Origin: Gammaproteobacteria bacterium
GTDB taxonomy: Bacteria; Pseudomonadota; Gammaproteobacteria; Steroidobacterales; Steroidobacteraceae
Direction of reading: 5' to 3'
Length of the DNA: 64,000 bases
NCBI GenBank assembly: GCA_003137095.1
Contig: PLET01000063.1
Coordinates: forward strand, 96,591-160,590
Shown: positions 1 through 64,000 of the stretch, one piece after another
How positions within the stretch are numbered: position 1 is the stretch's first letter
Layout of the letters: the number at the start of each line of letters is the position of its first letter
Notes under the pieces: generated by a model
What the model was told of the DNA's origin: nothing
The model's database searches: none
The model's input: only the letters and a program-made list of their open reading frames with translations
Program-made: the position numbers and the translations under genes

Positions 1-251
1 TCCGCCCCATCATGATGACGACGCTCGCGGCACTGCTCGGCGCGGTGCCTCTCGCGCTCTCCTACGGCAACGGCGGTGAACTGCGGCGGCCGCTCGGCAT
101 TTCCATCGTGGGCGGCTTGATCGTCAGCCAGGTGCTGACCCTGTACACGACACCGGTGTTGTATGTGTATCTGGACGGCCTGCAGACCTGGGTGAAGCGG
201 CACTGGCCGATGCACTGGTCCGATGCCGCCGGAGTGGAGGCGAATCCATGA
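1..251 (+). CDS. RND efflux inner-membrane permease, C-terminal end (partial)
   Basis: Only the last ~83 codons are in the window; the reading frame is open from position 3. The visible part reads [19 protein letters not shown], then a glycine-rich loop and a last hydrophobic helix ending in [13 protein letters not shown]. This is the typical end of an AcrB/MdtB/MdtC-type RND pump, where the RPxxMT motif precedes the final two transmembrane helices. RND permeases export drugs or other toxic compounds using proton-motive force together with a periplasmic adaptor and an outer-membrane channel. The stop overlaps the next start by 4 bp (ATGA), so it is translationally coupled to the outer-membrane lipoprotein. 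Subfamily and substrate cannot be told from this fragment. Confidence 0.9.
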
Positions 252-1705
252 GAAGCCGGTCATGGCGCATCGCCGGCCCGTTTGCCGCGGCCGCCGTTTG
301 TGTTGGCTTGAACGCCTGCAAGGTCGGACCCGATTACCGCCGCCCGGAGGCGCCGGTCCCGGCCGCCTACAAGGAACAGGCGGCCGACGCGGCGCAATGG
401 AAACCGAGCGCGCCGCGTGACGACGGCGACCGAGGCGCCTGGTGGGCGGTATTCGATGACCCCGAACTCGACCGGCTGGAGCGCCAGATCGGCATTTCCA
501 ACCAGAACGTGAAGCAATTTGAAGCGCAATACCGCAACGCCGTCGCCCTGCTGAGGGAGTCCCGGTCACAATTGCTGCCGACTCTCACCGTGAGCGGCGG
601 CGGGCAGCGCGGCGGCGGCGGTGGCGGCACTGCCAGCGTGTCGAGCACCGTCGGCAGCGGCACGGGCGGCGTCACGCACACCGAATTCACGCTCGAAGCC
701 GCCGTCTCCTGGCAGCCCGACCTGTGGGGGACGATCCGCCGCCAGATCGAGAGCCGCAAGGCGAACGTGCAGGTGAACAAGGCGGATCTGGCCAACGCAC
801 TGCTCTCCGCGCAGGTGACGCTGGCCACGGATTATTTCGATCTGCGGGCCGCCGATTCCCTGAGGCGGCTGCTGGCCCAGTCATTGGCCCTCGACCGGCG
901 GCTGCTCGAGATCACCGAGAATCAATTGAAGGCCGGCACCGCGAGCAACGGCGATCTGGCCTCGGCGCAGGCCCAACTGCAGGCGGCCCAGGCCCAGCTC
1001 ATCGCCGTCGATCAGCAGCGCGGCACCTACGAGCATGCGATCGCCGTGCTGACCGGACATCTGCCCTCGGAACTGTCGATTGCCGACGCGCCACTCGCCG
1101 TCGCGGTACCCGAGGTGCCGGTGGCGCTGCCTTCCACCCTGCTCGAGCGCAATCCGGCGGTCGCCGCCGCCGAGCGGCAGATGCGGCTCGAGAACGCCCT
1201 GGTGGGCGTGGCGATCGGCGCGTATTTTCCGACCATCAGCTTAAGTGCGCTCGGCGGCTACGCCGGCGATCCGCTGTACAAGCTGCTGCGGCTGGGCAAC
1301 CGCATCTGGTCCCTCGGCGCCTCGGCGAACGATACGCTGCTGCAGGGCGGCTACCAGGTTGCCGCCGTGGCCGCGGCGCGCGCCAACTACGATCAATACG
1401 TCGCGGCTTACCGGCAGACGGTGCTGTCGGCCTTCCAGCAGGTGGAGGATGAGCTGCTGGCGCTGCGGGTGCTGCAGCAGGAAGCGCAGTTCCAAGACGC
1501 GGCGGTGAAGTCCGCGCAATTGGCGGCGGATGTCTCCCTGAACGAGTTCAACGCCGGCAGCGTGGCCTACACGACCGTGATCACGGCGCTGCAGACCCTG
1601 CTCGCGGACCAGCAGTCCGCCCTCAGCATCCAACAGAACCGGCTGGTGGCGAGCGTCACGCTGATCGGGGCACTCGGCGGCGGCTGGGACGCATCGCAAT
1701 TGTAG
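248..1705 (+). CDS. RND efflux outer-membrane lipoprotein (NodT/OprM family)
   Basis: 485 residues. Residues 1-24 are a lipoprotein signal with lipobox LNAC (Cys24), followed by the family hallmark [14 protein letters not shown]. Two outer membrane efflux protein repeats follow, rich in alanine/glutamine coiled-coil stretches (for example [14 protein letters not shown] near residue 240). These form the trimeric TolC-like channel that completes a tripartite pump. A low-complexity Gly/Ser patch lies near residues 115-140. The 4-bp overlap with the upstream RND permease makes it the channel for that pump. Family assignment is firm; the exported substrate is unknown. Confidence 0.93.
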
Positions 1706-1742
1706 GAGCCTGTCTGAGCATTGCACGTGGCAGTGAGCGCCC

Positions 1743-3107
1743 ATGAACTTCGCCTCCGACCCGGGCATCGACGCGGCGCTCGAGCGTGCCCGCGCGCTGG
1801 CGGCGCAGGCACAGGACGAGGCGGCCAAGGCGGCGTACCTCGAGATCCTGCGGAACGATCCCACGCATTTTTTCGCCTTGAACGAATTGGCCGGCCTGGC
1901 GCTGGCGGGCGGATTCCGTTCCGCGGCACGCACCGCCTATCTGCAGGCCGTGCGGCATCATCCCGACAACCCGGTTGCACGCGTCAATCTCGCCAATCTG
2001 CTGCGCCAGGACAACGACGTCGAGGGCGCCCGGCTGCATTATGAACACGCCCTCGGAATCGACCCGCAATTGCACGAAGCGCATCAGGGCATGGCGTGGG
2101 TGCTGAACGAACTCGGCCTGGAAGGAGCCGAGCGCCACTGGCACAAGGGTTATTCCGGGCACGCGGTCGTCACCGTTCCATACCGCGGCACCGGCCGCGG
2201 CGTGCCGCTGCTGCTGCTGGTGTCGGCCCGCGGCGGCAACATCCCCACCCGGCCGTGGATCAGCGACCGGCAGTTTGCGGTGAGCGCGATCCACGCCGAG
2301 TTCTGGGATTCCGGCATGCCATTGCCGCCGCATGCCCTGATCGTGAACGCCATCGGCGATGCCGACCTATGTGCGGCCGCCCTGGCGGGCGCTGAGGAAA
2401 TCGCGGCCCGCAGCGGCGCGCCGGTCATCAATCCGCCGGCGCGCGTGCGCCTCACCGGACGGCTGGAAAATGCGCGCCGCCTGGCCGCCATCGAAGGGCT
2501 CATCGCGCCGCGCATCGAGCGGCTGCCGGCGGCGCAGATTCTCGAGGCGCGCGCGCCGCGATTCCCGCTGCTGCTGCGGCGGCCGGGGTTTCACACGGGA
2601 CAGCATTTCGTCCAGGTCGGCAGCCGCGAGGCGCTGGGCGCGGCGATCGCCGCCCTGGGCGGCGGCGAATTGTTCGTGATCGAGTACCTGAACGCGCGCG
2701 GCGCGGACGGCATGGCCCGCAAGTATCGGGTCATGTTCGTCGACGGCGTCCTTCATCCGTTGCACCTGGCCGTCTCCGCCGATTGGAAGGTGCACTATTT
2801 CAGCGCCGCCATGGCCGAGGTTGCGGCGCACCGAGCCGAGGAGCGCCGCTTTCTGGAGGACATGTCCGGCGTGCTGGGCGCGCGTGCGATGGCGGCCTTG
2901 CAGCAGGTGGGCGGTGCACTCGGACTCGACTATGGCGGCGTGGATTTCGCGCTCGCGCCGGACGGATCGCTGCTGCTGTTCGAGGCGAATGCGACCATGG
3001 TGGTGTTCGAGCCCGGCGCCGATCCGATGTGGGATTATCGCCGCCGCGCCGTGCGCGAGGTGCTGGCGGCGGCGACCCGGATGCTGCTGCACCGTGTCAG
3101 CATCTGA
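1743..3107 (+). CDS. TPR-repeat protein with C-terminal ATP-grasp-like domain
   Basis: 454 residues, no signal peptide. Residues ~1-130 hold about three tetratricopeptide repeats (EALYLEIL-type helices; LANLLRQDNDVEGARLHYEHAL). From ~155 onward the protein looks like an ATP-grasp ligase of the RimK/glutathione-synthetase style: FPLLLRRPGFHTGQ as a nucleotide-binding strand/loop, RKYRVMFVDG, and DYGGVDFALAPDGS followed by LLLFEANATM with the Glu-x-Asn metal ligands. ATP-grasp enzymes join a carboxylate to an amine or thiol; here the TPR part could hold a peptide or protein partner. The neighbours give no pathway. The domain assignments are from motif reading; the substrate is unknown. The start has only a weak ribosome binding site. 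Confidence 0.75.
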   Translation: MNFASDPGIDAALERARALAAQAQDEAAKAAYLEILRNDPTHFFALNELAGLALAGGFRSAARTAYLQAVRHHPDNPVARVNLANLLRQDNDVEGARLHYEHALGIDPQLHEAHQGMAWVLNELGLEGAERHWHKGYSGHAVVTVPYRGTGRGVPLLLLVSARGGNIPTRPWISDRQFAVSAIHAEFWDSGMPLPPHALIVNAIGDADLCAAALAGAEEIAARSGAPVINPPARVRLTGRLENARRLAAIEGLIAPRIERLPAAQILEARAPRFPLLLRRPGFHTGQHFVQVGSREALGAAIAALGGGELFVIEYLNARGADGMARKYRVMFVDGVLHPLHLAVSADWKVHYFSAAMAEVAAHRAEERRFLEDMSGVLGARAMAALQQVGGALGLDYGGVDFALAPDGSLLLFEANATMVVFEPGADPMWDYRRRAVREVLAAATRMLLHRVSI

Positions 3108-3171
3108 TCCTTGCGATTATGTCAAGGGTGCGCCCACGCTGCGGTTGTCGTCGCATACCGGTGCAGCGCGT

Positions 3172-3177
3172 TATAAT
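3172..3177 (+). promoter_or_regulatory. Consensus -10 element for the 2-oxoacid oxidoreductase operon
   Basis: A perfect TATAAT lies 38 bp before the chosen ATG at 3216, in the only gap upstream of the operon. No good -35 sits at 17 bp; TTGTCG occurs 21 bp upstream, which is too far for a standard promoter. It is the most likely transcription start region for the three following genes, but the promoter class is not settled. Confidence 0.5.
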
Positions 3178-3215
3178 GAGTGTGCTGGCTTGTGAGTGCG
3201 ATAACAAGAGGATTC

Positions 3216-5009
3216 ATGGAGCCCACCGATACGTCGAAACCCGATTATTTCCATCGGGTTGTGGATTGCCAGTGGGCCTGCCCGGCGCACACCGACGTGC
3301 CCGAGTACATCCGGCTGATCGCGCAGGGCGACTTCACGGCCGCCTACATGGTGAATCGCGAATCGAATGTCTTTCCCGGCATCCTGGGCCGGGTGTGCGA
3401 TCGCCCCTGTGAACCGGCATGCCGCCGCGGCCGCATCGAGGAGAAGCCGGTCGCGATCTGCCGGCTGAAGCGCATCGCGGCGGACCACCGGGACGATGTG
3501 GCCGCGCTCCTGCCCAAGGCGCCCGCGCAAAAGAATGGCAAGCGCATCGCCTGCATCGGGGCCGGCCCCGCGTCGCTGACCGTTGCGAACGACCTGCTGC
3601 CGCTCGGCTACGCGGTGACGATCTTCGAACAGTACGCGGTGGCGGGCGGCCTGATGCGCACCAACATCCCGGCGTTTCGCCTGCCGGCACGGGTTCTCGA
3701 CGAGGAGATCGGCTACATCACCGGCATGGGCGCGGATCTGCGGCTCAACACGCCGGTCAGGAGCCTGCGCCGATTGCTCGACTCCCAGGCCTACGACGCG
3801 GTGTTCGTCGGGTCCGGCGCGCCGAAGGGCAAGGAGCTCGAACTGCCCGGCCGCAACGACACCGACCGCATCCATATCGGCATCGACTGGCTCGAGTCGG
3901 TGGCTTTCGGGCATGTCGACCGGGTCGGCGAGCGGGTGCTGATCATCGGCGTCGGCAACACGGCGATGGATTGCTGCCGCAGTTCGCTGCGCCTCGGCGC
4001 CCGGCAGGTGAAGGTCATGGCGCGCAAGCCGCGACAGTTCTTCAAGGCCTCCGAGTGGGAACTCGAGGACGCGGAGCAGGAGAACGTCGAAATCATCGTG
4101 AATCACGCGCCCAAGTCATTCGTCACGGAGGGCGGCAGGCTGCTCGGCATGATGTTCGAGCAGCTCGAATACGACGTCGACGGCGGCGAGATCCGGGCCA
4201 CGCGCACGCTCGGCGAGGTGTTCATCCCCTGCGACGACGTGATACTCGCGATCGGCCAGGAGAACGCCTTTCCCTGGATCGAAAAGGACATCGGCATCGA
4301 CTTCGACCAATGGAGCGTCCCGAAGGTCAATAAGACCACCTTTCAATCGACTCTCCCCGGGGTGTTCTTCGGCGGCGATGCGGCATTCGGTCCGAAGAAC
4401 ATCATCTGGTCGGTCGAGCACGGGCATCAGGCCGCCATTTCGATCCACAAATACTGCCACGACGAGCCGGTCGAGGAGCGCATGCCGCGCGGCCTCAAAC
4501 TCTCCAGCCGCAAGATGGGCATGCACGAGTGGGCCTACAAGAACGAATACAACGGCGTGGAGCGGCGCCTGGTACCGCACGTCGGGCTGGTGGAGCGCTT
4601 CAAGAAGATCGACATCGAGGTGGAACTCGGCTTCACCGCCGAGGAGGCCGCGCTCGAGGTGCAGCGCTGCCTGAACTGCGACATGCAGACGGTGTTCGCG
4701 GCCAAGCTGTGCATCGAATGCGATGCCTGCATCGACATCTGTCCGGTCGACTGCCTGACCATAACGGCCAACGGCCCCGAGGCGCGGCTGCGCGCGCGGC
4801 TCACGGCGCCGGCCACCAACCGCACCCAGGCGCTGTACGTCTCGGCGGCGCTGCCGCAGACCGGGCGCGTCATGGTGAAGGACGAGGACGTGTGCGTGCA
4901 TTGCGGCCTGTGCGCCGAGCGCTGCCCGACCGCCGCCTGGGACATGCAGAAATCCACCATCAACATCCCGAACGCCATCGATGAGCAGGTCGGCACATGC
5001 CCAGTCTGA
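3216..5009 (+). CDS. GltD-like FAD/Fe-S oxidoreductase subunit of 2-oxoacid oxidoreductase operon
   Basis: 597 residues from the ATG at 3216, which follows an AAGAGGA ribosome binding site; an in-frame ATG at 3180 would add 12 residues and lacks one. An N-terminal GltD-type cysteine cluster (CQWACPAH near residue 18 and VCDRPCEPAC near 62-72) is followed by an FAD-binding GAGPAS motif, an NAD(P)H-binding GVGNTAMD motif, and two C-terminal [4Fe-4S] motifs (CIECDACIDICPVDC and CVHCGLCAERCPT). Such proteins move electrons between NAD(P)H and iron-sulfur clusters. The next gene overlaps it by 13 bp and encodes a 2-oxoacid:acceptor oxidoreductase subunit. The layout resembles the KorC subunit of the 2-oxoglutarate:NADP+ oxidoreductase described in Azoarcus. 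It would make the complex pyridine-nucleotide-linked instead of ferredoxin-only. Family is sure; the partner assignment is inference. Confidence 0.85.
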   Translation: MEPTDTSKPDYFHRVVDCQWACPAHTDVPEYIRLIAQGDFTAAYMVNRESNVFPGILGRVCDRPCEPACRRGRIEEKPVAICRLKRIAADHRDDVAALLPKAPAQKNGKRIACIGAGPASLTVANDLLPLGYAVTIFEQYAVAGGLMRTNIPAFRLPARVLDEEIGYITGMGADLRLNTPVRSLRRLLDSQAYDAVFVGSGAPKGKELELPGRNDTDRIHIGIDWLESVAFGHVDRVGERVLIIGVGNTAMDCCRSSLRLGARQVKVMARKPRQFFKASEWELEDAEQENVEIIVNHAPKSFVTEGGRLLGMMFEQLEYDVDGGEIRATRTLGEVFIPCDDVILAIGQENAFPWIEKDIGIDFDQWSVPKVNKTTFQSTLPGVFFGGDAAFGPKNIIWSVEHGHQAAISIHKYCHDEPVEERMPRGLKLSSRKMGMHEWAYKNEYNGVERRLVPHVGLVERFKKIDIEVELGFTAEEAALEVQRCLNCDMQTVFAAKLCIECDACIDICPVDCLTITANGPEARLRARLTAPATNRTQALYVSAALPQTGRVMVKDEDVCVHCGLCAERCPTAAWDMQKSTINIPNAIDEQVGTCPV

Positions 5010-6835
5010 TTGCCAACTCCGACAAGGTGAACGATTTCGTGGTGAAGTTCGCCAACGTCAACGGCACCGGGTCCGCCAGCGCCAATTCGCTCATCATGAA
5101 GGCGATTTTCCGGATGGGCGTGCCGGTCACCGGCAAGAACTACTTCCCCTCGAACATCCAGGGCCTGCCCACCTGGTATGAGATCCGCGTGACGCACAAC
5201 GGCTATGCCGCCCGTGCGACCCAGGTGGACATCATGGTGGCCATGAATGCGGAGACGTATTCCAGGGACGTGCGCGAGCTCGGCTCGGGCGGCCATCTCA
5301 TCTATGATTCCACCTGGCCGCGCAGTTCGCTCCTGCAGCGCAGCGACATCAACGTGATCGGCGTGCCGCTGGCCAGGTTGATGAACGAGAATTTCGACGG
5401 GGTGCGCAACCGCATCCTGCTGAAGAACATCGCCTACGCCGGCGTGCTCGCCGCGCTGATCGACGTCGACCTCGACGTGGTCAACTCGCTGCTCGGGGAG
5501 AGCTACGGCAGGAAGCCCAAGCTGCTCGATTCGAACACCAGGGCCCTGCGGCTGGGATATGACTACGTCAAGCAGCATCTGAGCTGCCCGCTGCCGCTGC
5601 GGGTCGAACGCTCCGACAAGACCCGCGGACACATCATGATCGACGGCAACACCGCCGCCGGCCTCGGCTGCGTCTATGCCGGCGCCACGGTCGGCGCCTG
5701 GTACCCGATCACTCCGTCCACCTCGCTGATGGATGCGTTCAAGGGTTTTTGCGAGCGTTATCGCGTCGATCCGCAGAGCGGCAGGCACAGCTACGCGGTG
5801 CTGCAGGCCGAGGATGAACTGGCGGCCGTCGGCATGGTGATCGGCGCCTCGTGGAACGGCGCGCGCGCCTTCACGCCCACCAGCGGTCCGGGCATCTCAC
5901 TGATGAACGAATTCGTCGGTTTGGCCTATTACGCCGAAGTGCCCTGCGTGATCTTCGACGTGCAGCGCGTGGGACCGTCAACCGGCATGCCGACGCGCAC
6001 CCAGCAGGCCGATATCATGCTGTGCGCCTATGCCTCGCACGGCGACACCCGGCATGTGCTGCTGTTTCCCGCCAATCCGGAGGAATGTTTCTACATGGCG
6101 GTGCAGGCCTTCGATGCCGCCGAACGCCTGCAGACCCCGGTGTTCGTGCTTTCCGACCTGGACATCGGCATGAACGATTGGATGTGCCCGGATCTCAAAT
6201 GGGACGACGCATACCGACCTGATCGCGGCAAGGTGCTGTCGCAGCTGGAACTCGCCGGTCTGGAGAAGTTCTACCGTTATGTGGATCGCGACGATGACGC
6301 GATTCCGTACCGCACGCTGCCGGGGATGAGCCCCAAGGGCGCCTACTTCACGCGCGGTTCGGGCCACAATCAATACGGCACCTACACCGAGGATTCCGCC
6401 GAATATCAGGTGGTGCTCGACCGGCTGAAGCGCAAATTCATCAATGCGCCGAAGTACCTGCCGCGACCCGTCATGATCGGCAAGGGCACCAACGAGGTCG
6501 GGATCGTGAGCCTGGGCAGCTGCGATGGCGCGATCCGCGAGGCTCTCGACATTCTCGGCCGCCAGAAGATCACCATGGATTACCTGCGCGTCAAGGCGTT
6601 TCCCTTCAACACCGACGTGGAGAATTTCCTCAGATCGCATGCCACGATATTCGTCGTGGAACAGAACCGCGATGCGCAGCTCAAATCGCTGTTGACGCTG
6701 GAGACCGCGGTCGAGAAGTCCAAATTGAATTCAATCCTGAGCTACAGCGGACTGCCGATCTCGGCACAGCCGATCGTCGATGCCATCCGCGCGAAGCTCG
6801 CCGAAGCGCCGCGGCTGTCGGCGGTTCCGCACTGA
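4997..6835 (+). CDS. korA: 2-oxoacid:acceptor oxidoreductase, fused gamma-alpha subunit (KorA type)
   Basis: 612 residues. Residues ~1-190 form the gamma domain (VNGTGSASANSLIMKAIFRMGV; GGHLIYDST), and from ~215 the alpha domain begins with DGNTAAGLGCVYAG and WYPITPSTSL, the usual pyrimidine-binding part. The C-terminal ~150 residues (GSCDGAIREALDIL; FVVEQNRDAQL) match the transketolase-C-like domain. With the beta subunit downstream it would decarboxylate a 2-oxoacid to an acyl-CoA, or carry out the reverse reaction. The start overlaps the flavoprotein gene by 13 bp and the stop is 15 bp before the beta subunit. 2-oxoglutarate is the likely substrate because the fused gamma-alpha layout and flavoprotein neighbour match Kor enzymes, but pyruvate or branched oxoacids cannot be excluded. 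Confidence 0.88.
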   Translation: MPSLIANSDKVNDFVVKFANVNGTGSASANSLIMKAIFRMGVPVTGKNYFPSNIQGLPTWYEIRVTHNGYAARATQVDIMVAMNAETYSRDVRELGSGGHLIYDSTWPRSSLLQRSDINVIGVPLARLMNENFDGVRNRILLKNIAYAGVLAALIDVDLDVVNSLLGESYGRKPKLLDSNTRALRLGYDYVKQHLSCPLPLRVERSDKTRGHIMIDGNTAAGLGCVYAGATVGAWYPITPSTSLMDAFKGFCERYRVDPQSGRHSYAVLQAEDELAAVGMVIGASWNGARAFTPTSGPGISLMNEFVGLAYYAEVPCVIFDVQRVGPSTGMPTRTQQADIMLCAYASHGDTRHVLLFPANPEECFYMAVQAFDAAERLQTPVFVLSDLDIGMNDWMCPDLKWDDAYRPDRGKVLSQLELAGLEKFYRYVDRDDDAIPYRTLPGMSPKGAYFTRGSGHNQYGTYTEDSAEYQVVLDRLKRKFINAPKYLPRPVMIGKGTNEVGIVSLGSCDGAIREALDILGRQKITMDYLRVKAFPFNTDVENFLRSHATIFVVEQNRDAQLKSLLTLETAVEKSKLNSILSYSGLPISAQPIVDAIRAKLAEAPRLSAVPH

Positions 6836-6850
6836 CGCAGCGGGTCCCTC

Positions 6851-7909
6851 ATGTCGTACATCAACAAGCCCAAAGTCGCCCACCCGTCGCTGCCCACCAA
6901 CAAGCTGGGGCTGACGCGCCGTCAATACGAAGGCAGCATGTCGACCCTGTGTGCGGGCTGCGGCCACGACTCGGTGACGGCCTCCATCATCGAGGCTTGC
7001 TGGGGGCTCGACCTCAAGCCGGAGCAGCTGGTCAAGCTGTCCGGAATCGGCTGCTCCTCGAAGACCACCGCCTACTTCGTGGCCGGCGCGCACGGCTTCA
7101 ATTCGGTGCATGGGCGCATGGCCTCGATCGCGAGCGGCGCCAACGCGGCCAATCGCGGGCTGACCTACATCGGCGTGTCGGGCGACGGCGATTCGCTGTC
7201 CATCGGCGTCGGCCAGCTGGTGCACGCCATCCGCCGCAACGTCAACATGCTGTATCTGATCGAAAACAACGGCGTCTACGGCCTGACGAAGGGTCAATTT
7301 TCGGCCTCCGCCGACATCGGCACCAAGGCCAAGCGCGGCGACGTCAACGTCTCGCCACCCATCGATCCGGTGCTCCTCGCGCTCACCCTGGGCGCGACCT
7401 TCGTGGCGCGCTCATTTTCCGGCGACAAGGCGCAGCTCGTGCCGCTCATCCAGGCGGGAATGCGCCACAACGGCTTGGCACTGATCGACGTGCTCTCGCC
7501 GTGCGTGACCTTCAACGATCACGAAGGTTCGACCAAGAGCTACGCCTTCACCCGCGAGCATTATCATGCGGCCATCGAGGCGGATTTCGTGCCGCCGGCC
7601 GAAGAGATCGCGGTGGATTACGCGGCGGGCGAGACCACGCGGGTGGGCATGCACGACGGCAGCAGCGTGCTGCTGCGAAAGCTCGACCCGGACTATGATC
7701 CGACCGACCGCTCCGCGGCATACCGATACATCGAATCCAAGCTCCGGCAGAACGAATACGTGACCGGCCTCATTCATATCGATGAAAACGACACCACGGA
7801 ATTCCACAAGTTGAACCGCACCCCCGATGAGCCGCTGAACGGCATACCCTTCGAGAAGCTCTCGCCCGGACGCGCGGCGCTGGACGCGCTGATGGGCAAA
7901 TTCCGATAG
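6851..7909 (+). CDS. korB: 2-oxoacid:acceptor oxidoreductase, beta (TPP-binding) subunit
   Basis: 352 residues. LCAGCGHDS near residue 35 and GIGCSSKTTAYF near 68 supply cysteines typical of the beta subunit, and GDGDSLSIGVGQ with IENNGVYGLTKGQ is the thiamine diphosphate/Mg2+ binding region. SPCVTFND later is also typical of KorB/PorB. It carries the TPP active site of the 2-oxoacid oxidoreductase encoded with the two preceding genes. Length fits KorB. The stop codon lies inside a strong small hairpin (7908-7925). Confidence 0.9.
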   Translation: MSYINKPKVAHPSLPTNKLGLTRRQYEGSMSTLCAGCGHDSVTASIIEACWGLDLKPEQLVKLSGIGCSSKTTAYFVAGAHGFNSVHGRMASIASGANAANRGLTYIGVSGDGDSLSIGVGQLVHAIRRNVNMLYLIENNGVYGLTKGQFSASADIGTKAKRGDVNVSPPIDPVLLALTLGATFVARSFSGDKAQLVPLIQAGMRHNGLALIDVLSPCVTFNDHEGSTKSYAFTREHYHAAIEADFVPPAEEIAVDYAAGETTRVGMHDGSSVLLRKLDPDYDPTDRSAAYRYIESKLRQNEYVTGLIHIDENDTTEFHKLNRTPDEPLNGIPFEKLSPGRAALDALMGKFR

Positions 7910-7925
7910 GAGCCGAAAGGCTCCT
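7908..7925 (+). other. GAAA-tetraloop hairpin overlapping the korB stop codon
   Basis: AGGAGCC-GAAA-GGCTCCT is a perfect 7-bp stem with a GNRA tetraloop. It begins inside the korB stop codon. No T-run follows, so it is not a classical intrinsic terminator; it could protect the 3' end of the mRNA or modulate read-through into the deacetylase-like gene at 7958. Confidence 0.5.
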
Positions 7926-7957
7926 GGCTCACCGCCGCCGCGCGACCCGGGGAACGC

Positions 7958-8986
7958 ATGATCACCGTGTTCTCGCAACAACACCTGCTGCGCGATGCGC
8001 GCACCGAACTGTCCGGCGGTCAGCTGATCAGCCCGCACGAGTGTCCGCAGCGCGCACAAATGGTGCTGGAGCGCGTCCGCGCCGTCGGCCTGGGCGAGGT
8101 GAAGGCGCCGCAGCGCTTCGGTCTCGAGCCGGTGCTGCGGGTTCACGACGCCGGTTTCGTCGATTTTCTGAGCACGGCCTGGGCCGACTGGGTGGCGGCC
8201 GGCAACCGCGGGGAGGCGATTCCCGATTGCTGGCCGGCGCGGCGCATGTCGCAACACCGCCCCACCGGCATCGCCGGCAGGCTCGGCTTTTACGCGATGG
8301 CAGCGGAGACCTCGATCACCGCGGGTTCGTGGGAGGCCGCGGCCGCCGCGGCCGACGTGGCCCTGTCCGGCGCCAGCCTGATCGGCGGCGGTGCGCGGGC
8401 GGCCTTCGCGCTGTGCCGGCCGCCGGGCCATCACGCCGCGCGCGATCTGTTCGGCGGTTATTGCTTCCTCAACAATGCGGCGATCGCCGCCCAGCATCTT
8501 CGCGACCACGGCGCCGCGCGGGTCGCGATCCTCGACGTCGATTTCCATCACGGCAACGGCACGCAGGACATCTTCTACGACCGGTCGGATGTGCTCTATG
8601 TTTCCCTGCACGGCGATCCAAGCGAGGAATTTCCGTATTTTTCGGGCTATGCCGACGAGACCGGCAGCGGCGCAGGGCAGGGATACACGCTCAACCTGCC
8701 GCTGCCGCCCGGCACGGCGTTCGGCACCTGGCGCAGCGCGCTCGACGCCGCGCTCGGCCGGATCCGCGCCTTCTCAGCCGACGCACTGGTCGTCTCCCTC
8801 GGCGTCGACACCTTTGCCGGCGATCCGATCAGCTCCTTCAAGCTGCAGTCGGCGGATTTCACGACTTACGGGGCCATGATCGGCGGATGCGCGCTGCCGA
8901 CGCTGTTCGTCTTCGAGGGCGGCTACGCGGTGGCGGAGATCGGCGTCAACGCGGTCAACGTACTCAACGGATTCGAGGATGCGTGA
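7958..8986 (+). CDS. Histone deacetylase superfamily enzyme (acetylpolyamine amidohydrolase-like)
   Basis: 342 residues starting at an ATG behind GGGGA. The zinc-hydrolase core is complete: RPPGHHA near residue 150 (catalytic His pair), GGYCFLNNAAIAA, DVDFHHGNGTQDIFY near 190 (Asp and His zinc ligands), and FEGGY near the end. The family removes acetyl groups from amines such as acetylpolyamines or from lysine. The N-terminus (FSQQHLLRDARTELSGGQ) resembles acetylpolyamine amidohydrolases instead of AcuC. It follows the oxidoreductase operon by 48 bp and may be read from it. A second family member lies at 55857. Substrate not proven by sequence. Confidence 0.88.
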   Translation: MITVFSQQHLLRDARTELSGGQLISPHECPQRAQMVLERVRAVGLGEVKAPQRFGLEPVLRVHDAGFVDFLSTAWADWVAAGNRGEAIPDCWPARRMSQHRPTGIAGRLGFYAMAAETSITAGSWEAAAAAADVALSGASLIGGGARAAFALCRPPGHHAARDLFGGYCFLNNAAIAAQHLRDHGAARVAILDVDFHHGNGTQDIFYDRSDVLYVSLHGDPSEEFPYFSGYADETGSGAGQGYTLNLPLPPGTAFGTWRSALDAALGRIRAFSADALVVSLGVDTFAGDPISSFKLQSADFTTYGAMIGGCALPTLFVFEGGYAVAEIGVNAVNVLNGFEDA

Positions 8987-9010
8987 ACCGGCGTCTACGG
9001 GGACTCGTGC

Positions 9011-9451
9011 TCACGGCGTGTAATGCGGGTGTACCCCCCCGGCATCGGCGATCAAATCGATGTCCGGGTATGTGCAACGGTCTTGCGGGCTCGTTGTCCC
9101 GATCTCGAGTACCCGGGCCGCCCGCGCTGACTTATTCACGAGGTGATGGCCATCGGGATCACCGCTCCTGAACGCCGCACAGTCGCCCGGCAGCAATGTT
9201 TCCTCGCCCGTGTCGGTGACCAGAATCAGCTCACCTTCCAGCACCCAGACGAATTCGTCTTCGTGGCTGTGACAATGGCGCTGGCTGGACCAGCCGCCGG
9301 CCTCAATCGTGGTCACGTTCACTCCGAATTGAGTCAGCCCCGCAGAACGCGCCAGCCGTTGAAGGGTTTGAGCGCTGCAGGGCTCGTCGAACGGACGCGG
9401 ATAGGAACTCGGTTTTTCCACCGGTAGCATGGAGAGGTTGATTTTCTTCAT
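9011..9451 (-). CDS. Cupin-domain protein
   Basis: 146 residues from the ATG at 9451 (MKKINLSMLPVEKPSSYPRP). The single conserved beta-barrel shows cupin motif 1 HCHSHEDEFVWVLEGE near residues 60-75 with metal-binding His/Glu, and motif 2 LLPGDCAAFRSGDPDGHHLVN. A small stand-alone cupin may bind a metal and act on or sense a small sugar-like or organic acid ligand; no reaction can be assigned. It ends 24 bp from the convergent deacetylase-like gene and is followed upstream by the TetR regulator, on the same strand. Confidence 0.82.
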   Translation of the reverse strand: MKKINLSMLPVEKPSSYPRPFDEPCSAQTLQRLARSAGLTQFGVNVTTIEAGGWSSQRHCHSHEDEFVWVLEGELILVTDTGEETLLPGDCAAFRSGDPDGHHLVNKSARAARVLEIGTTSPQDRCTYPDIDLIADAGGVHPHYTP

Positions 9452-9468
9452 GGCGTTGAGTATCGCAT

Positions 9469-10107
9469 CTAGCGATGCTCTTGGCCGACGCCGTGTTTGG
9501 CGGCTCTCGACCCATTCCGTTTCAAACTCCCGTCCCGGAGAAGTGCATCGGCACCGTTCTGCAATATGCGAACGGCATCGGCTTTGGATAGTCGCCCGTC
9601 GCTGGTGAATGCACCATCGATCAGGAGCGCGAGCTGAACCGCAACTTCGCCGGGCCGCGAGACCTTGATCTGAGCGACGATGCTTTTCAGCCGCTCGACC
9701 ATCGCCGCCTTGTGCCGCCTGCGAATCCTTCGGGCCGGATGCTCCGGATCGGCAAACTCGGCGGCCACATTGATTTGCGGGCACCCGCGATATCCTTCAC
9801 GCGACACGCGTTTGCCAATCCAGTCCAAGATACGCATCAGCCTGACCTTGGGATCAGCGGGCGCGGCGGCAACAACTCCGTCCCACTGTTGCCAGAATTC
9901 GCGATCCTCACGTTCAAGAAACGCGGCCACCAATGCATCTTTGGTGTCAAAATGGCGATACAGGCTGGTTTTAGCCACACCGGACTCCGCCACGATCCGG
10001 TCCATCCCCACTGCCCGAATGCCGTTGACGTAAAAGAGCCTCGAAGCGGCGGCGAGCACTTTGTCGGCGGTGCCGGTATCGGCCGGTGTAGCGGCCTTCC
10101 GGCTCAT
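9469..10107 (-). CDS. TetR-family transcriptional regulator
   Basis: 212 residues. The N-terminal DNA-binding domain is clear: KVLAAASRLFYVNGIRAVGM, then DRIVAESGVAKTSLYRHF as the helix-turn-helix, and DTKDALVAAFL. The C-terminal ligand domain is alpha-helical with RGCPQINVAAEF, common in regulators near short-chain or quinone-type oxidoreductases. It is divergent from the reductase gene at 10242, and the shared gap carries a doubled palindrome that is the likely operator. It probably represses that reductase and possibly itself; the inducer is unknown. Confidence 0.92.
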   Translation of the reverse strand: MSRKAATPADTGTADKVLAAASRLFYVNGIRAVGMDRIVAESGVAKTSLYRHFDTKDALVAAFLEREDREFWQQWDGVVAAAPADPKVRLMRILDWIGKRVSREGYRGCPQINVAAEFADPEHPARRIRRRHKAAMVERLKSIVAQIKVSRPGEVAVQLALLIDGAFTSDGRLSKADAVRILQNGADALLRDGSLKRNGSRAAKHGVGQEHR

Positions 10108-10178
10108 CAGTGTTTACCCTGCCAATGCATCGGCTGAGTCTGTCTGAGGATATGAATAATGGCAACGTCGGCGGTCGC

Positions 10179-10227
10179 TTGACAGCGCTACCGATCGGTA
10201 TCATGCTGGACGCTACCGATCGGTATC
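10179..10227 (+). promoter_or_regulatory. Promoter with two identical TetR-type palindromic operators
   Basis: TTGACA at 10179-10184 is followed by two copies of the 17-bp sequence CGCTACCGATCGGTATC (10186-10202 and 10211-10227). Each contains the perfect 12-bp palindrome TACCGATCGGTA (10189-10200 and 10214-10225), centred 25 bp apart. The first copy would lie between -35 and -10, the second over the transcription start, an ideal place for repression of the gene at 10242. The -10 itself is poor (CATGCT at 17 bp). The adjacent divergent TetR protein is the obvious binder. Confidence 0.8.
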
Positions 10228-10241
10228 GTTGAGCAATCCCC

Positions 10242-11258
10242 ATGACCAATCACGGTGTCTCTGTCTACGGCGCCACCGGCCACACCGGCCGCTTCGTGGC
10301 TTCGGAACTCGAACGCCGGGGTGTGTCCGTGCGACGCATCGGCCGTCGTTCCCCCGCCAATGCTTTGGCAAGGGATGGTGAACCCAACGTCTGGCGGAGC
10401 GCATCAATTGATCACCCGGAGACTCTCGACGGCGCCTTTGAAGGCACCGAAGCGGTCATCAATTGCGCCGGCCCGTTTCTCGACACGGCACCCGCGGTGA
10501 TCGAATCAGCCCTGCGCGTCGGCGCTCACTACCTGGACATTGCCGCGGAGCAGCGGTCCGTCCGGCAGTCCTTGGCGACCTATCACTCGGAGGCAAGGGA
10601 TAAGGGCCTCGTGGTGCTTCCCGCCATGGCGTTCTACGGAGGGCTCGCCGATTTGCTTGCCTCATGGATTTGCGCCGAGCTTTCGGTGGTCGACGAGATC
10701 CTCATCGGAATTGCCTTGGACTACTGGCACCCCACCGGCGGTACGCGACGCACTGGCGAGCGCAATACGGCCCGCAGGCTCGTTGTATCGCGTGGGCGCC
10801 TGGCCCCGGCGTCAGCTGCCGCCGCCGGAAGAAGCTGGCATTTTCCCGCTCCGTTCGGAGATGTCGCGGTAACGAGTGTTCCGCTGTCGGAAATCATAAC
10901 CATTTCCAGGCATATCGCAGCGACTCGCATCGAAAGCTTCATGAACGAGGCGCCCCTGAAGGATCTGCGAAATACCGATACACCTCCGCCAACGTCCACA
11001 GAGTCGAGCGGGCGATCGACTCAAACCTTTGCCATGGACGTGCGCGCCTCCGGTGCCGGCAAATCGAGGCGTATTATTGCATCCGGGCACGACATTTACG
11101 CCGTGACCGCACCGATCGTCGCCGAGGCCTGCATGCGGATTGTGACCGGAAGGTCAGCAAAGGGGGGTGCATTCGCGCCGGGCGAATTGTTTGATTCGCG
11201 GGATTTCCTGTCGGCCCTCCGCTCCGACATTCACGTGGAATTCCCCGTTGAGCCGTGA
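10242..11258 (+). CDS. Saccharopine dehydrogenase-like NAD(P)-binding oxidoreductase
   Basis: 338 residues. The N-terminus is a Rossmann fold, VSVYGATGHTGRFVASEL, followed by EAVINCAGPFLDTA and GAHYLDIAAEQ, typical of saccharopine-dehydrogenase NADP-binding-domain proteins and of the related trans-acting enoyl reductases. These use NAD(P)H in diverse small-molecule reductions. It lies directly behind the TetR operator and is the probable controlled gene. The stretch at residues ~235-265 is low complexity (TPPPTSTESSGRSTQ). Actual substrate unknown. Confidence 0.82.
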   Translation: MTNHGVSVYGATGHTGRFVASELERRGVSVRRIGRRSPANALARDGEPNVWRSASIDHPETLDGAFEGTEAVINCAGPFLDTAPAVIESALRVGAHYLDIAAEQRSVRQSLATYHSEARDKGLVVLPAMAFYGGLADLLASWICAELSVVDEILIGIALDYWHPTGGTRRTGERNTARRLVVSRGRLAPASAAAAGRSWHFPAPFGDVAVTSVPLSEIITISRHIAATRIESFMNEAPLKDLRNTDTPPPTSTESSGRSTQTFAMDVRASGAGKSRRIIASGHDIYAVTAPIVAEACMRIVTGRSAKGGAFAPGELFDSRDFLSALRSDIHVEFPVEP

Positions 11259-11323
11259 CCGATGGACTCCGTCCGATGAGATACGAACCCTATTTCATTG
11301 ACGGCAAAATTCAATCCCATTGC

Positions 11324-11342
11324 TATATCCGTAACGGATATA
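11324..11342 (+). promoter_or_regulatory. Perfect 19-bp palindrome upstream of PadR remnant (likely operator)
   Basis: TATATCCGTAACGGATATA has two perfect 9-bp arms around a single base and ends 3 bp before the ATG of the PadR-like open frame. PadR proteins bind palindromes in their own promoters, so this is probably the old autoregulatory operator. Because the regulator is broken, the site may now be orphaned or read by another PadR protein. Confidence 0.6.
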
Positions 11343-11345
11343 TTG

Positions 11346-11619
11346 ATGTCGCATCGTAAACCCATCGAATCGGAGCCACCGCTGTCTCCCGTGGTGTTTC
11401 ATATACTGTTGGCGCTGGCTACCGGCGAGCGACACGGCTACGACAATCATGCGCCAAGTCGCGCTCGATACCCTTCGGACCATGAGGCTCGGTCCCGGTA
11501 CATTGTATGGCTGCCTGAAGCGCATGCTCGAGTCCGGTCTCATCGAAGAGTGGAATTTTTCGAGCGGGCCGGCTCGGATTGCCGGTGTTCCTCCATGTCG
11601 GCTTGATTGTCGTGCGTAG
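11346..11619 (+). pseudogene. PadR-family regulator, frameshifted and truncated
   Basis: The ATG at 11346 opens a PadR winged-helix start (LSPVVFHILLALATGERHGY). At about 11442-11446 the frame breaks: read in the next frame the sequence continues as IMRQVALDTLRTM and GPGTLYGCLKRMLESGLIEE, the canonical rest of the PadR DNA-binding domain. After that the similarity fades and a stop occurs at 11617-11619, so the C-terminal helix is missing too. Both a one-base frameshift and a 3' loss are needed, so this is a pseudogene unless the frameshift is a sequencing error. Confidence 0.75.
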
Positions 11620-11656
11620 TGACATAGGTCACGGGCCATCGGTCGAGGCTTGAGTG

Positions 11657-12034
11657 ATGCGACGAGTTTTCCGGCTTTGGCAATCGAGCGGTTCGGATCT
11701 GCGGACCCTGCGGGCGGCATTGCGCAGTTCCCGCCGTCCGCGATGGCTCCTGCCGGCATTGTTAGCCTTGGCATTCTTCGCGCTCGATCCGCTAAATCTC
11801 GCGTTGCTTCCCGTGGGCCTGATCGACGATCTCGTGCTCCTGCCACTGCTGCTTCGAGTCCTTGCGCGCCTCGCCGCCGCCGCCCGGTCCATGTGCCGTG
11901 AGTCGAGCCTTGGAAGTTTTCATGCCTGGTGCGCGCAGGAGCAGCCCCATCACACGGGCGGTCGAGCTGCCATGGTAGCGTCCTTCAATGTGGTCACGAT
12001 CCAACCGACGAAGGTTGCGACCAGGAGGGGATAG
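11657..12034 (+). CDS. Small membrane protein, DUF1232/YkvA-like
   Basis: 125 residues from the ATG at 11657 (a GTG just before is also possible). Residues 30-70 are hydrophobic with LALLPVGLIDDLVLLPLLL, which resembles the short DUF1232 motif (D..P....G..DD). The part beyond residue ~80 is not hydrophobic, has no visible homology, and overlaps 85 bp of the convergent gene on the other strand, so the native stop may have been lost by frameshift. Function unknown. Confidence 0.45.
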   Translation: MRRVFRLWQSSGSDLRTLRAALRSSRRPRWLLPALLALAFFALDPLNLALLPVGLIDDLVLLPLLLRVLARLAAAARSMCRESSLGSFHAWCAQEQPHHTGGRAAMVASFNVVTIQPTKVATRRG

Positions 12035-12486
12035 GCAAAAAATGGCAGCGGCTGCGACAAGGGCGTGATCGGCGCGCCGGCGAAAATACGGCAGGCCGTG
12101 ACCGCGAATAGGAGCGCCGCCGCCAGTCCGAGCAACCGCACCAACGTCGGGAAGGCACGCGGCACGCTGATCGATGCAAGCCCCGCTGCCCACAGGCCGG
12201 CACCGCCGCCGAAAGACGGGGCACTTTGCGCCAGATCCATCGCCGCGCCGGAAACGATGAGACCTTCGCCGATGGCGAAGACCAGAAAGCCCGCCGCCAC
12301 CATCTCCTGCCCCAGTCTGAAGAAGCGGAGCGTGAGCAACGAACAAGCCATCACCAGTGCGATGCCGTCGATACCCCAGGCCAGTCCCCGCAGCGACGCC
12401 GATGGGGCGAACGTCCCCGCCAAACCCAGTGCTCCACCGACGCCGAGTCCGAGCGAAGCCAGCATTCTGAGCGCTTTGTCATTCAC
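11950..12486 (-). CDS. Predicted inner-membrane protein, six or so helices, unknown function
   Basis: 178 residues, almost all hydrophobic: about six segments including LGLGVGGALGLAGTFAP, GIDGIALVMACSLLTL, MVAAGFLVFAIGEGLIVSG, LVRLLGLAAALLFAVTACRI and PLLVATFVGWIVTTL. No signal peptide cleavage or catalytic motif. I do not recognise a named family. It ends inside the tail of the convergent DUF1232-like frame and stands alone on its strand. Confidence 0.7.
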   Translation of the reverse strand: MNDKALRMLASLGLGVGGALGLAGTFAPSASLRGLAWGIDGIALVMACSLLTLRFFRLGQEMVAAGFLVFAIGEGLIVSGAAMDLAQSAPSFGGGAGLWAAGLASISVPRAFPTLVRLLGLAAALLFAVTACRIFAGAPITPLSQPLPFFAYPLLVATFVGWIVTTLKDATMAARPPV

Positions 12487-12643
12487 GGCGGCCTCTCCTT
12501 ACGGCAAAGATACTCATCACCGCGGCCGCTGACCAGGGCGTGGTACACGTCGGCTCCGCCGGCAGCGGCCATTTTTTTCCGCCCGGCGGCTGAAACTTGC
12601 CGCCTCCGGGCGCCCCGCGCCGGCGGCACCCCCCCCGGCGGTA

Positions 12644-12660
12644 TGGCACGAATGATGCTT
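12644..12660 (+). promoter_or_regulatory. Sigma-54 (-24/-12) type promoter
   Basis: TGGCACG-AATG-ATGCT matches the RpoN consensus TGGCACG-N4-TTGCW with one mismatch, and the invariant GG and GC are exactly 10 bases apart. The predicted start (~12671) gives a ~30-base leader carrying GGAGG at 12691-12695 before the ATG at 12700. It would drive the small poly-His protein and the overlapping glycosyltransferase-type gene. Needs an enhancer-binding activator; none is in the window. Confidence 0.6.
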
Positions 12661-12699
12661 GTCCGACCAATGTCCCAACGAGGCAAATTCGGAGGTCTT

Positions 12700-13182
12700 A
12701 TGAGCATCAGTTCGATCGGCAGCACCGCCGCGGCGGCTAGTGCGTCCACCAACCCGTTCCAGCAGGAACGCCAGGATTTCCTGGCGCTCGAGCAGGCAAT
12801 CAGCAGCGGCAATCTGGCCGGCGCGCAAAGCGTGTTCGCGAATCTGCAGCAGACCCTGCAGTCGACCAACGGCATTGCCTCGGGACCAGCCCCCACCGTC
12901 GCGCCCACGGCTGCCACCACCACCGCCGTCCCGGCGAGCGGATCGGTCATTCAAAATGACGTGACGGCGTTGAGCACGGCCCTCTCGACCAACAATCTGA
13001 CCGCCGCGCAAGCCGCCCTGCAGCAGCTGCAAACCGATTTGAAGTCCCAGACAGGAGGGCGTGGTCACCACCACCACCACCACGGCGGCGGTGCCCTCGC
13101 GAGCCTGCTCAGCGGCATCAGCTCGACCTCGACCGCCACGCCGACCTCGACCACCGGTAGCCAGCTCAACACCACGGCCTGA
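12700..13182 (+). CDS. Two-repeat Ala/Ser/Thr-rich protein with internal hexahistidine
   Basis: 160 residues, start fixed by GGAGG five bases before the ATG. Two homologous helices repeat: residues ~25-48 (LEQAISSGNLAGAQSVFANL) and ~92-115 (LSTALSTNNLTAAQAALQQL), separated by a Pro/Ala/Thr linker. A natural run of six His in a Gly/Arg context follows near residue 128 and the tail is Ser/Thr-rich. No signal peptide. Similar short repeat proteins occur in proteobacteria as unknowns. Its stop overlaps the start of a TPR O-GlcNAc-transferase-like gene (TGATG), so the Ser/Thr-rich tail might be a substrate of that enzyme; this is inference. Confidence 0.75.
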   Translation: MSISSIGSTAAAASASTNPFQQERQDFLALEQAISSGNLAGAQSVFANLQQTLQSTNGIASGPAPTVAPTAATTTAVPASGSVIQNDVTALSTALSTNNLTAAQAALQQLQTDLKSQTGGRGHHHHHHGGGALASLLSGISSTSTATPTSTTGSQLNTTA

Positions 13183-15461
13183 TGGCGGCCGCGGCGCGCC
13201 GCGATCGGCTCCTGGAGCGCGCCACTGAGCGGCATCGCGCGGGCGATTTGGATGCGGCGCGCGCGCTGTATCAGGCGCTGCTGGCGGAGGCGCCGGGCGA
13301 TGCGGTGGCGCTGTTTCGCAGCGGGTTGCTGGAACTGCAGCAGGGTCATCCGGAAGCGGCGCTCACGCTCATCGAAGGCGCCGTGGCGGCGGCTCCAGAG
13401 GATCCCCGCCATCATTTCGGTTTGGGCCAGGCGCTGCAGGCGATGCGGCGCTGGGAAGCCGCCGCGGTGGCCTACCGCCGCTCGCTACAGGCGGCGCCGG
13501 ACTCCCCGGACGCGCTATTCGCACTCGGCCTGACGCTGCAGTCGCTGGGTGATGGCGCCGCCGCGATCGAGGCATACCGGGAAGCCGTGCGGCTGCGGCC
13601 GGCGTTTGCCGACGCGCACAACAATCTCGGCGTTGCGCTAATGAACCTCGAGCGGCTCGAGGAGGCGATCGAGGCGCTGCGCCGCGCGACCGAGCAGGAC
13701 CCCGGCAGCGCTTCCCATGCGGTCAACCTCGGCATCGCTCTGTGCCGCCGGCGGGATTTCCCGGCCGCCGAAGCGATGCTGCGCCGTGCCACGGTCCGCC
13801 ACCCCGGTCATGCCGAGTCGGCATTCAATCTCGGAAACGCACTGCACGGACTTGGACGGATGACCGAGGCGGTCGATCAATACCGGCGGGCATTGGCGCT
13901 ACGCCCGGATTATGCCGATGCCTGCAACAACCTCGGCAACGCGTACAAGGAGCTCGGCGAGTTCGGGCAGGCCTTGGCGGCCTACGAAGACGCCCTGCGC
14001 GTGCAGCCGGATTTCGCGGCGGCCTCCAACAACGCGGCCTGCCTGCTGCGCACGCTCGGTCGTATCGGCGAGGCGGAGGCGATGCTGCGGCGGGGCCTGC
14101 TGCGCCATCCCGACAACGCGGTTCTGCACAACAGCCTCGGCAGCGTGCTCAAGGATGCCGGCGAACTCGATACCGCGATCGAATGCTTCCGCGCTTCCCT
14201 GGCCCTTGATCCGGGCGCCGCAGCCACGCACAGCAATCTCGCCTACTCGCTCTCGTTTCAGTCGCCGGAACCTTGGCCCATATTGCAGGAGTGCCTGCGC
14301 TGGGACGCGCGCTTCGCGGCGGGACTGGCCGGTGCCGCGCGTCCGACCGAACGCGCGGCCCGCCTGAGGGTGGGCTACGTCTCGCCCGATTTTCGCGACC
14401 ATTGCCAGAGCCTGTTCACGATTCCGCTGCTGGAGCACCACGATCACGCGGACTTCGAGATCTTCTGCTACTCGAGCGTCGAGCGTCCCGACAGCCTCAC
14501 GCGGCGCATCGCCGGCCATGCCGACGTCTGGCGTGACGTGCGGCGGCTGGACGATGTCGCGCTCGCCGCGATGATCCGCGCCGATGGCATCCACATCCTC
14601 GTGGATCTGACCATGCACATGGCCAATGGCAGGCCGCTGGTGTTCGCGCGCAAGCCGGCGCCGCTGCAGGTGGCATGGCTGGCTTACCCCGGCACCACCG
14701 GCATGGCCGCGATGGACTACCGACTGAGCGATCTGCGCCTGGACCCGGAGGGCTGGGACTCACACTACCGCGAACGCAGCCTGCGGTTGCCGGACTCGTT
14801 CTGGTGCTACGACCCGCTGGGCGGTCCTCCGGTCAATGAGCTGCCCGCGGATGCGCGCGGCCGCCTGACCTTCGGCTGCCTGAACAATCCTTGCAAGCTG
14901 ACCGACCGGACGCTTGTGCTGTGGGGCGCGGTGCTGCGGGCCCTGCCCGAATCGAGGCTGGTGTTGATGATTCCCGGCGAGTACGGCGGGCGTATGCTGC
15001 AGCGCCTGGCGGCCCAGGGCATCGATGCCGAACGCGTGAGCCTCGAGCCATTCCGGCCGCGCGCCGATTACCTGCGGACCTATCACGACATCGACATCGG
15101 TCTGGACACCTTTCCGTACAACGGCCACACCACCAGCCTCGATGCGCTGTGGATGGGCGTGCCGGTGGTCACGCGCGCAGGCGCCACCTGCGTGGGACGC
15201 GCCGGACTGAGCCAGCTGTTTCACGTCGATCTGCCGGATCTCGCGGCGCACAGCGACGAGGACTTCGTGAGCGCCGCGCTGAAACTGGCGCGCGATCTGG
15301 GTCGCCTGCGGCAGCTGCGGCGCGAACTGCGGCCGCGGCTCGAGCGCTCCGCGCTGATGGACGGCGCCCGCTTTGCACGCAACATGGAGGCCGCCTATCA
15401 ACAGATCTGGCGGCGCTATTGCGCCGCGGGCAACTCCGTGGCCGCCGGCGCCGGACCCTGA
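13182..15461 (+). CDS. TPR protein with O-GlcNAc transferase-type (SPINDLY/GT41) catalytic domain
   Basis: 759 residues. Residues ~1-390 are roughly ten tetratricopeptide repeats (for example FADAHNNLGVALMNLERLEE, YADACNNLGNAYKELGEFGQ). The catalytic half begins RVGYVSPDFRDH near residue 402, whose His is the proposed catalytic base in GT41, and continues with LNNPCKLTD, FDTFPYNGHTTSLDALWMG-type UDP-sugar binding (written here DTFPYNGHTTSLDALWMGV) and VPVVTRAG. Bacterial members transfer a sugar to Ser/Thr of proteins, in some species flagellins. Start ATG overlaps the stop of the upstream poly-His gene. Cytoplasmic. Acceptor unknown. Confidence 0.9.
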   Translation: MAAAARRDRLLERATERHRAGDLDAARALYQALLAEAPGDAVALFRSGLLELQQGHPEAALTLIEGAVAAAPEDPRHHFGLGQALQAMRRWEAAAVAYRRSLQAAPDSPDALFALGLTLQSLGDGAAAIEAYREAVRLRPAFADAHNNLGVALMNLERLEEAIEALRRATEQDPGSASHAVNLGIALCRRRDFPAAEAMLRRATVRHPGHAESAFNLGNALHGLGRMTEAVDQYRRALALRPDYADACNNLGNAYKELGEFGQALAAYEDALRVQPDFAAASNNAACLLRTLGRIGEAEAMLRRGLLRHPDNAVLHNSLGSVLKDAGELDTAIECFRASLALDPGAAATHSNLAYSLSFQSPEPWPILQECLRWDARFAAGLAGAARPTERAARLRVGYVSPDFRDHCQSLFTIPLLEHHDHADFEIFCYSSVERPDSLTRRIAGHADVWRDVRRLDDVALAAMIRADGIHILVDLTMHMANGRPLVFARKPAPLQVAWLAYPGTTGMAAMDYRLSDLRLDPEGWDSHYRERSLRLPDSFWCYDPLGGPPVNELPADARGRLTFGCLNNPCKLTDRTLVLWGAVLRALPESRLVLMIPGEYGGRMLQRLAAQGIDAERVSLEPFRPRADYLRTYHDIDIGLDTFPYNGHTTSLDALWMGVPVVTRAGATCVGRAGLSQLFHVDLPDLAAHSDEDFVSAALKLARDLGRLRQLRRELRPRLERSALMDGARFARNMEAAYQQIWRRYCAAGNSVAAGAGP

Positions 15462-15468
15462 GCGCGGC

Positions 15469-16569
15469 TCAGACCAGCTCTTTCAGGACGTCGCGCTGAA
15501 ACGGCTTGAGCGCGTCGATGGCGCCGCGGCGCACCAGCAGCGGCCAATCCGGATTCACGATGAGTGAACGCCCGACGGCCACCAGATCGAATTCCCCGCG
15601 CTCCAGGCGCTCGATCAGCTCGTCGATGCCGGTGATGGCGGCGCCCTCGTCGGTGCGGAACGTGGTCGTGAATTCTTCGTTCAACGTCACCGAGCCGACG
15701 GTGATGGTTGGCTTGCCGGTGAGCTTCTTGGTCCAGCCCGCCAGATTCAGGCGGCTTCCCGGGAATTCCGGTTCCCAGAAGCGCCGCGTCGAACAGTGGA
15801 AGATATCCACCCCGGCGGCCGCCAGCGGCTGCAGCAGGGTGTCGAGTTCCTGCGCAGTGCGCGCCAGCTTGGCGGCGTAATCCTGCATCTTCCACTGCGA
15901 GAAGCGCAGCGCGAGCGGAAATTCCGGTCCCACCTGGCGGCGAACCTCGCGGATCACCTCCACCGCAAAGCGGGTGCGAGCCGCCAGATCCCCGCCGTAC
16001 TCGTCGGTGCGCTGATTGGTGCCGTCCCACAGGAACTGGTCGATCAGATAGCCGTGTGCGCCGTGCAGCTCCACCCCATCGAAGCCGAGTTCCTTGGCCG
16101 AGCGGGCGGCCACGCCATAGGCCGCCACCACCGCGGCGATCTCCTCCCGGCTCATGGGCTCGCCGCGCTTCTCGCCGGGCAGCCACAGGCCCGATGGTGA
16201 GGCGGTGACGAAGCCCGCGGGGGCATTCCTCGAGGCGGCGATGCCGGTGTGCCACAGCTGCGGGAAGATCCGGCCGTGCGCGGCGTGCACCGCGCGGGCG
16301 ACCTCACGCCAACCCGCCAGCGCATCCTCGCCGTGGAAGCGCGGCACGTCGGGCATCGAACCGGCGGTGGGATGCGGGATCCAGGTGCCCTCGGTGATCA
16401 GCAATCCGGTGCCGCCTTCGGCGCGGCGGCGGTAGTAGGCCGCGACGTTCGCTCCAGGCACGCCGCCGGGGGACTTCGCGCGCGTCATGGGCGCCATCAC
16501 CAATCGATTGGGCAGCAGCAGATTCCGCAGGCGGAAGGGTTCAAACAAGGCGTGGGTGGAGACCGGCAT
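15469..16569 (-). CDS. NADH:flavin oxidoreductase / old yellow enzyme
   Basis: 366 residues from the ATG at 16569 (MPVSTHALFEPFRLRN); an ATG three codons earlier (16578) is possible. N-terminal LLLPNRLVMAPMTRAKSPGG binds FMN, PQLWHTG near residue 108, FDGVELHGAHGYLIDQFLW near 165, and RTDEYGGD near 190 are hallmarks of the family. The last part carries the GSVTLNEEF and VGRSLIVNPDWP FMN phosphate motifs. These FMN enzymes reduce activated alkenes with NAD(P)H. A TATAAT overlaps the earlier ATG on this strand (16582-16577), which would allow a near-leaderless transcript starting at 16569. It converges with the glycosyltransferase gene with 7 bp between. Confidence 0.9.
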   Translation of the reverse strand: MPVSTHALFEPFRLRNLLLPNRLVMAPMTRAKSPGGVPGANVAAYYRRRAEGGTGLLITEGTWIPHPTAGSMPDVPRFHGEDALAGWREVARAVHAAHGRIFPQLWHTGIAASRNAPAGFVTASPSGLWLPGEKRGEPMSREEIAAVVAAYGVAARSAKELGFDGVELHGAHGYLIDQFLWDGTNQRTDEYGGDLAARTRFAVEVIREVRRQVGPEFPLALRFSQWKMQDYAAKLARTAQELDTLLQPLAAAGVDIFHCSTRRFWEPEFPGSRLNLAGWTKKLTGKPTITVGSVTLNEEFTTTFRTDEGAAITGIDELIERLERGEFDLVAVGRSLIVNPDWPLLVRRGAIDALKPFQRDVLKELV

Positions 16570-16787
16570 GGGCGCCATTATAGAGGTGGGCTTCCGCGGC
16601 ACATGAACGAATCGGATGAAAAGTGCGCATGGGGGGAGGTTCTCAGCCTGATTCGTTCGCGAACCACGGTGCCCGGCTTGCACCGTAGCGCGTGCGCGGC
16701 ACATCGCAAAACATCACTTCGTTCTAACCTTATGTCCGCGCACCCGCCCGATATAACCGCGGATGCTGTGCTTCTGATCAGGCGTCA

Positions 16788-16817
16788 TTGGACGGCTGTT
16801 GCCGCAGCGGCGATAGT
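16788..16817 (+). promoter_or_regulatory. Candidate sigma-70 promoter for the exported protein gene
   Basis: TTGGAC (16788-16793) and GATAGT (16812-16817) are 18 bp apart, 44 bp before the ATG at 16861. Both hexamers are imperfect. The rest of the 16570-16860 gap shows no gene. Confidence 0.3.
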
Positions 16818-16860
16818 CACCGTACAGGAGCGCCGTCGAAGACGGTGCCGAGGAGTTTCC

Positions 16861-17331
16861 ATGGAGATGATTGATCGAACACGAGCCGCCGCGATCGGCG
16901 GCCTGTTTCTCGCCGCGGCTGTGCTCGGCCGCGCGATCCCGCCGGCCGCCGCCGCTGCTGCCGCGGACTCCCTGCCGCCCTACCAGGTGGAATGGGTGTA
17001 CCGGGTGAAATGGGGTCACGACGAAGAGTTCTGGCAGATCTTCCAGAAGACGCAGATCCCCGTGCTCGACAAGGAGAAGGAACTCGGCTACGTCACCGGC
17101 TACCAGGTGTTCAGGCCGGGCCTGCACACGGGCGAGGAGTCGCGCTGGAATTATCGCGTCGTGATCACCTACAAGGATCTGCTGTCGAGCACCAAAGGCA
17201 GGAGCTTGGAGAAGCAGCTCTTTCCCGACCGCGAGGCCTATCGGAAAATCGAGAACCGCCGCTGGGAACTCGTGGACGCGCATTACGATCTGCCGATCCG
17301 CGAGATCGACCCGCACGCCGCCGCCGACTAA
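16861..17331 (+). CDS. Exported protein of unknown function
   Basis: 156 residues from an ATG behind GAGGAG. Residues 1-33 form a signal peptide (AAAIGGLFLAAAVLGRAIPP then AAAAAAADS). The mature part is ~120 residues, charged and aromatic (YQVEWVYRVKWGHDEEFWQI, LDKEKELGYVTGYQVF, HYDLPIREIDPH). The two-strand/helix pattern with a conserved-looking VxWVYRVK start recalls a dimeric alpha/beta barrel, but I cannot name the family. Sits 290 bp before the porin gene with a terminator between. Confidence 0.75.
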   Translation: MEMIDRTRAAAIGGLFLAAAVLGRAIPPAAAAAAADSLPPYQVEWVYRVKWGHDEEFWQIFQKTQIPVLDKEKELGYVTGYQVFRPGLHTGEESRWNYRVVITYKDLLSSTKGRSLEKQLFPDREAYRKIENRRWELVDAHYDLPIREIDPHAAAD

Positions 17332-17451
17332 ATTAGCTTTCCGCCCGCCCGCCTTCTTCTCGCCCGGCGGGATCTCCTTAGGAGGTCCCCGATGATGGCT
17401 GCACCTTTCCCTGATTGCGCCCATCTGTAGCCTGGAACCAACACGGGCGCC

Positions 17452-17492
17452 GGCCCGCACCTTCGGATCAAGGAGATGCGGGCCAATTTTTT
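17452..17492 (+). terminator. Rho-independent terminator
   Basis: GGCCCGCA (17452-17459) pairs with TGCGGGCC (17477-17484) and is followed by AATTTTTT (17485-17492). The loop is long (17 bases). It would end transcription of the exported-protein gene; the AT-rich sequence from 17515 to 17600 then holds the likely promoter of the porin gene. Confidence 0.7.
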
Positions 17493-17621
17493 AACACACC
17501 CTGGACTATGCGGTTCGACGCCCCTCCGTACACTTATTTACATCGTTTTGACGCTTTATTAGCCGATTTTTACAGAAAAAATACGACACGTTTTCGTTCA
17601 AGACGCAGAGGGAAGGGATCG

Positions 17622-19496
17622 ATGAACATGCATAAGCTTAGCAAACCGCTGGCCGCGGCCTGGGTGGCCGTTGCACTGGCGCTACCGGCGGCGCACGCCG
17701 ACGTCTCCTCCGGAACCATCGTCGGCATCGTCACGAACGCCGCCAAGGCGCCCGTGGCGCACGCCACGGTCACGGCCAAGCGGCTCGATGGTACCGGCAT
17801 CCGCTCCACGATTGCCGGCAGCGACGGCGTTTATTCCTTCGCCGATCTGCCCGCCGGTGACTGGACCGTGGTCTCACAGGCCGATGGCACGCCCGACGCC
17901 ACGATTGCGACGGTGGCCGTGGCCGCGAGCAAGGCCACGCGCGTCGACATCGTGATGATCGTGCCGGCTGCGCAAGTGGCGGCGGCGCCGGAGGGGGCCA
18001 AACCCGCTGCCACGCACAACCCGGTTCCCGAGGCGCTCGAAGCACCCGATCCCGGACCGGATGTCGACACCCAGACGCCGTTTGCGGTCGGCGACATTGG
18101 CTGGATGAACGGCAACACGCGTGAGAAGGCGCCGATCTTCGACACCAAGTTCTTCACGCCGGAAATCCGCTTCGACATGAATTACCTGCAAAGCCAGAAT
18201 CACCCGGTCGATCACACCATCGTCGGCTCGACCGAGGAGTTCCGCTCCGGCGAGTTCCAGATCGAACAGGTGAGCTTCGGCGGGGATTTTCACTGGGAAA
18301 ACGTCAAGGCGCGCTTTCTGTCGATGATGGGCCTGTTTGCCGTCACCACGCCGCGCAACGACGCCAGCGGCGCGCTCGGCCAGTGGGATCTGCAGGGCGC
18401 CTACAAGTACTTCTCCGAGGCCAACGCCGGCTATCATTTCGACGTCAGCCACGGATTGAACGTCGACGTCGGCGTGTTCGTCTCCTACATCGGCCTGTTC
18501 AGCTATTACAACTTCGACAACTGGACCTACCAGCCCTCGTTCGTGTCATCGAACACGCCGTGGTTCTTCAATGGATTGCGCGTGCAGTGGTATCCGACCC
18601 AGAACCTGAAGATCGAACCCTGGCTGATCAACGGCTGGCAATCCTACGCCAAGTTCAACAGCAAGCCGGGCTTCGGCGGACAGATCCTGTGGATACCGAA
18701 CGATCGCCTGAAACTGGTGTTCAACAGCTATTCCATCGGCCAGGACAACCTGGCGAGCGGCAGCGGCTGCCCGTTGAGCGGCGGCGACCCCAACTCGGTG
18801 GCGGGGAGCACGCAGATCAACTCCATCACCGGCTCCTGCAACGTGCCGAACGTCAACTACGCCAATGTGACGCGCGTTCATGAGGACGACAGCCTCCTCT
18901 ACAAGTACTACGACGCCAAGGGCGCGGGCGGCACCGGTGTGTCGAAGATGGCGTTCAGCCTGACGGCGGATCTCGGCTGCGAATACGGCGGCGGGGTGTA
19001 TTGTTCACACGGGCCGAACAAGGAGAACTTCTTCGGCATGATGCTGTACGACCGGACCTGGTTCAATCACGATATATATGCCGTCACCCTGGGCGGCGGC
19101 TTCATGAACAATCCGGGCCGCTATCTTGCCCTGACCCCGCCGATCAACGGCGCGACGGCGGCGACCGGCAGCCCGTATTTCAGCCAGCAACCGGGCCAGA
19201 AACTGTATCAGTGGGACACCCAGTTGAACTTCCAGTACATGCCGAAGGACTGGATCACGTGGTGGACCGAGGTCACCTACCGCCATTCCGACGTGCCTTA
19301 CTGGACGGGATCGGGGGGCGTCACGCCGCCGACCGGCAACGCCCTGTCGGGCATCACCGGACCGGCCACGAGCGTGATCTGCAACAACGGCAGCGCGATC
19401 GCCAGCGACAACTGCGCCGGCGAAGGCGGCATCTGGTATCCGGACCTGCGCAAGTCCGAGGCCATCTGGGGTGCCGGCGTCATGGTCAAATTCTGA
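17622..19496 (+). CDS. Beta-barrel porin with N-terminal carboxypeptidase-regulatory-like domain
   Basis: 624 residues from the ATG at 17622 (behind GAGGGAAGGG). A signal peptide ends about residue 26 (LALPAAHA-D). Residues ~28-110 are a carboxypeptidase regulatory-like domain (GTIVGIVTNAAKAPVAHATV, DGVYSFADLPAGDWTV). A Pro/Ala linker leads to a long beta-barrel with alternating aromatic strands (GYHFDVSHGLNVDVGVFVSY, WITWWTEVTYRHSDVPYW) and a final GAGVMVKF that fits an outer-membrane C-terminal Phe. The barrel resembles the BBP2/OmpL-like porins. Probably an outer-membrane channel; ligand unknown. Confidence 0.82.
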   Translation: MNMHKLSKPLAAAWVAVALALPAAHADVSSGTIVGIVTNAAKAPVAHATVTAKRLDGTGIRSTIAGSDGVYSFADLPAGDWTVVSQADGTPDATIATVAVAASKATRVDIVMIVPAAQVAAAPEGAKPAATHNPVPEALEAPDPGPDVDTQTPFAVGDIGWMNGNTREKAPIFDTKFFTPEIRFDMNYLQSQNHPVDHTIVGSTEEFRSGEFQIEQVSFGGDFHWENVKARFLSMMGLFAVTTPRNDASGALGQWDLQGAYKYFSEANAGYHFDVSHGLNVDVGVFVSYIGLFSYYNFDNWTYQPSFVSSNTPWFFNGLRVQWYPTQNLKIEPWLINGWQSYAKFNSKPGFGGQILWIPNDRLKLVFNSYSIGQDNLASGSGCPLSGGDPNSVAGSTQINSITGSCNVPNVNYANVTRVHEDDSLLYKYYDAKGAGGTGVSKMAFSLTADLGCEYGGGVYCSHGPNKENFFGMMLYDRTWFNHDIYAVTLGGGFMNNPGRYLALTPPINGATAATGSPYFSQQPGQKLYQWDTQLNFQYMPKDWITWWTEVTYRHSDVPYWTGSGGVTPPTGNALSGITGPATSVICNNGSAIASDNCAGEGGIWYPDLRKSEAIWGAGVMVKF

Positions 19497-19501
19497 TATG
19501 A

Positions 19502-19529
19502 CCCCCTCGTGTCTGGTGGCACGAGGGGG
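19502..19529 (+). terminator. Strong hairpin downstream of the porin gene
   Basis: CCCCCTCGTG (19502-19511) pairs perfectly with CACGAGGGGG (19520-19529) around an 8-base loop, 6 bp after the porin stop. The T-run is short (ATTT). It separates the porin from the convergent acetyltransferase and may act in both directions. Confidence 0.6.
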
Positions 19530-19554
19530 ATTTCCGCCATCACAGGTCGGGGCG

Positions 19555-19932
19555 TCACAGGTCGAGGGTGTAGATGGTCTGATGCGGATCGTCCGGATCG
19601 CGGCTGGCGCGCATGCCGAGATCCCGGGCGAGTTCGCGCATGGCGGTGTTTTCGGCAAAGTCGATGGAATAGAGCTGTTTGATGCCGTTGATGCGGGCCG
19701 TCTGGATCAACTGGCGCATGAGCGCGGCGCCCAACCCCTTGTCCTGCCAATCGTCGGCGACCGTGACGGCGATCTCCCGCACGTCGGATCGGGAATTCGG
19801 TGCGTAGCGGCTCACGCCGATCTCCAGATCACGCCCATCGCGGCGCACCGTGGCGACGAACGCCATGGAATGTATGCGAATCGGCCTGATGGTGACCATT
19901 TCTCCGGCGATCGTGGGCTGCTGGGTGTTCAT
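19555..19932 (-). CDS. GNAT-family N-acetyltransferase
   Basis: 125 residues. The acetyl-CoA binding motif A is clear: REIAVTVADDWQDKGLGAAL followed by MRQLIQTARINGI, and motif B-like FAENTAMRELARDLGM near the end. Compact single-domain GNAT of the type often found as a GNAT module in CoA ligases or as a stand-alone acetyltransferase for amines or proteins. Substrate not deducible. Convergent with the porin gene. Confidence 0.87.
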   Translation of the reverse strand: MNTQQPTIAGEMVTIRPIRIHSMAFVATVRRDGRDLEIGVSRYAPNSRSDVREIAVTVADDWQDKGLGAALMRQLIQTARINGIKQLYSIDFAENTAMRELARDLGMRASRDPDDPHQTIYTLDL

Positions 19933-19988
19933 GACGCGTTCTCCGAGCGGCGCAAATTGACATGATGCGAGCCGGGTGCGGATCGCGC

Positions 19989-20022
19989 AAAAAAGCGGCG
20001 CGATCCCGAGAGATCGCGCCGC
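19989..20022 (-). terminator. Rho-independent terminator of the secreted-protein gene
   Basis: On the minus strand GCGGCGCGATC-TCTCGG-GATCGCGCCGC forms a perfect 11-bp stem followed by TTTTTT (19994-19989). It lies 24 bp after the stop of the gene at 20046 and is the clearest intrinsic terminator in the window. Confidence 0.92.
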
Positions 20023-20045
20023 CGTAGTTCACGGTCAGCCCGTGT

Positions 20046-21503
20046 CTATTGCACGGTAAGTTTGATGCTGCTCGAGGCCGAAATGGCCTGCGACGCATTG
20101 GTGGGCGCCGCCGTGCCGGTGAGTGTGAGCGAATAGGTTCCGGGCGCGGTGCTGGCCGCCACGGCGATGGTCAGGGTGGAACCCGTGGCCGACGAGGCGG
20201 GGGAGAAGGCGCCGGTCGCGCCGGCCGGCAAGCCCGAGATGCCGAAGCTCACCGCGCCGGAGAAGCCGTTGGCCGCCACCACGGAAACGGCATCGGTGCC
20301 GCTATGGCCGCGCGCCACGGTGACCGCGGAGGAAGTCGGGGTCAGGCTGAACGAAGCGCCGCCCGTGATCGTCAGCGAGATCGTGGTGCTCACGGTCGAG
20401 CTTCCCGACGTGCCGGTGACGGTCAGGGGATAGGTGCCGGTGGGCGTGGTCGACGGCGGATAAATGACCAAGAGGTCACCGCTGAAGGCCGAGCCGACGC
20501 CGCTCGGCACACCGGACACCGACAGACTGACGCTGCCCGTGAAGCCCGCGGCCGGCGTGATGGTGATGTTGTTGGTGCCGCCCATGTTCTGCTGCAGGGT
20601 CCAATTGCTGTAGGCCGGCGTCAGGGTGAACGGAGCGGCGGCTGGCGCGGCGGCGGAGGTGGTGGCGCCGGAGCAGGATTCGATGGCATCCGTATTCGGG
20701 TCAACCGCATTGCCCAGGTTGTTGGTGTAGAAATATTGCAGCTGGCTGCCCGAATTGGAGATGACGCCGTAGAAGTTGAAATACAACGTGGCGTCGGTGA
20801 TCTCGGCGACGCCCGCGAAGGTGCCGTCCGGATTGACGGTGTAGGTGACGGTATACGGATTGCCGTCGACCTGGAAAGAGCCGTTGTTCTCGTACGGATC
20901 GACGCCGTTGCCGGTGCCGTTGCTGAAGGTCACCACGTTCAGGTCGCTGTAGGCATAGAAGGGGCCGTAGCAGGCCGCCACGTAGGAGCCGTTCATGCTG
21001 GCCGCGGTGAAATTGGCGCCGGTCGAACCGGTCTGCGGCTTCAGGACGATCTTCGCCACCGCGGCCGCGTCGGTTTCGATGCCCACCGCTTCACCGGTGG
21101 TCTTGACGGCAACGGTATAGGTAGAGGTCATCGCGGCAGTTGCCGTGGACGGATCGGCGGAATTCACCGTGGCCTCCACCGGCGTGAGCGTCATGTCGAG
21201 GGTGAGGGTGCAATCGGCGTTGACGCCATACGATCCGGAGACGGTGTGATCGACGCCATAGGCGCCGTACATGTTGGATCCGCTCAGAGCGCTCACCCCG
21301 TCGAAGTAGACGGCGCCGGCCAGATATTTCGTATCCGCGGTCGTGCCGCTGGCCGCGACGGTATTGCCGGAGACCAGCACGCCGTACCATCCCTTGAGGC
21401 TGGCGGCGCCGGCCGAACACGCGGCCGCATGGCCGGCGGCGGGGACAATCAACCAGGCGAGGGCCACCATGGCGGGCGGGAGTCTGCGAAATAGGTTTGT
21501 CAT
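20046..21503 (-). CDS. Secreted Ig-like/BACON-type repeat protein
   Basis: 485 residues from the ATG at 21503, with GGATGG before it; an ATG four codons earlier (21515) is also in frame. Signal peptide to about residue 26 (VALAWLIVPAAGHA). The first ~270 residues are beta-rich with a repeated SLKGWYGVLVSG / SMNGSYVAACYG opening, each followed by a Ser/Thr/Gly-rich strand set. The last ~180 residues hold two Ig-like repeats (PFTLTPAYSNWTLQQNMGG... and SFSLTPTSSAVTVARGHSG...), common in surface or secreted proteins. Function unknown; no sorting tail is visible. It has its own terminator. Confidence 0.72.
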   Translation of the reverse strand: MTNLFRRLPPAMVALAWLIVPAAGHAAACSAGAASLKGWYGVLVSGNTVAASGTTADTKYLAGAVYFDGVSALSGSNMYGAYGVDHTVSGSYGVNADCTLTLDMTLTPVEATVNSADPSTATAAMTSTYTVAVKTTGEAVGIETDAAAVAKIVLKPQTGSTGANFTAASMNGSYVAACYGPFYAYSDLNVVTFSNGTGNGVDPYENNGSFQVDGNPYTVTYTVNPDGTFAGVAEITDATLYFNFYGVISNSGSQLQYFYTNNLGNAVDPNTDAIESCSGATTSAAAPAAAPFTLTPAYSNWTLQQNMGGTNNITITPAAGFTGSVSLSVSGVPSGVGSAFSGDLLVIYPPSTTPTGTYPLTVTGTSGSSTVSTTISLTITGGASFSLTPTSSAVTVARGHSGTDAVSVVAANGFSGAVSFGISGLPAGATGAFSPASSATGSTLTIAVAASTAPGTYSLTLTGTAAPTNASQAISASSSIKLTVQ

Positions 21504-21518
21504 GAATGAATCCATCCA

Positions 21519-21535
21519 GTGAATGAGAAATTCAC
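21519..21535. repeat. Small inverted repeat before the secreted-protein gene
   Basis: GTGAAT-GAGAA-ATTCAC is a perfect 6-bp inverted repeat just upstream of the start at 21503. It could be an operator or a small leader hairpin covering the ribosome binding region. The rest of the 21536-21688 gap has no clear promoter. Confidence 0.3.
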
Positions 21536-21688
21536 CGGCGATGATAGAGACGCGGCGGCGCGGCGGGAGCGGGCTCGACATAACGCGACGGCCGCGTATC
21601 GGCATTTCAAAGTGCCGCCCAACACGGGATGGATTATGTGAGACGGAGCCGCTTCCAAGGCGCGCAATGTGCGCGGGGCGCGGCCGCT

Positions 21689-22810
21689 TCAGGACGGATT
21701 CGTATCCCGGACCGGCGCTGCAATACCGGTTTGCACCTGAGGGACGGCGGGCATCAGCCGCCGCCGCAGCCAGCGTCGCACGGGAACTTCGAAGTGCGTG
21801 AAGGAGACGTAGGAGAGGTACACCACCGCCAGCATGGTCGCGAGCATCAGCCAGCGCGCCTCGACCAGGCTCAGAGTCTCGACCGGATGTCCGCCGGCCG
21901 CGAACACGGACATGACCGCGTAATGCACGGGCACATGCCACAAATACAGCGAATACGACCAAGCGCCCAGCGCCACCGCCGGCGCGGAATTGAGCACCGG
22001 GGCGAGCGTCGACTTGGAAAGGACGCTCTGGTGTATCAGGTACGCCAGCACGCCAACCACCGGCAGATCCCAGCCGGTGAAGACCGCGAGGGCGGCGCAT
22101 GCGGACGCGATCACGCCCGGCCAGATGCGCGGGGGCGCCGCACCCGCCGCGTGCGCGCGCCACAACAGCACGCCCAGCGAGAATTCGGCCAGGGTGCGCA
22201 GTAGCGAGGATATTCCCCAATACAAGTGCAGGTGTCCCTGGTGCTTGCTGCAAAGCACCGCAAGAATGGCGATGCAGGCCGCCGCCATGAAGCGCGGATA
22301 TCTGCCCCGCAGCAGTAATCCCGCGGCAAAGGCGAAAAAGACGTATGCCGCCGCCTCGGTGCTGATGGACCACGAAGGATAATTCCAGCTCAAGCCGTCG
22401 CCGGCCGCCTGCAGCAGCAGCGGCTGCAACGCCAGCGACCGGCCGGAGAACGAGACCAGATCAATGGGCAGGCCGCTCCACGCGCGCGTGGCGACCATGA
22501 CGACGGTGGTCGCCGCGAACAGCGGATAAATGCGCGCGAAGCGCATACTCGTGAAATCCCACCAATGCGCCCGCAGGTTCGAGGACAGCTGCCGTCCGTA
22601 GACGTGCGCCATCACGAAACCGCTCATCAGAAAGAACAGGTCGACCGCAAGGTACGCGTGGTCGAGGAACGGGCGCATCAGGGGCAGCATCCCGCGCAAC
22701 GCTGCCTGCGGCAGATACACGTTGTTGTAATGGAAAATCATGATGACAACCGCGGCGATGCCGCGCAGGCCATCCAATGACGGGATCCGACTGGCGGTGT
22801 TCAATGCCAT
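21689..22810 (-). CDS. Acyltransferase 3 family membrane protein (OafA/YrhL-like)
   Basis: 373 residues from the ATG at 22810; a TTG at 22825 would add five residues. The N-terminus RIPSLDGLRGIAAVVIMIFHY carries the arginine and histidine typical of the family, followed by VDLFFLMSGFVMAHVYG and about ten membrane helices. These enzymes move acetyl or other acyl groups onto extracytoplasmic sugars of LPS, exopolysaccharide or glycans. No glycan genes flank it, so the acceptor is unknown. Confidence 0.9.
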   Translation of the reverse strand: MALNTASRIPSLDGLRGIAAVVIMIFHYNNVYLPQAALRGMLPLMRPFLDHAYLAVDLFFLMSGFVMAHVYGRQLSSNLRAHWWDFTSMRFARIYPLFAATTVVMVATRAWSGLPIDLVSFSGRSLALQPLLLQAAGDGLSWNYPSWSISTEAAAYVFFAFAAGLLLRGRYPRFMAAACIAILAVLCSKHQGHLHLYWGISSLLRTLAEFSLGVLLWRAHAAGAAPPRIWPGVIASACAALAVFTGWDLPVVGVLAYLIHQSVLSKSTLAPVLNSAPAVALGAWSYSLYLWHVPVHYAVMSVFAAGGHPVETLSLVEARWLMLATMLAVVYLSYVSFTHFEVPVRRWLRRRLMPAVPQVQTGIAAPVRDTNPS

Positions 22811-22887
22811 CTCCGGGCGGCGCAATATCCCATGCTACAACAATGTAGACATGAGGATCGGCGTGCGACCGTGACGCGCGTCGTGTT

Positions 22888-24060
22888 TCAGCGCGATCGC
22901 TGTTCGATGCGCTTGGCGAGTTCCGCGAGGTCCGGCAGATCCGCATCCTCCTCGATGGAGATCTCGATCTCACTCTCGGCAGGCGGCGCGCGCGGCGGCT
23001 TTCTGGCGGGCGGCGCGGCCGCGGCCTTCACCGGCAGCTGCTCGGCCTGCGCCGCCGTCAACGGCGGAGGCGACACCCACTCGCGGTTCTGCTCGATCCA
23101 GCGCTGATAGCGATCGAAGGTCCACATGCCGTCCTCGCCGCCGGACTGTATGACGTTGGCGAGCTGGCTGAATTGGCCCGCTCTGATGGTTCCCTTGGCG
23201 CCGGCACTCGGCAGCAGGACCTCGCAGCGCGGCACCCGGATGTGGTGCTGTGGCAGGAATTCCAGCCGCTGGCACACCACCCCGACCAGGCAGTCGGCGA
23301 TCTGCGCCCGGATGTTGCCCTGGATGTCCGCCGGAAACGACATGCAGATGCGGCTGAGCGCCTCGGCGCAGGTGGCCGAATGCAGGGTCGCCAGGACGAG
23401 ATGGCCGGTCTCCGCGGCATTCAAGGTGAGCCTGATGACCTCGGGGGTCCGCATCTCGCTGATGACGAGCACATCCGGGTTTTCGCGCAGCGCGTCGATG
23501 ATGGCCTGTTCGAAGCTCGGCGAGTGGGTGGGGATCTCCCGCTGCCGGATGAACGACCGGCGGTTCGCGAACAGGTATTCGAGCGGACTCTCGAGGGTGA
23601 TGACGTGGCGCGGACGCGAGGTGTTGATCTCCTCGATCAATGCCGCGAGCGTGGTCGACTTCCCGCAGCCGGTCGGCCCGGACAGCACCACCAGGCCGCT
23701 TGCCGGGTCCACGAGCCGGCGCAGATCGGGGTGCAAATTGCAGCTGCGCAGATCCTTGACCGAAGGGATGAGGATTCTGACCGCGATCGCCACGCCGCGC
23801 AGGGTGCGGTACAGGTTGATGCGGCAGCGCATGCCGGCAACCACGTTCGACACGTCAGCGGAGCCGCGTTCCTTGAATTGCGCCCAGGGCTCCGCGCCGA
23901 GCAGCTCCTTGGCGACCTGCGCCAGATAACCCGACGGGATCGGCTCGCCCACCGTGACGAGCTCTCCGCGCACCCGCGCCACCAGCGGCGTGCCGGTTTC
24001 CACATGCAGGTCGCTGGCGTTCAGCTTCCTGCCCGTTTGCACCCAGTCAGTCAGACTCAT
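22888..24060 (-). CDS. PilT/PilU-like secretion/retraction ATPase
   Basis: 390 residues. ASDLHVETGTPLVARVRGEL is the N-terminal PAS-like part; GPTGCGKSTTLAALI near residue 130 is Walker A; ITLESPLEYLF is the Asp box; NPDVLVISEMRTPEVI is Walker B; TGHLVLATLHS is the His box. These hexameric ATPases power type IV pilus retraction. The C-terminal ~70 residues are Pro/Ala/Glu-rich (PPARKPPRAPPAESEIEISI) and unlike standard PilT. No other pilus gene is near, so it may be an orphan PilT paralogue. Confidence 0.88.
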   Translation of the reverse strand: MSLTDWVQTGRKLNASDLHVETGTPLVARVRGELVTVGEPIPSGYLAQVAKELLGAEPWAQFKERGSADVSNVVAGMRCRINLYRTLRGVAIAVRILIPSVKDLRSCNLHPDLRRLVDPASGLVVLSGPTGCGKSTTLAALIEEINTSRPRHVITLESPLEYLFANRRSFIRQREIPTHSPSFEQAIIDALRENPDVLVISEMRTPEVIRLTLNAAETGHLVLATLHSATCAEALSRICMSFPADIQGNIRAQIADCLVGVVCQRLEFLPQHHIRVPRCEVLLPSAGAKGTIRAGQFSQLANVIQSGGEDGMWTFDRYQRWIEQNREWVSPPPLTAAQAEQLPVKAAAAPPARKPPRAPPAESEIEISIEEDADLPDLAELAKRIEQRSR

Positions 24061-24608
24061 CGCATCTCCCGAAGCCCGGCGCGAGCGCGATCATCGCATC
24101 CATCATCGCATCTTAGGTGGCGCTCAGGAAGCTCACGATTCCGTAATCCGAGGTCGACATGGAACCGTTCACAAGCTGGCGTCGGTGGTAGAAATCGTGC
24201 CGTTAGCACACAGCTCCGGCAATCGTCGTGAGCGCAGAGCCGATGGTGGACCGGGTCGAATGAGTCAGCGACCGGGAGCCCGAGATCGCGTACCGCCGCT
24301 GGTGGTGAAGCCGTCATCGTGCTGCCCGGCGTGACCGAGCCATCAAGGTGCCGACACCGCAATTCGAACCGTCGGCGAAGCACGACCTGAGACCCCTGTT
24401 CGAGGGCGCAAGTTCAATGCGCAAGAGTCAAGATTTGTCAGGCACGCGTCGGGGTAATCCCGGGATGCCGCGGCCGATTGCGGCAGAGCGATTTTTCTGT
24501 CGTCGGCCACCGACAATTGAAGCCTGCGCGAGTCTCGGCAACAATTCACTTCAGGCCGGCCGGAGGCTGGGACCTCACAGGGCGCCAATTCACGCGGAGG
24601 AGTTGAAC
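24061..24608. other. Intergenic region, no gene recognised
   Basis: 548 bp between the divergent PilT-like and lipoprotein genes. Open frames exist on both strands but none shows a protein-like composition or a ribosome binding site. The region must contain two divergent promoters; no strong consensus elements were seen. The leader of the gene at 24609 carries GGAGGAG at the right distance. Confidence 0.5.
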
Positions 24609-26540
24609 ATGAGCGACACACGAATCCCACAGGCCTTGCGGTGCCGCTGCAGAGCGAATGCGCGGGCGGCGGCTTTTCTGATCACGACCGCGGCGCTGAC
24701 GGCGTGCGGCGGGGGCGGCAGCTCCGACATGAGCTCCTCGAACACCCCGACCATGGGCACCTCGTCCGCAACCTCGGTCGGCGGCGCGGTGGTGACGCTC
24801 ACCGATGCGCCCGGTGATTTTCAAAATTACATCGTCAACGTGACCGCCCTGCAGCTCACCCGCTCCGATGGCACCGTGGTGCAGGCGCTACCGGTGACCA
24901 CGCAGGTGGATTTTGCGCAGCTCGTGAATCTCTCGGAAATCGTCAGCACGTCCCAGATCCCGGCGGGCAAGTACGTGTCCGCCTCGCTGACGCTCGATTA
25001 CAGCGCCGCGACCATCGTCGTCGAAGGCGGCAGCGGCAGCGTCACCATCGCCGCCGGCAACATCATCGACGGCGCGACCTCGCTGCCGCTCGTGGCGCCG
25101 AATCCGACGACCATGACCGTCACCCTGACGCTGCCGTCGAACGCGCCGCTGGTCATCACCCAGGGCAGCGTGGCGAACCTGGCACTGGACTTCAATCTGG
25201 CGGCGTCCGACGCGATCACCCCGTCTACAGCCGCTCCGACCACGGTCACCGTCAATCCGGTGCTCACCGCAAGTCTCGCGACCGACACCACCAAGCAGGT
25301 CCACGTGCGCGGCGGGCTGGTGAGCACCAATGCCACCGCCGGCAGTTTCGTGATCAGCGTCATGCCGTTTTGCAACCAGAGCGGTCAGAACGGACAATTC
25401 ACGGTGTTGACCAGCGCCGCCACCACCTTCACCATCAATGGTACCGGCTACACCGAGGCTGCCGGCCTCGCGCAGTTGGCGACCACCACCGCCGGCACGG
25501 TGACCGCCGCCTACGGCTCACTCGACCGCACCACGATGACCTTCACCGCGACCAGCGTGCTGGTCGGCTCGAGCGTCGCCGGCACCCGGCTCGACAGCGT
25601 ATCCGGCACGGTGACCTCGCGCACCGGCGACACGCTCACGATCGGGAACGGATTGGCTTATTCGGCCAACGCCGGCGGCATGTCGTACGCGCATCTGGTG
25701 ACCGCGACCATCGGCGCCGCAACCTCGGTCAGCGAACCCGGCCAGAGCGGCACATTCACCGTCCAAGACATCTCGGTGGGCCAGCACCTGCAGCTGTCCG
25801 GAACGCTGGGGACCGGCGCAACCGGCCGCACCCTCGATGCGACCGCGGGCGGTGCGCTGCTGAGCACGACCACGCTGTCCGGCACCGTCACTGCGAACGC
25901 CGCAAATCTGGTGACCGTGAACCTGCAATCGCTCGATGGACAGTCGCCGTCGAATCTCAATTTCGCCGGAACGGGAACGGCCACCGCGCAGGATGCCCTC
26001 GCCACGGCCTACACGGTGTCGCTGCCCGCGGCCCTGTCGACGGCCGGCGCCGGCGTCGGCGTGCCGGTGCGCTTCACCGGGTTCGTCGCGCCCTTCGGCA
26101 CCGCGCCGCCGGATTTCAACGCGCTCAGTCTGATCAGCTACGCGAACACCAAGGCAGATCTCGCCGTGCGCTGGACGTTGCCTGGAGTCGCCGCGCCCTT
26201 CGCGACGCTGACCGCCGGCGAACTGCTGATCAGCCAGGCGACGCTGACGGCGAGTGCCGAACATGTCCTGCGGATCAGCTTCGATCAGATCGATCCGTCG
26301 ACGCTGGCCGCCGGATTGCAACTCGTGCCGGACGCGGCGGCCGCCAACCCGCAGTACGCCATCCAGCACTTCTCGTCCTGGAAGGCCGATGCCTACACGA
26401 CCTTCGCGGCCTTCGTGACGGCACTCACCGGCGACCTGAACGGCACCACGGATGCCGTGGCGGTGGAGGCCGCTGGGCCGTATGACGCCACCACGGGCGT
26501 GTTGTCGGTGGACCGGATGGTGGTGTTCCTGAGCGATTGA
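24609..26540 (+). CDS. Lipoprotein with DUF4382 and DUF5666-like domains
   Basis: 643 residues from the ATG behind GGAGGAG. Lipoprotein signal with lipobox LTAC (Cys33) and a Gly/Ser tether. Residues ~60-225 match the DUF4382 pattern (VVTLTDAPGDFQNYIVNVTA, then LVNLSEIVSTSQIPAGKYVS). From ~235 on there are several DUF5666-like beta repeats (VHVRGGLVSTNATAGSFVIS, LDSVSGTVTSRTGDTLTIGN, LSGTLGTGATGRTLDA). Extracytoplasmic, function unknown. The stop is 6 bp from the convergent haloacid dehalogenase. Confidence 0.8.
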   Translation: MSDTRIPQALRCRCRANARAAAFLITTAALTACGGGGSSDMSSSNTPTMGTSSATSVGGAVVTLTDAPGDFQNYIVNVTALQLTRSDGTVVQALPVTTQVDFAQLVNLSEIVSTSQIPAGKYVSASLTLDYSAATIVVEGGSGSVTIAAGNIIDGATSLPLVAPNPTTMTVTLTLPSNAPLVITQGSVANLALDFNLAASDAITPSTAAPTTVTVNPVLTASLATDTTKQVHVRGGLVSTNATAGSFVISVMPFCNQSGQNGQFTVLTSAATTFTINGTGYTEAAGLAQLATTTAGTVTAAYGSLDRTTMTFTATSVLVGSSVAGTRLDSVSGTVTSRTGDTLTIGNGLAYSANAGGMSYAHLVTATIGAATSVSEPGQSGTFTVQDISVGQHLQLSGTLGTGATGRTLDATAGGALLSTTTLSGTVTANAANLVTVNLQSLDGQSPSNLNFAGTGTATAQDALATAYTVSLPAALSTAGAGVGVPVRFTGFVAPFGTAPPDFNALSLISYANTKADLAVRWTLPGVAAPFATLTAGELLISQATLTASAEHVLRISFDQIDPSTLAAGLQLVPDAAAANPQYAIQHFSSWKADAYTTFAAFVTALTGDLNGTTDAVAVEAAGPYDATTGVLSVDRMVVFLSD

Positions 26541-26546
26541 AATGGT

Positions 26547-27230
26547 TCAGCGCGCTCCGTCCAGGATGAAGCCGGGTAGTTCGTCCAGGCTGCGTCCCGC
26601 GCCGCTGGGCGCGACGCCGAGGGCTTCGACGGGGTCACCGGAGCGGTTCACCCAAAAGGTGCGATATCCGAACCAGGTGGCGCAGCAGGCGTCCCATCCG
26701 TTGGCGGAAACGAACATCAGTTCGGACGCCGGATACCGGAACGCATCCACCCCGAGCTGATACAGCTGCGGAGCGGTCTTGTATTTGCGCACCTGGTCGG
26801 CGCTGAGCACGTGGCTGAAGAGTCCCGACATGCCGGCGGCGGCGAGCATGCTTGCGAGCATCCCCGGGCTGCCGTTCGACAGCACGGCCAGAGGCAATTC
26901 AAGCGCACGCAGCCGCTCCAGCGCCGCGCCTACGTCGGCGAACGGCGTCAAGCGCCCGTATTGCTCCAGCAGCCGGCGGTGGCCGTCCCCGGTCAGCGGC
27001 AATCGCAGCCGTTCACAGGCGAATTGCAGCGCCTCTGCCGTGACGCTGAAAAAGTCGGCATAGCGGTCGCTCAACGTGCGCAGCCGGGTATATTCGAGCT
27101 GCTTGTCGCGCCAGAGGGCGGAGAGTTCCGCGCCTCGTCCGGGATACAGCTGCTCGGCGAACGCACCGATGGAATGAACGTCGAACAGTGTTCCATAGGC
27201 ATCGAAGAGCACGCCGCGCACCGTCTGCAT
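26547..27230 (-). CDS. Haloacid dehalogenase, type II
   Basis: 227 residues. FDAYGTLFDVHS near residue 9 has the nucleophilic Asp10; LSNGSPGML near 118 and KYKTAPQLYQLG near 150 give the Ser/Asn and Lys; VSANGWDACCATWFGYRTFW near 175 gives the acidic and Asn residues typical of (S)-2-haloacid dehalogenases instead of phosphatases. Such enzymes hydrolyse L-2-haloacids to D-2-hydroxyacids. Length is normal. No haloacid transporter is adjacent. Confidence 0.88.
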   Translation of the reverse strand: MQTVRGVLFDAYGTLFDVHSIGAFAEQLYPGRGAELSALWRDKQLEYTRLRTLSDRYADFFSVTAEALQFACERLRLPLTGDGHRRLLEQYGRLTPFADVGAALERLRALELPLAVLSNGSPGMLASMLAAAGMSGLFSHVLSADQVRKYKTAPQLYQLGVDAFRYPASELMFVSANGWDACCATWFGYRTFWVNRSGDPVEALGVAPSGAGRSLDELPGFILDGAR

Positions 27231-27260
27231 GCGGTCAGGCAGACCCGTGGTGCCAAGCGA

Positions 27261-27794
27261 TCATTGAGCTTGCTTGCCCGACGCGGTCTTGAGCTTAAGT
27301 TGGCGCCAGGCGGCAGTCCCCAGTTGCCCCGTCGCAATCAAGGTATCGGGAGACTGGAACACGTAGGTGCCGCTGTCAGTGTAGCCGGAGGTCGCTTTGA
27401 GTGACCAATGGCCGTTGCTCGCGGAAAAAGTGCCGGCGTGGGAGACCGCTACATCGGCGCCTTCGGTGTGAAACTTGTAGGTGCCCTTGTGGTCGATTTC
27501 CCACACCCATCTCGCATTGTTAACCATGAGCTCCCAGGTGCCAACGGTCTTGGGGTCGACGCCGACTGGTTTCGGCGGCTGGCTCTGCGCGCCGCCGCAG
27601 GGGCGCATGGCATTCTGGGCCAGAAAACAGGGGTCCACGGTCGGCGCGGTGCGGCCCGCACCGTGTGCGCACAAGCCGGTGTTGTTGCAGTTCTCCGCCT
27701 CCGCAATTTCGGCGTCCTGTATGGGATCAGCCCGTGCAGCCGCGCCGATGAGGAATACCGACACGATGGGCGCGAGGTGACTCAGTGTCCGCAT
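27261..27794 (-). CDS. Exported protein of unknown function
   Basis: 177 residues. A signal peptide covers ~1-22 (HLAPIVSVFLIGAAARA-D). The middle is Cys-rich (NCNNTGLCAHGAGRTAP, PCFLAQNAMRPCGG; two likely disulfides), and the C-terminal ~90 residues look like a small beta barrel (GTWELMVNNARWVWEI, DHKGTYKFHTEGAD, AGTFSASNGHWSLKATSGYT). The pattern recalls lipocalin-like stress proteins, but no family is named here. Confidence 0.72.
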   Translation of the reverse strand: MRTLSHLAPIVSVFLIGAAARADPIQDAEIAEAENCNNTGLCAHGAGRTAPTVDPCFLAQNAMRPCGGAQSQPPKPVGVDPKTVGTWELMVNNARWVWEIDHKGTYKFHTEGADVAVSHAGTFSASNGHWSLKATSGYTDSGTYVFQSPDTLIATGQLGTAAWRQLKLKTASGKQAQ

Positions 27795-27826
27795 GTTTGC
27801 TCCCGCTAGTCTCCGGGGCGCCCATT

Positions 27827-28636
27827 TTACAAGAGCGCGTCGATGGCGGCACGTTCGGCGTCGTCAAGTTCGAATTCGAAGATGGAGAGGTCTTCGCGCA
27901 TGTGCGTTGCGGATTGGGTGCCGGTCAGGGGAACGATGCCCGCTTGGGTGAGGTAACGGAACAAGATCTGCGGCCGGGTTCGGTGATGCTGCGATGCCAA
28001 AGCGGCAATCGTCGGGTGGGCGAGGATGCCGGGGTTGGCGGTGAGTGTCCAGAAGCTCTGGTAGATGATTTGCTGCGCCGTGCAGAAGGCGCGGATCTCG
28101 CGATCGTAGCCGGTGTCGGCGAAAAAGCGATTTTGGAGCACGGCCGGTTTGACGCGAACCTGTTGATGGAGGCGCTGCAGGTCGGCGAGATCGTGGCAGT
28201 TGCTGATGCCGAGCTGGCGGACCCCGCCGGCGTCGACGAGGGATTCGAACGTGCGCCACACGCTCATCGTCAGTTCGCGTGTCGGCAGCGGGGAGTGCAG
28301 CACAAGGCAGTCGAGGTGATCGGTTTGCAGGTTACGCAGGGACGCGGCGAAGGATTGCCTCACCTGGGTGGGCAGCGGAGCGCTGGCGTCGTAGGGGATG
28401 CGCTGCGGATCCTGGCCGCCAACGGAGGTGAATTTCGTTTGTAGATACAGATCGCTGCGGGCCAGGCCGGAGTTCAGACAGGCGGCAATGCCGGTGCCGA
28501 CGCCGGCTTCGTCGTAATGCCTCGGCTGGCAGGCGGTGTCCATGCCGCGAAAACCGGTGTTGATGGCGAGTTCGACCAGGCGAGCGGTATCGGATTTCTT
28601 CCAGGCGGTGCCGTAGAGCAGTTTGGGGATGCGCAT
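27827..28636 (-). CDS. Aldo/keto reductase
   Basis: 269 residues. The catalytic tetrad is visible: Asp in GMDTACQPRHYDE (with Tyr), Lys in QTKFTSVGGQDP, and His in LVLHSPLPTRE. GISNCHDLADL and the C-terminal VPLTGTQSATHMREDL complete the barrel and NADPH-binding site. These enzymes reduce aldehydes and ketones with NADPH. The HYDE pattern is more variable than in AKR1-type members. No operon partner except same-strand spacing. Confidence 0.88.
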   Translation of the reverse strand: MRIPKLLYGTAWKKSDTARLVELAINTGFRGMDTACQPRHYDEAGVGTGIAACLNSGLARSDLYLQTKFTSVGGQDPQRIPYDASAPLPTQVRQSFAASLRNLQTDHLDCLVLHSPLPTRELTMSVWRTFESLVDAGGVRQLGISNCHDLADLQRLHQQVRVKPAVLQNRFFADTGYDREIRAFCTAQQIIYQSFWTLTANPGILAHPTIAALASQHHRTRPQILFRYLTQAGIVPLTGTQSATHMREDLSIFEFELDDAERAAIDALL

Positions 28637-28741
28637 GAATCATTGTAGCGGGGCGCCGGACGTCGCACAGCGCCGCCCTGCCCGTATCCGACCTACGCAT
28701 TTCCCCGGGGTCGACGCGGAAACCGCGGATGGGCGGCGGCG

Positions 28742-28822
28742 GGTCTGCAGGGCATTCTGCAAGGCGGCGTGACGCATGCCCTGATCGAGCATGCCGACGT
28801 GCCGGTGTTCATGATGCACTGA
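28742..28822 (+). pseudogene. Universal stress protein, C-terminal relic
   Basis: A 26-codon frame ending at TGA 28820-28822 reads GLQGILQGGVTHALIEHADV then PVFMMH, the classic C-terminal strand-helix of UspA-type proteins (G..TH...HA.VPV). Nothing upstream continues the protein, and no start codon or ribosome binding site is present. It is the tail of a lost usp gene in the gap between the aldo/keto reductase and the pirin gene. Confidence 0.6.
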
Positions 28823-28824
28823 GC

Positions 28825-29544
28825 TCAAGAACGGCGCTGTCGGGATGCCGCCGGCAGGTCGAACACCAGCACCTCCGCGCCAGCGCCGTCGCGCAAATCC
28901 AGGTGCGTGCCGGCTTCGAGCGCGTCGCCCGCCTCGAGGGCGATCCGATTGGCCGTGAGCCGCCCGCGGGCCAGGTGCACATACAGGCGCCGGCCCGGCG
29001 CGAGCGCGAGGTTGGCCTGCTCCGCTCCATCAAAGAGACCCGCATGGAGGCGCGCGTCCTGATGCATCAGCAGCGAGCCGTCGGCGCGATCCGGTGAGAC
29101 GATGAGCCGCAGGCGCCCGCGCTTCTCCTGCGCATCGAAGCGCTTCTCCTCGTACTGCGGTTCGATGCCGAGCACATCGGGCTGGATCCAGATCTGCAGA
29201 AAATGGGTCGCGGCGGTTTTCGACGGATTGAATTCGCTGTGCTGCACGCCGCTGCCGGCGCTCATGCGCTGCACATCGCCGGGCTTGATGATGGAGCCGT
29301 TGCCCATCGAATCCCGATGGGCCAATTCGCCCGACAGCACATAGCTGATGATTTCCATGTCGCGATGCGCATGGGTGCCGAAGCCGGCGCCGGCCTGGAT
29401 GCGGTCTTCGTTGATGACCCGCAGCGGACCGTATTGCACGTGCTCTGGATCGAAATACTCGGCGAACGAAAAAGTGTGATAGGACTTGAGCCAGCCATGA
29501 TCGGCAAAGCCCCGTTCGGCGCTGCGCCTGACGACATCGTTCAT
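28825..29544 (-). CDS. Pirin-family bicupin protein
   Basis: 239 residues from the ATG at 29544 behind GGAGG. The N-terminal cupin has the metal motif FGTHAHRDMEIISYVLSGEL (two His, Glu) and GVQHSEFNPS; the C-terminal cupin is degraded. Pirins bind Fe(II); bacterial YhaK/YhhW-type members are quercetin-2,3-dioxygenase-like or act in stress. The sequence WLKSYHTFSFAEYFDPEHVQ is the family signature. Convergent with the usp relic. Confidence 0.9.
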   Translation of the reverse strand: MNDVVRRSAERGFADHGWLKSYHTFSFAEYFDPEHVQYGPLRVINEDRIQAGAGFGTHAHRDMEIISYVLSGELAHRDSMGNGSIIKPGDVQRMSAGSGVQHSEFNPSKTAATHFLQIWIQPDVLGIEPQYEEKRFDAQEKRGRLRLIVSPDRADGSLLMHQDARLHAGLFDGAEQANLALAPGRRLYVHLARGRLTANRIALEAGDALEAGTHLDLRDGAGAEVLVFDLPAASRQRRS

Positions 29545-29617
29545 TAAAACCTCCGCTGCCCGCACGATAGCGCGGAATTGACCGATAAAACAGCCGCCAA
29601 ATTCGGTAGGATTCACC

Positions 29618-31465
29618 ATGCGTTCGCTCTGGACATCGGCTTTGTTCGCCGCCGGCAGCCTGTGGGTGACCGCCGGTCAGGCGGCGGACGTCAAAGCCGC
29701 CGCGGCACCGGCCGCCGAGTCCTGGGCGGTGCTCACGGCCGATCAGGTCATCCGGATCCTGGATGACACCGTCGACTGGTATCGGACCCTGGGCGCACAG
29801 CAGCAAAGCGCCAGCCAGCCGAGCGATCTGCTGATTTTGTACGCCAACCGGCAAACCGCCGACAAGGTGATGGCGCTGGCGTTCGACATCGCCCGCGCGA
29901 ATGCGGAGCTGCTGAGCAGCGAGGCCGGCGCCGCGCAGCGCGCCGCCGGTGGATCATCGCCGCAGGCGCTCGGCCAGCAGCAGGACCAATTGGACGCCGA
30001 GCGCCGCACCATCGCCGGGGAGGTGGCGGACTACGAGCGGCGCCCGGCCGGCTCCACGAAGGCGCTTAAGGACCGGCTGGCGGAGCTGCGCGGCGAACTC
30101 GCCATGGTCGATGCGCGGCGCAATCTGCTGCAGACCATGTCGGAGTTCGTCAATCAGAGCGATCCGAAGAGTGCGGGCGCCAACGCGCTCAAGGCGCAGA
30201 TCGACGCCATCGCGGCCACCATCCCCACGGCCGGCGCCAATCCGGCGGCCACGGTGGCCGCCGCCGTCCCCGCCGCCGCCAGAGCCGCGGGCTCGGGACT
30301 GTGGGAACTCGGCTCGAACGTGCTCAAGCTGCGCGGCAAAGTCGCGGACATCGACTCGATCGACCGGCGTACGGCGGCTCTTGCGCAGACGTTCAAGGAG
30401 ATCGGCGCGGCGCCCGTCAACCAGCTGAAGTCCTATGGATCCCGCAGCGACGCTCTGGCCTCCGAGGCGCAGCACGCGAGCGGCGAGGTGCTCACGGGAT
30501 TGCGTGAACAGTTCGACACGCTGGCATGGCTGTACAAGCAGACCGCCTCGATCGTGATTCCGCTGGCCAAGGAACAGATCCTATTGCGACAATACCGCCA
30601 CACCCTCGGCAGCTGGCGGGATGCCACCGAAAGGCAGTACGAGGACGCTCGCGGCCAGCTTGGCGTGCGGGTGGCGATCCTGCTCGGCATCCTCGTGGTG
30701 GTGTTCCTGATCGGCGAGGTGTGGCAGCGCACAGTGATCCGCTATGTGCATGACGTGCACCGCCGCCGCCAGCTGATACTGATCAGAAGCATCGTGGTAT
30801 GGACCCTGGCGGCCGTCATCGTCGGCTTGAGCTTCGTCACCGAACTCAGCACCTTTGCCACCTTCGCCGGGCTGCTGACGGCGGGTCTCGCGGTCGCGAT
30901 GCAGAGCGTGCTGGTGTCGGTGGTCGGTTACTTTTTCCTGATCGGCAAGTATGGAATCCGGGTCGGGGACCGGATTCAGATCGGCACGGTGTTGGGTGAG
31001 GTCATCGACATCGGCCTGGTTCGCATGCATCTCATGGAACTCAACAGCAGCGGGCCGCTCGGGCCCACCGGCAGGGTGGTGGCGTTCGCCAATCTGATCG
31101 TGTTCCAGGCCTCGGGCGGCCTGTTCAAGCAGATTCCCGGCGTGAACCTGACCTGGCACGAGATCACGCTCACGCTACCGGCCGTCGCCGATTACCCGGC
31201 ATTGAAGGCCAGGCTGCTGTCGGCGGTCAACCAGGCCATCGGCGAATTCCACGATGAAATCGTGCGCCAGACCCGGCAGATCGAGAAGTCCACCGCATCG
31301 GCCGCCGCCGATGCGGCCGAGCCGCGGGTTCAAATGCGCCTCATCGACAGCCGAATGGAGGCCTCGATCGGTTACCCGGTCAGCGTGCAGCACGCCGCGC
31401 CGATCGATGAACGCGTGTCGGAGGCGCTATTGATGGTCATCACGCAGAACACGCAGGTCACTTGA
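29618..31465 (+). CDS. MscS-family mechanosensitive channel with long periplasmic N-terminus
   Basis: 615 residues. Signal peptide to about residue 22 (SLWVTAGQA-A). A ~300-residue helical periplasmic domain follows (coiled-coil LAELRGELAMVDARRNLLQ). Three membrane segments lie near residues 345-440 (LGVRVAILLGILVVVFLIGE, SIVVWTLAAVIVGLSFVTEL, AGLLTAGLAVAMQSVLVSVV), the last being the MscS pore helix. The cytoplasmic beta domain (GDRIQIGTVLGEVIDIGLVR) and start of the vestibule are present but short. These channels open under osmotic downshock. Ends 8 bp into the convergent gene. Confidence 0.87.
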   Translation: MRSLWTSALFAAGSLWVTAGQAADVKAAAAPAAESWAVLTADQVIRILDDTVDWYRTLGAQQQSASQPSDLLILYANRQTADKVMALAFDIARANAELLSSEAGAAQRAAGGSSPQALGQQQDQLDAERRTIAGEVADYERRPAGSTKALKDRLAELRGELAMVDARRNLLQTMSEFVNQSDPKSAGANALKAQIDAIAATIPTAGANPAATVAAAVPAAARAAGSGLWELGSNVLKLRGKVADIDSIDRRTAALAQTFKEIGAAPVNQLKSYGSRSDALASEAQHASGEVLTGLREQFDTLAWLYKQTASIVIPLAKEQILLRQYRHTLGSWRDATERQYEDARGQLGVRVAILLGILVVVFLIGEVWQRTVIRYVHDVHRRRQLILIRSIVVWTLAAVIVGLSFVTELSTFATFAGLLTAGLAVAMQSVLVSVVGYFFLIGKYGIRVGDRIQIGTVLGEVIDIGLVRMHLMELNSSGPLGPTGRVVAFANLIVFQASGGLFKQIPGVNLTWHEITLTLPAVADYPALKARLLSAVNQAIGEFHDEIVRQTRQIEKSTASAAADAAEPRVQMRLIDSRMEASIGYPVSVQHAAPIDERVSEALLMVITQNTQVT

Positions 31466-32138
31466 CGCTGTAGCCGCGGCCCTCCAGGCAGGCCGATTGC
31501 GCCCGCAGGTAATCCTGGCGCTTGGCTGGAGAGACTGCAGCTGACGGCGGTGCAGCGGACGGCGGCGGTGCAGCGGCTGCGGGCGCCGCAGCGCCATTCG
31601 GTGTCGGCGCCAGGGCCACACCGGAGGCCGACGGGTCGAAGCCGGTCTGGCCCGCCGCCCAGCTGTGGCATTCGAAGCGGTCCTTGGCCTGCATCTCGGC
31701 CGTCTGACCATTCTTGGGATAGGCAAACAATTCGGCGCTCGCCGGCTGGGAAGCCGCGACCTGGTTCGCCAATTCCGGCGGCGGATTGACGGCAACGTAG
31801 CCGCCGGCCGCGCCGTTCCACTGATAGTAATTGTCATAGGCGTAGTAGTAGGGGACGCCGCCCCACCACCACGTGGAGTAGTACAGCGGCAGGGAAGCCA
31901 GAAACAACCCATAGCCGAATCCGCCCCAGCCCCAGCCCCAGCCGCCGTGATAACCATAACCATAGCCGCCGTGATAACCATAGCCGCCGTGAAAACCGTA
32001 AGCGCCGCGAGCGCCACCAAAGCCGCCAAAGCCGCCAACATGGCCGTGCGCGCCCTGGGCCAGCGCCGACGTGCTTATGGCGAGGCCGACCAGCGCCACC
32101 GCGGCGATCCGAATTCTGTGCATGGCTGACGTGTTCAT
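31458..32138 (-). CDS. Exported Gly/Tyr/Trp-rich protein (DUF6515-like)
   Basis: 226 residues. Signal peptide to about residue 28 (LVGLAISTSALAQ). Residues ~30-75 are a glycine/tyrosine/histidine repeat (GYGYHGGYGYGYHGG) then WGWGWGGFGYG and a Trp/Tyr-rich membrane-like segment (YYSTWWWGGVPYYYAYDN). After an Ala/Pro linker comes a short conserved part, AKDRFECHSWAAGQTGFDPS and RAQSACLEGRGYSVK, with paired cysteines that are common to envelope proteins of this type. Function unknown. Confidence 0.8.
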   Translation of the reverse strand: MNTSAMHRIRIAAVALVGLAISTSALAQGAHGHVGGFGGFGGARGAYGFHGGYGYHGGYGYGYHGGWGWGWGGFGYGLFLASLPLYYSTWWWGGVPYYYAYDNYYQWNGAAGGYVAVNPPPELANQVAASQPASAELFAYPKNGQTAEMQAKDRFECHSWAAGQTGFDPSASGVALAPTPNGAAAPAAAAPPPSAAPPSAAVSPAKRQDYLRAQSACLEGRGYSVK

Positions 32139-32226
32139 GGAAGCTCCCGTTCAATCTGTCGTGATACACCTATAGACCGCGCGACGAACTGCCCAGTTCC
32201 AGCATTTCGTCGCACATTGCCGGGCT

Positions 32227-33114
32227 TCAGAGCGATTGGCGCGCCAATTCGGCCCGGAAGGCGGCTTCCCGCTCGGCCACCCGGTCTTCATATCCCTGCG
32301 GGTCGATCCAGACATTGTGCGCAGGGTCGTCCTGCTGCCGCTTGAGCTTCGCCAGCATGCCGAAATAGGCGCCATGCGCGCCGAGAAAGATGTCACAGGG
32401 CAGTTGATGAAGCAGCTGGAAGGTGTGGGTGAAATCCGCGGCGATGCCGGGATAGGAGGCGGGCTGTCCCGGTTTGTCGACCAGGCGAAATCCCGGATTC
32501 ACATTCCAGCTGCCGACGATGACCACCTGGTAGCTGCGGCCGGCGTCCCTCGCCTTCAAGGTCCAGGTGGTGCATCCGCGGGTATGCCCCGGGGTCTTGT
32601 GGGCGGTGAGCACCGCGCCGCCGAGGCGCACCTCATCGCCGTCGTGCAGCACCCGATCGACCTTGGCGGCGGGGTAGCGGCTGTCGGGATAGAAAAAATC
32701 CTGCGCCCCGCCGCTTTGTACCACCGGCACGTCGCCGTCCATGACCATGTATTTAGCACCGGTCTGCCTGATCAGCTCGGCGCTGCCGGCGACATGATCC
32801 CCATGGGCATGGCTGATCAGCAGGATCCTGACGTCCTTGAATCGAAACCCGAGCGCTTCAATGCTGGCGCGGATCAGGGGCACCGAGGTTTCCAGGCTGG
32901 AGTTGATCAGGATATGGCCCCGCGGCGTCACGATCAGATAAGAGGCCAGATCGCGGCTGCCGACGTAGTACAGATCGTCCGCGATCCGAAACGGCGCGAT
33001 CGGGGTGGTCCAATCCGGCTGCGGTGCGGCCGGCAGCCCGGTGGCCGCCAGCAGCAGCGCCAAGCCGACCCACGACGACCAGCGGCCGCGCGCGTTGCTC
33101 AGGATCGCGTTCAT
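32227..33114 (-). CDS. Subclass B3-like metallo-beta-lactamase-fold hydrolase
   Basis: 295 residues from the ATG at 33114. Signal peptide ends near residue 30 (LLLAATGLPAAP). All zinc ligands of the B3 group are present: HAHGDH near 112-117, His in TPGHTRGCTTW, and His in GAHGAYFGM. YPGIAADFTHTF and DPQGYEDRVAERE also match B3 enzymes. B3 enzymes hydrolyse beta-lactams with two zincs, but many chromosomal homologues are unproven; sequence does not show whether this one does. Cluster context is uninformative. Confidence 0.85.
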   Translation of the reverse strand: MNAILSNARGRWSSWVGLALLLAATGLPAAPQPDWTTPIAPFRIADDLYYVGSRDLASYLIVTPRGHILINSSLETSVPLIRASIEALGFRFKDVRILLISHAHGDHVAGSAELIRQTGAKYMVMDGDVPVVQSGGAQDFFYPDSRYPAAKVDRVLHDGDEVRLGGAVLTAHKTPGHTRGCTTWTLKARDAGRSYQVVIVGSWNVNPGFRLVDKPGQPASYPGIAADFTHTFQLLHQLPCDIFLGAHGAYFGMLAKLKRQQDDPAHNVWIDPQGYEDRVAEREAAFRAELARQSL

Positions 33115-33121
33115 GGTCAGA

Positions 33122-33433
33122 TCATAGCGCGCATCGCGCGCGGCGCGGTAGACACAGCTCCTCGCCGAACGCGACGAATTTCTTCGGGTCGCGGACCCGG
33201 TATTTGCGCCAGAACTTCCACTGCGAACAAAAGCGGCAGGTGAACAGACAGCCGGGGGCGGCCCGTCTGGCGATCTGCAGGGGGTTTGTGCCTGATAGAT
33301 CATGGACGTGATGGCGATGGCCAGCACCACGTCCGGGGCATGACGACGGATGATCTCCCCGAGGTGCACATCGTCGATGTGATTGGTCATCGCATCCGCG
33401 AAGCGCAGGTTGTTCCGGTGCGAAAATACGCAC
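33122..33433 (-). pseudogene. bchE: BchE-type B12-binding radical SAM gene, deleted and frameshifted
   Basis: On the minus strand a GTG start (33433) and VRIFAP is followed, after a frame change, by [20 protein letters not shown] and [18 protein letters not shown], the cobalamin-binding part. Another shift leads to [20 protein letters not shown] and [14 protein letters not shown], the radical SAM CxxxCxxC segment. These are strongly like BchE, the anaerobic Mg-protoporphyrin monomethyl ester cyclase of bacteriochlorophyll synthesis. At least three internal deletions and two frameshifts remove ~80% of the ~550-residue protein, including a skip at [13 protein letters not shown] where intact BchE has ~30 residues. 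Non-functional. Confidence 0.72.
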
Positions 33434-33452
33434 TTGTCACCGGCCGTGCCGG

Positions 33453-34763
33453 TCAGCGGTCGACCAGGCGCGCCGGCATCAGGCTCACGATGAGCACGGC
33501 GGCGACGGTCAGGGTGCCGGCGACCAGGTACAGGCCGGCGGCCAGCGAGTGGCTGCGTGTGATCAACAGGCCGAGCAGCGCCGGACCCACGAATCCGGCA
33601 AGATTGCCGATGGAGTTGATCCAGGCGATGCCGGCGGCGGCGCCGCGGCCGCCGAGGAACGCGGTGGGCAGCGCCCAGAACATGGGCAATGCGGAGATGA
33701 CGCCCGCGGCCGCGAGGCAGAGTCCCAGCATGGACGGGATCAGCCGGTCGATGCTCAGCGCACAGATCCCAAAACCGGCCGCGCCGAGCAGCGCCGGGGC
33801 GCTCACGTGCCAGCGCCGCTCGTGTGTGCGATCCGCGCTGCGGCTGACGAGCAGCATGGCGATGAGGGCGGTTACATAGGGAAGCATCGTCAGAAGCCCG
33901 ACGGCGAGCGGATCGGAGACACCCGAATTGCGGATGATCGTCGGCTGCCAGAACCCGATGGTGTAGGAACCCATGACGATGCCGAACAGGATCAGGCACA
34001 ATAGCCACACGCGGGCGGAGGCGAACGACGCGCGCACCGACCCGATGCGGTGCAGGGCGGCGTCGGCGGCGAGTTCACGCTGCATCGCAGCCTTTCCGGC
34101 CTCATCGAGCCAGGTGGCGCCGTCGATCCGGTCATCCAGATGACGGTGCACCACCACGCCGAGTACCAGCGCCGGCAGCGCCTCGAGGATGAACAGCCAT
34201 TGCCAGCCACCCAATCCGCCCACCCCGCTGTAGAAATGCATGATGGCGCCGGACACGGGACCGCCGATGATGCCCGACAGTGGATTGCCCGACATCAACA
34301 GGGCCGTCATGCGCCCGCGTCGCTGCGCCGGAAACCATTGGGTAAGGTACAGGATCATGCCGGGGAAGAAGCCCGCTTCGGCAATGCCGAGCACGAACCG
34401 GACGACATAGAACCCGGTGGGTGAACTCACCCAGGCCGCGGCCATGGACACAACCGCCCAGCTGATCATGATGCGCGCGATCCAGCGCCGCGCACCGACT
34501 CGATGCAGCAGCAGATTGCTCGGCACCTCGAACAGGAAGTAGCCGATGAAGAACAGACCCGCGCCCAGTCCATACACGGCGTCGCTGAAGTGCAGGGCGT
34601 TCGACATCTGCAGCTTGGCGAAGCCGACATTGACACGGTCCAGATAGGCCGCCACATAGCACGCCAACATCAACGGCATCACCCGCCAGGCGGCGCGCCG
34701 GAACGCGGCATCCGCCACCGAGCGGTCGTCGGGTGCCCTCGGCGTTGGCGCAGTCATCCCCAT
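33453..34763 (-). CDS. MFS transporter, anion:cation symporter (ACS) type
   Basis: 436 residues, twelve predicted helices. CYVAAYLDRVNVGFAKLQM at the first helix and FLFEVPSNLLLHRVGARRWI are signatures of the ACS family (phthalate, tartrate, galactonate and glucarate transporters); RRGRMTALLMSGNPLSGIIG follows in the loop before helix 5. ATG at 34763 or 34757. It probably takes up an organic acid. No catabolic genes adjoin it; it is divergent from the cytochrome gene. Confidence 0.9.
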   Translation of the reverse strand: MGMTAPTPRAPDDRSVADAAFRRAAWRVMPLMLACYVAAYLDRVNVGFAKLQMSNALHFSDAVYGLGAGLFFIGYFLFEVPSNLLLHRVGARRWIARIMISWAVVSMAAAWVSSPTGFYVVRFVLGIAEAGFFPGMILYLTQWFPAQRRGRMTALLMSGNPLSGIIGGPVSGAIMHFYSGVGGLGGWQWLFILEALPALVLGVVVHRHLDDRIDGATWLDEAGKAAMQRELAADAALHRIGSVRASFASARVWLLCLILFGIVMGSYTIGFWQPTIIRNSGVSDPLAVGLLTMLPYVTALIAMLLVSRSADRTHERRWHVSAPALLGAAGFGICALSIDRLIPSMLGLCLAAAGVISALPMFWALPTAFLGGRGAAAGIAWINSIGNLAGFVGPALLGLLITRSHSLAAGLYLVAGTLTVAAVLIVSLMPARLVDR

Positions 34764-34804
34764 GCTGGATCATCCCCCATCTGACAGAGGCCGCGTCAAG
34801 GTTT

Positions 34805-35530
34805 ATGATACCCGGGACCATGGCTGCGACCGCAATCAAACGCCACACCTTGCCGACCCGCCTGCTGCACTGGGTCAACGCCCTGTGCGTGTTCCTCGTG
34901 CTCATGAGCGGCCTGAACATCTTCAACGCCGATCCCAGGTTGTACTGGGGTCAGTTCGGGGCCATCACCGATAAGGCGCTGCTCACGATCGGTTCGCCCG
35001 GCATTCCGGGCTGGGCCACCCTGCCCACCTGGCGGGATCTGGCCACCGCGCGTCACTGGCATTTTTTCCTCGCCTGGGTGCTCATTTTCAGCAGCGCGCT
35101 GTATCTGCTGATCAGCCTGTTCGGCGGCCACGTGCGCCGCGACCTTTTGCCCGCGCGCTCGGAGATCGCCCCCTCGCACATCGCGCATGATCTGTGGAAT
35201 CACCTGCGGCTGCGCTTCCCCACGGGCGAGGCCGCGAGACGCTACAACGTGCTGCAAAAGCTGAGCTACCTCGGCGTGATCTTCCTGCTCGCGCCGCTGA
35301 TATTGGCGACCGGCCTGACCATGTCGCCGGGTTTCGACGCCGCCTGTCCCTGGCTGTTGACGCTGTTCGGCGGCCGCCAAAGCGCCCGCACCCTTCATTT
35401 CGGCGCGGCCATGCTGGTGGCGCTGTTCATCGTGGTGCATCTGACCATGGTGGTGCTGGCCGGTCCGCTCAACGAGATCCGCTCGATGATCACGGGCCGC
35501 TATGTGCTGCCGGCGGCCAAATCCGAGTGA
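34805..35530 (+). CDS. Cytochrome b561-type membrane subunit
   Basis: 241 residues from the ATG at 34805 (AAGG before it), or 236 from 34820. Four to five helices with heme-ligating histidines: TRLLHWVNALCVFLVLMSG, ARHWHFFLAWVLIFSS, ARTLHFGAAMLVALFIVVHL. The protein is the quinone-side heme b partner of a periplasmic oxidoreductase. The downstream molybdoenzyme gene begins 4 bp inside its stop, so the two proteins form one complex that passes electrons between the quinone pool and the molybdenum site. Confidence 0.85.
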   Translation: MIPGTMAATAIKRHTLPTRLLHWVNALCVFLVLMSGLNIFNADPRLYWGQFGAITDKALLTIGSPGIPGWATLPTWRDLATARHWHFFLAWVLIFSSALYLLISLFGGHVRRDLLPARSEIAPSHIAHDLWNHLRLRFPTGEAARRYNVLQKLSYLGVIFLLAPLILATGLTMSPGFDAACPWLLTLFGGRQSARTLHFGAAMLVALFIVVHLTMVVLAGPLNEIRSMITGRYVLPAAKSE

Positions 35531-36294
35531 CCCGGCTCATCTGGAGCCGTCGTCAGATGCTGCTGCGCAGCGGCACCGCCTTCGGCGGGCTGCTGCTCGG
35601 CGGCTGCGACCGCCTCAGCCGGTCGCCGACGTTCGAGGGGATTCTCGCGAGCGCCGATTCGCTCACCTATCGCGTGCAGCGTCTGCTGGTGGGCAATGCG
35701 CTGGCGCGTGAATTCACGCCGGCCGAGCTCTCGCCGGTGTTCCGCTCCAACGGCACCGACGATCCGGACACCGACGAGTACAACGCCCTGCGGGAAAACG
35801 GCTTCGTCGATTGGCGCCTGATGATCGGCGGACTGGTCGCCCGGCCGCTCGCCTTGTCGCTCGCGCAATTGCGCGCGCTGCCGCAGCGCACGCAGATCAC
35901 GCGGCACGATTGTGTGGAAGGGTGGAGCGCCATCGGCAAGTGGAGCGGGGTGCCGCTCGGCACCGTGCTCGATCTGGCGCAGCCCTCGCCGGCCGCGAGA
36001 TTCATCGTGCTGTACTGCGCGGACGAGCTGGAGGAGGGGGACGGCGGCTATTACGAGAGCATCGATCTGATCGACGCCTACCACCCGCAGACCCTGCTTG
36101 CCTATGCCTTGAACGACAAGCCGCTGGCGGTGGGCAACGGCGCGCCGCTGCGCCTGCGGGTGGAGCGCCAGCTCGGCTACAAACATGCCAAATATCTGAT
36201 GCGCGTGGAGGCCGTCGCGGATCTCAAGGTCATCGGACGCGGCAAGGGCGGTTACTGGGAAGACCGCGGCTACGCGTGGTACGCCGGCATCTGA
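35527..36294 (+). CDS. Tat-exported molybdopterin oxidoreductase (YedY/sulfite oxidase fold)
   Basis: 255 residues from a GTG overlapping the cytochrome stop (GTGA). The N-terminus has a twin-arginine motif SRRQMLLRSGTAFGG and a lipobox LLGGC (Cys27), so it may be a Tat-exported lipoprotein. ITRHDCVEGWSAIGKWSGVP contains the conserved Cys that ligates molybdenum and the cofactor-binding surroundings. YEDY-like methionine sulfoxide or related oxyanion reduction is possible; substrate is not determined. Length is short, with the catalytic domain only. Confidence 0.85.
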   Translation: MTRLIWSRRQMLLRSGTAFGGLLLGGCDRLSRSPTFEGILASADSLTYRVQRLLVGNALAREFTPAELSPVFRSNGTDDPDTDEYNALRENGFVDWRLMIGGLVARPLALSLAQLRALPQRTQITRHDCVEGWSAIGKWSGVPLGTVLDLAQPSPAARFIVLYCADELEEGDGGYYESIDLIDAYHPQTLLAYALNDKPLAVGNGAPLRLRVERQLGYKHAKYLMRVEAVADLKVIGRGKGGYWEDRGYAWYAGI

Positions 36295-36310
36295 AGCGTC
36301 TGTGCTTCAG
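36291..36310 (+). other. Hairpin overlapping the molybdoenzyme stop codon
   Basis: CTGAAGC-GTCTGT-GCTTCAG is a perfect 7-bp stem covering the stop at 36292-36294. No T-run. It is the only candidate 3' structure for the cytochrome/molybdoenzyme operon. Confidence 0.4.
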
Positions 36311-36344
36311 GTCGCGGGGACGAGCTCAGGTCGCGGGGACGAGC
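36307..36344. repeat. Perfect 19-bp tandem duplication at the end of the HAF-repeat gene
   Basis: TCAGGTCGCGGGGACGAGC occurs twice head to tail (36307-36325 and 36326-36344). The second copy, on the minus strand, encodes the last codons LVPAT and the stop of the HAF-repeat lipoprotein; the first copy therefore duplicates that end just outside the gene. It looks like a recent slippage or recombination event. Confidence 0.9.
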
Positions 36345-37321
36345 AGAAAGCCGGCGTCGTCCTGGTCGCGGGAATCGCCGTAGCCGATGATCATGCCGGC
36401 GTCGTTGATGGCGACGGCGGCCTGCAGTTTCCAGCCGCTGTCCGCGGCGATGCGGTCATTCAGATCGATGAAGCCGGAGACGTGCTCCCAGGCGAAGGCG
36501 CGGTCGGCGTCGGCAAAGGGTCCGAATGAACCGACGATGACGCCGCAGGTGTTGACGGCGCGCGGATGGCTCGGATATTTCGGCGACAGCTTAAGCTGCG
36601 TGAGGCTGCCACCGGCGTAGACGTAGCTGCGGGTAAGCACCTGGATGACGGCGGTGCCGGCATCGTTGATCGCCACCGCGGAGCTGAACTGATCGGGCGG
36701 CCCGATCGTCCGCAATCCGTCGGATGAGGTCCACAAAAAGGCGTGGTACCGGCCCTTTGCATCGTAGGCATCGCCGATCACCTCGCCGCGGGCATTCACG
36801 TCGCGGGCGGACCCGCCGCAGCAGCCGCCCAGGGATCGCGGCCGGCCGTCGATCCAGGCCACGGGTTGCGGCTGCGGCTGGCCGGGCAACACCGCCTCAC
36901 CCACGATTTCACCGGTTCGACTGATTTTGCGGCCGAGTGATTGTTCCGCCTCGAGCAGGCTGATACGGCCCTTGGAGACGGTGAATGCGCGATGCCGGGT
37001 GTTGGCGCGATCGTAGGCAACGGCGAGCACCTCTCCCTGGTCGTTGATCGCGACCGCGTCGGAGATCTCGAAACCGCCGGGCAGCGGCAGCTCCGCGAGG
37101 CCACCGCGGGTCCACAGCACCGCACGGTGTCGGCTGTCGGTGCCGGCCACCTGACCGGCCCGGTTGACCGCCGCCGGCCGAAACGGCAGCGCCGTCACCT
37201 GGAACAGATCCGCCAGGCACGGGTGCCCGTCGGCCGGCGGCGCGGCACGGGGTGCCGCGGCGGCGCAGGCGGCGAGGAGCCAGGCCGAGGCGGCGATTCT
37301 CAGGGTTTGCCGGGAGCGCAG
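36326..37321 (-). CDS. Lipoprotein with HAF-type repeats, probable CTG start
   Basis: 331 residues if translation starts at the CTG 37321-37319. From there the protein reads MRSRQTLRIAASAWLLAAC, a full lipoprotein signal with Cys19, and an AGGAGA ribosome binding site lies 6 bases before it; no ATG, GTG or TTG fits. The mature part is a series of ~45-residue repeats of the extracellular HAF type (AVAINDQGEVLAVAYD, AVAINDAGTAVIQVLT, RAVNTCGVIVGSF, AVAINDAGMIIGYGD), probably a beta-propeller. It overlaps the end of the upstream lipoprotein gene by 22 bp. Role unknown. Confidence 0.7.
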   Translation of the reverse strand: MRSRQTLRIAASAWLLAACAAAAPRAAPPADGHPCLADLFQVTALPFRPAAVNRAGQVAGTDSRHRAVLWTRGGLAELPLPGGFEISDAVAINDQGEVLAVAYDRANTRHRAFTVSKGRISLLEAEQSLGRKISRTGEIVGEAVLPGQPQPQPVAWIDGRPRSLGGCCGGSARDVNARGEVIGDAYDAKGRYHAFLWTSSDGLRTIGPPDQFSSAVAINDAGTAVIQVLTRSYVYAGGSLTQLKLSPKYPSHPRAVNTCGVIVGSFGPFADADRAFAWEHVSGFIDLNDRIAADSGWKLQAAVAINDAGMIIGYGDSRDQDDAGFLLVPAT

Positions 37322-37782
37322 ATCATCTCTCCTTTGTCGAACACGATACGCCAGGTATTCGGCGCCTCCAGCCTCCAGATGGAGTTGTAGCGTCCCACCA
37401 CCTTGCCGTGAATGGTCACGTCTCCGGAGCTCAGGGCGAGGTCGCCGGACTTGAGCACCTCGACGACGTCGGGGGCCCATTCAAACGGTGGCTCGGTCGC
37501 GTCGAACAACGGCTTCCACGCGGCGGCCACTTCCGCGGGACCGCGCTCGATGGACCGTCCGCCGAAGAAAATGGCGTTGTTCGACACATGGCCCATGAAG
37601 GCCGCGAAATCCTGATGGGCCATCGCCTGCGCAAACGACAGTTCGGTGATGCGCACCTGCTCGGCCGGTGTCAGCACGGGCGGTGGTGCGCGGCCGCTGC
37701 GCGGGTGGCCGCCGCCGGCGCAAGCTCCGAGCAGCCCGGCGGTCGCGATGAGAAACAACAGGCGTTGTCGTGGATGCATCAT
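37300..37782 (-). CDS. Lipoprotein with SnoaL/DUF4440-like (NTF2-like) domain
   Basis: 160 residues from the ATG at 37782 (second ATG 37779 also possible; GGAG upstream). Lipobox LGAC at Cys21. After a Gly/Pro-rich tether the domain reads VRITELSFAQAMAHQDFAAF then GHVSNNAIFFGGRSIERGPA, WAPDVVEVLKSGDLALSSGD, typical of NTF2-like SnoaL folds. Could be a binding or scavenging lipoprotein. It precedes the HAF lipoprotein in a two-gene unit. Confidence 0.8.
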   Translation of the reverse strand: MMHPRQRLLFLIATAGLLGACAGGGHPRSGRAPPPVLTPAEQVRITELSFAQAMAHQDFAAFMGHVSNNAIFFGGRSIERGPAEVAAAWKPLFDATEPPFEWAPDVVEVLKSGDLALSSGDVTIHGKVVGRYNSIWRLEAPNTWRIVFDKGEMICAPGKP

Positions 37783-37874
37783 CGATCTCCGTGTCGAGTA
37801 TCCTAGTAAGTCCGCGCCGGACGGGAAGCCCATGCCGGGCGGGAAATCCGTGCCGGGCGCCTGAGGAGACGCCG

Positions 37875-38489
37875 ATGCAGCTATTCTATTCCGCCTCATC
37901 GCCTTTCGTGAGAAAGTGCCTCGTGAGCGCCCATGAGCTCGGCTTGCAGCGGCAGCTGCAACTCGAACCGTCCAACCCGCATCCGGTCAACCGCGACCGG
38001 CCGCTGGTGGCGCGCAATCCACTCGGCAAAGTACCCACGCTCGTGACCGACGAGGGCACCGTGCTGTATGACAGCCGGGTGATTTGCGATTATTTGAACG
38101 ATATCGGCGGCGGCGGCCTGGTTCCGGCGACCGGACCGGTACGCTGGATGGCGCTGGTGGAGCAGTCGCTCGCCGACGGCATCATGGATGCGGCCGTATT
38201 GACGCGCTACGAAACCGCCGTGCGACCCGAGGGACTGCGCTGGCCGGATTGGATTACCGGACAGCTCGACAAGGTGACCTGCGGACTCGACGAAATCGAA
38301 CGGCGTGCCGGCACTTTGGCCGGCCGGGTCGATGCCGGCACCATCGCCCTCGGCTGTGCGCTCGGCTATCTCGACTTTCGATTCGCAGCGCTGCAGTGGC
38401 GGGCGCAGCGTCCGCGCACGGCGGCCTGGTTCGAGGTGTTTGGACAACGGGATTCGATGCGGGCGACGCGGCCGCCGCCAAACATTTAA
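37875..38489 (+). CDS. Glutathione S-transferase-like protein
   Basis: 204 residues from the ATG behind GAGGAGA. The thioredoxin-like N-terminal domain starts MQLFYSASSPFVRKCLVSAH, NPLGKVPTLVTDEGTVLYDS contains the cis-Pro and the glutathione Glu-Ser pair, and the C-terminal helical domain has ALGYLDFRF. Most like bacterial GST homologues that bind glutathione at a Ser or Cys; the serine in SASSPF is the likely thiol-activating residue. Confidence 0.87.
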   Translation: MQLFYSASSPFVRKCLVSAHELGLQRQLQLEPSNPHPVNRDRPLVARNPLGKVPTLVTDEGTVLYDSRVICDYLNDIGGGGLVPATGPVRWMALVEQSLADGIMDAAVLTRYETAVRPEGLRWPDWITGQLDKVTCGLDEIERRAGTLAGRVDAGTIALGCALGYLDFRFAALQWRAQRPRTAAWFEVFGQRDSMRATRPPPNI

Positions 38490-38557
38490 CCTAATCCGAA
38501 CACTCGTCGAGTTCGTCTCGATGGGTCTGTCGGACGACGCCCAAGCACGTGTAGGAT

Positions 38558-38645
38558 AAAGCCGCGACTTGCCCCGAAGGCCGGCCCCCAAGCTTGCCTT
38601 GGGCGCGTTGCGGACTATGATCTGCCGGTTTGGTGTCGCGGCTTT
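38558..38645. repeat. 11-bp inverted repeat flanking a sigma-70 promoter
   Basis: AAAGCCGCGAC (38558-38568) and GTCGCGGCTTT (38635-38645) are perfect inverted copies 66 bp apart. Between them lie a small hairpin CCCAAG-cttgc-CTTGGG (38588-38604) and the promoter TTGCCT-16 bp-TATGAT (38594-38621), whose start (~38628) gives a 33-base leader to the ATG at 38661. A regulator could loop the two arms, or the region may form a large stem-loop. Confidence 0.55.
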
Positions 38646-38660
38646 CGGAATTCCAATCCT

Positions 38661-40628
38661 ATGACTGCTTCCGTCAACAACGCCGCAGCCAGTGTCGCCA
38701 GCCGTCTCGAGGCGGCGCTGCTGGGCGGCGGTGATACCGAAACGGCGCTGCGCGACGTCGCGGCGATCTGCGGCAGTGATGCGGATGCGCACTGGGAAGT
38801 GCTGGCGCTGGTGGATCAATATTACCGGCGGGGTCGCATCAGCGATGCCACTTTCCGTGCCATCAACACCCAGGTGCAGCGGATGGCGATCGGCGGCCCG
38901 ATGTTGCGCATGCCCAAGCCCGACGCGACGCCTGGTCGCGCTCCCGCCGCCACGGCCGTCAATGCCACCGGCGCGCATTCCAGCGCTGCAGCCGTGAAGA
39001 GGCCGGCGCCGGCCGGCGCGCGCATGGGCGCATCCGCCAGCGCGACCGGTGCGCACCCGGTCCGGTTCCAAGCCACGGGCGCACAGCCGATCGGGACGCG
39101 TCCACCCGGCAACCTGGCAACCGAAGCTCATGCCATCTCGACCCTGGCCACCGGGGCTCACGCGGCAAGCGCGCGACCGGCCACCCGCCCGACGCCGGTG
39201 TCAGCCGCGGAACCCGCGGCGCACGCGGCGCCTGAGATGGCGGTGGCCAGTCCGAGCTATCTCGGACCCGGCAGCGTGCTGGTGGATCGGTATGTCATCG
39301 AGGCACCCATCGACTATGGCACCGCGGATGCGGTGTATCGCGCGGTCGACCGCTTTCGCGCCGACATGCCGCACGAGGATCAGCGCGTCGCGGTCAAGAT
39401 CCCCGTCAATGCCGCCGAGGCGCACCGCCAGTTCTTCCGTGCCCAGGAGATGACCCAGCACAACGTGGCCCGGGTGCTGGAGTGCGGTCCCGCGGGGCCC
39501 CTGAGCTTCTACACCCTGGAATTCCATCGCGGCAAACTGCTGCGCGACGTGCTGCGGGAGCTCAAGGAGCCGCTGCCGAAGCCGTTTGCGCTCAGCATCG
39601 TGCGCGAGGTGGGAGCCGCCATCGTCTACGCCCACGGCATCGGGATCGTGCACGGCAGGCTCGACACGAGCAGCGTGTTGATCACGATCGATGGCGGCGT
39701 GCGCGTGCTGAATTTCGATGCCCTGCCGGCGGAGCCGCCGCCGGAACCGCGTCATGATCTGCATTCGCTGGCGTGCACCGCCTACGAACTGTTGGCGGGC
39801 AAGCCGCCATTTCCCGAACGCGATGCCACTGCGGCGCGCCAGAAGGGCGCGCGCGCCAAACGGCCGCCCGGGCTGCGCTATCGCCCATGGCGCACGCTGC
39901 GGCAGGGACTAGCCTGGTCTTCCCGGCAGAGGTCTCCGAGCGTGAAGGAGTGGCTGTCGCAGATTGAACTGGAGCGGGCGGCGCCGACATTGCCGCCGCT
40001 CGCCCGATTGCTGGCCGCGCCCCCGCAGCGCCGCTGGCGCGGCGTTGCAATCACGGCGGCTGTGGCCGCCACCGTGGTCGCATCGGTGCTTGTCCTCACG
40101 CTTTTCGACGGTTCGGGGCCGCCGGCGCGCATCGTGCCGGCCGCGGATACCGCCGCGATCGTGCCGACCGCCTCGGCCGCCTCGGCCGCCGCGACACCTG
40201 ATGCGCCACCGGCGGCGATACCGGCGGCGGCGAACCCGGTGGGCGACGCCAAGTCGGTTGCGATCACCGCACCCGCGGTGGCGGGGCCGGGGCGCATCGG
40301 CTTCATGGGTGCGAGCCTCACCGTTCCCCAGGATGCCGCGGCAGCGCGCGTGGTGGTGCACCGGATCGGCGGCACGCGCGGCGACATCGGCTTCGACTGG
40401 TGGACCGAGGATGGCAGCGCCCGGGCCGGCGAGGATTTCGTCACCTTCGGTACCCGCCACATGACGATTGCCGACGGCAAGGACTCGGTGACCTTGTTCG
40501 TGCCGTTGGTGGCTCCGGCGAGCCACCCGGGCCGGACCGATTTCTACGTGGTGCTGGGCGGCCCCACCGGCGGCGCCGGTCTCGGCACCAACACGCGCAC
40601 GGTGGTCAATTTGACCCCGCGCAGCTGA
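38661..40628 (+). CDS. Membrane-anchored pseudokinase with C-terminal Calx-beta domain
   Basis: 655 residues. After a ~80-residue alpha-helical start comes a linker with repeated ATGAH/ATGAQ units (residues ~100-175). A Ser/Thr kinase fold follows (~210-450): YVIEAPIDYGTADAVYRAVD, VAVKIPVN with the ATP Lys, but the catalytic loop is HGRLDTSSVL in place of HxDLKxxN, and the DFG motif is NFDALP. Three catalytic residues are lost, so phosphotransfer is unlikely. A transmembrane segment near 475-495 (ITAAVAATVVASVLVLTLF) exposes a Calx-beta domain outside (IGFDWWTEDGSARAGEDFVT). Likely a sensing or scaffold protein. Confidence 0.8.
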   Translation: MTASVNNAAASVASRLEAALLGGGDTETALRDVAAICGSDADAHWEVLALVDQYYRRGRISDATFRAINTQVQRMAIGGPMLRMPKPDATPGRAPAATAVNATGAHSSAAAVKRPAPAGARMGASASATGAHPVRFQATGAQPIGTRPPGNLATEAHAISTLATGAHAASARPATRPTPVSAAEPAAHAAPEMAVASPSYLGPGSVLVDRYVIEAPIDYGTADAVYRAVDRFRADMPHEDQRVAVKIPVNAAEAHRQFFRAQEMTQHNVARVLECGPAGPLSFYTLEFHRGKLLRDVLRELKEPLPKPFALSIVREVGAAIVYAHGIGIVHGRLDTSSVLITIDGGVRVLNFDALPAEPPPEPRHDLHSLACTAYELLAGKPPFPERDATAARQKGARAKRPPGLRYRPWRTLRQGLAWSSRQRSPSVKEWLSQIELERAAPTLPPLARLLAAPPQRRWRGVAITAAVAATVVASVLVLTLFDGSGPPARIVPAADTAAIVPTASAASAAATPDAPPAAIPAAANPVGDAKSVAITAPAVAGPGRIGFMGASLTVPQDAAAARVVVHRIGGTRGDIGFDWWTEDGSARAGEDFVTFGTRHMTIADGKDSVTLFVPLVAPASHPGRTDFYVVLGGPTGGAGLGTNTRTVVNLTPRS

Positions 40629-40708
40629 AAGACCGCCCCTGTTCAGCAGGTCTCGGCTAGAATCGCGGCCCCCGCCATGGGGCCATTTGTTCTGATCATC
40701 GGTAAACC

Positions 40709-42316
40709 ATGCTTGCAACCTCCAATGTCGCCATCCAATTCGGCGCCAAACCCCTATTCGAACAGGTAACGGTCAAATTCTTCGACGGCAACCGCTACGG
40801 CCTCATCGGCGCCAACGGCAGCGGCAAATCCACGCTGATGAAGGTGCTGGGCGGCGATCTGGAACCGACCGCCGGCGATGTGATGCTGCAGTCCGGAATG
40901 CGCCTCGGCAAGCTGAACCAGAACCAATTCGGCTATGAAGATGAGCGGGTGCTCGATGTGGTGATGCGCGGCCATACCGAATTGTGGTCGGCGATGAAGG
41001 AGCGCGATCGCATCTACGCCGACCCTGAGGCCACCGATGAGGATTACATGCGGGCGGCCGAACTCGAGGGCACCTTCGCCCAATACGGCGGCTACGATGC
41101 CGAGGCTCGTGCCGGCAGCATTCTCTCGGACGCCGGCATCGACGAATCGCGCCACAACGGCCCGATGCGCGAAGTGCCACCGGGATTGAAGCTGCGCGTG
41201 CTGCTCGCCCAGGCGCTGTTCTCGCGCCCGGACGTGCTGCTGCTCGACGAGCCGACCAACAATCTCGACATCCATTCGATCCGCTGGCTCGAAGGCGCGC
41301 TCAACGACTATGACGCCACCATGGTCATCATCAGCCATGACCGGCATTTCCTCAATCAGGTGTGCACCCACATCGCCGATCTGGATTTTCAACAGCTGAA
41401 GATCTATCCCGGCAATTACGACGATTTCATGCTGGCCTCGGTGCAGGCGCGCCAGCGCGTCGAGGCCGCCAATGCCAAGGCCAAGGACAAGATCTCGGAT
41501 CTGCAGGAATTCGTGCGGCGCTTCTCCGCGAACGCCTCGAAGGCGCGCCAGGCAACATCGCGCAAGCGCCAGCTGGAGAAGATCAAGATCGAGGAAATCC
41601 GGCCGTCGTCGCGCCAGAATCCCTACATACGCTTCGAACAGGCTAAAAAGCTGTATCGCTCGGCGGTGACGGTCGAGAAGATTTCCTTCCGCTATCCCGG
41701 CACCGACGCCGACGTGCTGCACGATGTGAGCTTCAGCGTCGAGGCGGGCGAGCGCGTCGCGATCATCGGCCCGAACGGCGCCGGCAAGACCACGCTGATG
41801 CGCTGTCTCGCCGGCGAGCTCAAGCCGACCGCCGGCCGCATCGAATGGGTGGAAAATGCGCAGACCGGCTACATGCCGCAGGATCCGCAGGCGGAATTCG
41901 AATCCAAGGCGGATCTGTTCGAATGGATGTCCACCTACACGGGAAAGGCCGACGACGATCAGCTGGTGCGCGCGACCCTGGGAAGGCTGCTGTTCTCCGG
42001 CGAGGAGACCAAAAAATCCGTCAAGGTGCTGTCCGGCGGCGAGAAAGGCCGGATGATCTACGGCAAATTGATGCTCACCAAGCCCAATGTGCTGCTCATG
42101 GACGAACCCACCAATCACATGGACATGGAGACGATCGAATCACTGCAGATCGGACTGGAACATTATCCCGGGACCCTGCTGTTCGTTTCGCACGACCGGG
42201 AGTTCGTCGGCGGTCTCGCCACACGCATCATCGAAATCACCGCCGCCGGCCGCATCAGCGATTTCAGGGGCAATTACGACGAGTATCTGAAGCGGCAGGG
42301 AATCGAGACCGGCTAG
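40709..42316 (+). CDS. ybiT: ABC-F family ATPase, YbiT-like
   Basis: 535 residues, no membrane domain. Two ABC modules: Walker [13 protein letters not shown] and [13 protein letters not shown]; Walker [12 protein letters not shown] and [11 protein letters not shown]; second signature LSGGEKGRM. The first signature is replaced by [15 protein letters not shown], as in YbiT, and the linker has the positively charged helix typical of ABC-F ([20 protein letters not shown]). ABC-F proteins bind the ribosomal E site and rescue or tune translation. Complete and normal length. Confidence 0.92.
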
Positions 42317-42430
42317 AATCAAGCGACCGGTCACTTGACCCCGGCACGCCGCCGCTGCGGCGCAGCGCATAGCGGATCCCATGTCCGAAAATGGCGAGTA
42401 TTGCGCCCTCGGATTGGCTAATCTGCCGCC

Positions 42431-43867
42431 ATGCCGCTAGACCCCGAAGCCTGTTTTCGCGCAGTACGCGCCCGCGATCGGCGCTTCGACGGCCGGTTTT
42501 TCGTCGGGGTGTCCTCGACCGGCATCTATTGCCGCCCCATCTGCCCGGCGCGCCAGCCGAAGCGCGAGAATATGAATTTCTTCCCGAGCGCCGCCGCCGC
42601 CGAGGGGCGCGGATTTCGTCCCTGTTTGCGCTGCCGCCCGGAGCGGGCGCCGGGCCTCGCCCCGGTTGATGCGGTCAACCGGCTGGTCGGCGCGGCGGTC
42701 GCCGGCATCGAAGAGCATGCCCTCTCGAGCGCCAAGGTCGGCGATCTCGCGGCGCAGCTCGGCGTCAGCGACCGCCACCTGCGGCGGGTCACGGAGGCCG
42801 AACTTGGCGTGTCGCCCATCGAACTGGCGCAGACCTACCGCCTCCTGCTCGCCAAGCGGCTGCTGCGCGAAACCACCCTCACCCTCACCGACATCGCCTT
42901 CGCCAGCGGCTTCGGCAGCGTGCGGCGCTTCAACGCGCTGTTCAGGGATCGCTATGGCGCGAGCCCGCGCGCGCTGCGCGGCCGCGCCGCGCCGGCCGAT
43001 GGCCCGAGTGTGCAGCTCGAATTCAGGCCGCCGCTGGCCTGGGGCAGCCTGCTGGCCTATCTGCGACTGCGCGCCATTCCCGGAGTCGAGATGGCCGATG
43101 ACAGCCATTACCGGCGCACCGTCGCCATCGACACCCACCGCGGCTGGCTGCAGGTCTCGCTCAGTCCCGCGGGCAATGCGCTCGAGCTGGAAATCTCGCC
43201 GTCGCTCGCCCCGGTGATCGGGGCGGTGATCACGCGGGTGAAGCGGTTGTTCGATCTGGGTGCGATGCCCGAGGCGGTGGGCCGGCACCTCGGACGCGAC
43301 GAACTGCTGGCGGGGTGGGTGAAGCGCTTTCCCGGATTGCGCGTCCCCGGCGCCTTCGACGGCTTCGAACTCGCCGCCCGCACCATTCTGGGTCAACAGG
43401 TATCCGTGAAGGCGGCGAGCACCCTGACGGGCCGCTGGGCGCGGGCTTTCGGCGAAGCCATCGTCACGCCCTATCCGGAGCTTTGCATCGTGCCGCCCGA
43501 CGCGCCGCGCGCCGCCGCCGCCGGCCGCGCCGCCATCGCCGCGCTCGGCATCGTCGGCGCGCGTGCGCATGCGCTGATCGAACTCGCGCGCGCCGCCGCT
43601 GATGGACGCATCAAATTGGGCTATGCCGCCGATGTCGAGGAACAGATCGATGCCTTGATGCGGCTGCCGGGCGTCGGTCCCTGGACCGCGCAATACATCG
43701 CCATGCGCGCGCTGCAATGGCCGGACGCGTTTCCCGGCGGCGATCTGGTGCTGCTCAAGGCGGCGAATTCATCGAAACGGTCACTCATGAAGCGCGCCGA
43801 GCACTGGCGGCCATGGCGGGCCTATGCGGCACAGTATCTCTGGCATTCCACAGGAGTTCATCCATGA
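42431..43867 (+). CDS. Ada-type methyl-phosphotriester/AlkA bifunctional DNA repair protein
   Basis: 478 residues. The N-terminal Ada zinc domain has GIYCRPICPAR and RPCLRCRPE (four Cys, one the methyl acceptor), then an AraC helix-turn-helix (LGVSDRHLRRVTEAELGVSP, LTDIAFASGFGSVRRFNALF). Residues ~195-470 are AlkA-type: VSVKAASTLTGRWARAFGEA, LPGVGPWTAQYIAMRALQ of the helix-hairpin-helix glycosylase, and the catalytic Asp in FPGGDLVLLKA. It senses methyl-phosphotriesters, activates transcription and removes 3-methyladenine. The ogt gene overlaps its stop by 4 bp. Confidence 0.93.
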   Translation: MPLDPEACFRAVRARDRRFDGRFFVGVSSTGIYCRPICPARQPKRENMNFFPSAAAAEGRGFRPCLRCRPERAPGLAPVDAVNRLVGAAVAGIEEHALSSAKVGDLAAQLGVSDRHLRRVTEAELGVSPIELAQTYRLLLAKRLLRETTLTLTDIAFASGFGSVRRFNALFRDRYGASPRALRGRAAPADGPSVQLEFRPPLAWGSLLAYLRLRAIPGVEMADDSHYRRTVAIDTHRGWLQVSLSPAGNALELEISPSLAPVIGAVITRVKRLFDLGAMPEAVGRHLGRDELLAGWVKRFPGLRVPGAFDGFELAARTILGQQVSVKAASTLTGRWARAFGEAIVTPYPELCIVPPDAPRAAAAGRAAIAALGIVGARAHALIELARAAADGRIKLGYAADVEEQIDALMRLPGVGPWTAQYIAMRALQWPDAFPGGDLVLLKAANSSKRSLMKRAEHWRPWRAYAAQYLWHSTGVHP

Positions 43868-44397
43868 CCGTCTATGCGCACGTCGATAGTCCGATCGGCC
43901 GGCTTTTATTGCTGGCGGATGAACGGTCGTTGTGCGGCTTGCACATGGACGTGGCGGGCCGCGAGCCGAAGGGCCGCGCCGGGTGGTTGGAGAGGCCGGA
44001 TGCGGCGCCGCTGCGGGACGCCGCCCGGCAGCTCGAGGAGTATTTCGGCGGCGCGCGCCGCCGCTTCGATCTGCCCCTCAGGCTCGAAGGCACGCCTTTT
44101 CAGCGCCGGGTGTGGCAGGCACTGCTGGACATCCCATTCGGCGACACCGAAAGCTACGGCCAGCTCGCCCGGCGGATCGGCAACCCGGGCGCCTCGCGCG
44201 CGGTCGGTCTCGCCAACAATCGCAATCCGGTCGCCATCATCGTGCCCTGTCACCGGGTGATCGGGGCGGATGGTTCGCTCACGGGCTACGGCGGAGGGCT
44301 CGATCGAAAAAGCTGGCTATTGGTGCACGAGGGCGCGGCATCGGCCCAAACCGCCCTTTGGCCGCCCTTTGGAAAAGTGGCAAAAAAAATGGCATAA
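43864..44397 (+). CDS. ogt: Methylated-DNA-[protein]-cysteine S-methyltransferase
   Basis: 177 residues from the ATG in the ATGA overlap. GTPFQRRVWQALLDIPFGDT, YGQLARRIGNPGASRAVG and the active site IIVPCHRVIGADGSLTGYGG (nucleophile Cys in PCHRVIG) are all intact. Suicide repair of O6-methylguanine and O4-methylthymine. Translationally coupled to the Ada/AlkA-type gene. The last ~20 residues (after HEGAASAQ) are not conserved. Confidence 0.95.
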   Translation: MTVYAHVDSPIGRLLLLADERSLCGLHMDVAGREPKGRAGWLERPDAAPLRDAARQLEEYFGGARRRFDLPLRLEGTPFQRRVWQALLDIPFGDTESYGQLARRIGNPGASRAVGLANNRNPVAIIVPCHRVIGADGSLTGYGGGLDRKSWLLVHEGAASAQTALWPPFGKVAKKMA

Positions 44398-44418
44398 TAA
44401 TTTCCATGAAAAATGCCA
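44390..44418 (+). promoter_or_regulatory. AT-rich promoter with inverted repeat before the vapBC-type pair
   Basis: In the only AT-rich patch of the region, TGGCAT (44390-44395) and ATGCCA (44413-44418) form a perfect inverted repeat, with CATAATAAT between as a -10-like sequence; a further TGGC lies at 44378-44381. The repeat straddles the start codon of the antitoxin gene, typical of an autoregulatory antitoxin operator. Confidence 0.5.
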
Positions 44419-44675
44419 TAAAAATGGACGCCAGCGGCCGTCTGGTTATTCCGAAGGCACTCCGCCAGCGCCTAAATCTGATGCAAAAGACGAGCTTGCG
44501 CGCCGATGTCGTGGCCGGGCGCATCGAACTCACGCCCATTGAAAGCGGCGGCGTCAATCCGTTGACCCGCAAATCCGGAATCATGGTCCTGAAACGAACC
44601 GGCGCAAAAGTTGATGCCGCCGCGGCCGTTGCCGGTGAGCGCGACGTTCTCGCGGATCGGGGCTCCCGAAGATGA
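44406..44675 (+). CDS. vapB: AbrB/SpoVT (VapB-type) antitoxin
   Basis: 89 residues. MKNAIKMDASGRLVIPKALR is the swapped-hairpin AbrB DNA-binding motif (IKMDASGRLVIPK). The C-terminal half (ELTPIESGGVNPLTRKSGIM) is the toxin-binding part. The stop overlaps the PIN-domain gene by 4 bp (ATGA), the standard VapBC layout. It neutralises the toxin and represses the operon. Confidence 0.85.
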   Translation: MKNAIKMDASGRLVIPKALRQRLNLMQKTSLRADVVAGRIELTPIESGGVNPLTRKSGIMVLKRTGAKVDAAAAVAGERDVLADRGSRR

Positions 44676-45106
44676 GCGCATATCTGGATTCCTCGGTATT
44701 GGTGGCTGCGCTTAGCGAAGACGAGCCAAACCACGAAATTTGCCTGAGTTTGTTGACCGGAAAGAAAAAGGCGGCGGCTTGGACGCACGCCATCGCCGAA
44801 GTGTTCGCCACATTGAGCGGCGGCCGGCTCGGCATCCGGGTGGCTCCCTCGGTCGCTGCAGAGCTGATCGAGCAATCAATCGCACCGCGAGTAAGGCTGT
44901 TCGACTTGGCCGCGAAAGATGTCGTTCAGGCAATCAGGGAGTCCGAGTCCGCAGGAGTACGAGGCGGCGCGATGTTCGACTTCCTGCACCTGGCCGCCGC
45001 GCGAAAGCTCAAAGCCACGGTGCTCTACACCCTCAACGTCCGCCACTTTTCCCCACTGGTGCGCAAGGGCGACCCGGCCATCGAGGGCCCGGTCAGATCA
45101 CCGTAA
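44672..45106 (+). CDS. vapC: VapC-type PIN-domain ribonuclease toxin
   Basis: 144 residues. YLDSSVLVAALSEDEPNHE has the first acidic residue (Asp6), AIAEVFATLSGGRL the second (Glu43), GGAMFDFLHLAAARK the third (Asp103), and TLNVRHFSPL carries the usual Asn of VapC. All PIN active-site residues are present, so it should be an active Mg-dependent RNase. Regulated with and by the preceding antitoxin. Confidence 0.88.
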   Translation: MSAYLDSSVLVAALSEDEPNHEICLSLLTGKKKAAAWTHAIAEVFATLSGGRLGIRVAPSVAAELIEQSIAPRVRLFDLAAKDVVQAIRESESAGVRGGAMFDFLHLAAARKLKATVLYTLNVRHFSPLVRKGDPAIEGPVRSP

Positions 45107-45129
45107 TTCCGCTGCGTGCGTCAGCGTAC

Positions 45130-45143
45130 CGACACCGGTGTCG
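45130..45143. repeat. Perfect 14-bp palindrome CGACACCGGTGTCG
   Basis: It lies between vapC and the 23-codon membrane microprotein, 40 bp before its ATG. Could be an operator for that gene or a transcription terminator stem without a T-run. Confidence 0.4.
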
Positions 45144-45182
45144 CGCGCATGATTCAATGCCGAACCCCACACGGAGATTGAC

Positions 45183-45254
45183 ATGTACATCGGCGGCGGA
45201 CTTCTTGGAACGGTTCTTGTGATTGTTTTGATCGTCTGGCTGGTGCGTCGATAA
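45183..45254 (+). CDS. 23-residue single-span membrane microprotein
   Basis: A 23-codon frame (MYIGGGLLGTVLVIVLIVWL then VRR) begins at an ATG behind GGAG (45175). One hydrophobic segment of ~18 residues with a Gly3 start and a VRR C-terminus fits a small inner-membrane protein with the C-terminus inside. Too short to be called in most gene lists. Similar very short YIGGGLLGT-type products occur in other proteobacteria, to my knowledge without known function. Confidence 0.6.
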   Translation: MYIGGGLLGTVLVIVLIVWLVRR

Positions 45255-45284
45255 CTCCCGGCGGCGCTGCCGGCTTCTCGCGCC

Positions 45285-47198
45285 CTACAACAACGTTTCT
45301 ATGGCAGCGCCAATCCCCTGGGGATCGAGACCCTGATAACCCATTTGTTGCCACTGGCCGGCGCAGCCTTCCTTGTGGGTCCCGATGTGGTGATATTTCC
45401 CCTTGAAGCCCGCTTGCAGCAGATAGCTGCCGAAGCGGCTCCCGAGACCGGTTTTGACATTCCAACCCTCCGCGACCAGCACAAACGGAGCACTCGACAG
45501 CTTTTTCATCATGTCGGCATCGACTACATTGAGGGAGGGCTTGTTGACCAGGCCGACCTTGACGCCCCGTTCCTGCAGGGAGATCACGGCGTCCAGCGCC
45601 CGGTAAACGGTCTCACCGGTCGCAACCACATACCCACCGCCCTCGGCTGCTTCACGCACGAGGTAATCCTTGCCTGGCTCGAACGGCATTCCCTGGTAGA
45701 GCGGTTTGCCCCCGATGTCGAGAATGTCCGGCACCGGGGCTCGCGTGCTGAACACGAAGCGCAGTCCCGGATCCCCATAGATGCGCTTCACGCAGGCGGC
45801 GAACTGATGTTGATCGACCGGGAAATACAGGCGCGTCGTGTCTTGCGCATGACCGGGCGTGACACCGCCGTCGGCGTACATGCCGTTGATCCCGAAGTGG
45901 CAGGTGTTGTCGCCCATGTCATCCACGCCGCTGTGGCTGAAATGCGCGAGCACGTTCGAGAAGTTGAGGCGCGCCATGGTGATCTCGCTGATGCACATTT
46001 CAAGGAACGCGCAGAACGTGCCGAATATGCCCTGTTTACCGGCTGACGAACCAAAGCCGGCCGCCGCCGAGAAATTGCCGCGCTCCATGATGCCGCCCCG
46101 GATGTAAATCTCCGGATGCTTCTCACGGATGTGGTGAAGGCCACACGACCCCTCCAGATCGTTGTCGAACACCCGAACGCTCGCGAGCCGCTGTTCCATG
46201 CTCGACGCATCGAGCAATTCATTGATGATCTTCCCGAAATCATCGCGATTCTTGCCGACGCCGCTCGATCCCTTGTACGTGAGCGGGCTCTTCTGCGGCT
46301 TGGCCGCCTTGAGCATGCCGATGGCCTCGGCGTAGCCACCGCGTTTCTCGAGATACCGGATGGCCACATCGGCTTTGACCGCGTCATGCGCCTCGGGTTT
46401 GCCTTCGACGCCTTCAATGCCCGGCGCCATCCGGCGCTTGATGATCAGTGCATGGGGGTCCTGATCGCAGAACATACGGCAGAGGTCAACGTGCAGCGCG
46501 TCAAGATCCTCGCCCATGGTCGTTTCGGTGATCAGGCCATACCCCGACAGGGTCCGGCTCAAGTCATAGCCCGTCAGGTACTCCTGCGGGTGGCCGGCAA
46601 TGGTCACATTATTGTCATCGATCATGACTTTTACATTGAGGTGCTTCGCCAACATCAAGCGGGCTGCCTCCGCGTCGTCGCCTTCCATCTGGCTGCCATC
46701 AGAGCCGAGTAGTATGACGGCCTTGCCCGGGCTTGCGAGGGCGACGCCGTTGCAAAAGGCCCAGAGGTGCCCCAGGCGTCCGGAGCTGAATTCGATCCCG
46801 GGCGTGAGGAGCTTCTCCGGATGCCCCGGCAGTGTGCTGTCGAACTCGCGATAATGCAGGAGCTTCTCCGCCGGCATGGCGCCGCTCAGCACACTCAGCA
46901 GATATTGGGTGGCGACCCGGTGTCCCGCCTCATCGTAGAAAATGGGAACGATGGGCGCGCCACCGGCGATGAATGCCCGAAGAATCATGACTTCGGGCAC
47001 CGTGTCATAGGCTCCGCCGGTGTGACCTGACAAGCCCTTGGCGCCGGCGAGCGCCGTAAAAAAGACGATCGCATCGCGACACAGCTGAATGTTGTGCCGC
47101 AACGTCGATTTCTCCGCCACGGTGAGTTCTCCGACGGCCGGATCGAGACTGAGCGGCTCGAGCGCATGCAAATCGATGGGAAACGTTTCACGGCTCAT
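45285..47198 (-). CDS. Transketolase-family protein, single-chain
   Basis: 637 residues from the ATG at 47198. Contains the thiamine diphosphate part (GSDGSQMEGDDAEAARLM, then DDNNVTIAGHPQEYL, a Gly-Asp-Gly/Asn type motif), the pyrimidine-binding part (MERGNFSAAAGFGSSAGKQG, TMARLNFSNVLAHFSHSGVD), and a transketolase C-terminal domain (VVATGETVYRALDAV, VLVAEGWNVKTGLGSR). It resembles transketolase in layout but not in the standard first motifs, so it may act on another aldehyde or sugar substrate. No pentose phosphate genes are adjacent. Confidence 0.82.
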   Translation of the reverse strand: MSRETFPIDLHALEPLSLDPAVGELTVAEKSTLRHNIQLCRDAIVFFTALAGAKGLSGHTGGAYDTVPEVMILRAFIAGGAPIVPIFYDEAGHRVATQYLLSVLSGAMPAEKLLHYREFDSTLPGHPEKLLTPGIEFSSGRLGHLWAFCNGVALASPGKAVILLGSDGSQMEGDDAEAARLMLAKHLNVKVMIDDNNVTIAGHPQEYLTGYDLSRTLSGYGLITETTMGEDLDALHVDLCRMFCDQDPHALIIKRRMAPGIEGVEGKPEAHDAVKADVAIRYLEKRGGYAEAIGMLKAAKPQKSPLTYKGSSGVGKNRDDFGKIINELLDASSMEQRLASVRVFDNDLEGSCGLHHIREKHPEIYIRGGIMERGNFSAAAGFGSSAGKQGIFGTFCAFLEMCISEITMARLNFSNVLAHFSHSGVDDMGDNTCHFGINGMYADGGVTPGHAQDTTRLYFPVDQHQFAACVKRIYGDPGLRFVFSTRAPVPDILDIGGKPLYQGMPFEPGKDYLVREAAEGGGYVVATGETVYRALDAVISLQERGVKVGLVNKPSLNVVDADMMKKLSSAPFVLVAEGWNVKTGLGSRFGSYLLQAGFKGKYHHIGTHKEGCAGQWQQMGYQGLDPQGIGAAIETLL

Positions 47199-47316
47199 AA
47201 ACCACCCTGGTGCAAAACGCCGGTCGCCCGGCGCATTGTGCTCTGATGTGCAGATCGAGTCCAAAGGCTGTCGCTTGCGGGTCTGTACGGTGGCGCACAC
47301 GACCGGGGGCTCGCAT

Positions 47317-49380
47317 CTAGATCACCGGCAGCGTCACGCTGAACCGCGCGCCTTGCGTGTCGCGATTGGTGGCGGCGGCCCGGCCGCCGTGAAATTCCGC
47401 GATCAGGCGCACGATGTACAGTCCCAATCCCAGGTGCGGTTTCTCGTCCCGGTCGGTGCGCTGTTCGAACAAGGATTCGAACAGCCGGCCGAGCATGGCC
47501 TGCGGAATCGGCGGCCCGTCGTTGGCGACCTCGAGGGTGTATTCGCCCGGCGCGCGCTGCAGACCCAGGCCGATGATCCCGCCCGGCGGACAGAAGTCCA
47601 CGGCATTCTCGACGAGCTTGTCGAGCAGCTGCACGATCAGGTCGGGCGCGCCGCGCAGGAAGCATGCATCGGGTGGCACGCTCAACTCGAAGCGCACGCC
47701 GGAAAAGCCGTCGCGATAGCCGGCCACGGCGGAGATCAGCAATTCGCGCAGATCGAAGGCGACCCGCTCGGCCTGCTTGAAGCTCTCCTCGACCCGAGCC
47801 GCGGCCCCGAGGGCGGTGAGGATGGACTGCAGCCGCAAGCTGCCCTCGCGCGCCCGGTTCAGGTACACGCGCTGCGCGCCGCCCACGCCTTCGGACTCCA
47901 GATTATCGAGCGAGGAGCGCACCACGGTGAGCGGCGTGCGCAGCTCATGGGAGAGCTTGCCGCCGAGTGTGCGCAAATAGCGGGTGTGTTCGTCGAGACG
48001 CGCAAGCAGCCGCTCGAAGCTGCGCGACAGGGCACCGATCTCGTCGGCGCGCGCGGACTCGGGCATTTGCAGGCGGATCCGGCCGTCGCTGGTCACGGCC
48101 GATTCGGCCGCGGCGCCCAGGCGGCGAATGCGCACGCCTATCCAGGTGGCGAAGCCGAAGGCGAAGGCGACCACCACTCCCGTGGCCAGCAGGGTGAGAT
48201 CGAACAGGCGCGCGAGCGCCTGATCCCGCAGGCCGACCAACTGATCGCCGGCCTGCTCGAGCACCACCGCGCCGCGCGGCTGCTGCGCAATCAGCATCGG
48301 CGCGGCGGCGGACAGCACGGCACCCGGCCCGTCGCCGATCCGCAGCCACTCGGCATCGGGGTGTCCGGCGAGCGCATGGCCGACGCTGGCAGATTCGAGC
48401 CGATCGGCGGCGGTAGACTGCTGCGGCAGGTGTGTGCTGTCCACGGCGAGGAAGCGCCGATACCAGTCCCGACCCGCCTCGCGGGATCGAGCCGCGTCGC
48501 CCGATTCGAGATCGCCGGCGACGGCGAGTTTCAAGCCGGCGGCGTCGACCACGGTGGCGCGCGTGCCGGTGCGGATGAAGGTCGCGAGCAGCTGGCCGAG
48601 TCCGGCGGGCGCGAAGAACAGCCGGCCGCCGGCCGCGTCGTCGGAAGGCGCGGCCTCGATGCCGCTGACCGGGGCGCCGGCCGGTCTACCGGTCGGCCCG
48701 ATCGCCTCGATCCGCAGCCGCGCCCCCACCAGGCTGCGCGGTATGCGCGCCTCTAGATGGTAGCCATGGGCGGTCTGCAGCCAATACGCTTGCAGCCTCG
48801 GCTCCGGCTGGACTCGATCGCCGGCCGCATCGCCCTTCTGGACGCTCTGCGCTTCGATGAGCCCGGGTGCGTGGGTGGCGAAGAAAAACGATTCGACGGC
48901 ACCGCCCGGCTCCTGTAGGGTCAGCTCGACGCGGTCGAACCGATCGCGCCCAAGATGCACATCCGCGGGTTCGGGCCGAAAATGCGGCTCGTCGACCTCC
49001 AGGTAGAGATACAAATAGCGGTCGGTGACGCCCGCCAGCATGCGCACAGGCAACAAACCCGGCGAGGCCGCCGGCAGCGGCTGCGGCGCCGTGCGCACGC
49101 CCCAATCATCGCGGTAGCCGTCGAGCAGCGGCTGAGCGAGCAGCGGATGGGCATAGACGTCGCCGCGCGCGGCATCGAAGGCGCCGACATCGTCGGGATC
49201 CCGGAACAGCCGCTGCGGCTCGGCCGACAGCGCGTTGGCGATGGTACCAGCGCTCGCAAGCAGCGCCTGCTCTTGCGAGGTGCGCAGTGCGGTTTCCAAT
49301 TCCCGCGCGTACTGGCAGCCCGCCCACGGCAGGATCAAGGTCGTGAGCGAGACCAGCAGCAGCTGAACCCGGATGCTCAC
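47317..49380 (-). CDS. pdsS: PdsS-type sensor histidine kinase
   Basis: 687 residues from a GTG whose last two bases share the TGA of the response regulator gene. N-terminal membrane segment (VSIRVQLLLVSLTTLILPWA), ~390-residue periplasmic sensor region, second membrane segment (FDLTLLATGVVVAFAFGFAT), HAMP-like stretch, then LGGKLSHELRTPLTVVRSSL (His kinase), and N- and G-boxes (LVENAVDFCPPGGI, EKPHLGLGLYIVRLIA). The pair with the regulator at 49377 matches the histidine kinase of the proteobacterial dedicated sortase system. The sortase and its target are not in the window. Confidence 0.85.
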   Translation of the reverse strand: MSIRVQLLLVSLTTLILPWAGCQYARELETALRTSQEQALLASAGTIANALSAEPQRLFRDPDDVGAFDAARGDVYAHPLLAQPLLDGYRDDWGVRTAPQPLPAASPGLLPVRMLAGVTDRYLYLYLEVDEPHFRPEPADVHLGRDRFDRVELTLQEPGGAVESFFFATHAPGLIEAQSVQKGDAAGDRVQPEPRLQAYWLQTAHGYHLEARIPRSLVGARLRIEAIGPTGRPAGAPVSGIEAAPSDDAAGGRLFFAPAGLGQLLATFIRTGTRATVVDAAGLKLAVAGDLESGDAARSREAGRDWYRRFLAVDSTHLPQQSTAADRLESASVGHALAGHPDAEWLRIGDGPGAVLSAAAPMLIAQQPRGAVVLEQAGDQLVGLRDQALARLFDLTLLATGVVVAFAFGFATWIGVRIRRLGAAAESAVTSDGRIRLQMPESARADEIGALSRSFERLLARLDEHTRYLRTLGGKLSHELRTPLTVVRSSLDNLESEGVGGAQRVYLNRAREGSLRLQSILTALGAAARVEESFKQAERVAFDLRELLISAVAGYRDGFSGVRFELSVPPDACFLRGAPDLIVQLLDKLVENAVDFCPPGGIIGLGLQRAPGEYTLEVANDGPPIPQAMLGRLFESLFEQRTDRDEKPHLGLGLYIVRLIAEFHGGRAAATNRDTQGARFSVTLPVI

Positions 49381-50066
49381 TCGACCCAGCGGTAGCCCAT
49401 GCCGTAGACGGTCTGAATCGAATCGAATGCCGGATCGACCGACTGGAATTTGCGGCGCATGCGCTTGACGTGGGAGGTGATGGTGTTGTCGTCGAGCACG
49501 ACGTTGGCGGCGTCCATCAGCTGCTGGCGGTTCTTGACGTGGCCCGGATTGCGCGCGAGCGCGTGCACGATCCAGAACTCGGTGAGGGACAGCGTCACCG
49601 GCGTGCCGTTCCAGGTGGTCTGCATCTTCTCGCCGTCGATCGACAGCGCGCCGCGGCGCACGATGTCCGCGGCATCGCCGGGGCGGCGCAGCGCGTCGAT
49701 GCGCCGGAACAGCGCGGCGACCCGCGCCGCCAGGTGCGGCAGGCTCACGTCCTTGGTCAGAAAATCGTCCGCTCCGAGGCGCAGGCCCGAGACGGCGTCC
49801 AGTTCGCTGTCGCGCGCGGTGAGAAAGATGATGGGCAGTTCGGCCGACATGGCGCGCAGGTCCCGGCACAGATCGAAGCCGCCCTCGGCCTCGTCCTCGA
49901 GCGCGATGTCGATGATGGCCAGGTCCGGCAGGCGTATCCCGAATGCCTGCATCGCCGCTTGGCGATTGCCGTAGGTCTTGACGCCGTAGCCGTTGCGGGC
50001 GAGCGATGCCGCGTAATTCTCGCGCAGGGCCGGCTCATCCTCGACGATCGCGATGTTCTTGCGCAT
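49377..50066 (-). CDS. pdsR: PdsR-type OmpR-family response regulator
   Basis: 229 residues from the ATG at 50066. Receiver: IAIVEDEPALRENYAASL, Asp in LAIIDIALEDEAEGGFDLCR, Thr in PIIFLTARDSELDAVSG, and Lys in DDFLTKDVSLPHLAA. C-terminal winged helix with LSLTEFWIVHALARNPGHVK and SHVKRMRRKFQ and the end DSIQTVYGMGYRW. It strongly resembles the response regulator of the proteobacterial dedicated sortase system. It is translationally coupled to the kinase gene (GTGA overlap). Confidence 0.85.
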   Translation of the reverse strand: MRKNIAIVEDEPALRENYAASLARNGYGVKTYGNRQAAMQAFGIRLPDLAIIDIALEDEAEGGFDLCRDLRAMSAELPIIFLTARDSELDAVSGLRLGADDFLTKDVSLPHLAARVAALFRRIDALRRPGDAADIVRRGALSIDGEKMQTTWNGTPVTLSLTEFWIVHALARNPGHVKNRQQLMDAANVVLDDNTITSHVKRMRRKFQSVDPAFDSIQTVYGMGYRWVE

Positions 50067-50244
50067 GCGCCGATCATAGCCGAAAGACCGGCCGGCGCCG
50101 CCGCGCGGCCCGTGCCCGCCACATTTGGTCATTATTGCGCCCGATTTGCGCAGCAATCCGCCCCGTCATCGGCGCCATTTGGGGCGGACAGTGTCACGCA
50201 GATGCCCCGGGGTATTCCCGCGTCCGGCACGAGAGGAGGTTCAC

Positions 50245-50445
50245 ATGCAAGGCAATTCGGCGCCGCACCCGGCGCAGCGCATCTGGTGTCCCGGTGAGGC
50301 GCCGCATAACTGGCTGACCTTCGGGCGCGTGCTCGCGGCGTGGAATGCGGGCGCCGCACGTCCCGGCGCGCTGCGCGGCTATGACTGCGTGTCGGCGCGC
50401 GCGGCGCGGCGCGCGTACGCGTGCGGCCGGTCCATCTGCCGATGA
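50245..50445 (+). CDS. Short hypothetical protein behind a strong ribosome binding site
   Basis: 66 residues (MQGNSAPHPAQRIWCPGEAP...). No recognisable domain, Arg/Ala-rich. It is listed because GAGGAGGT (50233-50240) lies 4 bases before the ATG, the strongest Shine-Dalgarno of the 50067-50517 gap, and no other gene fits there. The rest of that gap carries the divergent promoters for pdsR and the PhoB-like gene. Confidence 0.35.
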   Translation: MQGNSAPHPAQRIWCPGEAPHNWLTFGRVLAAWNAGAARPGALRGYDCVSARAARRAYACGRSICR

Positions 50446-50517
50446 ATCCATTCCCGATAATGTTAAACAAAGCGTCAACGTACTGTAACGCGGGGAATCT
50501 CTAATGGCGCGGCCGAT

Positions 50518-51243
50518 ATGCTCGCCAACGATACCCATAAGCAGATTTTGATTGTCGATCGGGATGTCGCCGCCGTGGAACCGCTTCGCCAAAAGTTGAC
50601 GGATGCGGGCTTCGCCGTGCGTGCGATCTCCGACGGCTCGGCGGCCCTGACGGCGGTGGCCGATCGGCCGCCGCATCTGGCCATCATCGATTGGAACATG
50701 CCGGGGGCCGCGGCCCTCGAGGTCATCCGCGGTGCGCGCCGGCCGCGCCAGCTGCACGCCGTCAGACTGATCATTCTGTCGGAGTTGTCGGCCGAGCAGG
50801 ACATCGTGGCGGGCTTGGATCTCGGGGCCGACGATTACATCGCCAAGCCCTACTCGCTGCGCGAGGTGGTGGCGCGCGTGTCGGCCATACTGCGCTCCCA
50901 TCCGTACGAGGATCAGAAGGCGGCATTGTGCTGCGACGATCTGGTGCTGGATGCGACGACCAATCGGGTGACCGCCAACGGCCGCTCATTGAATCTGCGC
51001 GGCGTCGAGTATCGACTGCTGGAATTCCTGATGGCGCACTCCGGCAGGACATTCAATCGCAACCAACTGCTCGCGCAGGTGTGGGGCGATGACAGCGAAG
51101 TCGACGAGCGGACCGTCGACGTCAATGTGCAGCGCTTGCGCAAGATCCTCGCCGATCCGGGTTACGGGAACTATATCCAGACCGTGCGCGGCTTCGGCTA
51201 CCGGTTCGGGGCTCCGGTCAAACTGTCGCGGCCGGCCGAGTGA
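50518..51243 (+). CDS. PhoB-like OmpR-family response regulator (orphan)
   Basis: 241 residues. Receiver domain with ILIVDRDVAAVEPL, LAIIDWNMPGA (phospho-acceptor Asp), LIILSELSAEQD and GADDYIAKPYSLREVV; winged helix with LDATTNRVTANGRSLNLRGV, YRLLEFLMAHSGRTFNRNQL and TVDVNVQRLRKILADPGYGN then QTVRGFGYRF. The overall similarity is to PhoB. No cognate kinase is next to it. The gap before it has GTCAACGTACTGTAAC at ~50473-50488, a weak Pho-box-like pair. Confidence 0.85.
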   Translation: MLANDTHKQILIVDRDVAAVEPLRQKLTDAGFAVRAISDGSAALTAVADRPPHLAIIDWNMPGAAALEVIRGARRPRQLHAVRLIILSELSAEQDIVAGLDLGADDYIAKPYSLREVVARVSAILRSHPYEDQKAALCCDDLVLDATTNRVTANGRSLNLRGVEYRLLEFLMAHSGRTFNRNQLLAQVWGDDSEVDERTVDVNVQRLRKILADPGYGNYIQTVRGFGYRFGAPVKLSRPAE

Positions 51244-51407
51244 GGCCGAAGGATCCCCGGTAAGTGGGGCCTGCGTCACGTTTCTCCCGTTCCATGCGAT
51301 GTTCCACGCGTAAGATATTCGTCTGTAAAGAAATCTTCTTGCGCAGGTCACGCGGCGGTCACACGAAGTCGCCACCGTGGCCAGCATAGGATGTAAAGGA
51401 GAACGGC

Positions 51408-52217
51408 ATGGTGGAGCGAATCGCCCCCGCACCGATGCGCCTGCGGTCGGTGTTCATATCGGACATCCATCTGGGCTTCAAAGGCTGCAGCGCCGATCTG
51501 CTGCTCGATTTCCTGCACAACGTGAATGTGGACACGCTGTTCCTGGTCGGCGACATCATCGACGTATGGAGCATGAAGAAGAACATGTTCTGGCCGCAGT
51601 CGCACAACAACGTCCTGCGCACCATTCTCGGCAAGGCGAAACGCGGCACGAAGGTCATTTTCGTGCCGGGCAATCACGACGAGGTGTTCCGCGATTTCGA
51701 CGGCGCCGTGTTCGGCAACCTCGAAATCCACAAGGAATACGTCCATGTGACGGCCGATGGTCGGCGGGTGCTGGTGCTGCACGGCGACGAGTTCGACAGC
51801 GTGGTCAAATGCAGTCCCTGGCTCGCCAAGCTCGGCAGCAGCATCTACGACGTGCTGCTCGCCGCCAATCCCTACATCAACTGGTTCCGGCGCCAGTTCG
51901 ACCTGCCGCACTGGTCGCTGTCGGCTTACCTCAAGCACAAGGCAAAGGCGGCCGTGCAATACATCGGCAGCTTCGAGGAATCGGTGGCGCTGGCGGCACG
52001 CAAGCGCGGCGTCGACACCGTGGTCTGCGGACACATCCACCGCGCCGAGATGCGCGAGATCAACGGCATCCTGTACTGCAACGACGGCGACTGGGTGGAG
52101 AGCTGCACGTCGCTGGTCGAGGACATGAACGGCCGGCTGCGCCTGATCGACTGGCCGAAGCTGCGCGAACAGATGCGCAGCCTCGAGATCGACGTGCCGG
52201 TGGAACAGGCGGCTTGA
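51408..52217 (+). CDS. LpxH-like UDP-2,3-diacylglucosamine pyrophosphatase
   Basis: 269 residues. All calcineurin-like metal motifs are present: FISDIHLG, LVGDIIDVW, PGNHDEVFR, LHGDEFDS and CGHIHRAEM. The layout and the WSMKKNMFWP stretch place it with the LpxH-like (LpxH2) enzymes that cut UDP-2,3-diacylglucosamine to lipid X in lipid A synthesis. Preceded by a ~165-bp gap with AAGGAG at 51397. No other lpx gene is near. Confidence 0.85.
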   Translation: MVERIAPAPMRLRSVFISDIHLGFKGCSADLLLDFLHNVNVDTLFLVGDIIDVWSMKKNMFWPQSHNNVLRTILGKAKRGTKVIFVPGNHDEVFRDFDGAVFGNLEIHKEYVHVTADGRRVLVLHGDEFDSVVKCSPWLAKLGSSIYDVLLAANPYINWFRRQFDLPHWSLSAYLKHKAKAAVQYIGSFEESVALAARKRGVDTVVCGHIHRAEMREINGILYCNDGDWVESCTSLVEDMNGRLRLIDWPKLREQMRSLEIDVPVEQAA

Positions 52218-52390
52218 ACCGCGGCCGCACCGCCGACCGGCGCCGGGGACGCGGTGCGCGGCACCAGGGATACCGGGCCCGCAGTCCACGACGGCCCGGC
52301 TCCCCGGCTTTAAAGAAATTGCCGCATGACTGTCCGCGAACGGTCATCTTGGGCGTGCAGGATCATGGCCTGAGGAGCGGAGATCAGGGT

Positions 52391-52630
52391 ATGAGTGGTT
52401 CCGACACCGACATGGATTCGCAACTGTCCGCACTGGAAGCGGAATGGGGTCTGGCCTATGAGGACGGCATGCGCGCACGCGCCGACTATCAATCGCTGGC
52501 GGGCGGGCGCCGGGCGACTGCCGAGGTGCTGGACGCGGCGCGTGAGCGCCTGGACCGCGCCGAGGCGCTGAAGGCGCACATCATGACGAAGATCGAGCGG
52601 TTGGAGTACAGCATCCTCAGTCTCGATTGA
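52391..52630 (+). CDS. Small coiled-coil protein
   Basis: 79 residues, predominantly charged helix (DSQLSALEAEWGLAYEDGMR, then ATAEVLDAARERLDRAEALK). Very likely a parallel coiled coil, no known domain. The following frame at 52642 looks like a broken relative with a similar helical pattern, so the pair may be paralogues. Function unknown. Confidence 0.6.
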   Translation: MSGSDTDMDSQLSALEAEWGLAYEDGMRARADYQSLAGGRRATAEVLDAARERLDRAEALKAHIMTKIERLEYSILSLD

Positions 52631-52641
52631 CCCGGGGGGAA

Positions 52642-52922
52642 ATGATGCTCGAAGGCTCATCCAGCGACGCCAGCACGGAAATTCTGGAGCGCCAGTGTTC
52701 GCGGCGTACAAGGCCGCTTCGGCCATGCGCGCGCAGTGCGAGGCGCTGCTCGATGTGATGGCATCGGCCGAGAAGGACTGGAACCGGGCACGCCTGCGAT
52801 TGTCCGACTTGGAGACGCTGCGCGATGCGCTCGGCGAGGAATTGGCGGCGCGCGACGCGCGCGGCGATCTGGATGCGCTGGATAAATCGCTGCGCGAGGG
52901 CCGGGAGCTGTCGGCGGCGTAG
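52642..52922 (+). pseudogene. Frameshifted small coiled-coil gene
   Basis: ATGATG at 52642 follows GGGGGGA and opens MMLEGSSSDASTEILERQ, but the frame then leaves the helix. In the +1 neighbour frame from about 52695 the protein continues as FAAYKAASAMRAQCEALLDV, then KDWNRARLRLSDLETL and EELAARDARGDLDALDKSL to a stop at 52922. A single missing base near 52696 (CAG TG TTC) explains both halves. A GTG at 52695 could initiate the second half, but it lacks a ribosome binding site. Confidence 0.55.
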
Positions 52923-52957
52923 TCGGCGACGGCGGCGTTACGCGGTATGGACTGCGC

Positions 52958-54420
52958 CTATTGGCGCGTCAGACCCTTGATCCACGACAGCACGGCTTCA
53001 TACCACTCGAGGACGTTGGCAGGCTTCACGATCCAGTGTCCCTCGTCGGGGAAGATCAGCAGTTCACCGGGACGCTGGATTCTTTGCAGTGCGGTGAACG
53101 CGGCCAGTCCCTGGGAATAGGGAACCCGAAAATCGAGCTGCCCGTGGGTGATCAGCAGGGGGGGGTTCCAGTCCTTCACTTGATCGATCGGATTTTGCCT
53201 CGCATAGCCGGCCGGGTTGTCGAACTTGGCGCCGCCCAGCGCTGCACAGGCGCACGTCGTCCAGCCAGGGATATTGGCGCAGCGCGAAGTCGATGCCCGC
53301 CTTCAGGTCATCCAGGGGCTTGCCGCCCAAGTCGCCGTTCACCGAATCGGCGAAGGCCTGGCCATAGCCGGTGGAGCCGTGAAAGTCGATCATGAGCACG
53401 CCGAAACCGGCGGCCGCGAACACCTGCGCATTCCAGCGCCAGTCCCAGCCGTTGGCGAGACTGGCATGCGGCCCGTCGTGCAACAGCAGCGCCACAGGAC
53501 ATTTCTTCTGTGGCGCGACATCGGCGGGCTTGACGAGGTAGCCGTGGACGGTTTCACCATTCCAGCCGGGGAAGGCGAAGGCTTCGTAGGGTCCCAGGGT
53601 GCGCTGCGCGAGCAGGGGCTCGTTGAGCCGAGTGAGGCGCAGCGGCTTCCCGCCGTCGATTCCGATGGAATACAGATCCGGCGGACTGCCCAAGGTGCTC
53701 GCGGCGTAGTAGATACGATTGCCCGCGACGCTGAAGGCCTCGACGCGTCCGTCGCCGGTGATTCGGGTGGCGCCGCCGCTGCGGGTGTCGATCCTCCACA
53801 GCGGACGCTGTCCCAGATGATCCGTGGTCGCAATCAGGCTCTTGCCGTCGGGCGTCCAGGCGAAACATTGGATGGATCGATCCCAGTTCAGGGTGAGCGG
53901 CCGCTTCTCGCCGCTCGCGAGCGTGAGCAGAACGAGGTGCAGGCGATCGGCCGGGTCGTCCGTGCGATCGGCGGCCAGGTAGGCGAGCTGGGTGCCGTCG
54001 GGCGAGAACGCGGGCTGCCGGTCATCGGCTATGTTCTCCAGGGTGACATTGACCGGATCGGCATCCTTCAGCGGCCGGCCGTTCGGCGCGCGGTCGCCGC
54101 CGCTCGCGAACGCCGTGTAAATATCCGCATTTGGCATCCAGGCCTCCTTGGCGCCGCTGTCGCGTTCCGCAAATGCGACCCGGGTGCCGTCCGGACTGAT
54201 CGAGTAGTCCTCGCGTCCGCCGAAGGGTTTGCCCGGAACGTCGCCTTCGATGTCGATCGTCAATTTCACGGGCTCGGCGGCGGCGATCCCGCGCTTGTCG
54301 AGGGCGATCGAGAACAATTGCGAACGGCGGCCATCCTGCAATTCGTTCCAATGCCCGACGAACAGCTGCCTGCGGATGCGGCCGCCGGCCGGCGACTGAT
54401 TCGCCTCGGCCACGGCGGTG
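52958..54420 (-). pseudogene. S9 prolyl-oligopeptidase-family peptidase, deleted
   Basis: From ~54420 the frame carries a beta-propeller (REDYSISPDGTRVAFAERDS, PAFSPDGTQLAYLAADRTDD) and alpha/beta-hydrolase part (KCPVALLLHDGPHASLANGW, VLMIDFHGSTGYGQAF). Before the nucleophile the frame breaks at ~53240: WLDDVRLCSAG is followed, in another frame, by AKFDNPAGYARQNPIDQVKD and ITHGQLDFRVPYSQGL to the end (catalytic Asp and His side). About 45-50 residues holding the GxSxGG serine are gone, and ~150 residues at the N-terminus are missing. Cannot be active. Confidence 0.85.
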
Positions 54421-54687
54421 GAGATCATGCCGACCGTGCTGGATCCGGGCAACTATGTGCTCGAGATCCGCGGCATCGCCGATCCCGCCGGGGGCACCTA
54501 CTCCGGCAGCCTGGATCTGACCACGGCGGAGAGCCAGACCACCGCGCCGGTTCCCGTGCCCGCGTCACTGCCGCTGCTGGTCTCGGGTCTCGGCGGTCTC
54601 GGACTCCTGCGGCGCAGAACGCGCAACAGGCAGGATCGGGCTAGAGCTAGAACGCGGACAGGCCGGTCAATTCGCGCCCCACGCTGA
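54418..54687 (+). pseudogene. C-terminal fragment of a VPxPA-type (PEP-CTERM-like) surface protein
   Basis: The frame opens abruptly in TVLDPGNYVLEIRGIADPAG and GGTYSGSLDLTTAE, then has a Thr/Pro spacer and VPVPASLPLLVSGLGGLGLL plus RRRTRN, the sorting signal with a Pro-x-Pro motif, a membrane helix and an Arg cluster. Its 5' half is missing, exactly where the S9 peptidase on the other strand loses its own. No start codon or ribosome binding site. The frame runs on past the Arg cluster into the next gene, so the stop may also be lost. Confidence 0.75.
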
Positions 54688-55816
54688 GCTGGTGCACGGA
54701 CTCCGTGCCCTCGTAGGTGATCACGCTTTCCAGATTCAGCATGTGGCGGATCGGGGCATATTCGGCGCTGATGCCGGCGCCGCCCAGCATGTCGCGGCAG
54801 TCGCGCGCCACGTCGATCGCCATGCGCGTGTTGTTCCACTTGGCGAGCGAGACTTGCGCCGGCGTCAGGGTGCCCCGTTCCTTCAGCCGGCCGAGCTGAA
54901 GCGCCAAGAGCTGCGCCGTGGTGATGTGGCGCGACATCTCGGCGAGCCGCGCCTGAATGAGCTGGGTGGCGGCGAGCGGGCGTCCGAACAGGTGGCGCGT
55001 GCGGGTGTAGTCGAGCAGCTGCGCCAGGCAGGCCTGGGCCGCGCCGATCACGCCCCAGGCGATGCCGAAGCGCGCCTGGGTGAGGCAGGAGAGCGGCCCC
55101 TTCAGGCCGAGCGCGCCGGGCAGGCGGTTCTCTTCGGGCACGACCACGTTGTCGAAGAACAGCCCGGAGGTGACCGAGGCGCGCAGGCTGAATTTATTGT
55201 GGATGGCGGTGGCGGTGAAGCCGCGGGTCTTTTTGTCCACCAGGAAGCCGCGGATGCCCTCCGGGGTCATGGCCCACGCCAGGCAGACATCGGCGATGGA
55301 GCCGTTCGTGATCCACATCTTGGCGCCGTTGATGACCCAATCGCCGCCCTGGCGCCGGGCATGGGTCTTCATGTTGCCGGGATCGGAGCCGCCGTGCGGC
55401 TCGGTCAGTCCGAAGCAGCCGATCAGTTCGCCGCGCGCCATGGCCGGCAGATAGCGCTGCTTCTGCGCTTCGGTGCCGAAGGCATGAATGGGATACATGC
55501 ACAGGCTCGACTGCACGGAGACGAAGCTGCGCAGCGCCGAGTCGCCGCGCTCGAGTTCCTGGCAGATCAGGCCCGAGGCCACCGCGTTCATGCCGGCGCA
55601 GCCGTAGCCCTCGAGCGAGCTGCCGAGCAGACCAAGCGCGGCCATGTCGGGCACCAGCTCCTTCGGAAAGCGGTGTTCCTCGAAGGCCTTGGCGATCAGC
55701 GGCATGACCTTGTCGCCAACCATGCGCGCCACCGAATCCTGCACCAGGCGCTCCTCGTCGGAGAGCAGGCCGCGCACGTCGAACAGGTCGAGGGGATTCA
55801 AGGTCTGCGGGGGCAT
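54647..55816 (-). CDS. Acyl-CoA dehydrogenase, glutaryl-CoA dehydrogenase-like
   Basis: 389 residues. Complete flavoprotein: helical N-terminus, FGLTEPHGGSDPGNMKTHAR, KMWITNGSIADVCLAWA, and C-terminal TRHLFGRPLAATQLIQARLA, DMLGGAGISAEYAPIRHMLN, VITYEGTESVHQLSVGRELT with the catalytic Glu. The pattern is closest to GcdH, which oxidises and decarboxylates glutaryl-CoA, though other acyl-CoA substrates are possible. Divergent from the HDAC-family gene. Confidence 0.85.
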   Translation of the reverse strand: MPPQTLNPLDLFDVRGLLSDEERLVQDSVARMVGDKVMPLIAKAFEEHRFPKELVPDMAALGLLGSSLEGYGCAGMNAVASGLICQELERGDSALRSFVSVQSSLCMYPIHAFGTEAQKQRYLPAMARGELIGCFGLTEPHGGSDPGNMKTHARRQGGDWVINGAKMWITNGSIADVCLAWAMTPEGIRGFLVDKKTRGFTATAIHNKFSLRASVTSGLFFDNVVVPEENRLPGALGLKGPLSCLTQARFGIAWGVIGAAQACLAQLLDYTRTRHLFGRPLAATQLIQARLAEMSRHITTAQLLALQLGRLKERGTLTPAQVSLAKWNNTRMAIDVARDCRDMLGGAGISAEYAPIRHMLNLESVITYEGTESVHQLSVGRELTGLSAF

Positions 55817-55835
55817 CCTAAGTCTCCGATGAGTA

Positions 55836-55860
55836 TGCGCATGCTAACCTGTGCGCATGC
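55836..55860. repeat. Two direct repeats of TGCGCATGC between divergent genes
   Basis: TGCGCATGC occurs at 55836-55844 and 55852-55860, 16 bp apart, in the 40-bp gap between the acyl-CoA dehydrogenase and HDAC-family starts. The second copy covers the latter's ATG. Possible shared operator; may be chance in GC-rich DNA. Confidence 0.3.
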
Positions 55861-56801
55861 GCTGTAGTTACCATCCGGGGTACCAGGTCGCACTGTCGCC
55901 GGGCCACCCCTTTCCCATGTCCAAGTATCCGCTGCTCAAGGAGCGCCTGCTCGGCGAAGGCGTCCTTGCGGCCGGCGACATCCTCGAGCCCGAGCCGATC
56001 CGGTTGGACACCCTGCGGCTGGTGCATACCGGCGACTACCTGGACAAACTGTCAAGCCGGGGGCTGTCCCCGGCCGAACAGCGGCTGCTCGGCATGCCCT
56101 GGTCGGAAAACCTCTGGACGCGCTCGCGCCTCGCCTGCGCCGGTACGCTGCTGGCGGCGCGCACCGCGCTCGCCGACGGCATCGCGGGCAACCTTGCCGG
56201 CGGCACGCATCACGCCTTCGCCGACCACGGCGAAGGATTCTGCGTGCTCAACGACGTGGCCGTCGCCATTCGCGCGCTGCGGGCCGAGGGGGCGATCCGC
56301 CGCGCGCTGGTGATCGATCTCGACGTGCACCAGGGCAACGGCACCGCGTCGATCTTCGAGGCCGACGCATCGGTGTACACCTTCTCCATGCACGGCGAGC
56401 GCAATTATCCGCTGCGCAAAATGCGCTCCAACCTGGACGTGGGCCTCAAGGACGGCGTTGCGGACGCCGAGTACCTCGATGTGCTCAGCCGCCACCTGCC
56501 GGCGGTGCTGCAGGCGGCCGATGCGGACATCGCCTTTTATCTGGCCGGCGTGGATGTGGCCGGCGGCGACCGCTATGGCAGGCTGGCGCTCTCCGAGGAG
56601 GGCATCCGTGCGCGCGAAGCGCTGGTGGTCGATGCGGTGCGCCGCCGCGGCACGGCGCTGTCGATCATGCTCGCCGGCGGCTACGCCGCCACCCGGGCGC
56701 GGACCGCGGAGCTGCATTGCCATGTGTTTCGCGAAGCCGTCGGCTACGCACGCGCGCACCCGCAGGCGGCCCGCGCCCAGGCAGCCGGCGCCGGTCAATA
56801 G
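55857..56801 (+). CDS. Histone deacetylase-family protein (class II-like)
   Basis: 314 residues from the ATG at 55857; GTG at 55851 would add two. GGTHHAFADHGEGFCVLNDV carries the His pair, LVIDLDVHQGNGTASIFEAD the zinc ligands, and LAGVDVAGGDRYGRLALSEE with LAGGYAA the rest. Shorter than the family member at 7958, and of the proteobacterial group with SMHGERNYPLRK. Substrate unknown; an acetylated amine or lysine is expected. Ends 7 bp into the convergent Mpo1-like gene. Confidence 0.87.
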   Translation: MRCSYHPGYQVALSPGHPFPMSKYPLLKERLLGEGVLAAGDILEPEPIRLDTLRLVHTGDYLDKLSSRGLSPAEQRLLGMPWSENLWTRSRLACAGTLLAARTALADGIAGNLAGGTHHAFADHGEGFCVLNDVAVAIRALRAEGAIRRALVIDLDVHQGNGTASIFEADASVYTFSMHGERNYPLRKMRSNLDVGLKDGVADAEYLDVLSRHLPAVLQAADADIAFYLAGVDVAGGDRYGRLALSEEGIRAREALVVDAVRRRGTALSIMLAGGYAATRARTAELHCHVFREAVGYARAHPQAARAQAAGAGQ

Positions 56802-57262
56802 CGGATGCCGAGCCGGCGATAGGCCGCGGCCAGCAGCCACAGAGGGCCGATCATCAGGAACTGCAGATCCTTGAAGAACGACGGCCGCCGACCCTCGATC
56901 GCGTGGCCGATGAACTGACCGATCCATGCCAGCACGAAGGCCACCGCGCAGATGCTCCAAAGAGGCGGCGGGGCGCGGCGGGCGAGCACGGCCACCGACC
57001 ACAGCATGAGCAGGAACACCGGCAGGGCGCCGAGGGCGAGTGGCAGGGACAGGACGGCGTAATAAAGCACCGCCGCCAGAGTGATGAGCACCGCCCAATT
57101 CGCGTACGGAATCGTGCGCCAGGCCTGCGGGACCGGCAGACTCCACAACAGGCCGACCACGCACCACACGATCACCGGCACACAGATCCAGTGCAGCAGC
57201 TTATTCGCGGCAGATCGATGGCTGTCGCCGTATTCGCTCAGCCACTGCTCCGTGCCGCGCAT
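56795..57262 (-). CDS. Mpo1/DUF962-like membrane protein
   Basis: 155 residues, about four helices. The family histidines are present: DSHRSAANKLLHWICVPVIV near the start and WIGQFIGHAIEGRRPSFFKD near the end. Mpo1 of yeast is an Fe(II) dioxygenase acting on 2-hydroxy long-chain acids; bacterial members are uncharacterised. Lies 10 bp downstream of rpoH and could be co-transcribed. Confidence 0.82.
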   Translation of the reverse strand: MRGTEQWLSEYGDSHRSAANKLLHWICVPVIVWCVVGLLWSLPVPQAWRTIPYANWAVLITLAAVLYYAVLSLPLALGALPVFLLMLWSVAVLARRAPPPLWSICAVAFVLAWIGQFIGHAIEGRRPSFFKDLQFLMIGPLWLLAAAYRRLGIRY

Positions 57263-57272
57263 CGGCGCCGAT

Positions 57273-58136
57273 TCAGGCGGCCATCAGCGCCTTGAGCTTG
57301 GCGATGGCACTGGTCTCCACCTGCCGCACGCGTTCGGCGGAAATGCCGTATTCGTCGGCGAGCTCATGCAGCGTCGCCTTGTCGTCGGTCATCCAACGGC
57401 GCTTGAGGATGTCGCGGCTGCGCGCATCGAGCCTCTGCAGGGCGGCGCCCAGGCGGTCGGAGGAGTCCTCCTCCCATTCCTCGCGCTCGGCCTCGACCGC
57501 CGGATCGGCATTCGAGGCGGGCAGGTACATGGCCGGCGAATACGTATCCTCATCGTCGGCATCCGGCGTCGGGTCGAAGGACATGTCGCGTGCCGACAGG
57601 CGCTGTTCCATTTCGCGCACGTCGCTTACCTCGACGCCCAGATCATGGGCGACGGCACGGGTTTCGGCCTCGGACAGCCACGCGAGATTTTTCTTCATCT
57701 TGCGCAGATTGAAGAACAGCTTGCGCTGCGACTTGGTGGTGGCGACCTTGACCAGGCGCCAATTGCGCAGCACGTATTCATGGATCTCGGCGCGGATCCA
57801 ATGCACGGCGAAGGAAACCAGACGCACGCCGACGTCCGGATCGAAGCGCTTGACGGCCTTCATCAGGCCGACGTTGCCTTCCTGGACCAGATCGCCCATC
57901 GGCAGGCCATAACCGAGATAGCCGCGCGCGATGTGCACGACGAACCGCAGATGCGACAGCACCAATTGCCGCGCGGCGTCCAGATCGGTCTCCGTGCGGA
58001 ATCGCAGGGCGAGCGCCACCTCTTCCTCCTTGGAGAGAACCGGGATCTGCGAAACACGGTCTATATAGGAATCCAGGCTCCCGACGGGGCCGGCCAATAC
58101 CAGACCACTTTGTTTGGCGACCAAGGCAGCAGTCAT
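57273..58136 (-). CDS. rpoH: RNA polymerase sigma-32 (heat-shock) factor
   Basis: 287 residues. Sigma region 2 ([40 protein letters not shown]), the RpoH box ([20 protein letters not shown]), and region 4 ([20 protein letters not shown]) are intact. It directs RNA polymerase to heat-shock promoters. The gene is behind GGAGGT with a CIRCE/HrcA operator in its promoter, and sits downstream of ftsX with a 105-bp gap. Confidence 0.97.
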
Positions 58137-58164
58137 GTCAACCTCCGGGTGAATCCAGGTGCCT

Positions 58165-58194
58165 ATAATAGCACTCCAGGGGTTTGAGTGCTAA
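58165..58194 (-). promoter_or_regulatory. rpoH promoter with embedded CIRCE (HrcA) operator
   Basis: On the minus strand TTAGCACTC-N9-GAGTGCTAT (58194-58168) matches CIRCE (TTAGCACTC-N9-GAGTGCTAA) in 17 of 18 arm positions. The same bases form a promoter: TTAGCA as -35 (58194-58189), 18-bp spacer, TATTAT as -10 (58170-58165), start near 58158, 22 bases before the ATG at 58136. HrcA bound here would block RNA polymerase. Confidence 0.9.
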
Positions 58195-58241
58195 CCGCGC
58201 CCCGAGTTCAGAAGCCTAGAAAGTTTTTGTAATACAAATAC

Positions 58242-59162
58242 TTATGACGGCTCGATGGAGCGGATGTGGCGGGTGGCCGCCAGCCAGGACCCCAGCCAGC
58301 CGAGCCCGACGGACCCGGCGAGCGCGCCGAGCCCGGTGCTCCAATCGAGGCCGGTGAGGTGAAAGGAACTGCCGTACAGCAGGGCCAGGCGCTCGGCCGG
58401 TCCGGCCAAAAGCACCGTGGCGAGGCCGACCAGGATCAGCGCCAGGATGCCGCCGCCGAGGCCGTACCACACGCCGCTGTACAGGAACGGCCGGCGCGCA
58501 AAGCCGTCCGAGCCGCCGACCAGCTTCATCACCTCGATCTCGGCACGCCGGTTTAGCACATCCAGGCGGATGGTATTGCCCACCACCAGCATCACGCCGG
58601 CCCCGAGCAGGACGGCGGCGAGCAGCACCACCCGGCGCAGGATGTCGAGCAGCGCGTTCAGACGCTTCACCCAATCGGTGTCGAGCTGCACCGTCTCGAC
58701 GTTGGCGAGCGCCGCGATGGCGCCCTTGAGGGCCTCGCTGCCTTCGGGGGTGCTCGCCGCGAGCGCCGGCGTGACCACCAGGGTGTTCGGCAGGGGATTC
58801 TCGCTGAGCGCATCGAGCGCCGCGCCGAAGCCCGAGTAATCGCGGAACTGCCGCAGCGCCTCCGCCGCCGTGATGACGCGCACCGTGGCGACGTCCTCGC
58901 GCCGGCGCAACTCGACGGCGATGGCCTGCGCCCGCGCCGGGGTCGCGCCCTTGTCCAGATACACCGACAGGTCGAGCGCGTTGCTCCAGCCGCCGCTGGC
59001 CTCGCCCGCATTCTGCAGGAGCACGTGCAGACACAGCGGCAAGGCGACCGCGACCGCGATCACCGCCATGGTCATGAACGCCGCCACCGGCTGATGCACG
59101 ATGCGTCCGAGCGAGCCGACCAGGGTTTGCGCATGGCGCGCGAAGTAGGCGCGCCAGTTCAT
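58242..59162 (-). CDS. ftsX: Cell-division ABC transporter permease FtsX
   Basis: 306 residues. Four membrane segments in FtsX order: an N-terminal one near residue 30 ([20 protein letters not shown]), then the large extracytoplasmic domain, and three near the end ([59 protein letters not shown]). Works with FtsE to activate septal peptidoglycan hydrolases. Start overlaps ftsE by 4 bp. Confidence 0.95.
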
Positions 59163-59836
59163 GGTGCCGCCCCGGGCGGGGATTCGGCGGTCACGCGGCC
59201 TTCGCCGAGGATGATGCGCCGCGCACCGATGCGATCGATCAGATGCACATCGTGGGTCGCGATCACCACCGTCACGCCGACCTCGTTGAAGCGCTTGAAC
59301 AGCTGCATGATCTCCAGTGCCAGATCCGGATCGAGATTGCCGGTGGGCTCGTCGGCGATCAGCAGCGGCGGCTTGGCGACCACCGCCCGGGCGATCCCCA
59401 CGCGCTGCTGCTCGCCGGTCGAGAGTTCGAGCGGACGATGCTTCTCCCGCCCGAGCAGACCCACCTGATCGAGGGCGGCGCGCACGCGCTTGTCGATCTC
59501 GCGCCGCGGCACGCCGGCGATGATCAGCGGCAGCGCGACATTGTCGGCGATGGGCCGGTCCGCCAGCAGCTTGTGATCCTGGAACACGACGCCGACCTGC
59601 CGGCGGAACTGCGGAATGGCGCGGCGTCCGACGCCGGCGGTGTTTCGATCGTTGACGAACACCTGGCCGCGCGTGGGACGCTCGATGAGCGCGATCAGCT
59701 TCAGGATGCTGCTCTTGCCCGCCCCGGAGTGCCCGGTGAGAAAAGCGAGTTCGCCGGCGCCGATCTCGAAGGACACCCCGGCTAGCGCGTCACGGCCGGT
59801 CGCATAGCGCTTGTAGACCTGCTCGAAGCGGATCAT
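59159..59836 (-). CDS. ftsE: Cell-division ABC transporter ATPase FtsE
   Basis: 225 residues. [15 protein letters not shown] (Walker A), [15 protein letters not shown] (signature, LSTGE in place of LSGGE), [20 protein letters not shown] (Walker B and D-loop), and [10 protein letters not shown] (switch His). Partner of FtsX. Start overlaps the ftsY stop by 4 bp. Confidence 0.96.
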
Positions 59837-60756
59837 GCGGCGCCGGACCTGAGCAGCGCCGCCACGAACTCCCCGGCATCGAAGGGTCCGAAGTCCTCGA
59901 TCTGTTCGCCGACGCCCACGTAGCGTATCGGGATGCGCAGTTTCTCGGCGATCGCAAGCACCACGCCGCCCTTGGCGGTGCCGTCGAGCTTGGTGATCAC
60001 GAGGCCGGTGACCCCGAGGGCTTTGTTGAACTGCTCGGCCTGCGCGACCGCGTTCTGGCCGATGGTACCGTCGAGAATCAACAGCACCTCGTGCGGCGCG
60101 CCGGGGTCGAGCCGGCCGAGCACGCGTCTGATCTTCTTGAGCTCCTCCATGAGATGCGCCTGGGTGTGCAGTCGCCCGGCGGTGTCCGCGATCAGCACGT
60201 CGACACCGCGCGCGCGCGCGCCCTGCAGGCCGTCGAAGATCACCGCCGCCGGCTCCGCACCGTGCTGCTGGGCGATGATCGGCACGCCGTTGCGCTCGGC
60301 CCAGGTCTGCAATTGTTCGCGCGCCGCCGCACGGAAGGTGTCGCCGCTCGCGAGCATCACGCTGTGGCCCTGCGCCATCAGGCGATGGGCCAGCTTGCCG
60401 ATGGTGGTGGTCTTGCCGGCGCCGTTGATGCCGACGACCAGGATCACGAAGGGGCGGATCTTCGGATCGATCGTAAGCGGGCGCTGCACGGGCGCGAGGA
60501 TCGCGAGCATGGATTCGCGCAGGGCGCCGAGCAGGGCATCGACGTCGCCGAGTTCCTTGCGCGCGACGCGCCGCTGCAGCTCAGCCAGGATGCGCGAGGC
60601 GGCCTCGACGCCGACATCGGCGCTGATCAGACGGGATTCCAGATCATCCAGGATGGCCGCGTCGATCTTGCGCCCCGGCAGCAGCTGCCTCAGATCGAGC
60701 TTGCCGCGCAGGCGCTGCAGGAAACCGGGGGAGCCTGAATCGGCGGCGTGCGTCAT
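59833..60756 (-). CDS. ftsY: Signal recognition particle receptor FtsY
   Basis: 307 residues. G domain with GINGAGKTTTIGKLAHRLMA (P loop), DTFRAAAREQLQTWAE, DTAGRLHTQAHLMEELKKI, and ITKLDGTAKGGVVLAIAEKL. The N domain is complete but the acidic A domain found in Escherichia coli is nearly absent, as in many bacteria. It docks SRP-ribosome complexes at the membrane. Diverges from rsmD with a 20-bp gap. Confidence 0.97.
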   Translation of the reverse strand: MTHAADSGSPGFLQRLRGKLDLRQLLPGRKIDAAILDDLESRLISADVGVEAASRILAELQRRVARKELGDVDALLGALRESMLAILAPVQRPLTIDPKIRPFVILVVGINGAGKTTTIGKLAHRLMAQGHSVMLASGDTFRAAAREQLQTWAERNGVPIIAQQHGAEPAAVIFDGLQGARARGVDVLIADTAGRLHTQAHLMEELKKIRRVLGRLDPGAPHEVLLILDGTIGQNAVAQAEQFNKALGVTGLVITKLDGTAKGGVVLAIAEKLRIPIRYVGVGEQIEDFGPFDAGEFVAALLRSGAA

Positions 60757-60776
60757 GGGATGGGGAGCTTAGCGGT

Positions 60777-61394
60777 ATGATGCCGCCAGTGACTACCCCC
60801 ACACCCAAGCCGGGGCACGCCGGGCGCAACTCCGTGCGGATCATCGGCGGCGCGTGGCGCGGGCGGCGCATCGAATTTCCCGCGACCGCGGGGCTGCGCC
60901 CGACGCCGGATCGGGTGCGCGAGACGCTGTTCAATTGGCTGCAGCACGACGTCGCCGGCGCCCGCTGCCTCGACCTGTTCGCCGGCTCCGGCGCGCTCGG
61001 ACTCGAGGCCTTGTCGCGCGGCGCGCAGGACGTGGTGTTCGTGGAAACCTCGGTGGCCGCCGCGCGCGCGCTCAACCTGCAGCTCGGCCGACTGGGCGGC
61101 GCGTCCCGCGGCCTGGTGATCGAGGCGGGCGCGACCCGCTTCCTGCGCACACCGGGCGAGCCGTTCGACATCGTGTTTCTGGATCCGCCGTTCGGACGGG
61201 AGGCGCTCGCCGGGTACCTGCCGCTGCTCGCAGCCGGGCGCTGGCTGAAGCCGGGCGGCTTCGCGTACCTGGAGAACGAGCGCTCGGCGGGCTTACCGGT
61301 GCTGCCATCCGGCTGGGAGCTGCTCAAATCGAAGTCGGCGGGCGAGGTGGGGTATCATCTGGCGCGGGTCACACCCCCCAGGTCCGGTGCATGA
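60777..61394 (+). CDS. rsmD: 16S rRNA (guanine-966-N2)-methyltransferase RsmD
   Basis: 205 residues. [48 protein letters not shown] (SAM binding) and [13 protein letters not shown] (catalytic DPPF) are all present. Methylates G966 of 16S rRNA. The start is only 20 bp from the divergent ftsY start, so both promoters must overlap. Stop overlaps coaD by 4 bp. Confidence 0.95.
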
Positions 61395-61876
61395 ACAAAA
61401 GAACAGCCGTCTACCCCGGCACCTTTGATCCGATCACCAATGGCCACCAGGATCTGGTGCGCCGTGCCGCCAGCATTTTCGATCGGCTGGTGGTAGCCAT
61501 CGCGGCCAACCCCAACAAGGCCCCCATGTTCTCGCTCGAGCAGCGCGTCGAGATGGCCCGGGGGGTGCTCGCCGACGTCAAGAACGTCGAGGTGATCGGC
61601 TATGGCGGCCTGACCAGCGATTTTGCGCGTCAAAACGGCCTTGCCGTGATCGTGCGCGGGCTGCGCGCGGTATCGGACTTCGAATTCGAGTTCCAATTGG
61701 CTAACATGATCCGCCATCTGGCACCGGAGATCGAGTCCGTATTCATGACCCCGCAAGAACAGTACACCTTCATCTCCTCGAGCCTGGTGCGCGAAATCGC
61801 CGTGCTGGGCGGCAACGTATCGGAATTCGTGCACCCGATCGTGGAGATCGAACTGAAGCGGAAGCGCCAGGTTTGA
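61391..61876 (+). CDS. coaD: Phosphopantetheine adenylyltransferase
   Basis: 161 residues. [20 protein letters not shown] (nucleotidyltransferase TxGH-type motif), [19 protein letters not shown], and [20 protein letters not shown] are canonical. It transfers AMP to 4'-phosphopantetheine in coenzyme A synthesis. Translationally coupled on both sides (ATGA with rsmD, TTGA with ggt). Confidence 0.97.
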
Positions 61877-63621
61877 AGGGCGCACCGCGCCGGCGGCGCA
61901 TACCCGGCGCCCTGATCACTGGCGTGCTGGTGCTCGCCTGGGGTGCCGCGCAGGCCGATGTCGCCGCGGTGCGCGCGCCGGCGCAGCCCGCACCGGCGAC
62001 GGCGCGCAGCGCCGCACGGCCGATCCACAAATCCGCCATCGCCAGTGCGCATCCGCTCGCGAGCGCGGCGGGGCGCGAGATTCTCGCCCAGGGCGGCAAT
62101 GCCTTCGATGCGGCGGTGGCGGTGTCGGCGGCCCTGGCGGTGGTCGAACCGAGCAGCTCGGGCCTGGGCGGCGGCGGGTTTTACCTGCTGCGGCGCGCCG
62201 ATGGCTCGGCCACCCTGGTGGATGCGCGCGAGAAGGCACCGCAGGCGGCGACGCGCGACATGTATCTGGATGCGGCCGGCCAGCCCATCGCCGACGCCTC
62301 GACCGACGGGCCGCGGGCGGCGGGGATTCCCGGCGAACCGGCGGCGTTCGAATATCTCGCGCGCAAATACGGCCGGCTGCCGCTGAAGACCAGCCTCGCC
62401 CCCGCCATCCGCCTGGCGCGCGAGGGCTTTCCGATGTACGCGCGTCTGCAATCGGGCATCCGCTACAAGCGCGGCAACCTGCTGCATTCACCGGCCGCGG
62501 CCAAGGTGTTCCTGACGCAGGGCGGCGAGCCTCCGCAGATCGGGGCGATGATCAAGCAGCCGGATCTGGCCGACACCCTGCAGGCCCTGGCGGAACGCGG
62601 TGCCGCCGGCTTTTACGCCGGCCGCGTGGCGCGGGATCTGGTCGCCGGCGTGCGCGCCGGCGGCGGCATCTGGACGCTTGCGGATCTGGCCGCCTACCGG
62701 GTGGTGGAACGCAAGCCCGTGACGGGTGAGTACCACGGCGCGCGCATCGTCTCGGCGCCGCCGCCCTCCTCGGGCGGGGTCGCGCTGCTCGATGCGCTCA
62801 ACATCCTGTCGGGCTTTGATCTCGGGAACTTCGATCCGGCCACACGCAAGCACGTGATCATCGAATCGATGCGGCGCGCCTTTCGCGACCGCGCAGTGTA
62901 TCTCGGCGACCCGGACTTCGTGAGCGTGCCGGTGGCGCTCATCACCAGCCGGGCGTATGCGGCCGGCCAGGGGGCGAGCATCCGCGTCGACAAGGCCATG
63001 CCGAGCGATCTGCTGCCGGGCGTGGATGCGCCGCCCGGGGGCATGCAGACCACGCACTTCTCGATTCTCGACTCGGCGGGCAATGCCGTCGCCGCCACGA
63101 TTTCCATCAATCTGTGGCTGGGCAGCGGCTACATGGTCGACAAGACCGGGGTGCTGCTGAATGACACCATGGATGATTTCTCGGCCAAGCCGGATCAGCC
63201 GAATGCCTTCGGTCTGGTGGGCGGATCGGCCAACGCCATCGCGCCGCAGAAGCGCCCGCTGTCGAGCATGACGCCGACATTCGTCACGACCAAGGACGGC
63301 ATGATGATCGTCGGATCGCCCGGCGGCAGCTTCATCATCAGCATGGTGCTGCTGGCAACGCTCAACTATGTGGACGGCATGAGCGCCGCGGACATCGTCA
63401 AATATCCGCATTACCACCAACAATATCTGCCCGACGTCGTCGATTACGAGAGCGGTGCGCTGACGCCCGAGGAGATCACGGTGCTGCAGGCCAAGGGACA
63501 GAAACTCAAGGAGGGCCGCCGGGCGTGGGGCAACATGCAGGTGGTCACCTGGGATTTCGCTTCCGGGGCGGTGCAGGCGGCATCCGATCCGCGCGGCGAA
63601 GGCGCGGGCCTGGTCTACTAA
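61873..63621 (+). CDS. ggt: Gamma-glutamyltransferase
   Basis: 582 residues from a TTG overlapping the coaD stop (TTGA). Signal peptide to about residue 27 ([15 protein letters not shown]). [31 protein letters not shown], and the autoprocessing site [16 protein letters not shown] (nucleophile Thr), followed by [10 protein letters not shown]. The precursor cleaves itself before that Thr into two subunits. Periplasmic glutathione or gamma-glutamyl peptide hydrolysis and transfer. Convergent with mutM, 16 bp apart. Confidence 0.95.
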
Positions 63622-63637
63622 GAACGGCGCAGGCCGA

Positions 63638-64000
63638 TCAGCGCTGGCAGTGAGGACACCAATAGGTGGAGCGCTGGCCCTGGGTGAATTGCTTGATGGG
63701 CGTGCGGCAGCGGCGGCAGGGTTCGCCGGCGCGTTCGTAGACGGCGAGCTTTTGCCGGAAATAGCCCGGGATCCCGTCGCTGTTGACGTAGTCCCGCAGG
63801 GTGGTGCCGCCGATGGCGATCGCCTCGGACAGCACCTCCTTGACGGCGACCGCCAGCGCCTGCGCCTGCGCGCGGCTCAAGCGGCGCGCCGCGCGACGCG
63901 GCGAGACGCCCGCGCGAAACAGCGCCTCGCTGGCGTAGATGTTGCCGACGCCGACCACCCCCTGTGAATTCATCAGCAGCTGCTTGATCGCCACCGCGCG
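63638..64000 (-). CDS. mutM: Formamidopyrimidine-DNA glycosylase, C-terminal part (runs off the right edge)
   Basis: Only the C-terminal ~120 residues are in the window. AIKQLLMNSQGVVGVGNIYA and SEALFRAGVSPRRAARRLS form the helix-two-turns-helix, GGTTLRDYVNSDGIPGYF follows, and the C-terminus is the zinc finger PCRRCRTPIKQFTQGQRSTY WCPHCQ (four Cys). It removes 8-oxoguanine and formamidopyrimidines. The catalytic N-terminal Pro lies beyond position 64000. Confidence 0.95.
   Translation of the reverse strand, partial: RAVAIKQLLMNSQGVVGVGNIYASEALFRAGVSPRRAARRLSRAQAQALAVAVKEVLSEAIAIGGTTLRDYVNSDGIPGYFRQKLAVYERAGEPCRRCRTPIKQFTQGQRSTYWCPHCQR

Follow-up and report, generated by a model that had tools for sequence, protein, structure and literature searches.

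A putative dead remnant of bchE in a Steroidobacteraceae genome bin that also carries a photosynthesis gene cluster

In the window, i.e. the whole stretch of 64,000 nucleotides that was analysed, an MFS transporter gene (33453 to 34763, minus strand) and a subclass B3 metallo-beta-lactamase gene (32227 to 33114, minus strand) are separated by 338 bases without an intact known gene. The nearest NCBIfam models of the upstream transporter gene were the D-galactonate transporter and HpaX, both below cut-off, and the downstream lactamase gene matched NF033105 with 314.6 bits (cut-off 240). Between these genes, at 33155 to 33411 on the minus strand, lie four remnants of bchE in the order of the intact gene. 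Piece 1 (33286 to 33411) comprises 42 codons of the cobalamin-binding side, running from NLRFADAM to IYQAQ, and corresponds to about codons 40 to 81 of intact bchE. Piece 2 (33249 to 33281) corresponds to about codons 84 to 94, piece 3 (33176 to 33248) covers the region of the radical SAM motif, and piece 4 (33155 to 33175, VAFGEEL) ends the homology, which stops after GEEL at about intact codon 265. All four are on the minus strand. About 83 of some 500 codons are left in the relic; the codons before about 39, a block of 330 nt, a block of 90 nt, the codons after about 265 and one base are missing. A blastn search for BchE-like DNA beyond 33155 to 33412 gave only short matches at chance level (in the leader and in 33115 to 33154), and the BchE searches listed no further high-identity piece of bchE elsewhere in the window's own genome (G000).

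For both translated pieces the top NCBIfam model was TIGR02026, the oxygen-independent Mg-protoporphyrin ester cyclase BchE. The cobalamin-side piece matched model positions 38 to 80 with 33.2 bits (E 2.5e-8) and no other NCBIfam model. The radical SAM piece (33155 to 33281, minus strand) matched positions 199 to 229 with 50.8 bits (E 1.1e-13), 33 bits ahead of the runner-up model HpnR with 17.5 bits. Pfam added solely Radical_SAM, in the second piece and below the Pfam cut-off. A preliminary description of this DNA had identified a relic of bchE with the cobalamin-side and radical SAM pieces in BchE order. Both statements were confirmed, since neither a best match to another radical SAM family nor an unmatched cobalamin side was found.

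Piece 1 was 76% identical over 42 amino acids to the intact sequences L006 and L007, and the radical SAM run was 93% identical over 28 amino acids to L006. Comparison with the intact gene of G096 likewise gave 42 codons at 76% and a run of 28 codons at 93%. The cysteines of the radical SAM motif CX3CX2C are kept in piece 3 (CLFTCRFC). The relic is thus like the intact bchE genes of the family in sequence, in the order of its pieces and in this motif, but differs from them by a frameshift, by the loss of both ends and by the loss of two inner blocks. In a separate profile search the pieces reached 46.3 and 29 bits and not the curated TIGR02026 cut-off of 481.35 bits, and by this cut-off the relic classifies as a BchE fragment and not as a working member. 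It has no single open frame with a full cobalamin-binding domain and radical SAM barrel, and it shows disabling lesions relative to intact relatives, as a pseudogene does. Judged from its sequence, the segment from 33155 to 33411 (minus strand) is a dead remnant of bchE.

The lesions were located by alignment with intact genes, and in all lesion and repeat comparisons the sequences of relatives stand in for the ancestor of the relic. The DNA alignment placed the loss of one base, a frameshift relative to intact bchE, in the zone from 33281 to 33288 (minus strand), near QAQ at the boundary of pieces 1 and 2. Pieces 2 to 4 share one frame, from which piece 1 is set apart by the missing base, so that two frames were found and not the three described before. 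At junction J1 (33249 to 33260, minus strand) an in-frame loss of 330 nt joined AAPGC to the sequence preceding FTCRFCSQW. At junction J2 (33172 to 33184, minus strand) an in-frame loss of 90 nt occurred between two AAGAA(A/G)TTCG direct repeats. The deletion of intervening segments had been proposed for the relic. This holds for the 90-nt loss at KKFV, but the 330-nt loss (AAPGC...ARGCPFTC) had been overlooked.

As described before, RDPKK directly meets FVAFGEEL, and the intact genes carry two KKF sites 90 nt apart at the J2 position. In G096 and G093 these sites have 12 of 13 bases in common, in G079 and G164 10 of 13. The chance level was taken from all site pairs 60 to 600 nt apart in G096, G079 and G093. 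Agreement at at least 10 of 13 bases was reached by 0.045 to 0.084% of pairs overall and by 0.12 to 0.22% of in-frame pairs, and agreement at at least 11 of 13 bases by 0.006 to 0.016%. The DNA therefore supports the repeat-mediated deletion that had been suggested at KKFV. At J1 (offsets 56 and 386 in the G096 alignment) the corresponding site pairs in the intact genes agree at 9 of 12 bases in G096 and in G093, at 8 of 12 in G164 and at 7 of 12 in G079, a likeness that is suggestive at most. Deletions between short direct repeats occur in pseudogenes. The 90-nt loss between two repeats of 10 to 13 nt resembles such deletions; the relic differs in that both of its internal losses are in frame and in that there is little repeat homology around the 330-nt loss. 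Of 27 columns that are invariant among 38 intact rows, two are altered in the relic (P to S and C to G), while any intact row, when omitted in turn as a control, alters none or one.

The sequence VRIFAP had been taken for the N-terminus of BchE, but this match was not significant. Its GTG agrees with four intact starts at 7 to 8 of 12 bases, and a shifted position nearby scores 9. A score of 8 is reached by 0.89% of the minus-strand positions of the window, which gives an expectation of about 0.4 for the 47 leader positions. VRIFAP was consequently discarded as an N-terminus.

Intact BchE above the curated cut-off was present in nine of the 217 genomes of the family Steroidobacteraceae, two of them (G078 and G079) in the genus of the window. 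Seven of the nine holders scored 771 to 832 bits, and all seven also have pufLM and AcsF. The BchE-like proteins of G177 and G180 scored 519 to 530 bits, above the cut-off, in genomes without pufLM; these two (L013 and L014) warn against the use of the BchE cut-off as a marker of phototrophy. Two kinds of bchE occur in the family. The type-A intact copies (those of G096, G093 and G079 and one of G164) are 71 to 93% identical to the relic pieces in protein and 74 to 90% in DNA; G164 holds both kinds (L009 and L018), and G078, G105 and G139 hold the other kind. Of 83 aligned residues the relic has 70 in common with G093, 69 with G096, 68 with G079 and 65 with one G164 copy, and 43 to 62 with the remaining 34 intact sequences used. 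In a tree of 39 rows the relic grouped with G093, G079 and G096 (support 100/95), and the G164 copy joined at 95/81. The position of the relic within the group of G093, G079 and G096 was weak (90/50), and the nearest sequence was that of G093, which belongs to another genus. Apart from the two intact genes, no bchE relic was listed in the other 22 genomes of the genus, where further matches were 23 to 32% identical (E 0.01). Three of 72,556 plasmid records matched piece 1, at 56 to 71%.

The neighbours of intact bchE are acetyl-CoA synthetase, HDOD and histidine kinase genes in G079, a nitrile hydratase gene in G093, and MFS, V4R and amine oxidase genes in G164. In G105, the contig of bchE also carries pufLM, at a distance of about 10 kb, and bchB and acsF, at about 22 to 34 kb, so the gene is not uniformly located outside the photosynthesis cluster. 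The search for an intact copy in relatives, which the preliminary description had recommended, thus succeeded in the same genus (G078 and G079), but none of the bchE loci compared had the neighbours of the relic. Since these neighbours adjoin bchE in no locus compared, decay in place is unsupported by synteny. When 12 window genes around the relic were compared with the loci, they matched only the lactamase loci, apart from one weak ABC-type match. No close orthologue of the flanking MFS gene was found in the other 22 genomes of the genus, the best being 44% identical. Relatives of the B3 metallo-beta-lactamase (54 to 72%) occurred in three of these 22 genomes (G064, G070 and G071). No BchE was found in these three at 1e-40, and superfamily matches of 23 to 30% appeared only at 0.01.

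The window was also searched with 229 ORFs, which came from stretches with photosynthesis clusters or bchE in relatives and in the window's own genome. No second photosynthesis relic was found at E 1e-4, and the photosynthesis matches in the window came from the bchE ORFs alone. Three other matches were obtained at E 1e-4: one of 26% that falls within the flanking transporter gene, a cupin, and a weak match at 15469 to 16311. The earlier remark that no other photosynthesis gene is seen is therefore correct for the window, but not for the genome, in which pufLM, pufC, bchZ, puhE, bchL, bchH, bchB and acsF are carried by the contigs C31 and C69.

A search for reaction-centre proteins revealed at least one in 38 of the 217 family genomes. 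G000 has two, encoded at C31:2082-3752 and assigned by NCBIfam to PufL and PufM. Contig C31 contains bchZ, pufL, pufM, pufC and puhE, a group of three radical SAM genes and one UbiA-type gene, and the last part of acsF; BchZ, PufL, PufM, PufC and PuhE were above their profile cut-offs. Contig C69 starts with the front of acsF and carries bchL, bchH and bchB, all identified by profile and above cut-off; further ORFs on it, which we take by position and appearance to be puhC, puhB, puhA, lhaA, bchM, bchN, bchF, bchG and bchP, accompany them. Against the AcsF model TIGR02029 the C69 part scored 243.9 bits (cut-off 192.5) and the C31 part 101 bits, below the cut-off. The two parts lie at contig ends and cover model positions 2 to 165 on C69 and 231 to 335 on C31, with the whole gene on neither contig. 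Because about 65 codons lie in the gap between the two contigs, the integrity of acsF in G000 is an assumption. AcsF was found in 19 of the 217 family genomes, including all seven holders of a high-scoring BchE. With pufL, pufM and bacteriochlorophyll genes, the G000 bin contains a photosynthesis gene cluster, and, allowing for the assembly gap in acsF, its gene content amounts to an anoxygenic photosystem together with the oxygen-dependent cyclase. The photosynthesis genes in the same bin speak against the view of the strain as no more than a former phototroph.

The radical SAM genes on C31 form a cassette between pufC and puhE (L134, 5219 to 9271). It consists of three such genes, mutually 36 to 38% identical, and a UbiA-family prenyltransferase gene. 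The models nearest to the radical SAM genes were AhbD, NirJ and mycofactocin-maturase, all below cut-off. None of the other loci compared, whether of photosynthesis genes or of bchE, matched the cassette at 1e-8, and the GC content of the cassette was 0.59 versus 0.62.

The photosynthesis genes and the relic are on separate contigs (C31, C69 and C80) of an assembly of 129 contigs with an estimated contamination of 4.06%. The tetranucleotide correlation (r) with the mean of long G000 stretches was 0.944 to 0.960 for C69 and 0.941 for C31 (0.921 without the cassette). Other sampled contigs of G000 gave 0.727 to 0.980, the mean itself having taken in the atypical contig C110 (0.727). The photosynthesis stretches of G078, G079 and G199 correlated with the G000 mean at 0.65 to 0.84. 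As the values were 0.927 for that of G067, 0.902 for that of G205 and even 0.960 for a stretch of housekeeping genes from G067, composition alone is not decisive. A stretch of C110 (G000:C110:1-20000, L187) with a GC content of 0.536 and an r of 0.727 appears to be foreign, mobile or mis-binned DNA.

Protein identities were also compared. For a gene of C69 that lies outside the cluster and is not a photosynthesis gene, the genus gave matches at E 1e-60 in G071, G073 and G075 alone (four of 23 genomes with G000), at 78 to 83% identity. The ABC-F protein of the window was 89 to 90% identical to those of the same three genomes and 81 to 86% identical to those of the phototrophs G067, G078 and G079. 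The flank gene favours a location of the cluster on the chromosome of the relic. PufM on C31 was 85 to 87% identical to the proteins of G067, G078 and G079, versus 68 to 81% for the other loci compared. PufL on C31 was 86% identical to that of G078 and equally to that of G199 from another genus, and 83 to 84% identical to those of G079 and G067. No pufLM was found in the genomes nearest by ABC-F (G073, G060, G074, G072 and G059), of which only G073 has the C69 flank gene. Either a gain by this strain or repeated loss is therefore needed, and the photosynthesis cluster may have arrived recently or have been binned wrongly. On balance, C31 and C69 are probably native to G000.

We consider it fairly likely that the relic was left by a phototroph which once had both cyclases, kept AcsF in its photosynthesis gene cluster and left BchE to decay. 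The ancestor would have been an anoxygenic phototroph carrying both enzymes, as seven relatives do today. The oxygen-dependent AcsF would have been retained within the cluster while bchE decayed, with 90 nt in all likelihood removed by deletion between short direct repeats and 330 nt perhaps removed in the same way. Bacteriochlorophyll would then be predicted to be made solely when oxygen is present. It had been proposed that an ancestor or a transferred segment carried anaerobic bacteriochlorophyll synthesis, and as regards bchE this proposal stands. An arrival of the bchE fragment by horizontal transfer, without its ever having been functional in the lineage, is unlikely. The frameshift and the two in-frame internal losses in otherwise well-kept sequence argue for the decay of a once-intact gene, and the genome has pufLM and AcsF, as do all seven high-scoring bchE holders. 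A transferred fragment would nevertheless agree with the lack of synteny, with an MFS neighbour that finds at best 44% identity in the other 22 genomes of the genus, and with the nearest position of the relic to G093 rather than to G079 of the same genus, weakly supported as this is (90/50).

It is still less probable that the strain is now non-phototrophic with a photosynthesis fossil and that contamination brought the photosynthesis contigs into the bin. The contamination estimate of 4.06%, the nearest ABC-F relatives without pufLM, a PufL that is not genus-specific and a composition test with which a near relative is still compatible would all fit a foreign origin of these contigs. However, the C69 flank gene has its closest matches in G071, G073 and G075, whose ABC-F proteins place them near the window, and the PufM of C31 is closer to G067, G078 and G079 than to the other loci. 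We give very little credence to a functional mini-protein encoded by the GTG open frame of 103 amino acids at 33122 to 33433. Its frame is open and CX3CX2C survives in it, but it departs from the BchE frame over its first half, little is left of the radical SAM barrel and the cobalamin domain, and no similarly truncated copy was listed elsewhere in searches with BchE as the query. Descent of the relic from a BchE-like B12 radical SAM enzyme of non-phototrophs was rejected on identity and is the most improbable origin. Such enzymes do exist in G177 and G180, but their identity to the relic is 46% over 26 amino acids and 48% over 25 amino acids, respectively, compared with 93% over 28 amino acids for the BchE of G079 and G096, and the next model follows at a distance of 33 bits.

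The favoured course, retention of AcsF with decay of bchE, was compared with published cases. According to the accessible part of PMC4944227, which relies here on Boldareva-Nuianzina et al. 2013, every aerobic anoxygenic phototroph studied has acsF, and most purple nonsulfur bacteria have both acsF and bchE. Excerpts of three further papers describe bchE outside the cluster in some Myxococcota, with loss in surface-ocean members inferred from absence (PMC10576062), one clade with acsF and without bchE (PMC10008586), and a proposed loss of bchE in cyanobacteria (PMC4500134). As far as these four sources go, G000 resembles their acsF-only phototrophs in having acsF in the cluster and no working bchE, but bchE is absent there or its loss is inferred, whereas the decaying gene is still visible in G000. 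In the available text of PMC5374385, bchE of Rhodoferax antarcticus lies outside the photosynthesis cluster beside other genes. The searched part of the relic's contig likewise shows no photosynthesis gene, as in this species and in the Myxococcota of PMC10576062; their copies are described there as genes, however, and that of G000 is a relic. In the open-licence literature, as far as its text was accessible and with subscription papers outside the search, no report of a broken bchE or of a bchE pseudogene was found. The trend towards loss is already known, and the visible wreck is a new instance of it, not a new kind. In it, oxygen-independent pigment synthesis would be caught in the middle of its loss while the genome retains the oxygen-dependent enzyme, and the relic could serve as a marker for the time at which, and the number of times that, the family's phototrophs committed themselves to oxygen.

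Gaps in the known enzymes also became apparent in the sister genus g23 (G183 to G206; L154 to L162 and L213 to L216), in which 20 genomes have pufL or pufM. No BchE was found in these 20 at E 1e-40; at 0.001 the best matches were 24 to 29% identical, and two genomes were unmatched. AcsF at 1e-10 and BchB above cut-off were each absent in 19 of the 20, all draft genomes, with G199 as the exception in both cases. As 19 of the 20 puf-bearing genomes show neither a known cyclase nor BchB, an unrecognised cyclase and reductase or the uptake of a precursor comes into question for this genus. Tentatively, and with considerable doubt, the relic might be regarded as one frame of a family-wide turnover of the ring-E cyclase, in which some members have both cyclases, G000 is losing BchE, and g23 has an unrecognised third cyclase together with another protochlorophyllide reductase, or takes up a late precursor. 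BchH was above cut-off in 16 of the 20 genomes; G206 has a fragment below cut-off, and none was found in G183, G192 and G204 at 1e-30. In the four g23 genomes examined (G205, G197, G201 and G187) BchH lies apart from the puf genes, and its neighbours there are presumably bchI and bchD, judging by their appearance. In the clusters of G205 and G192, the place after puhE that acsF occupies in relatives is taken by a puhC-like gene.
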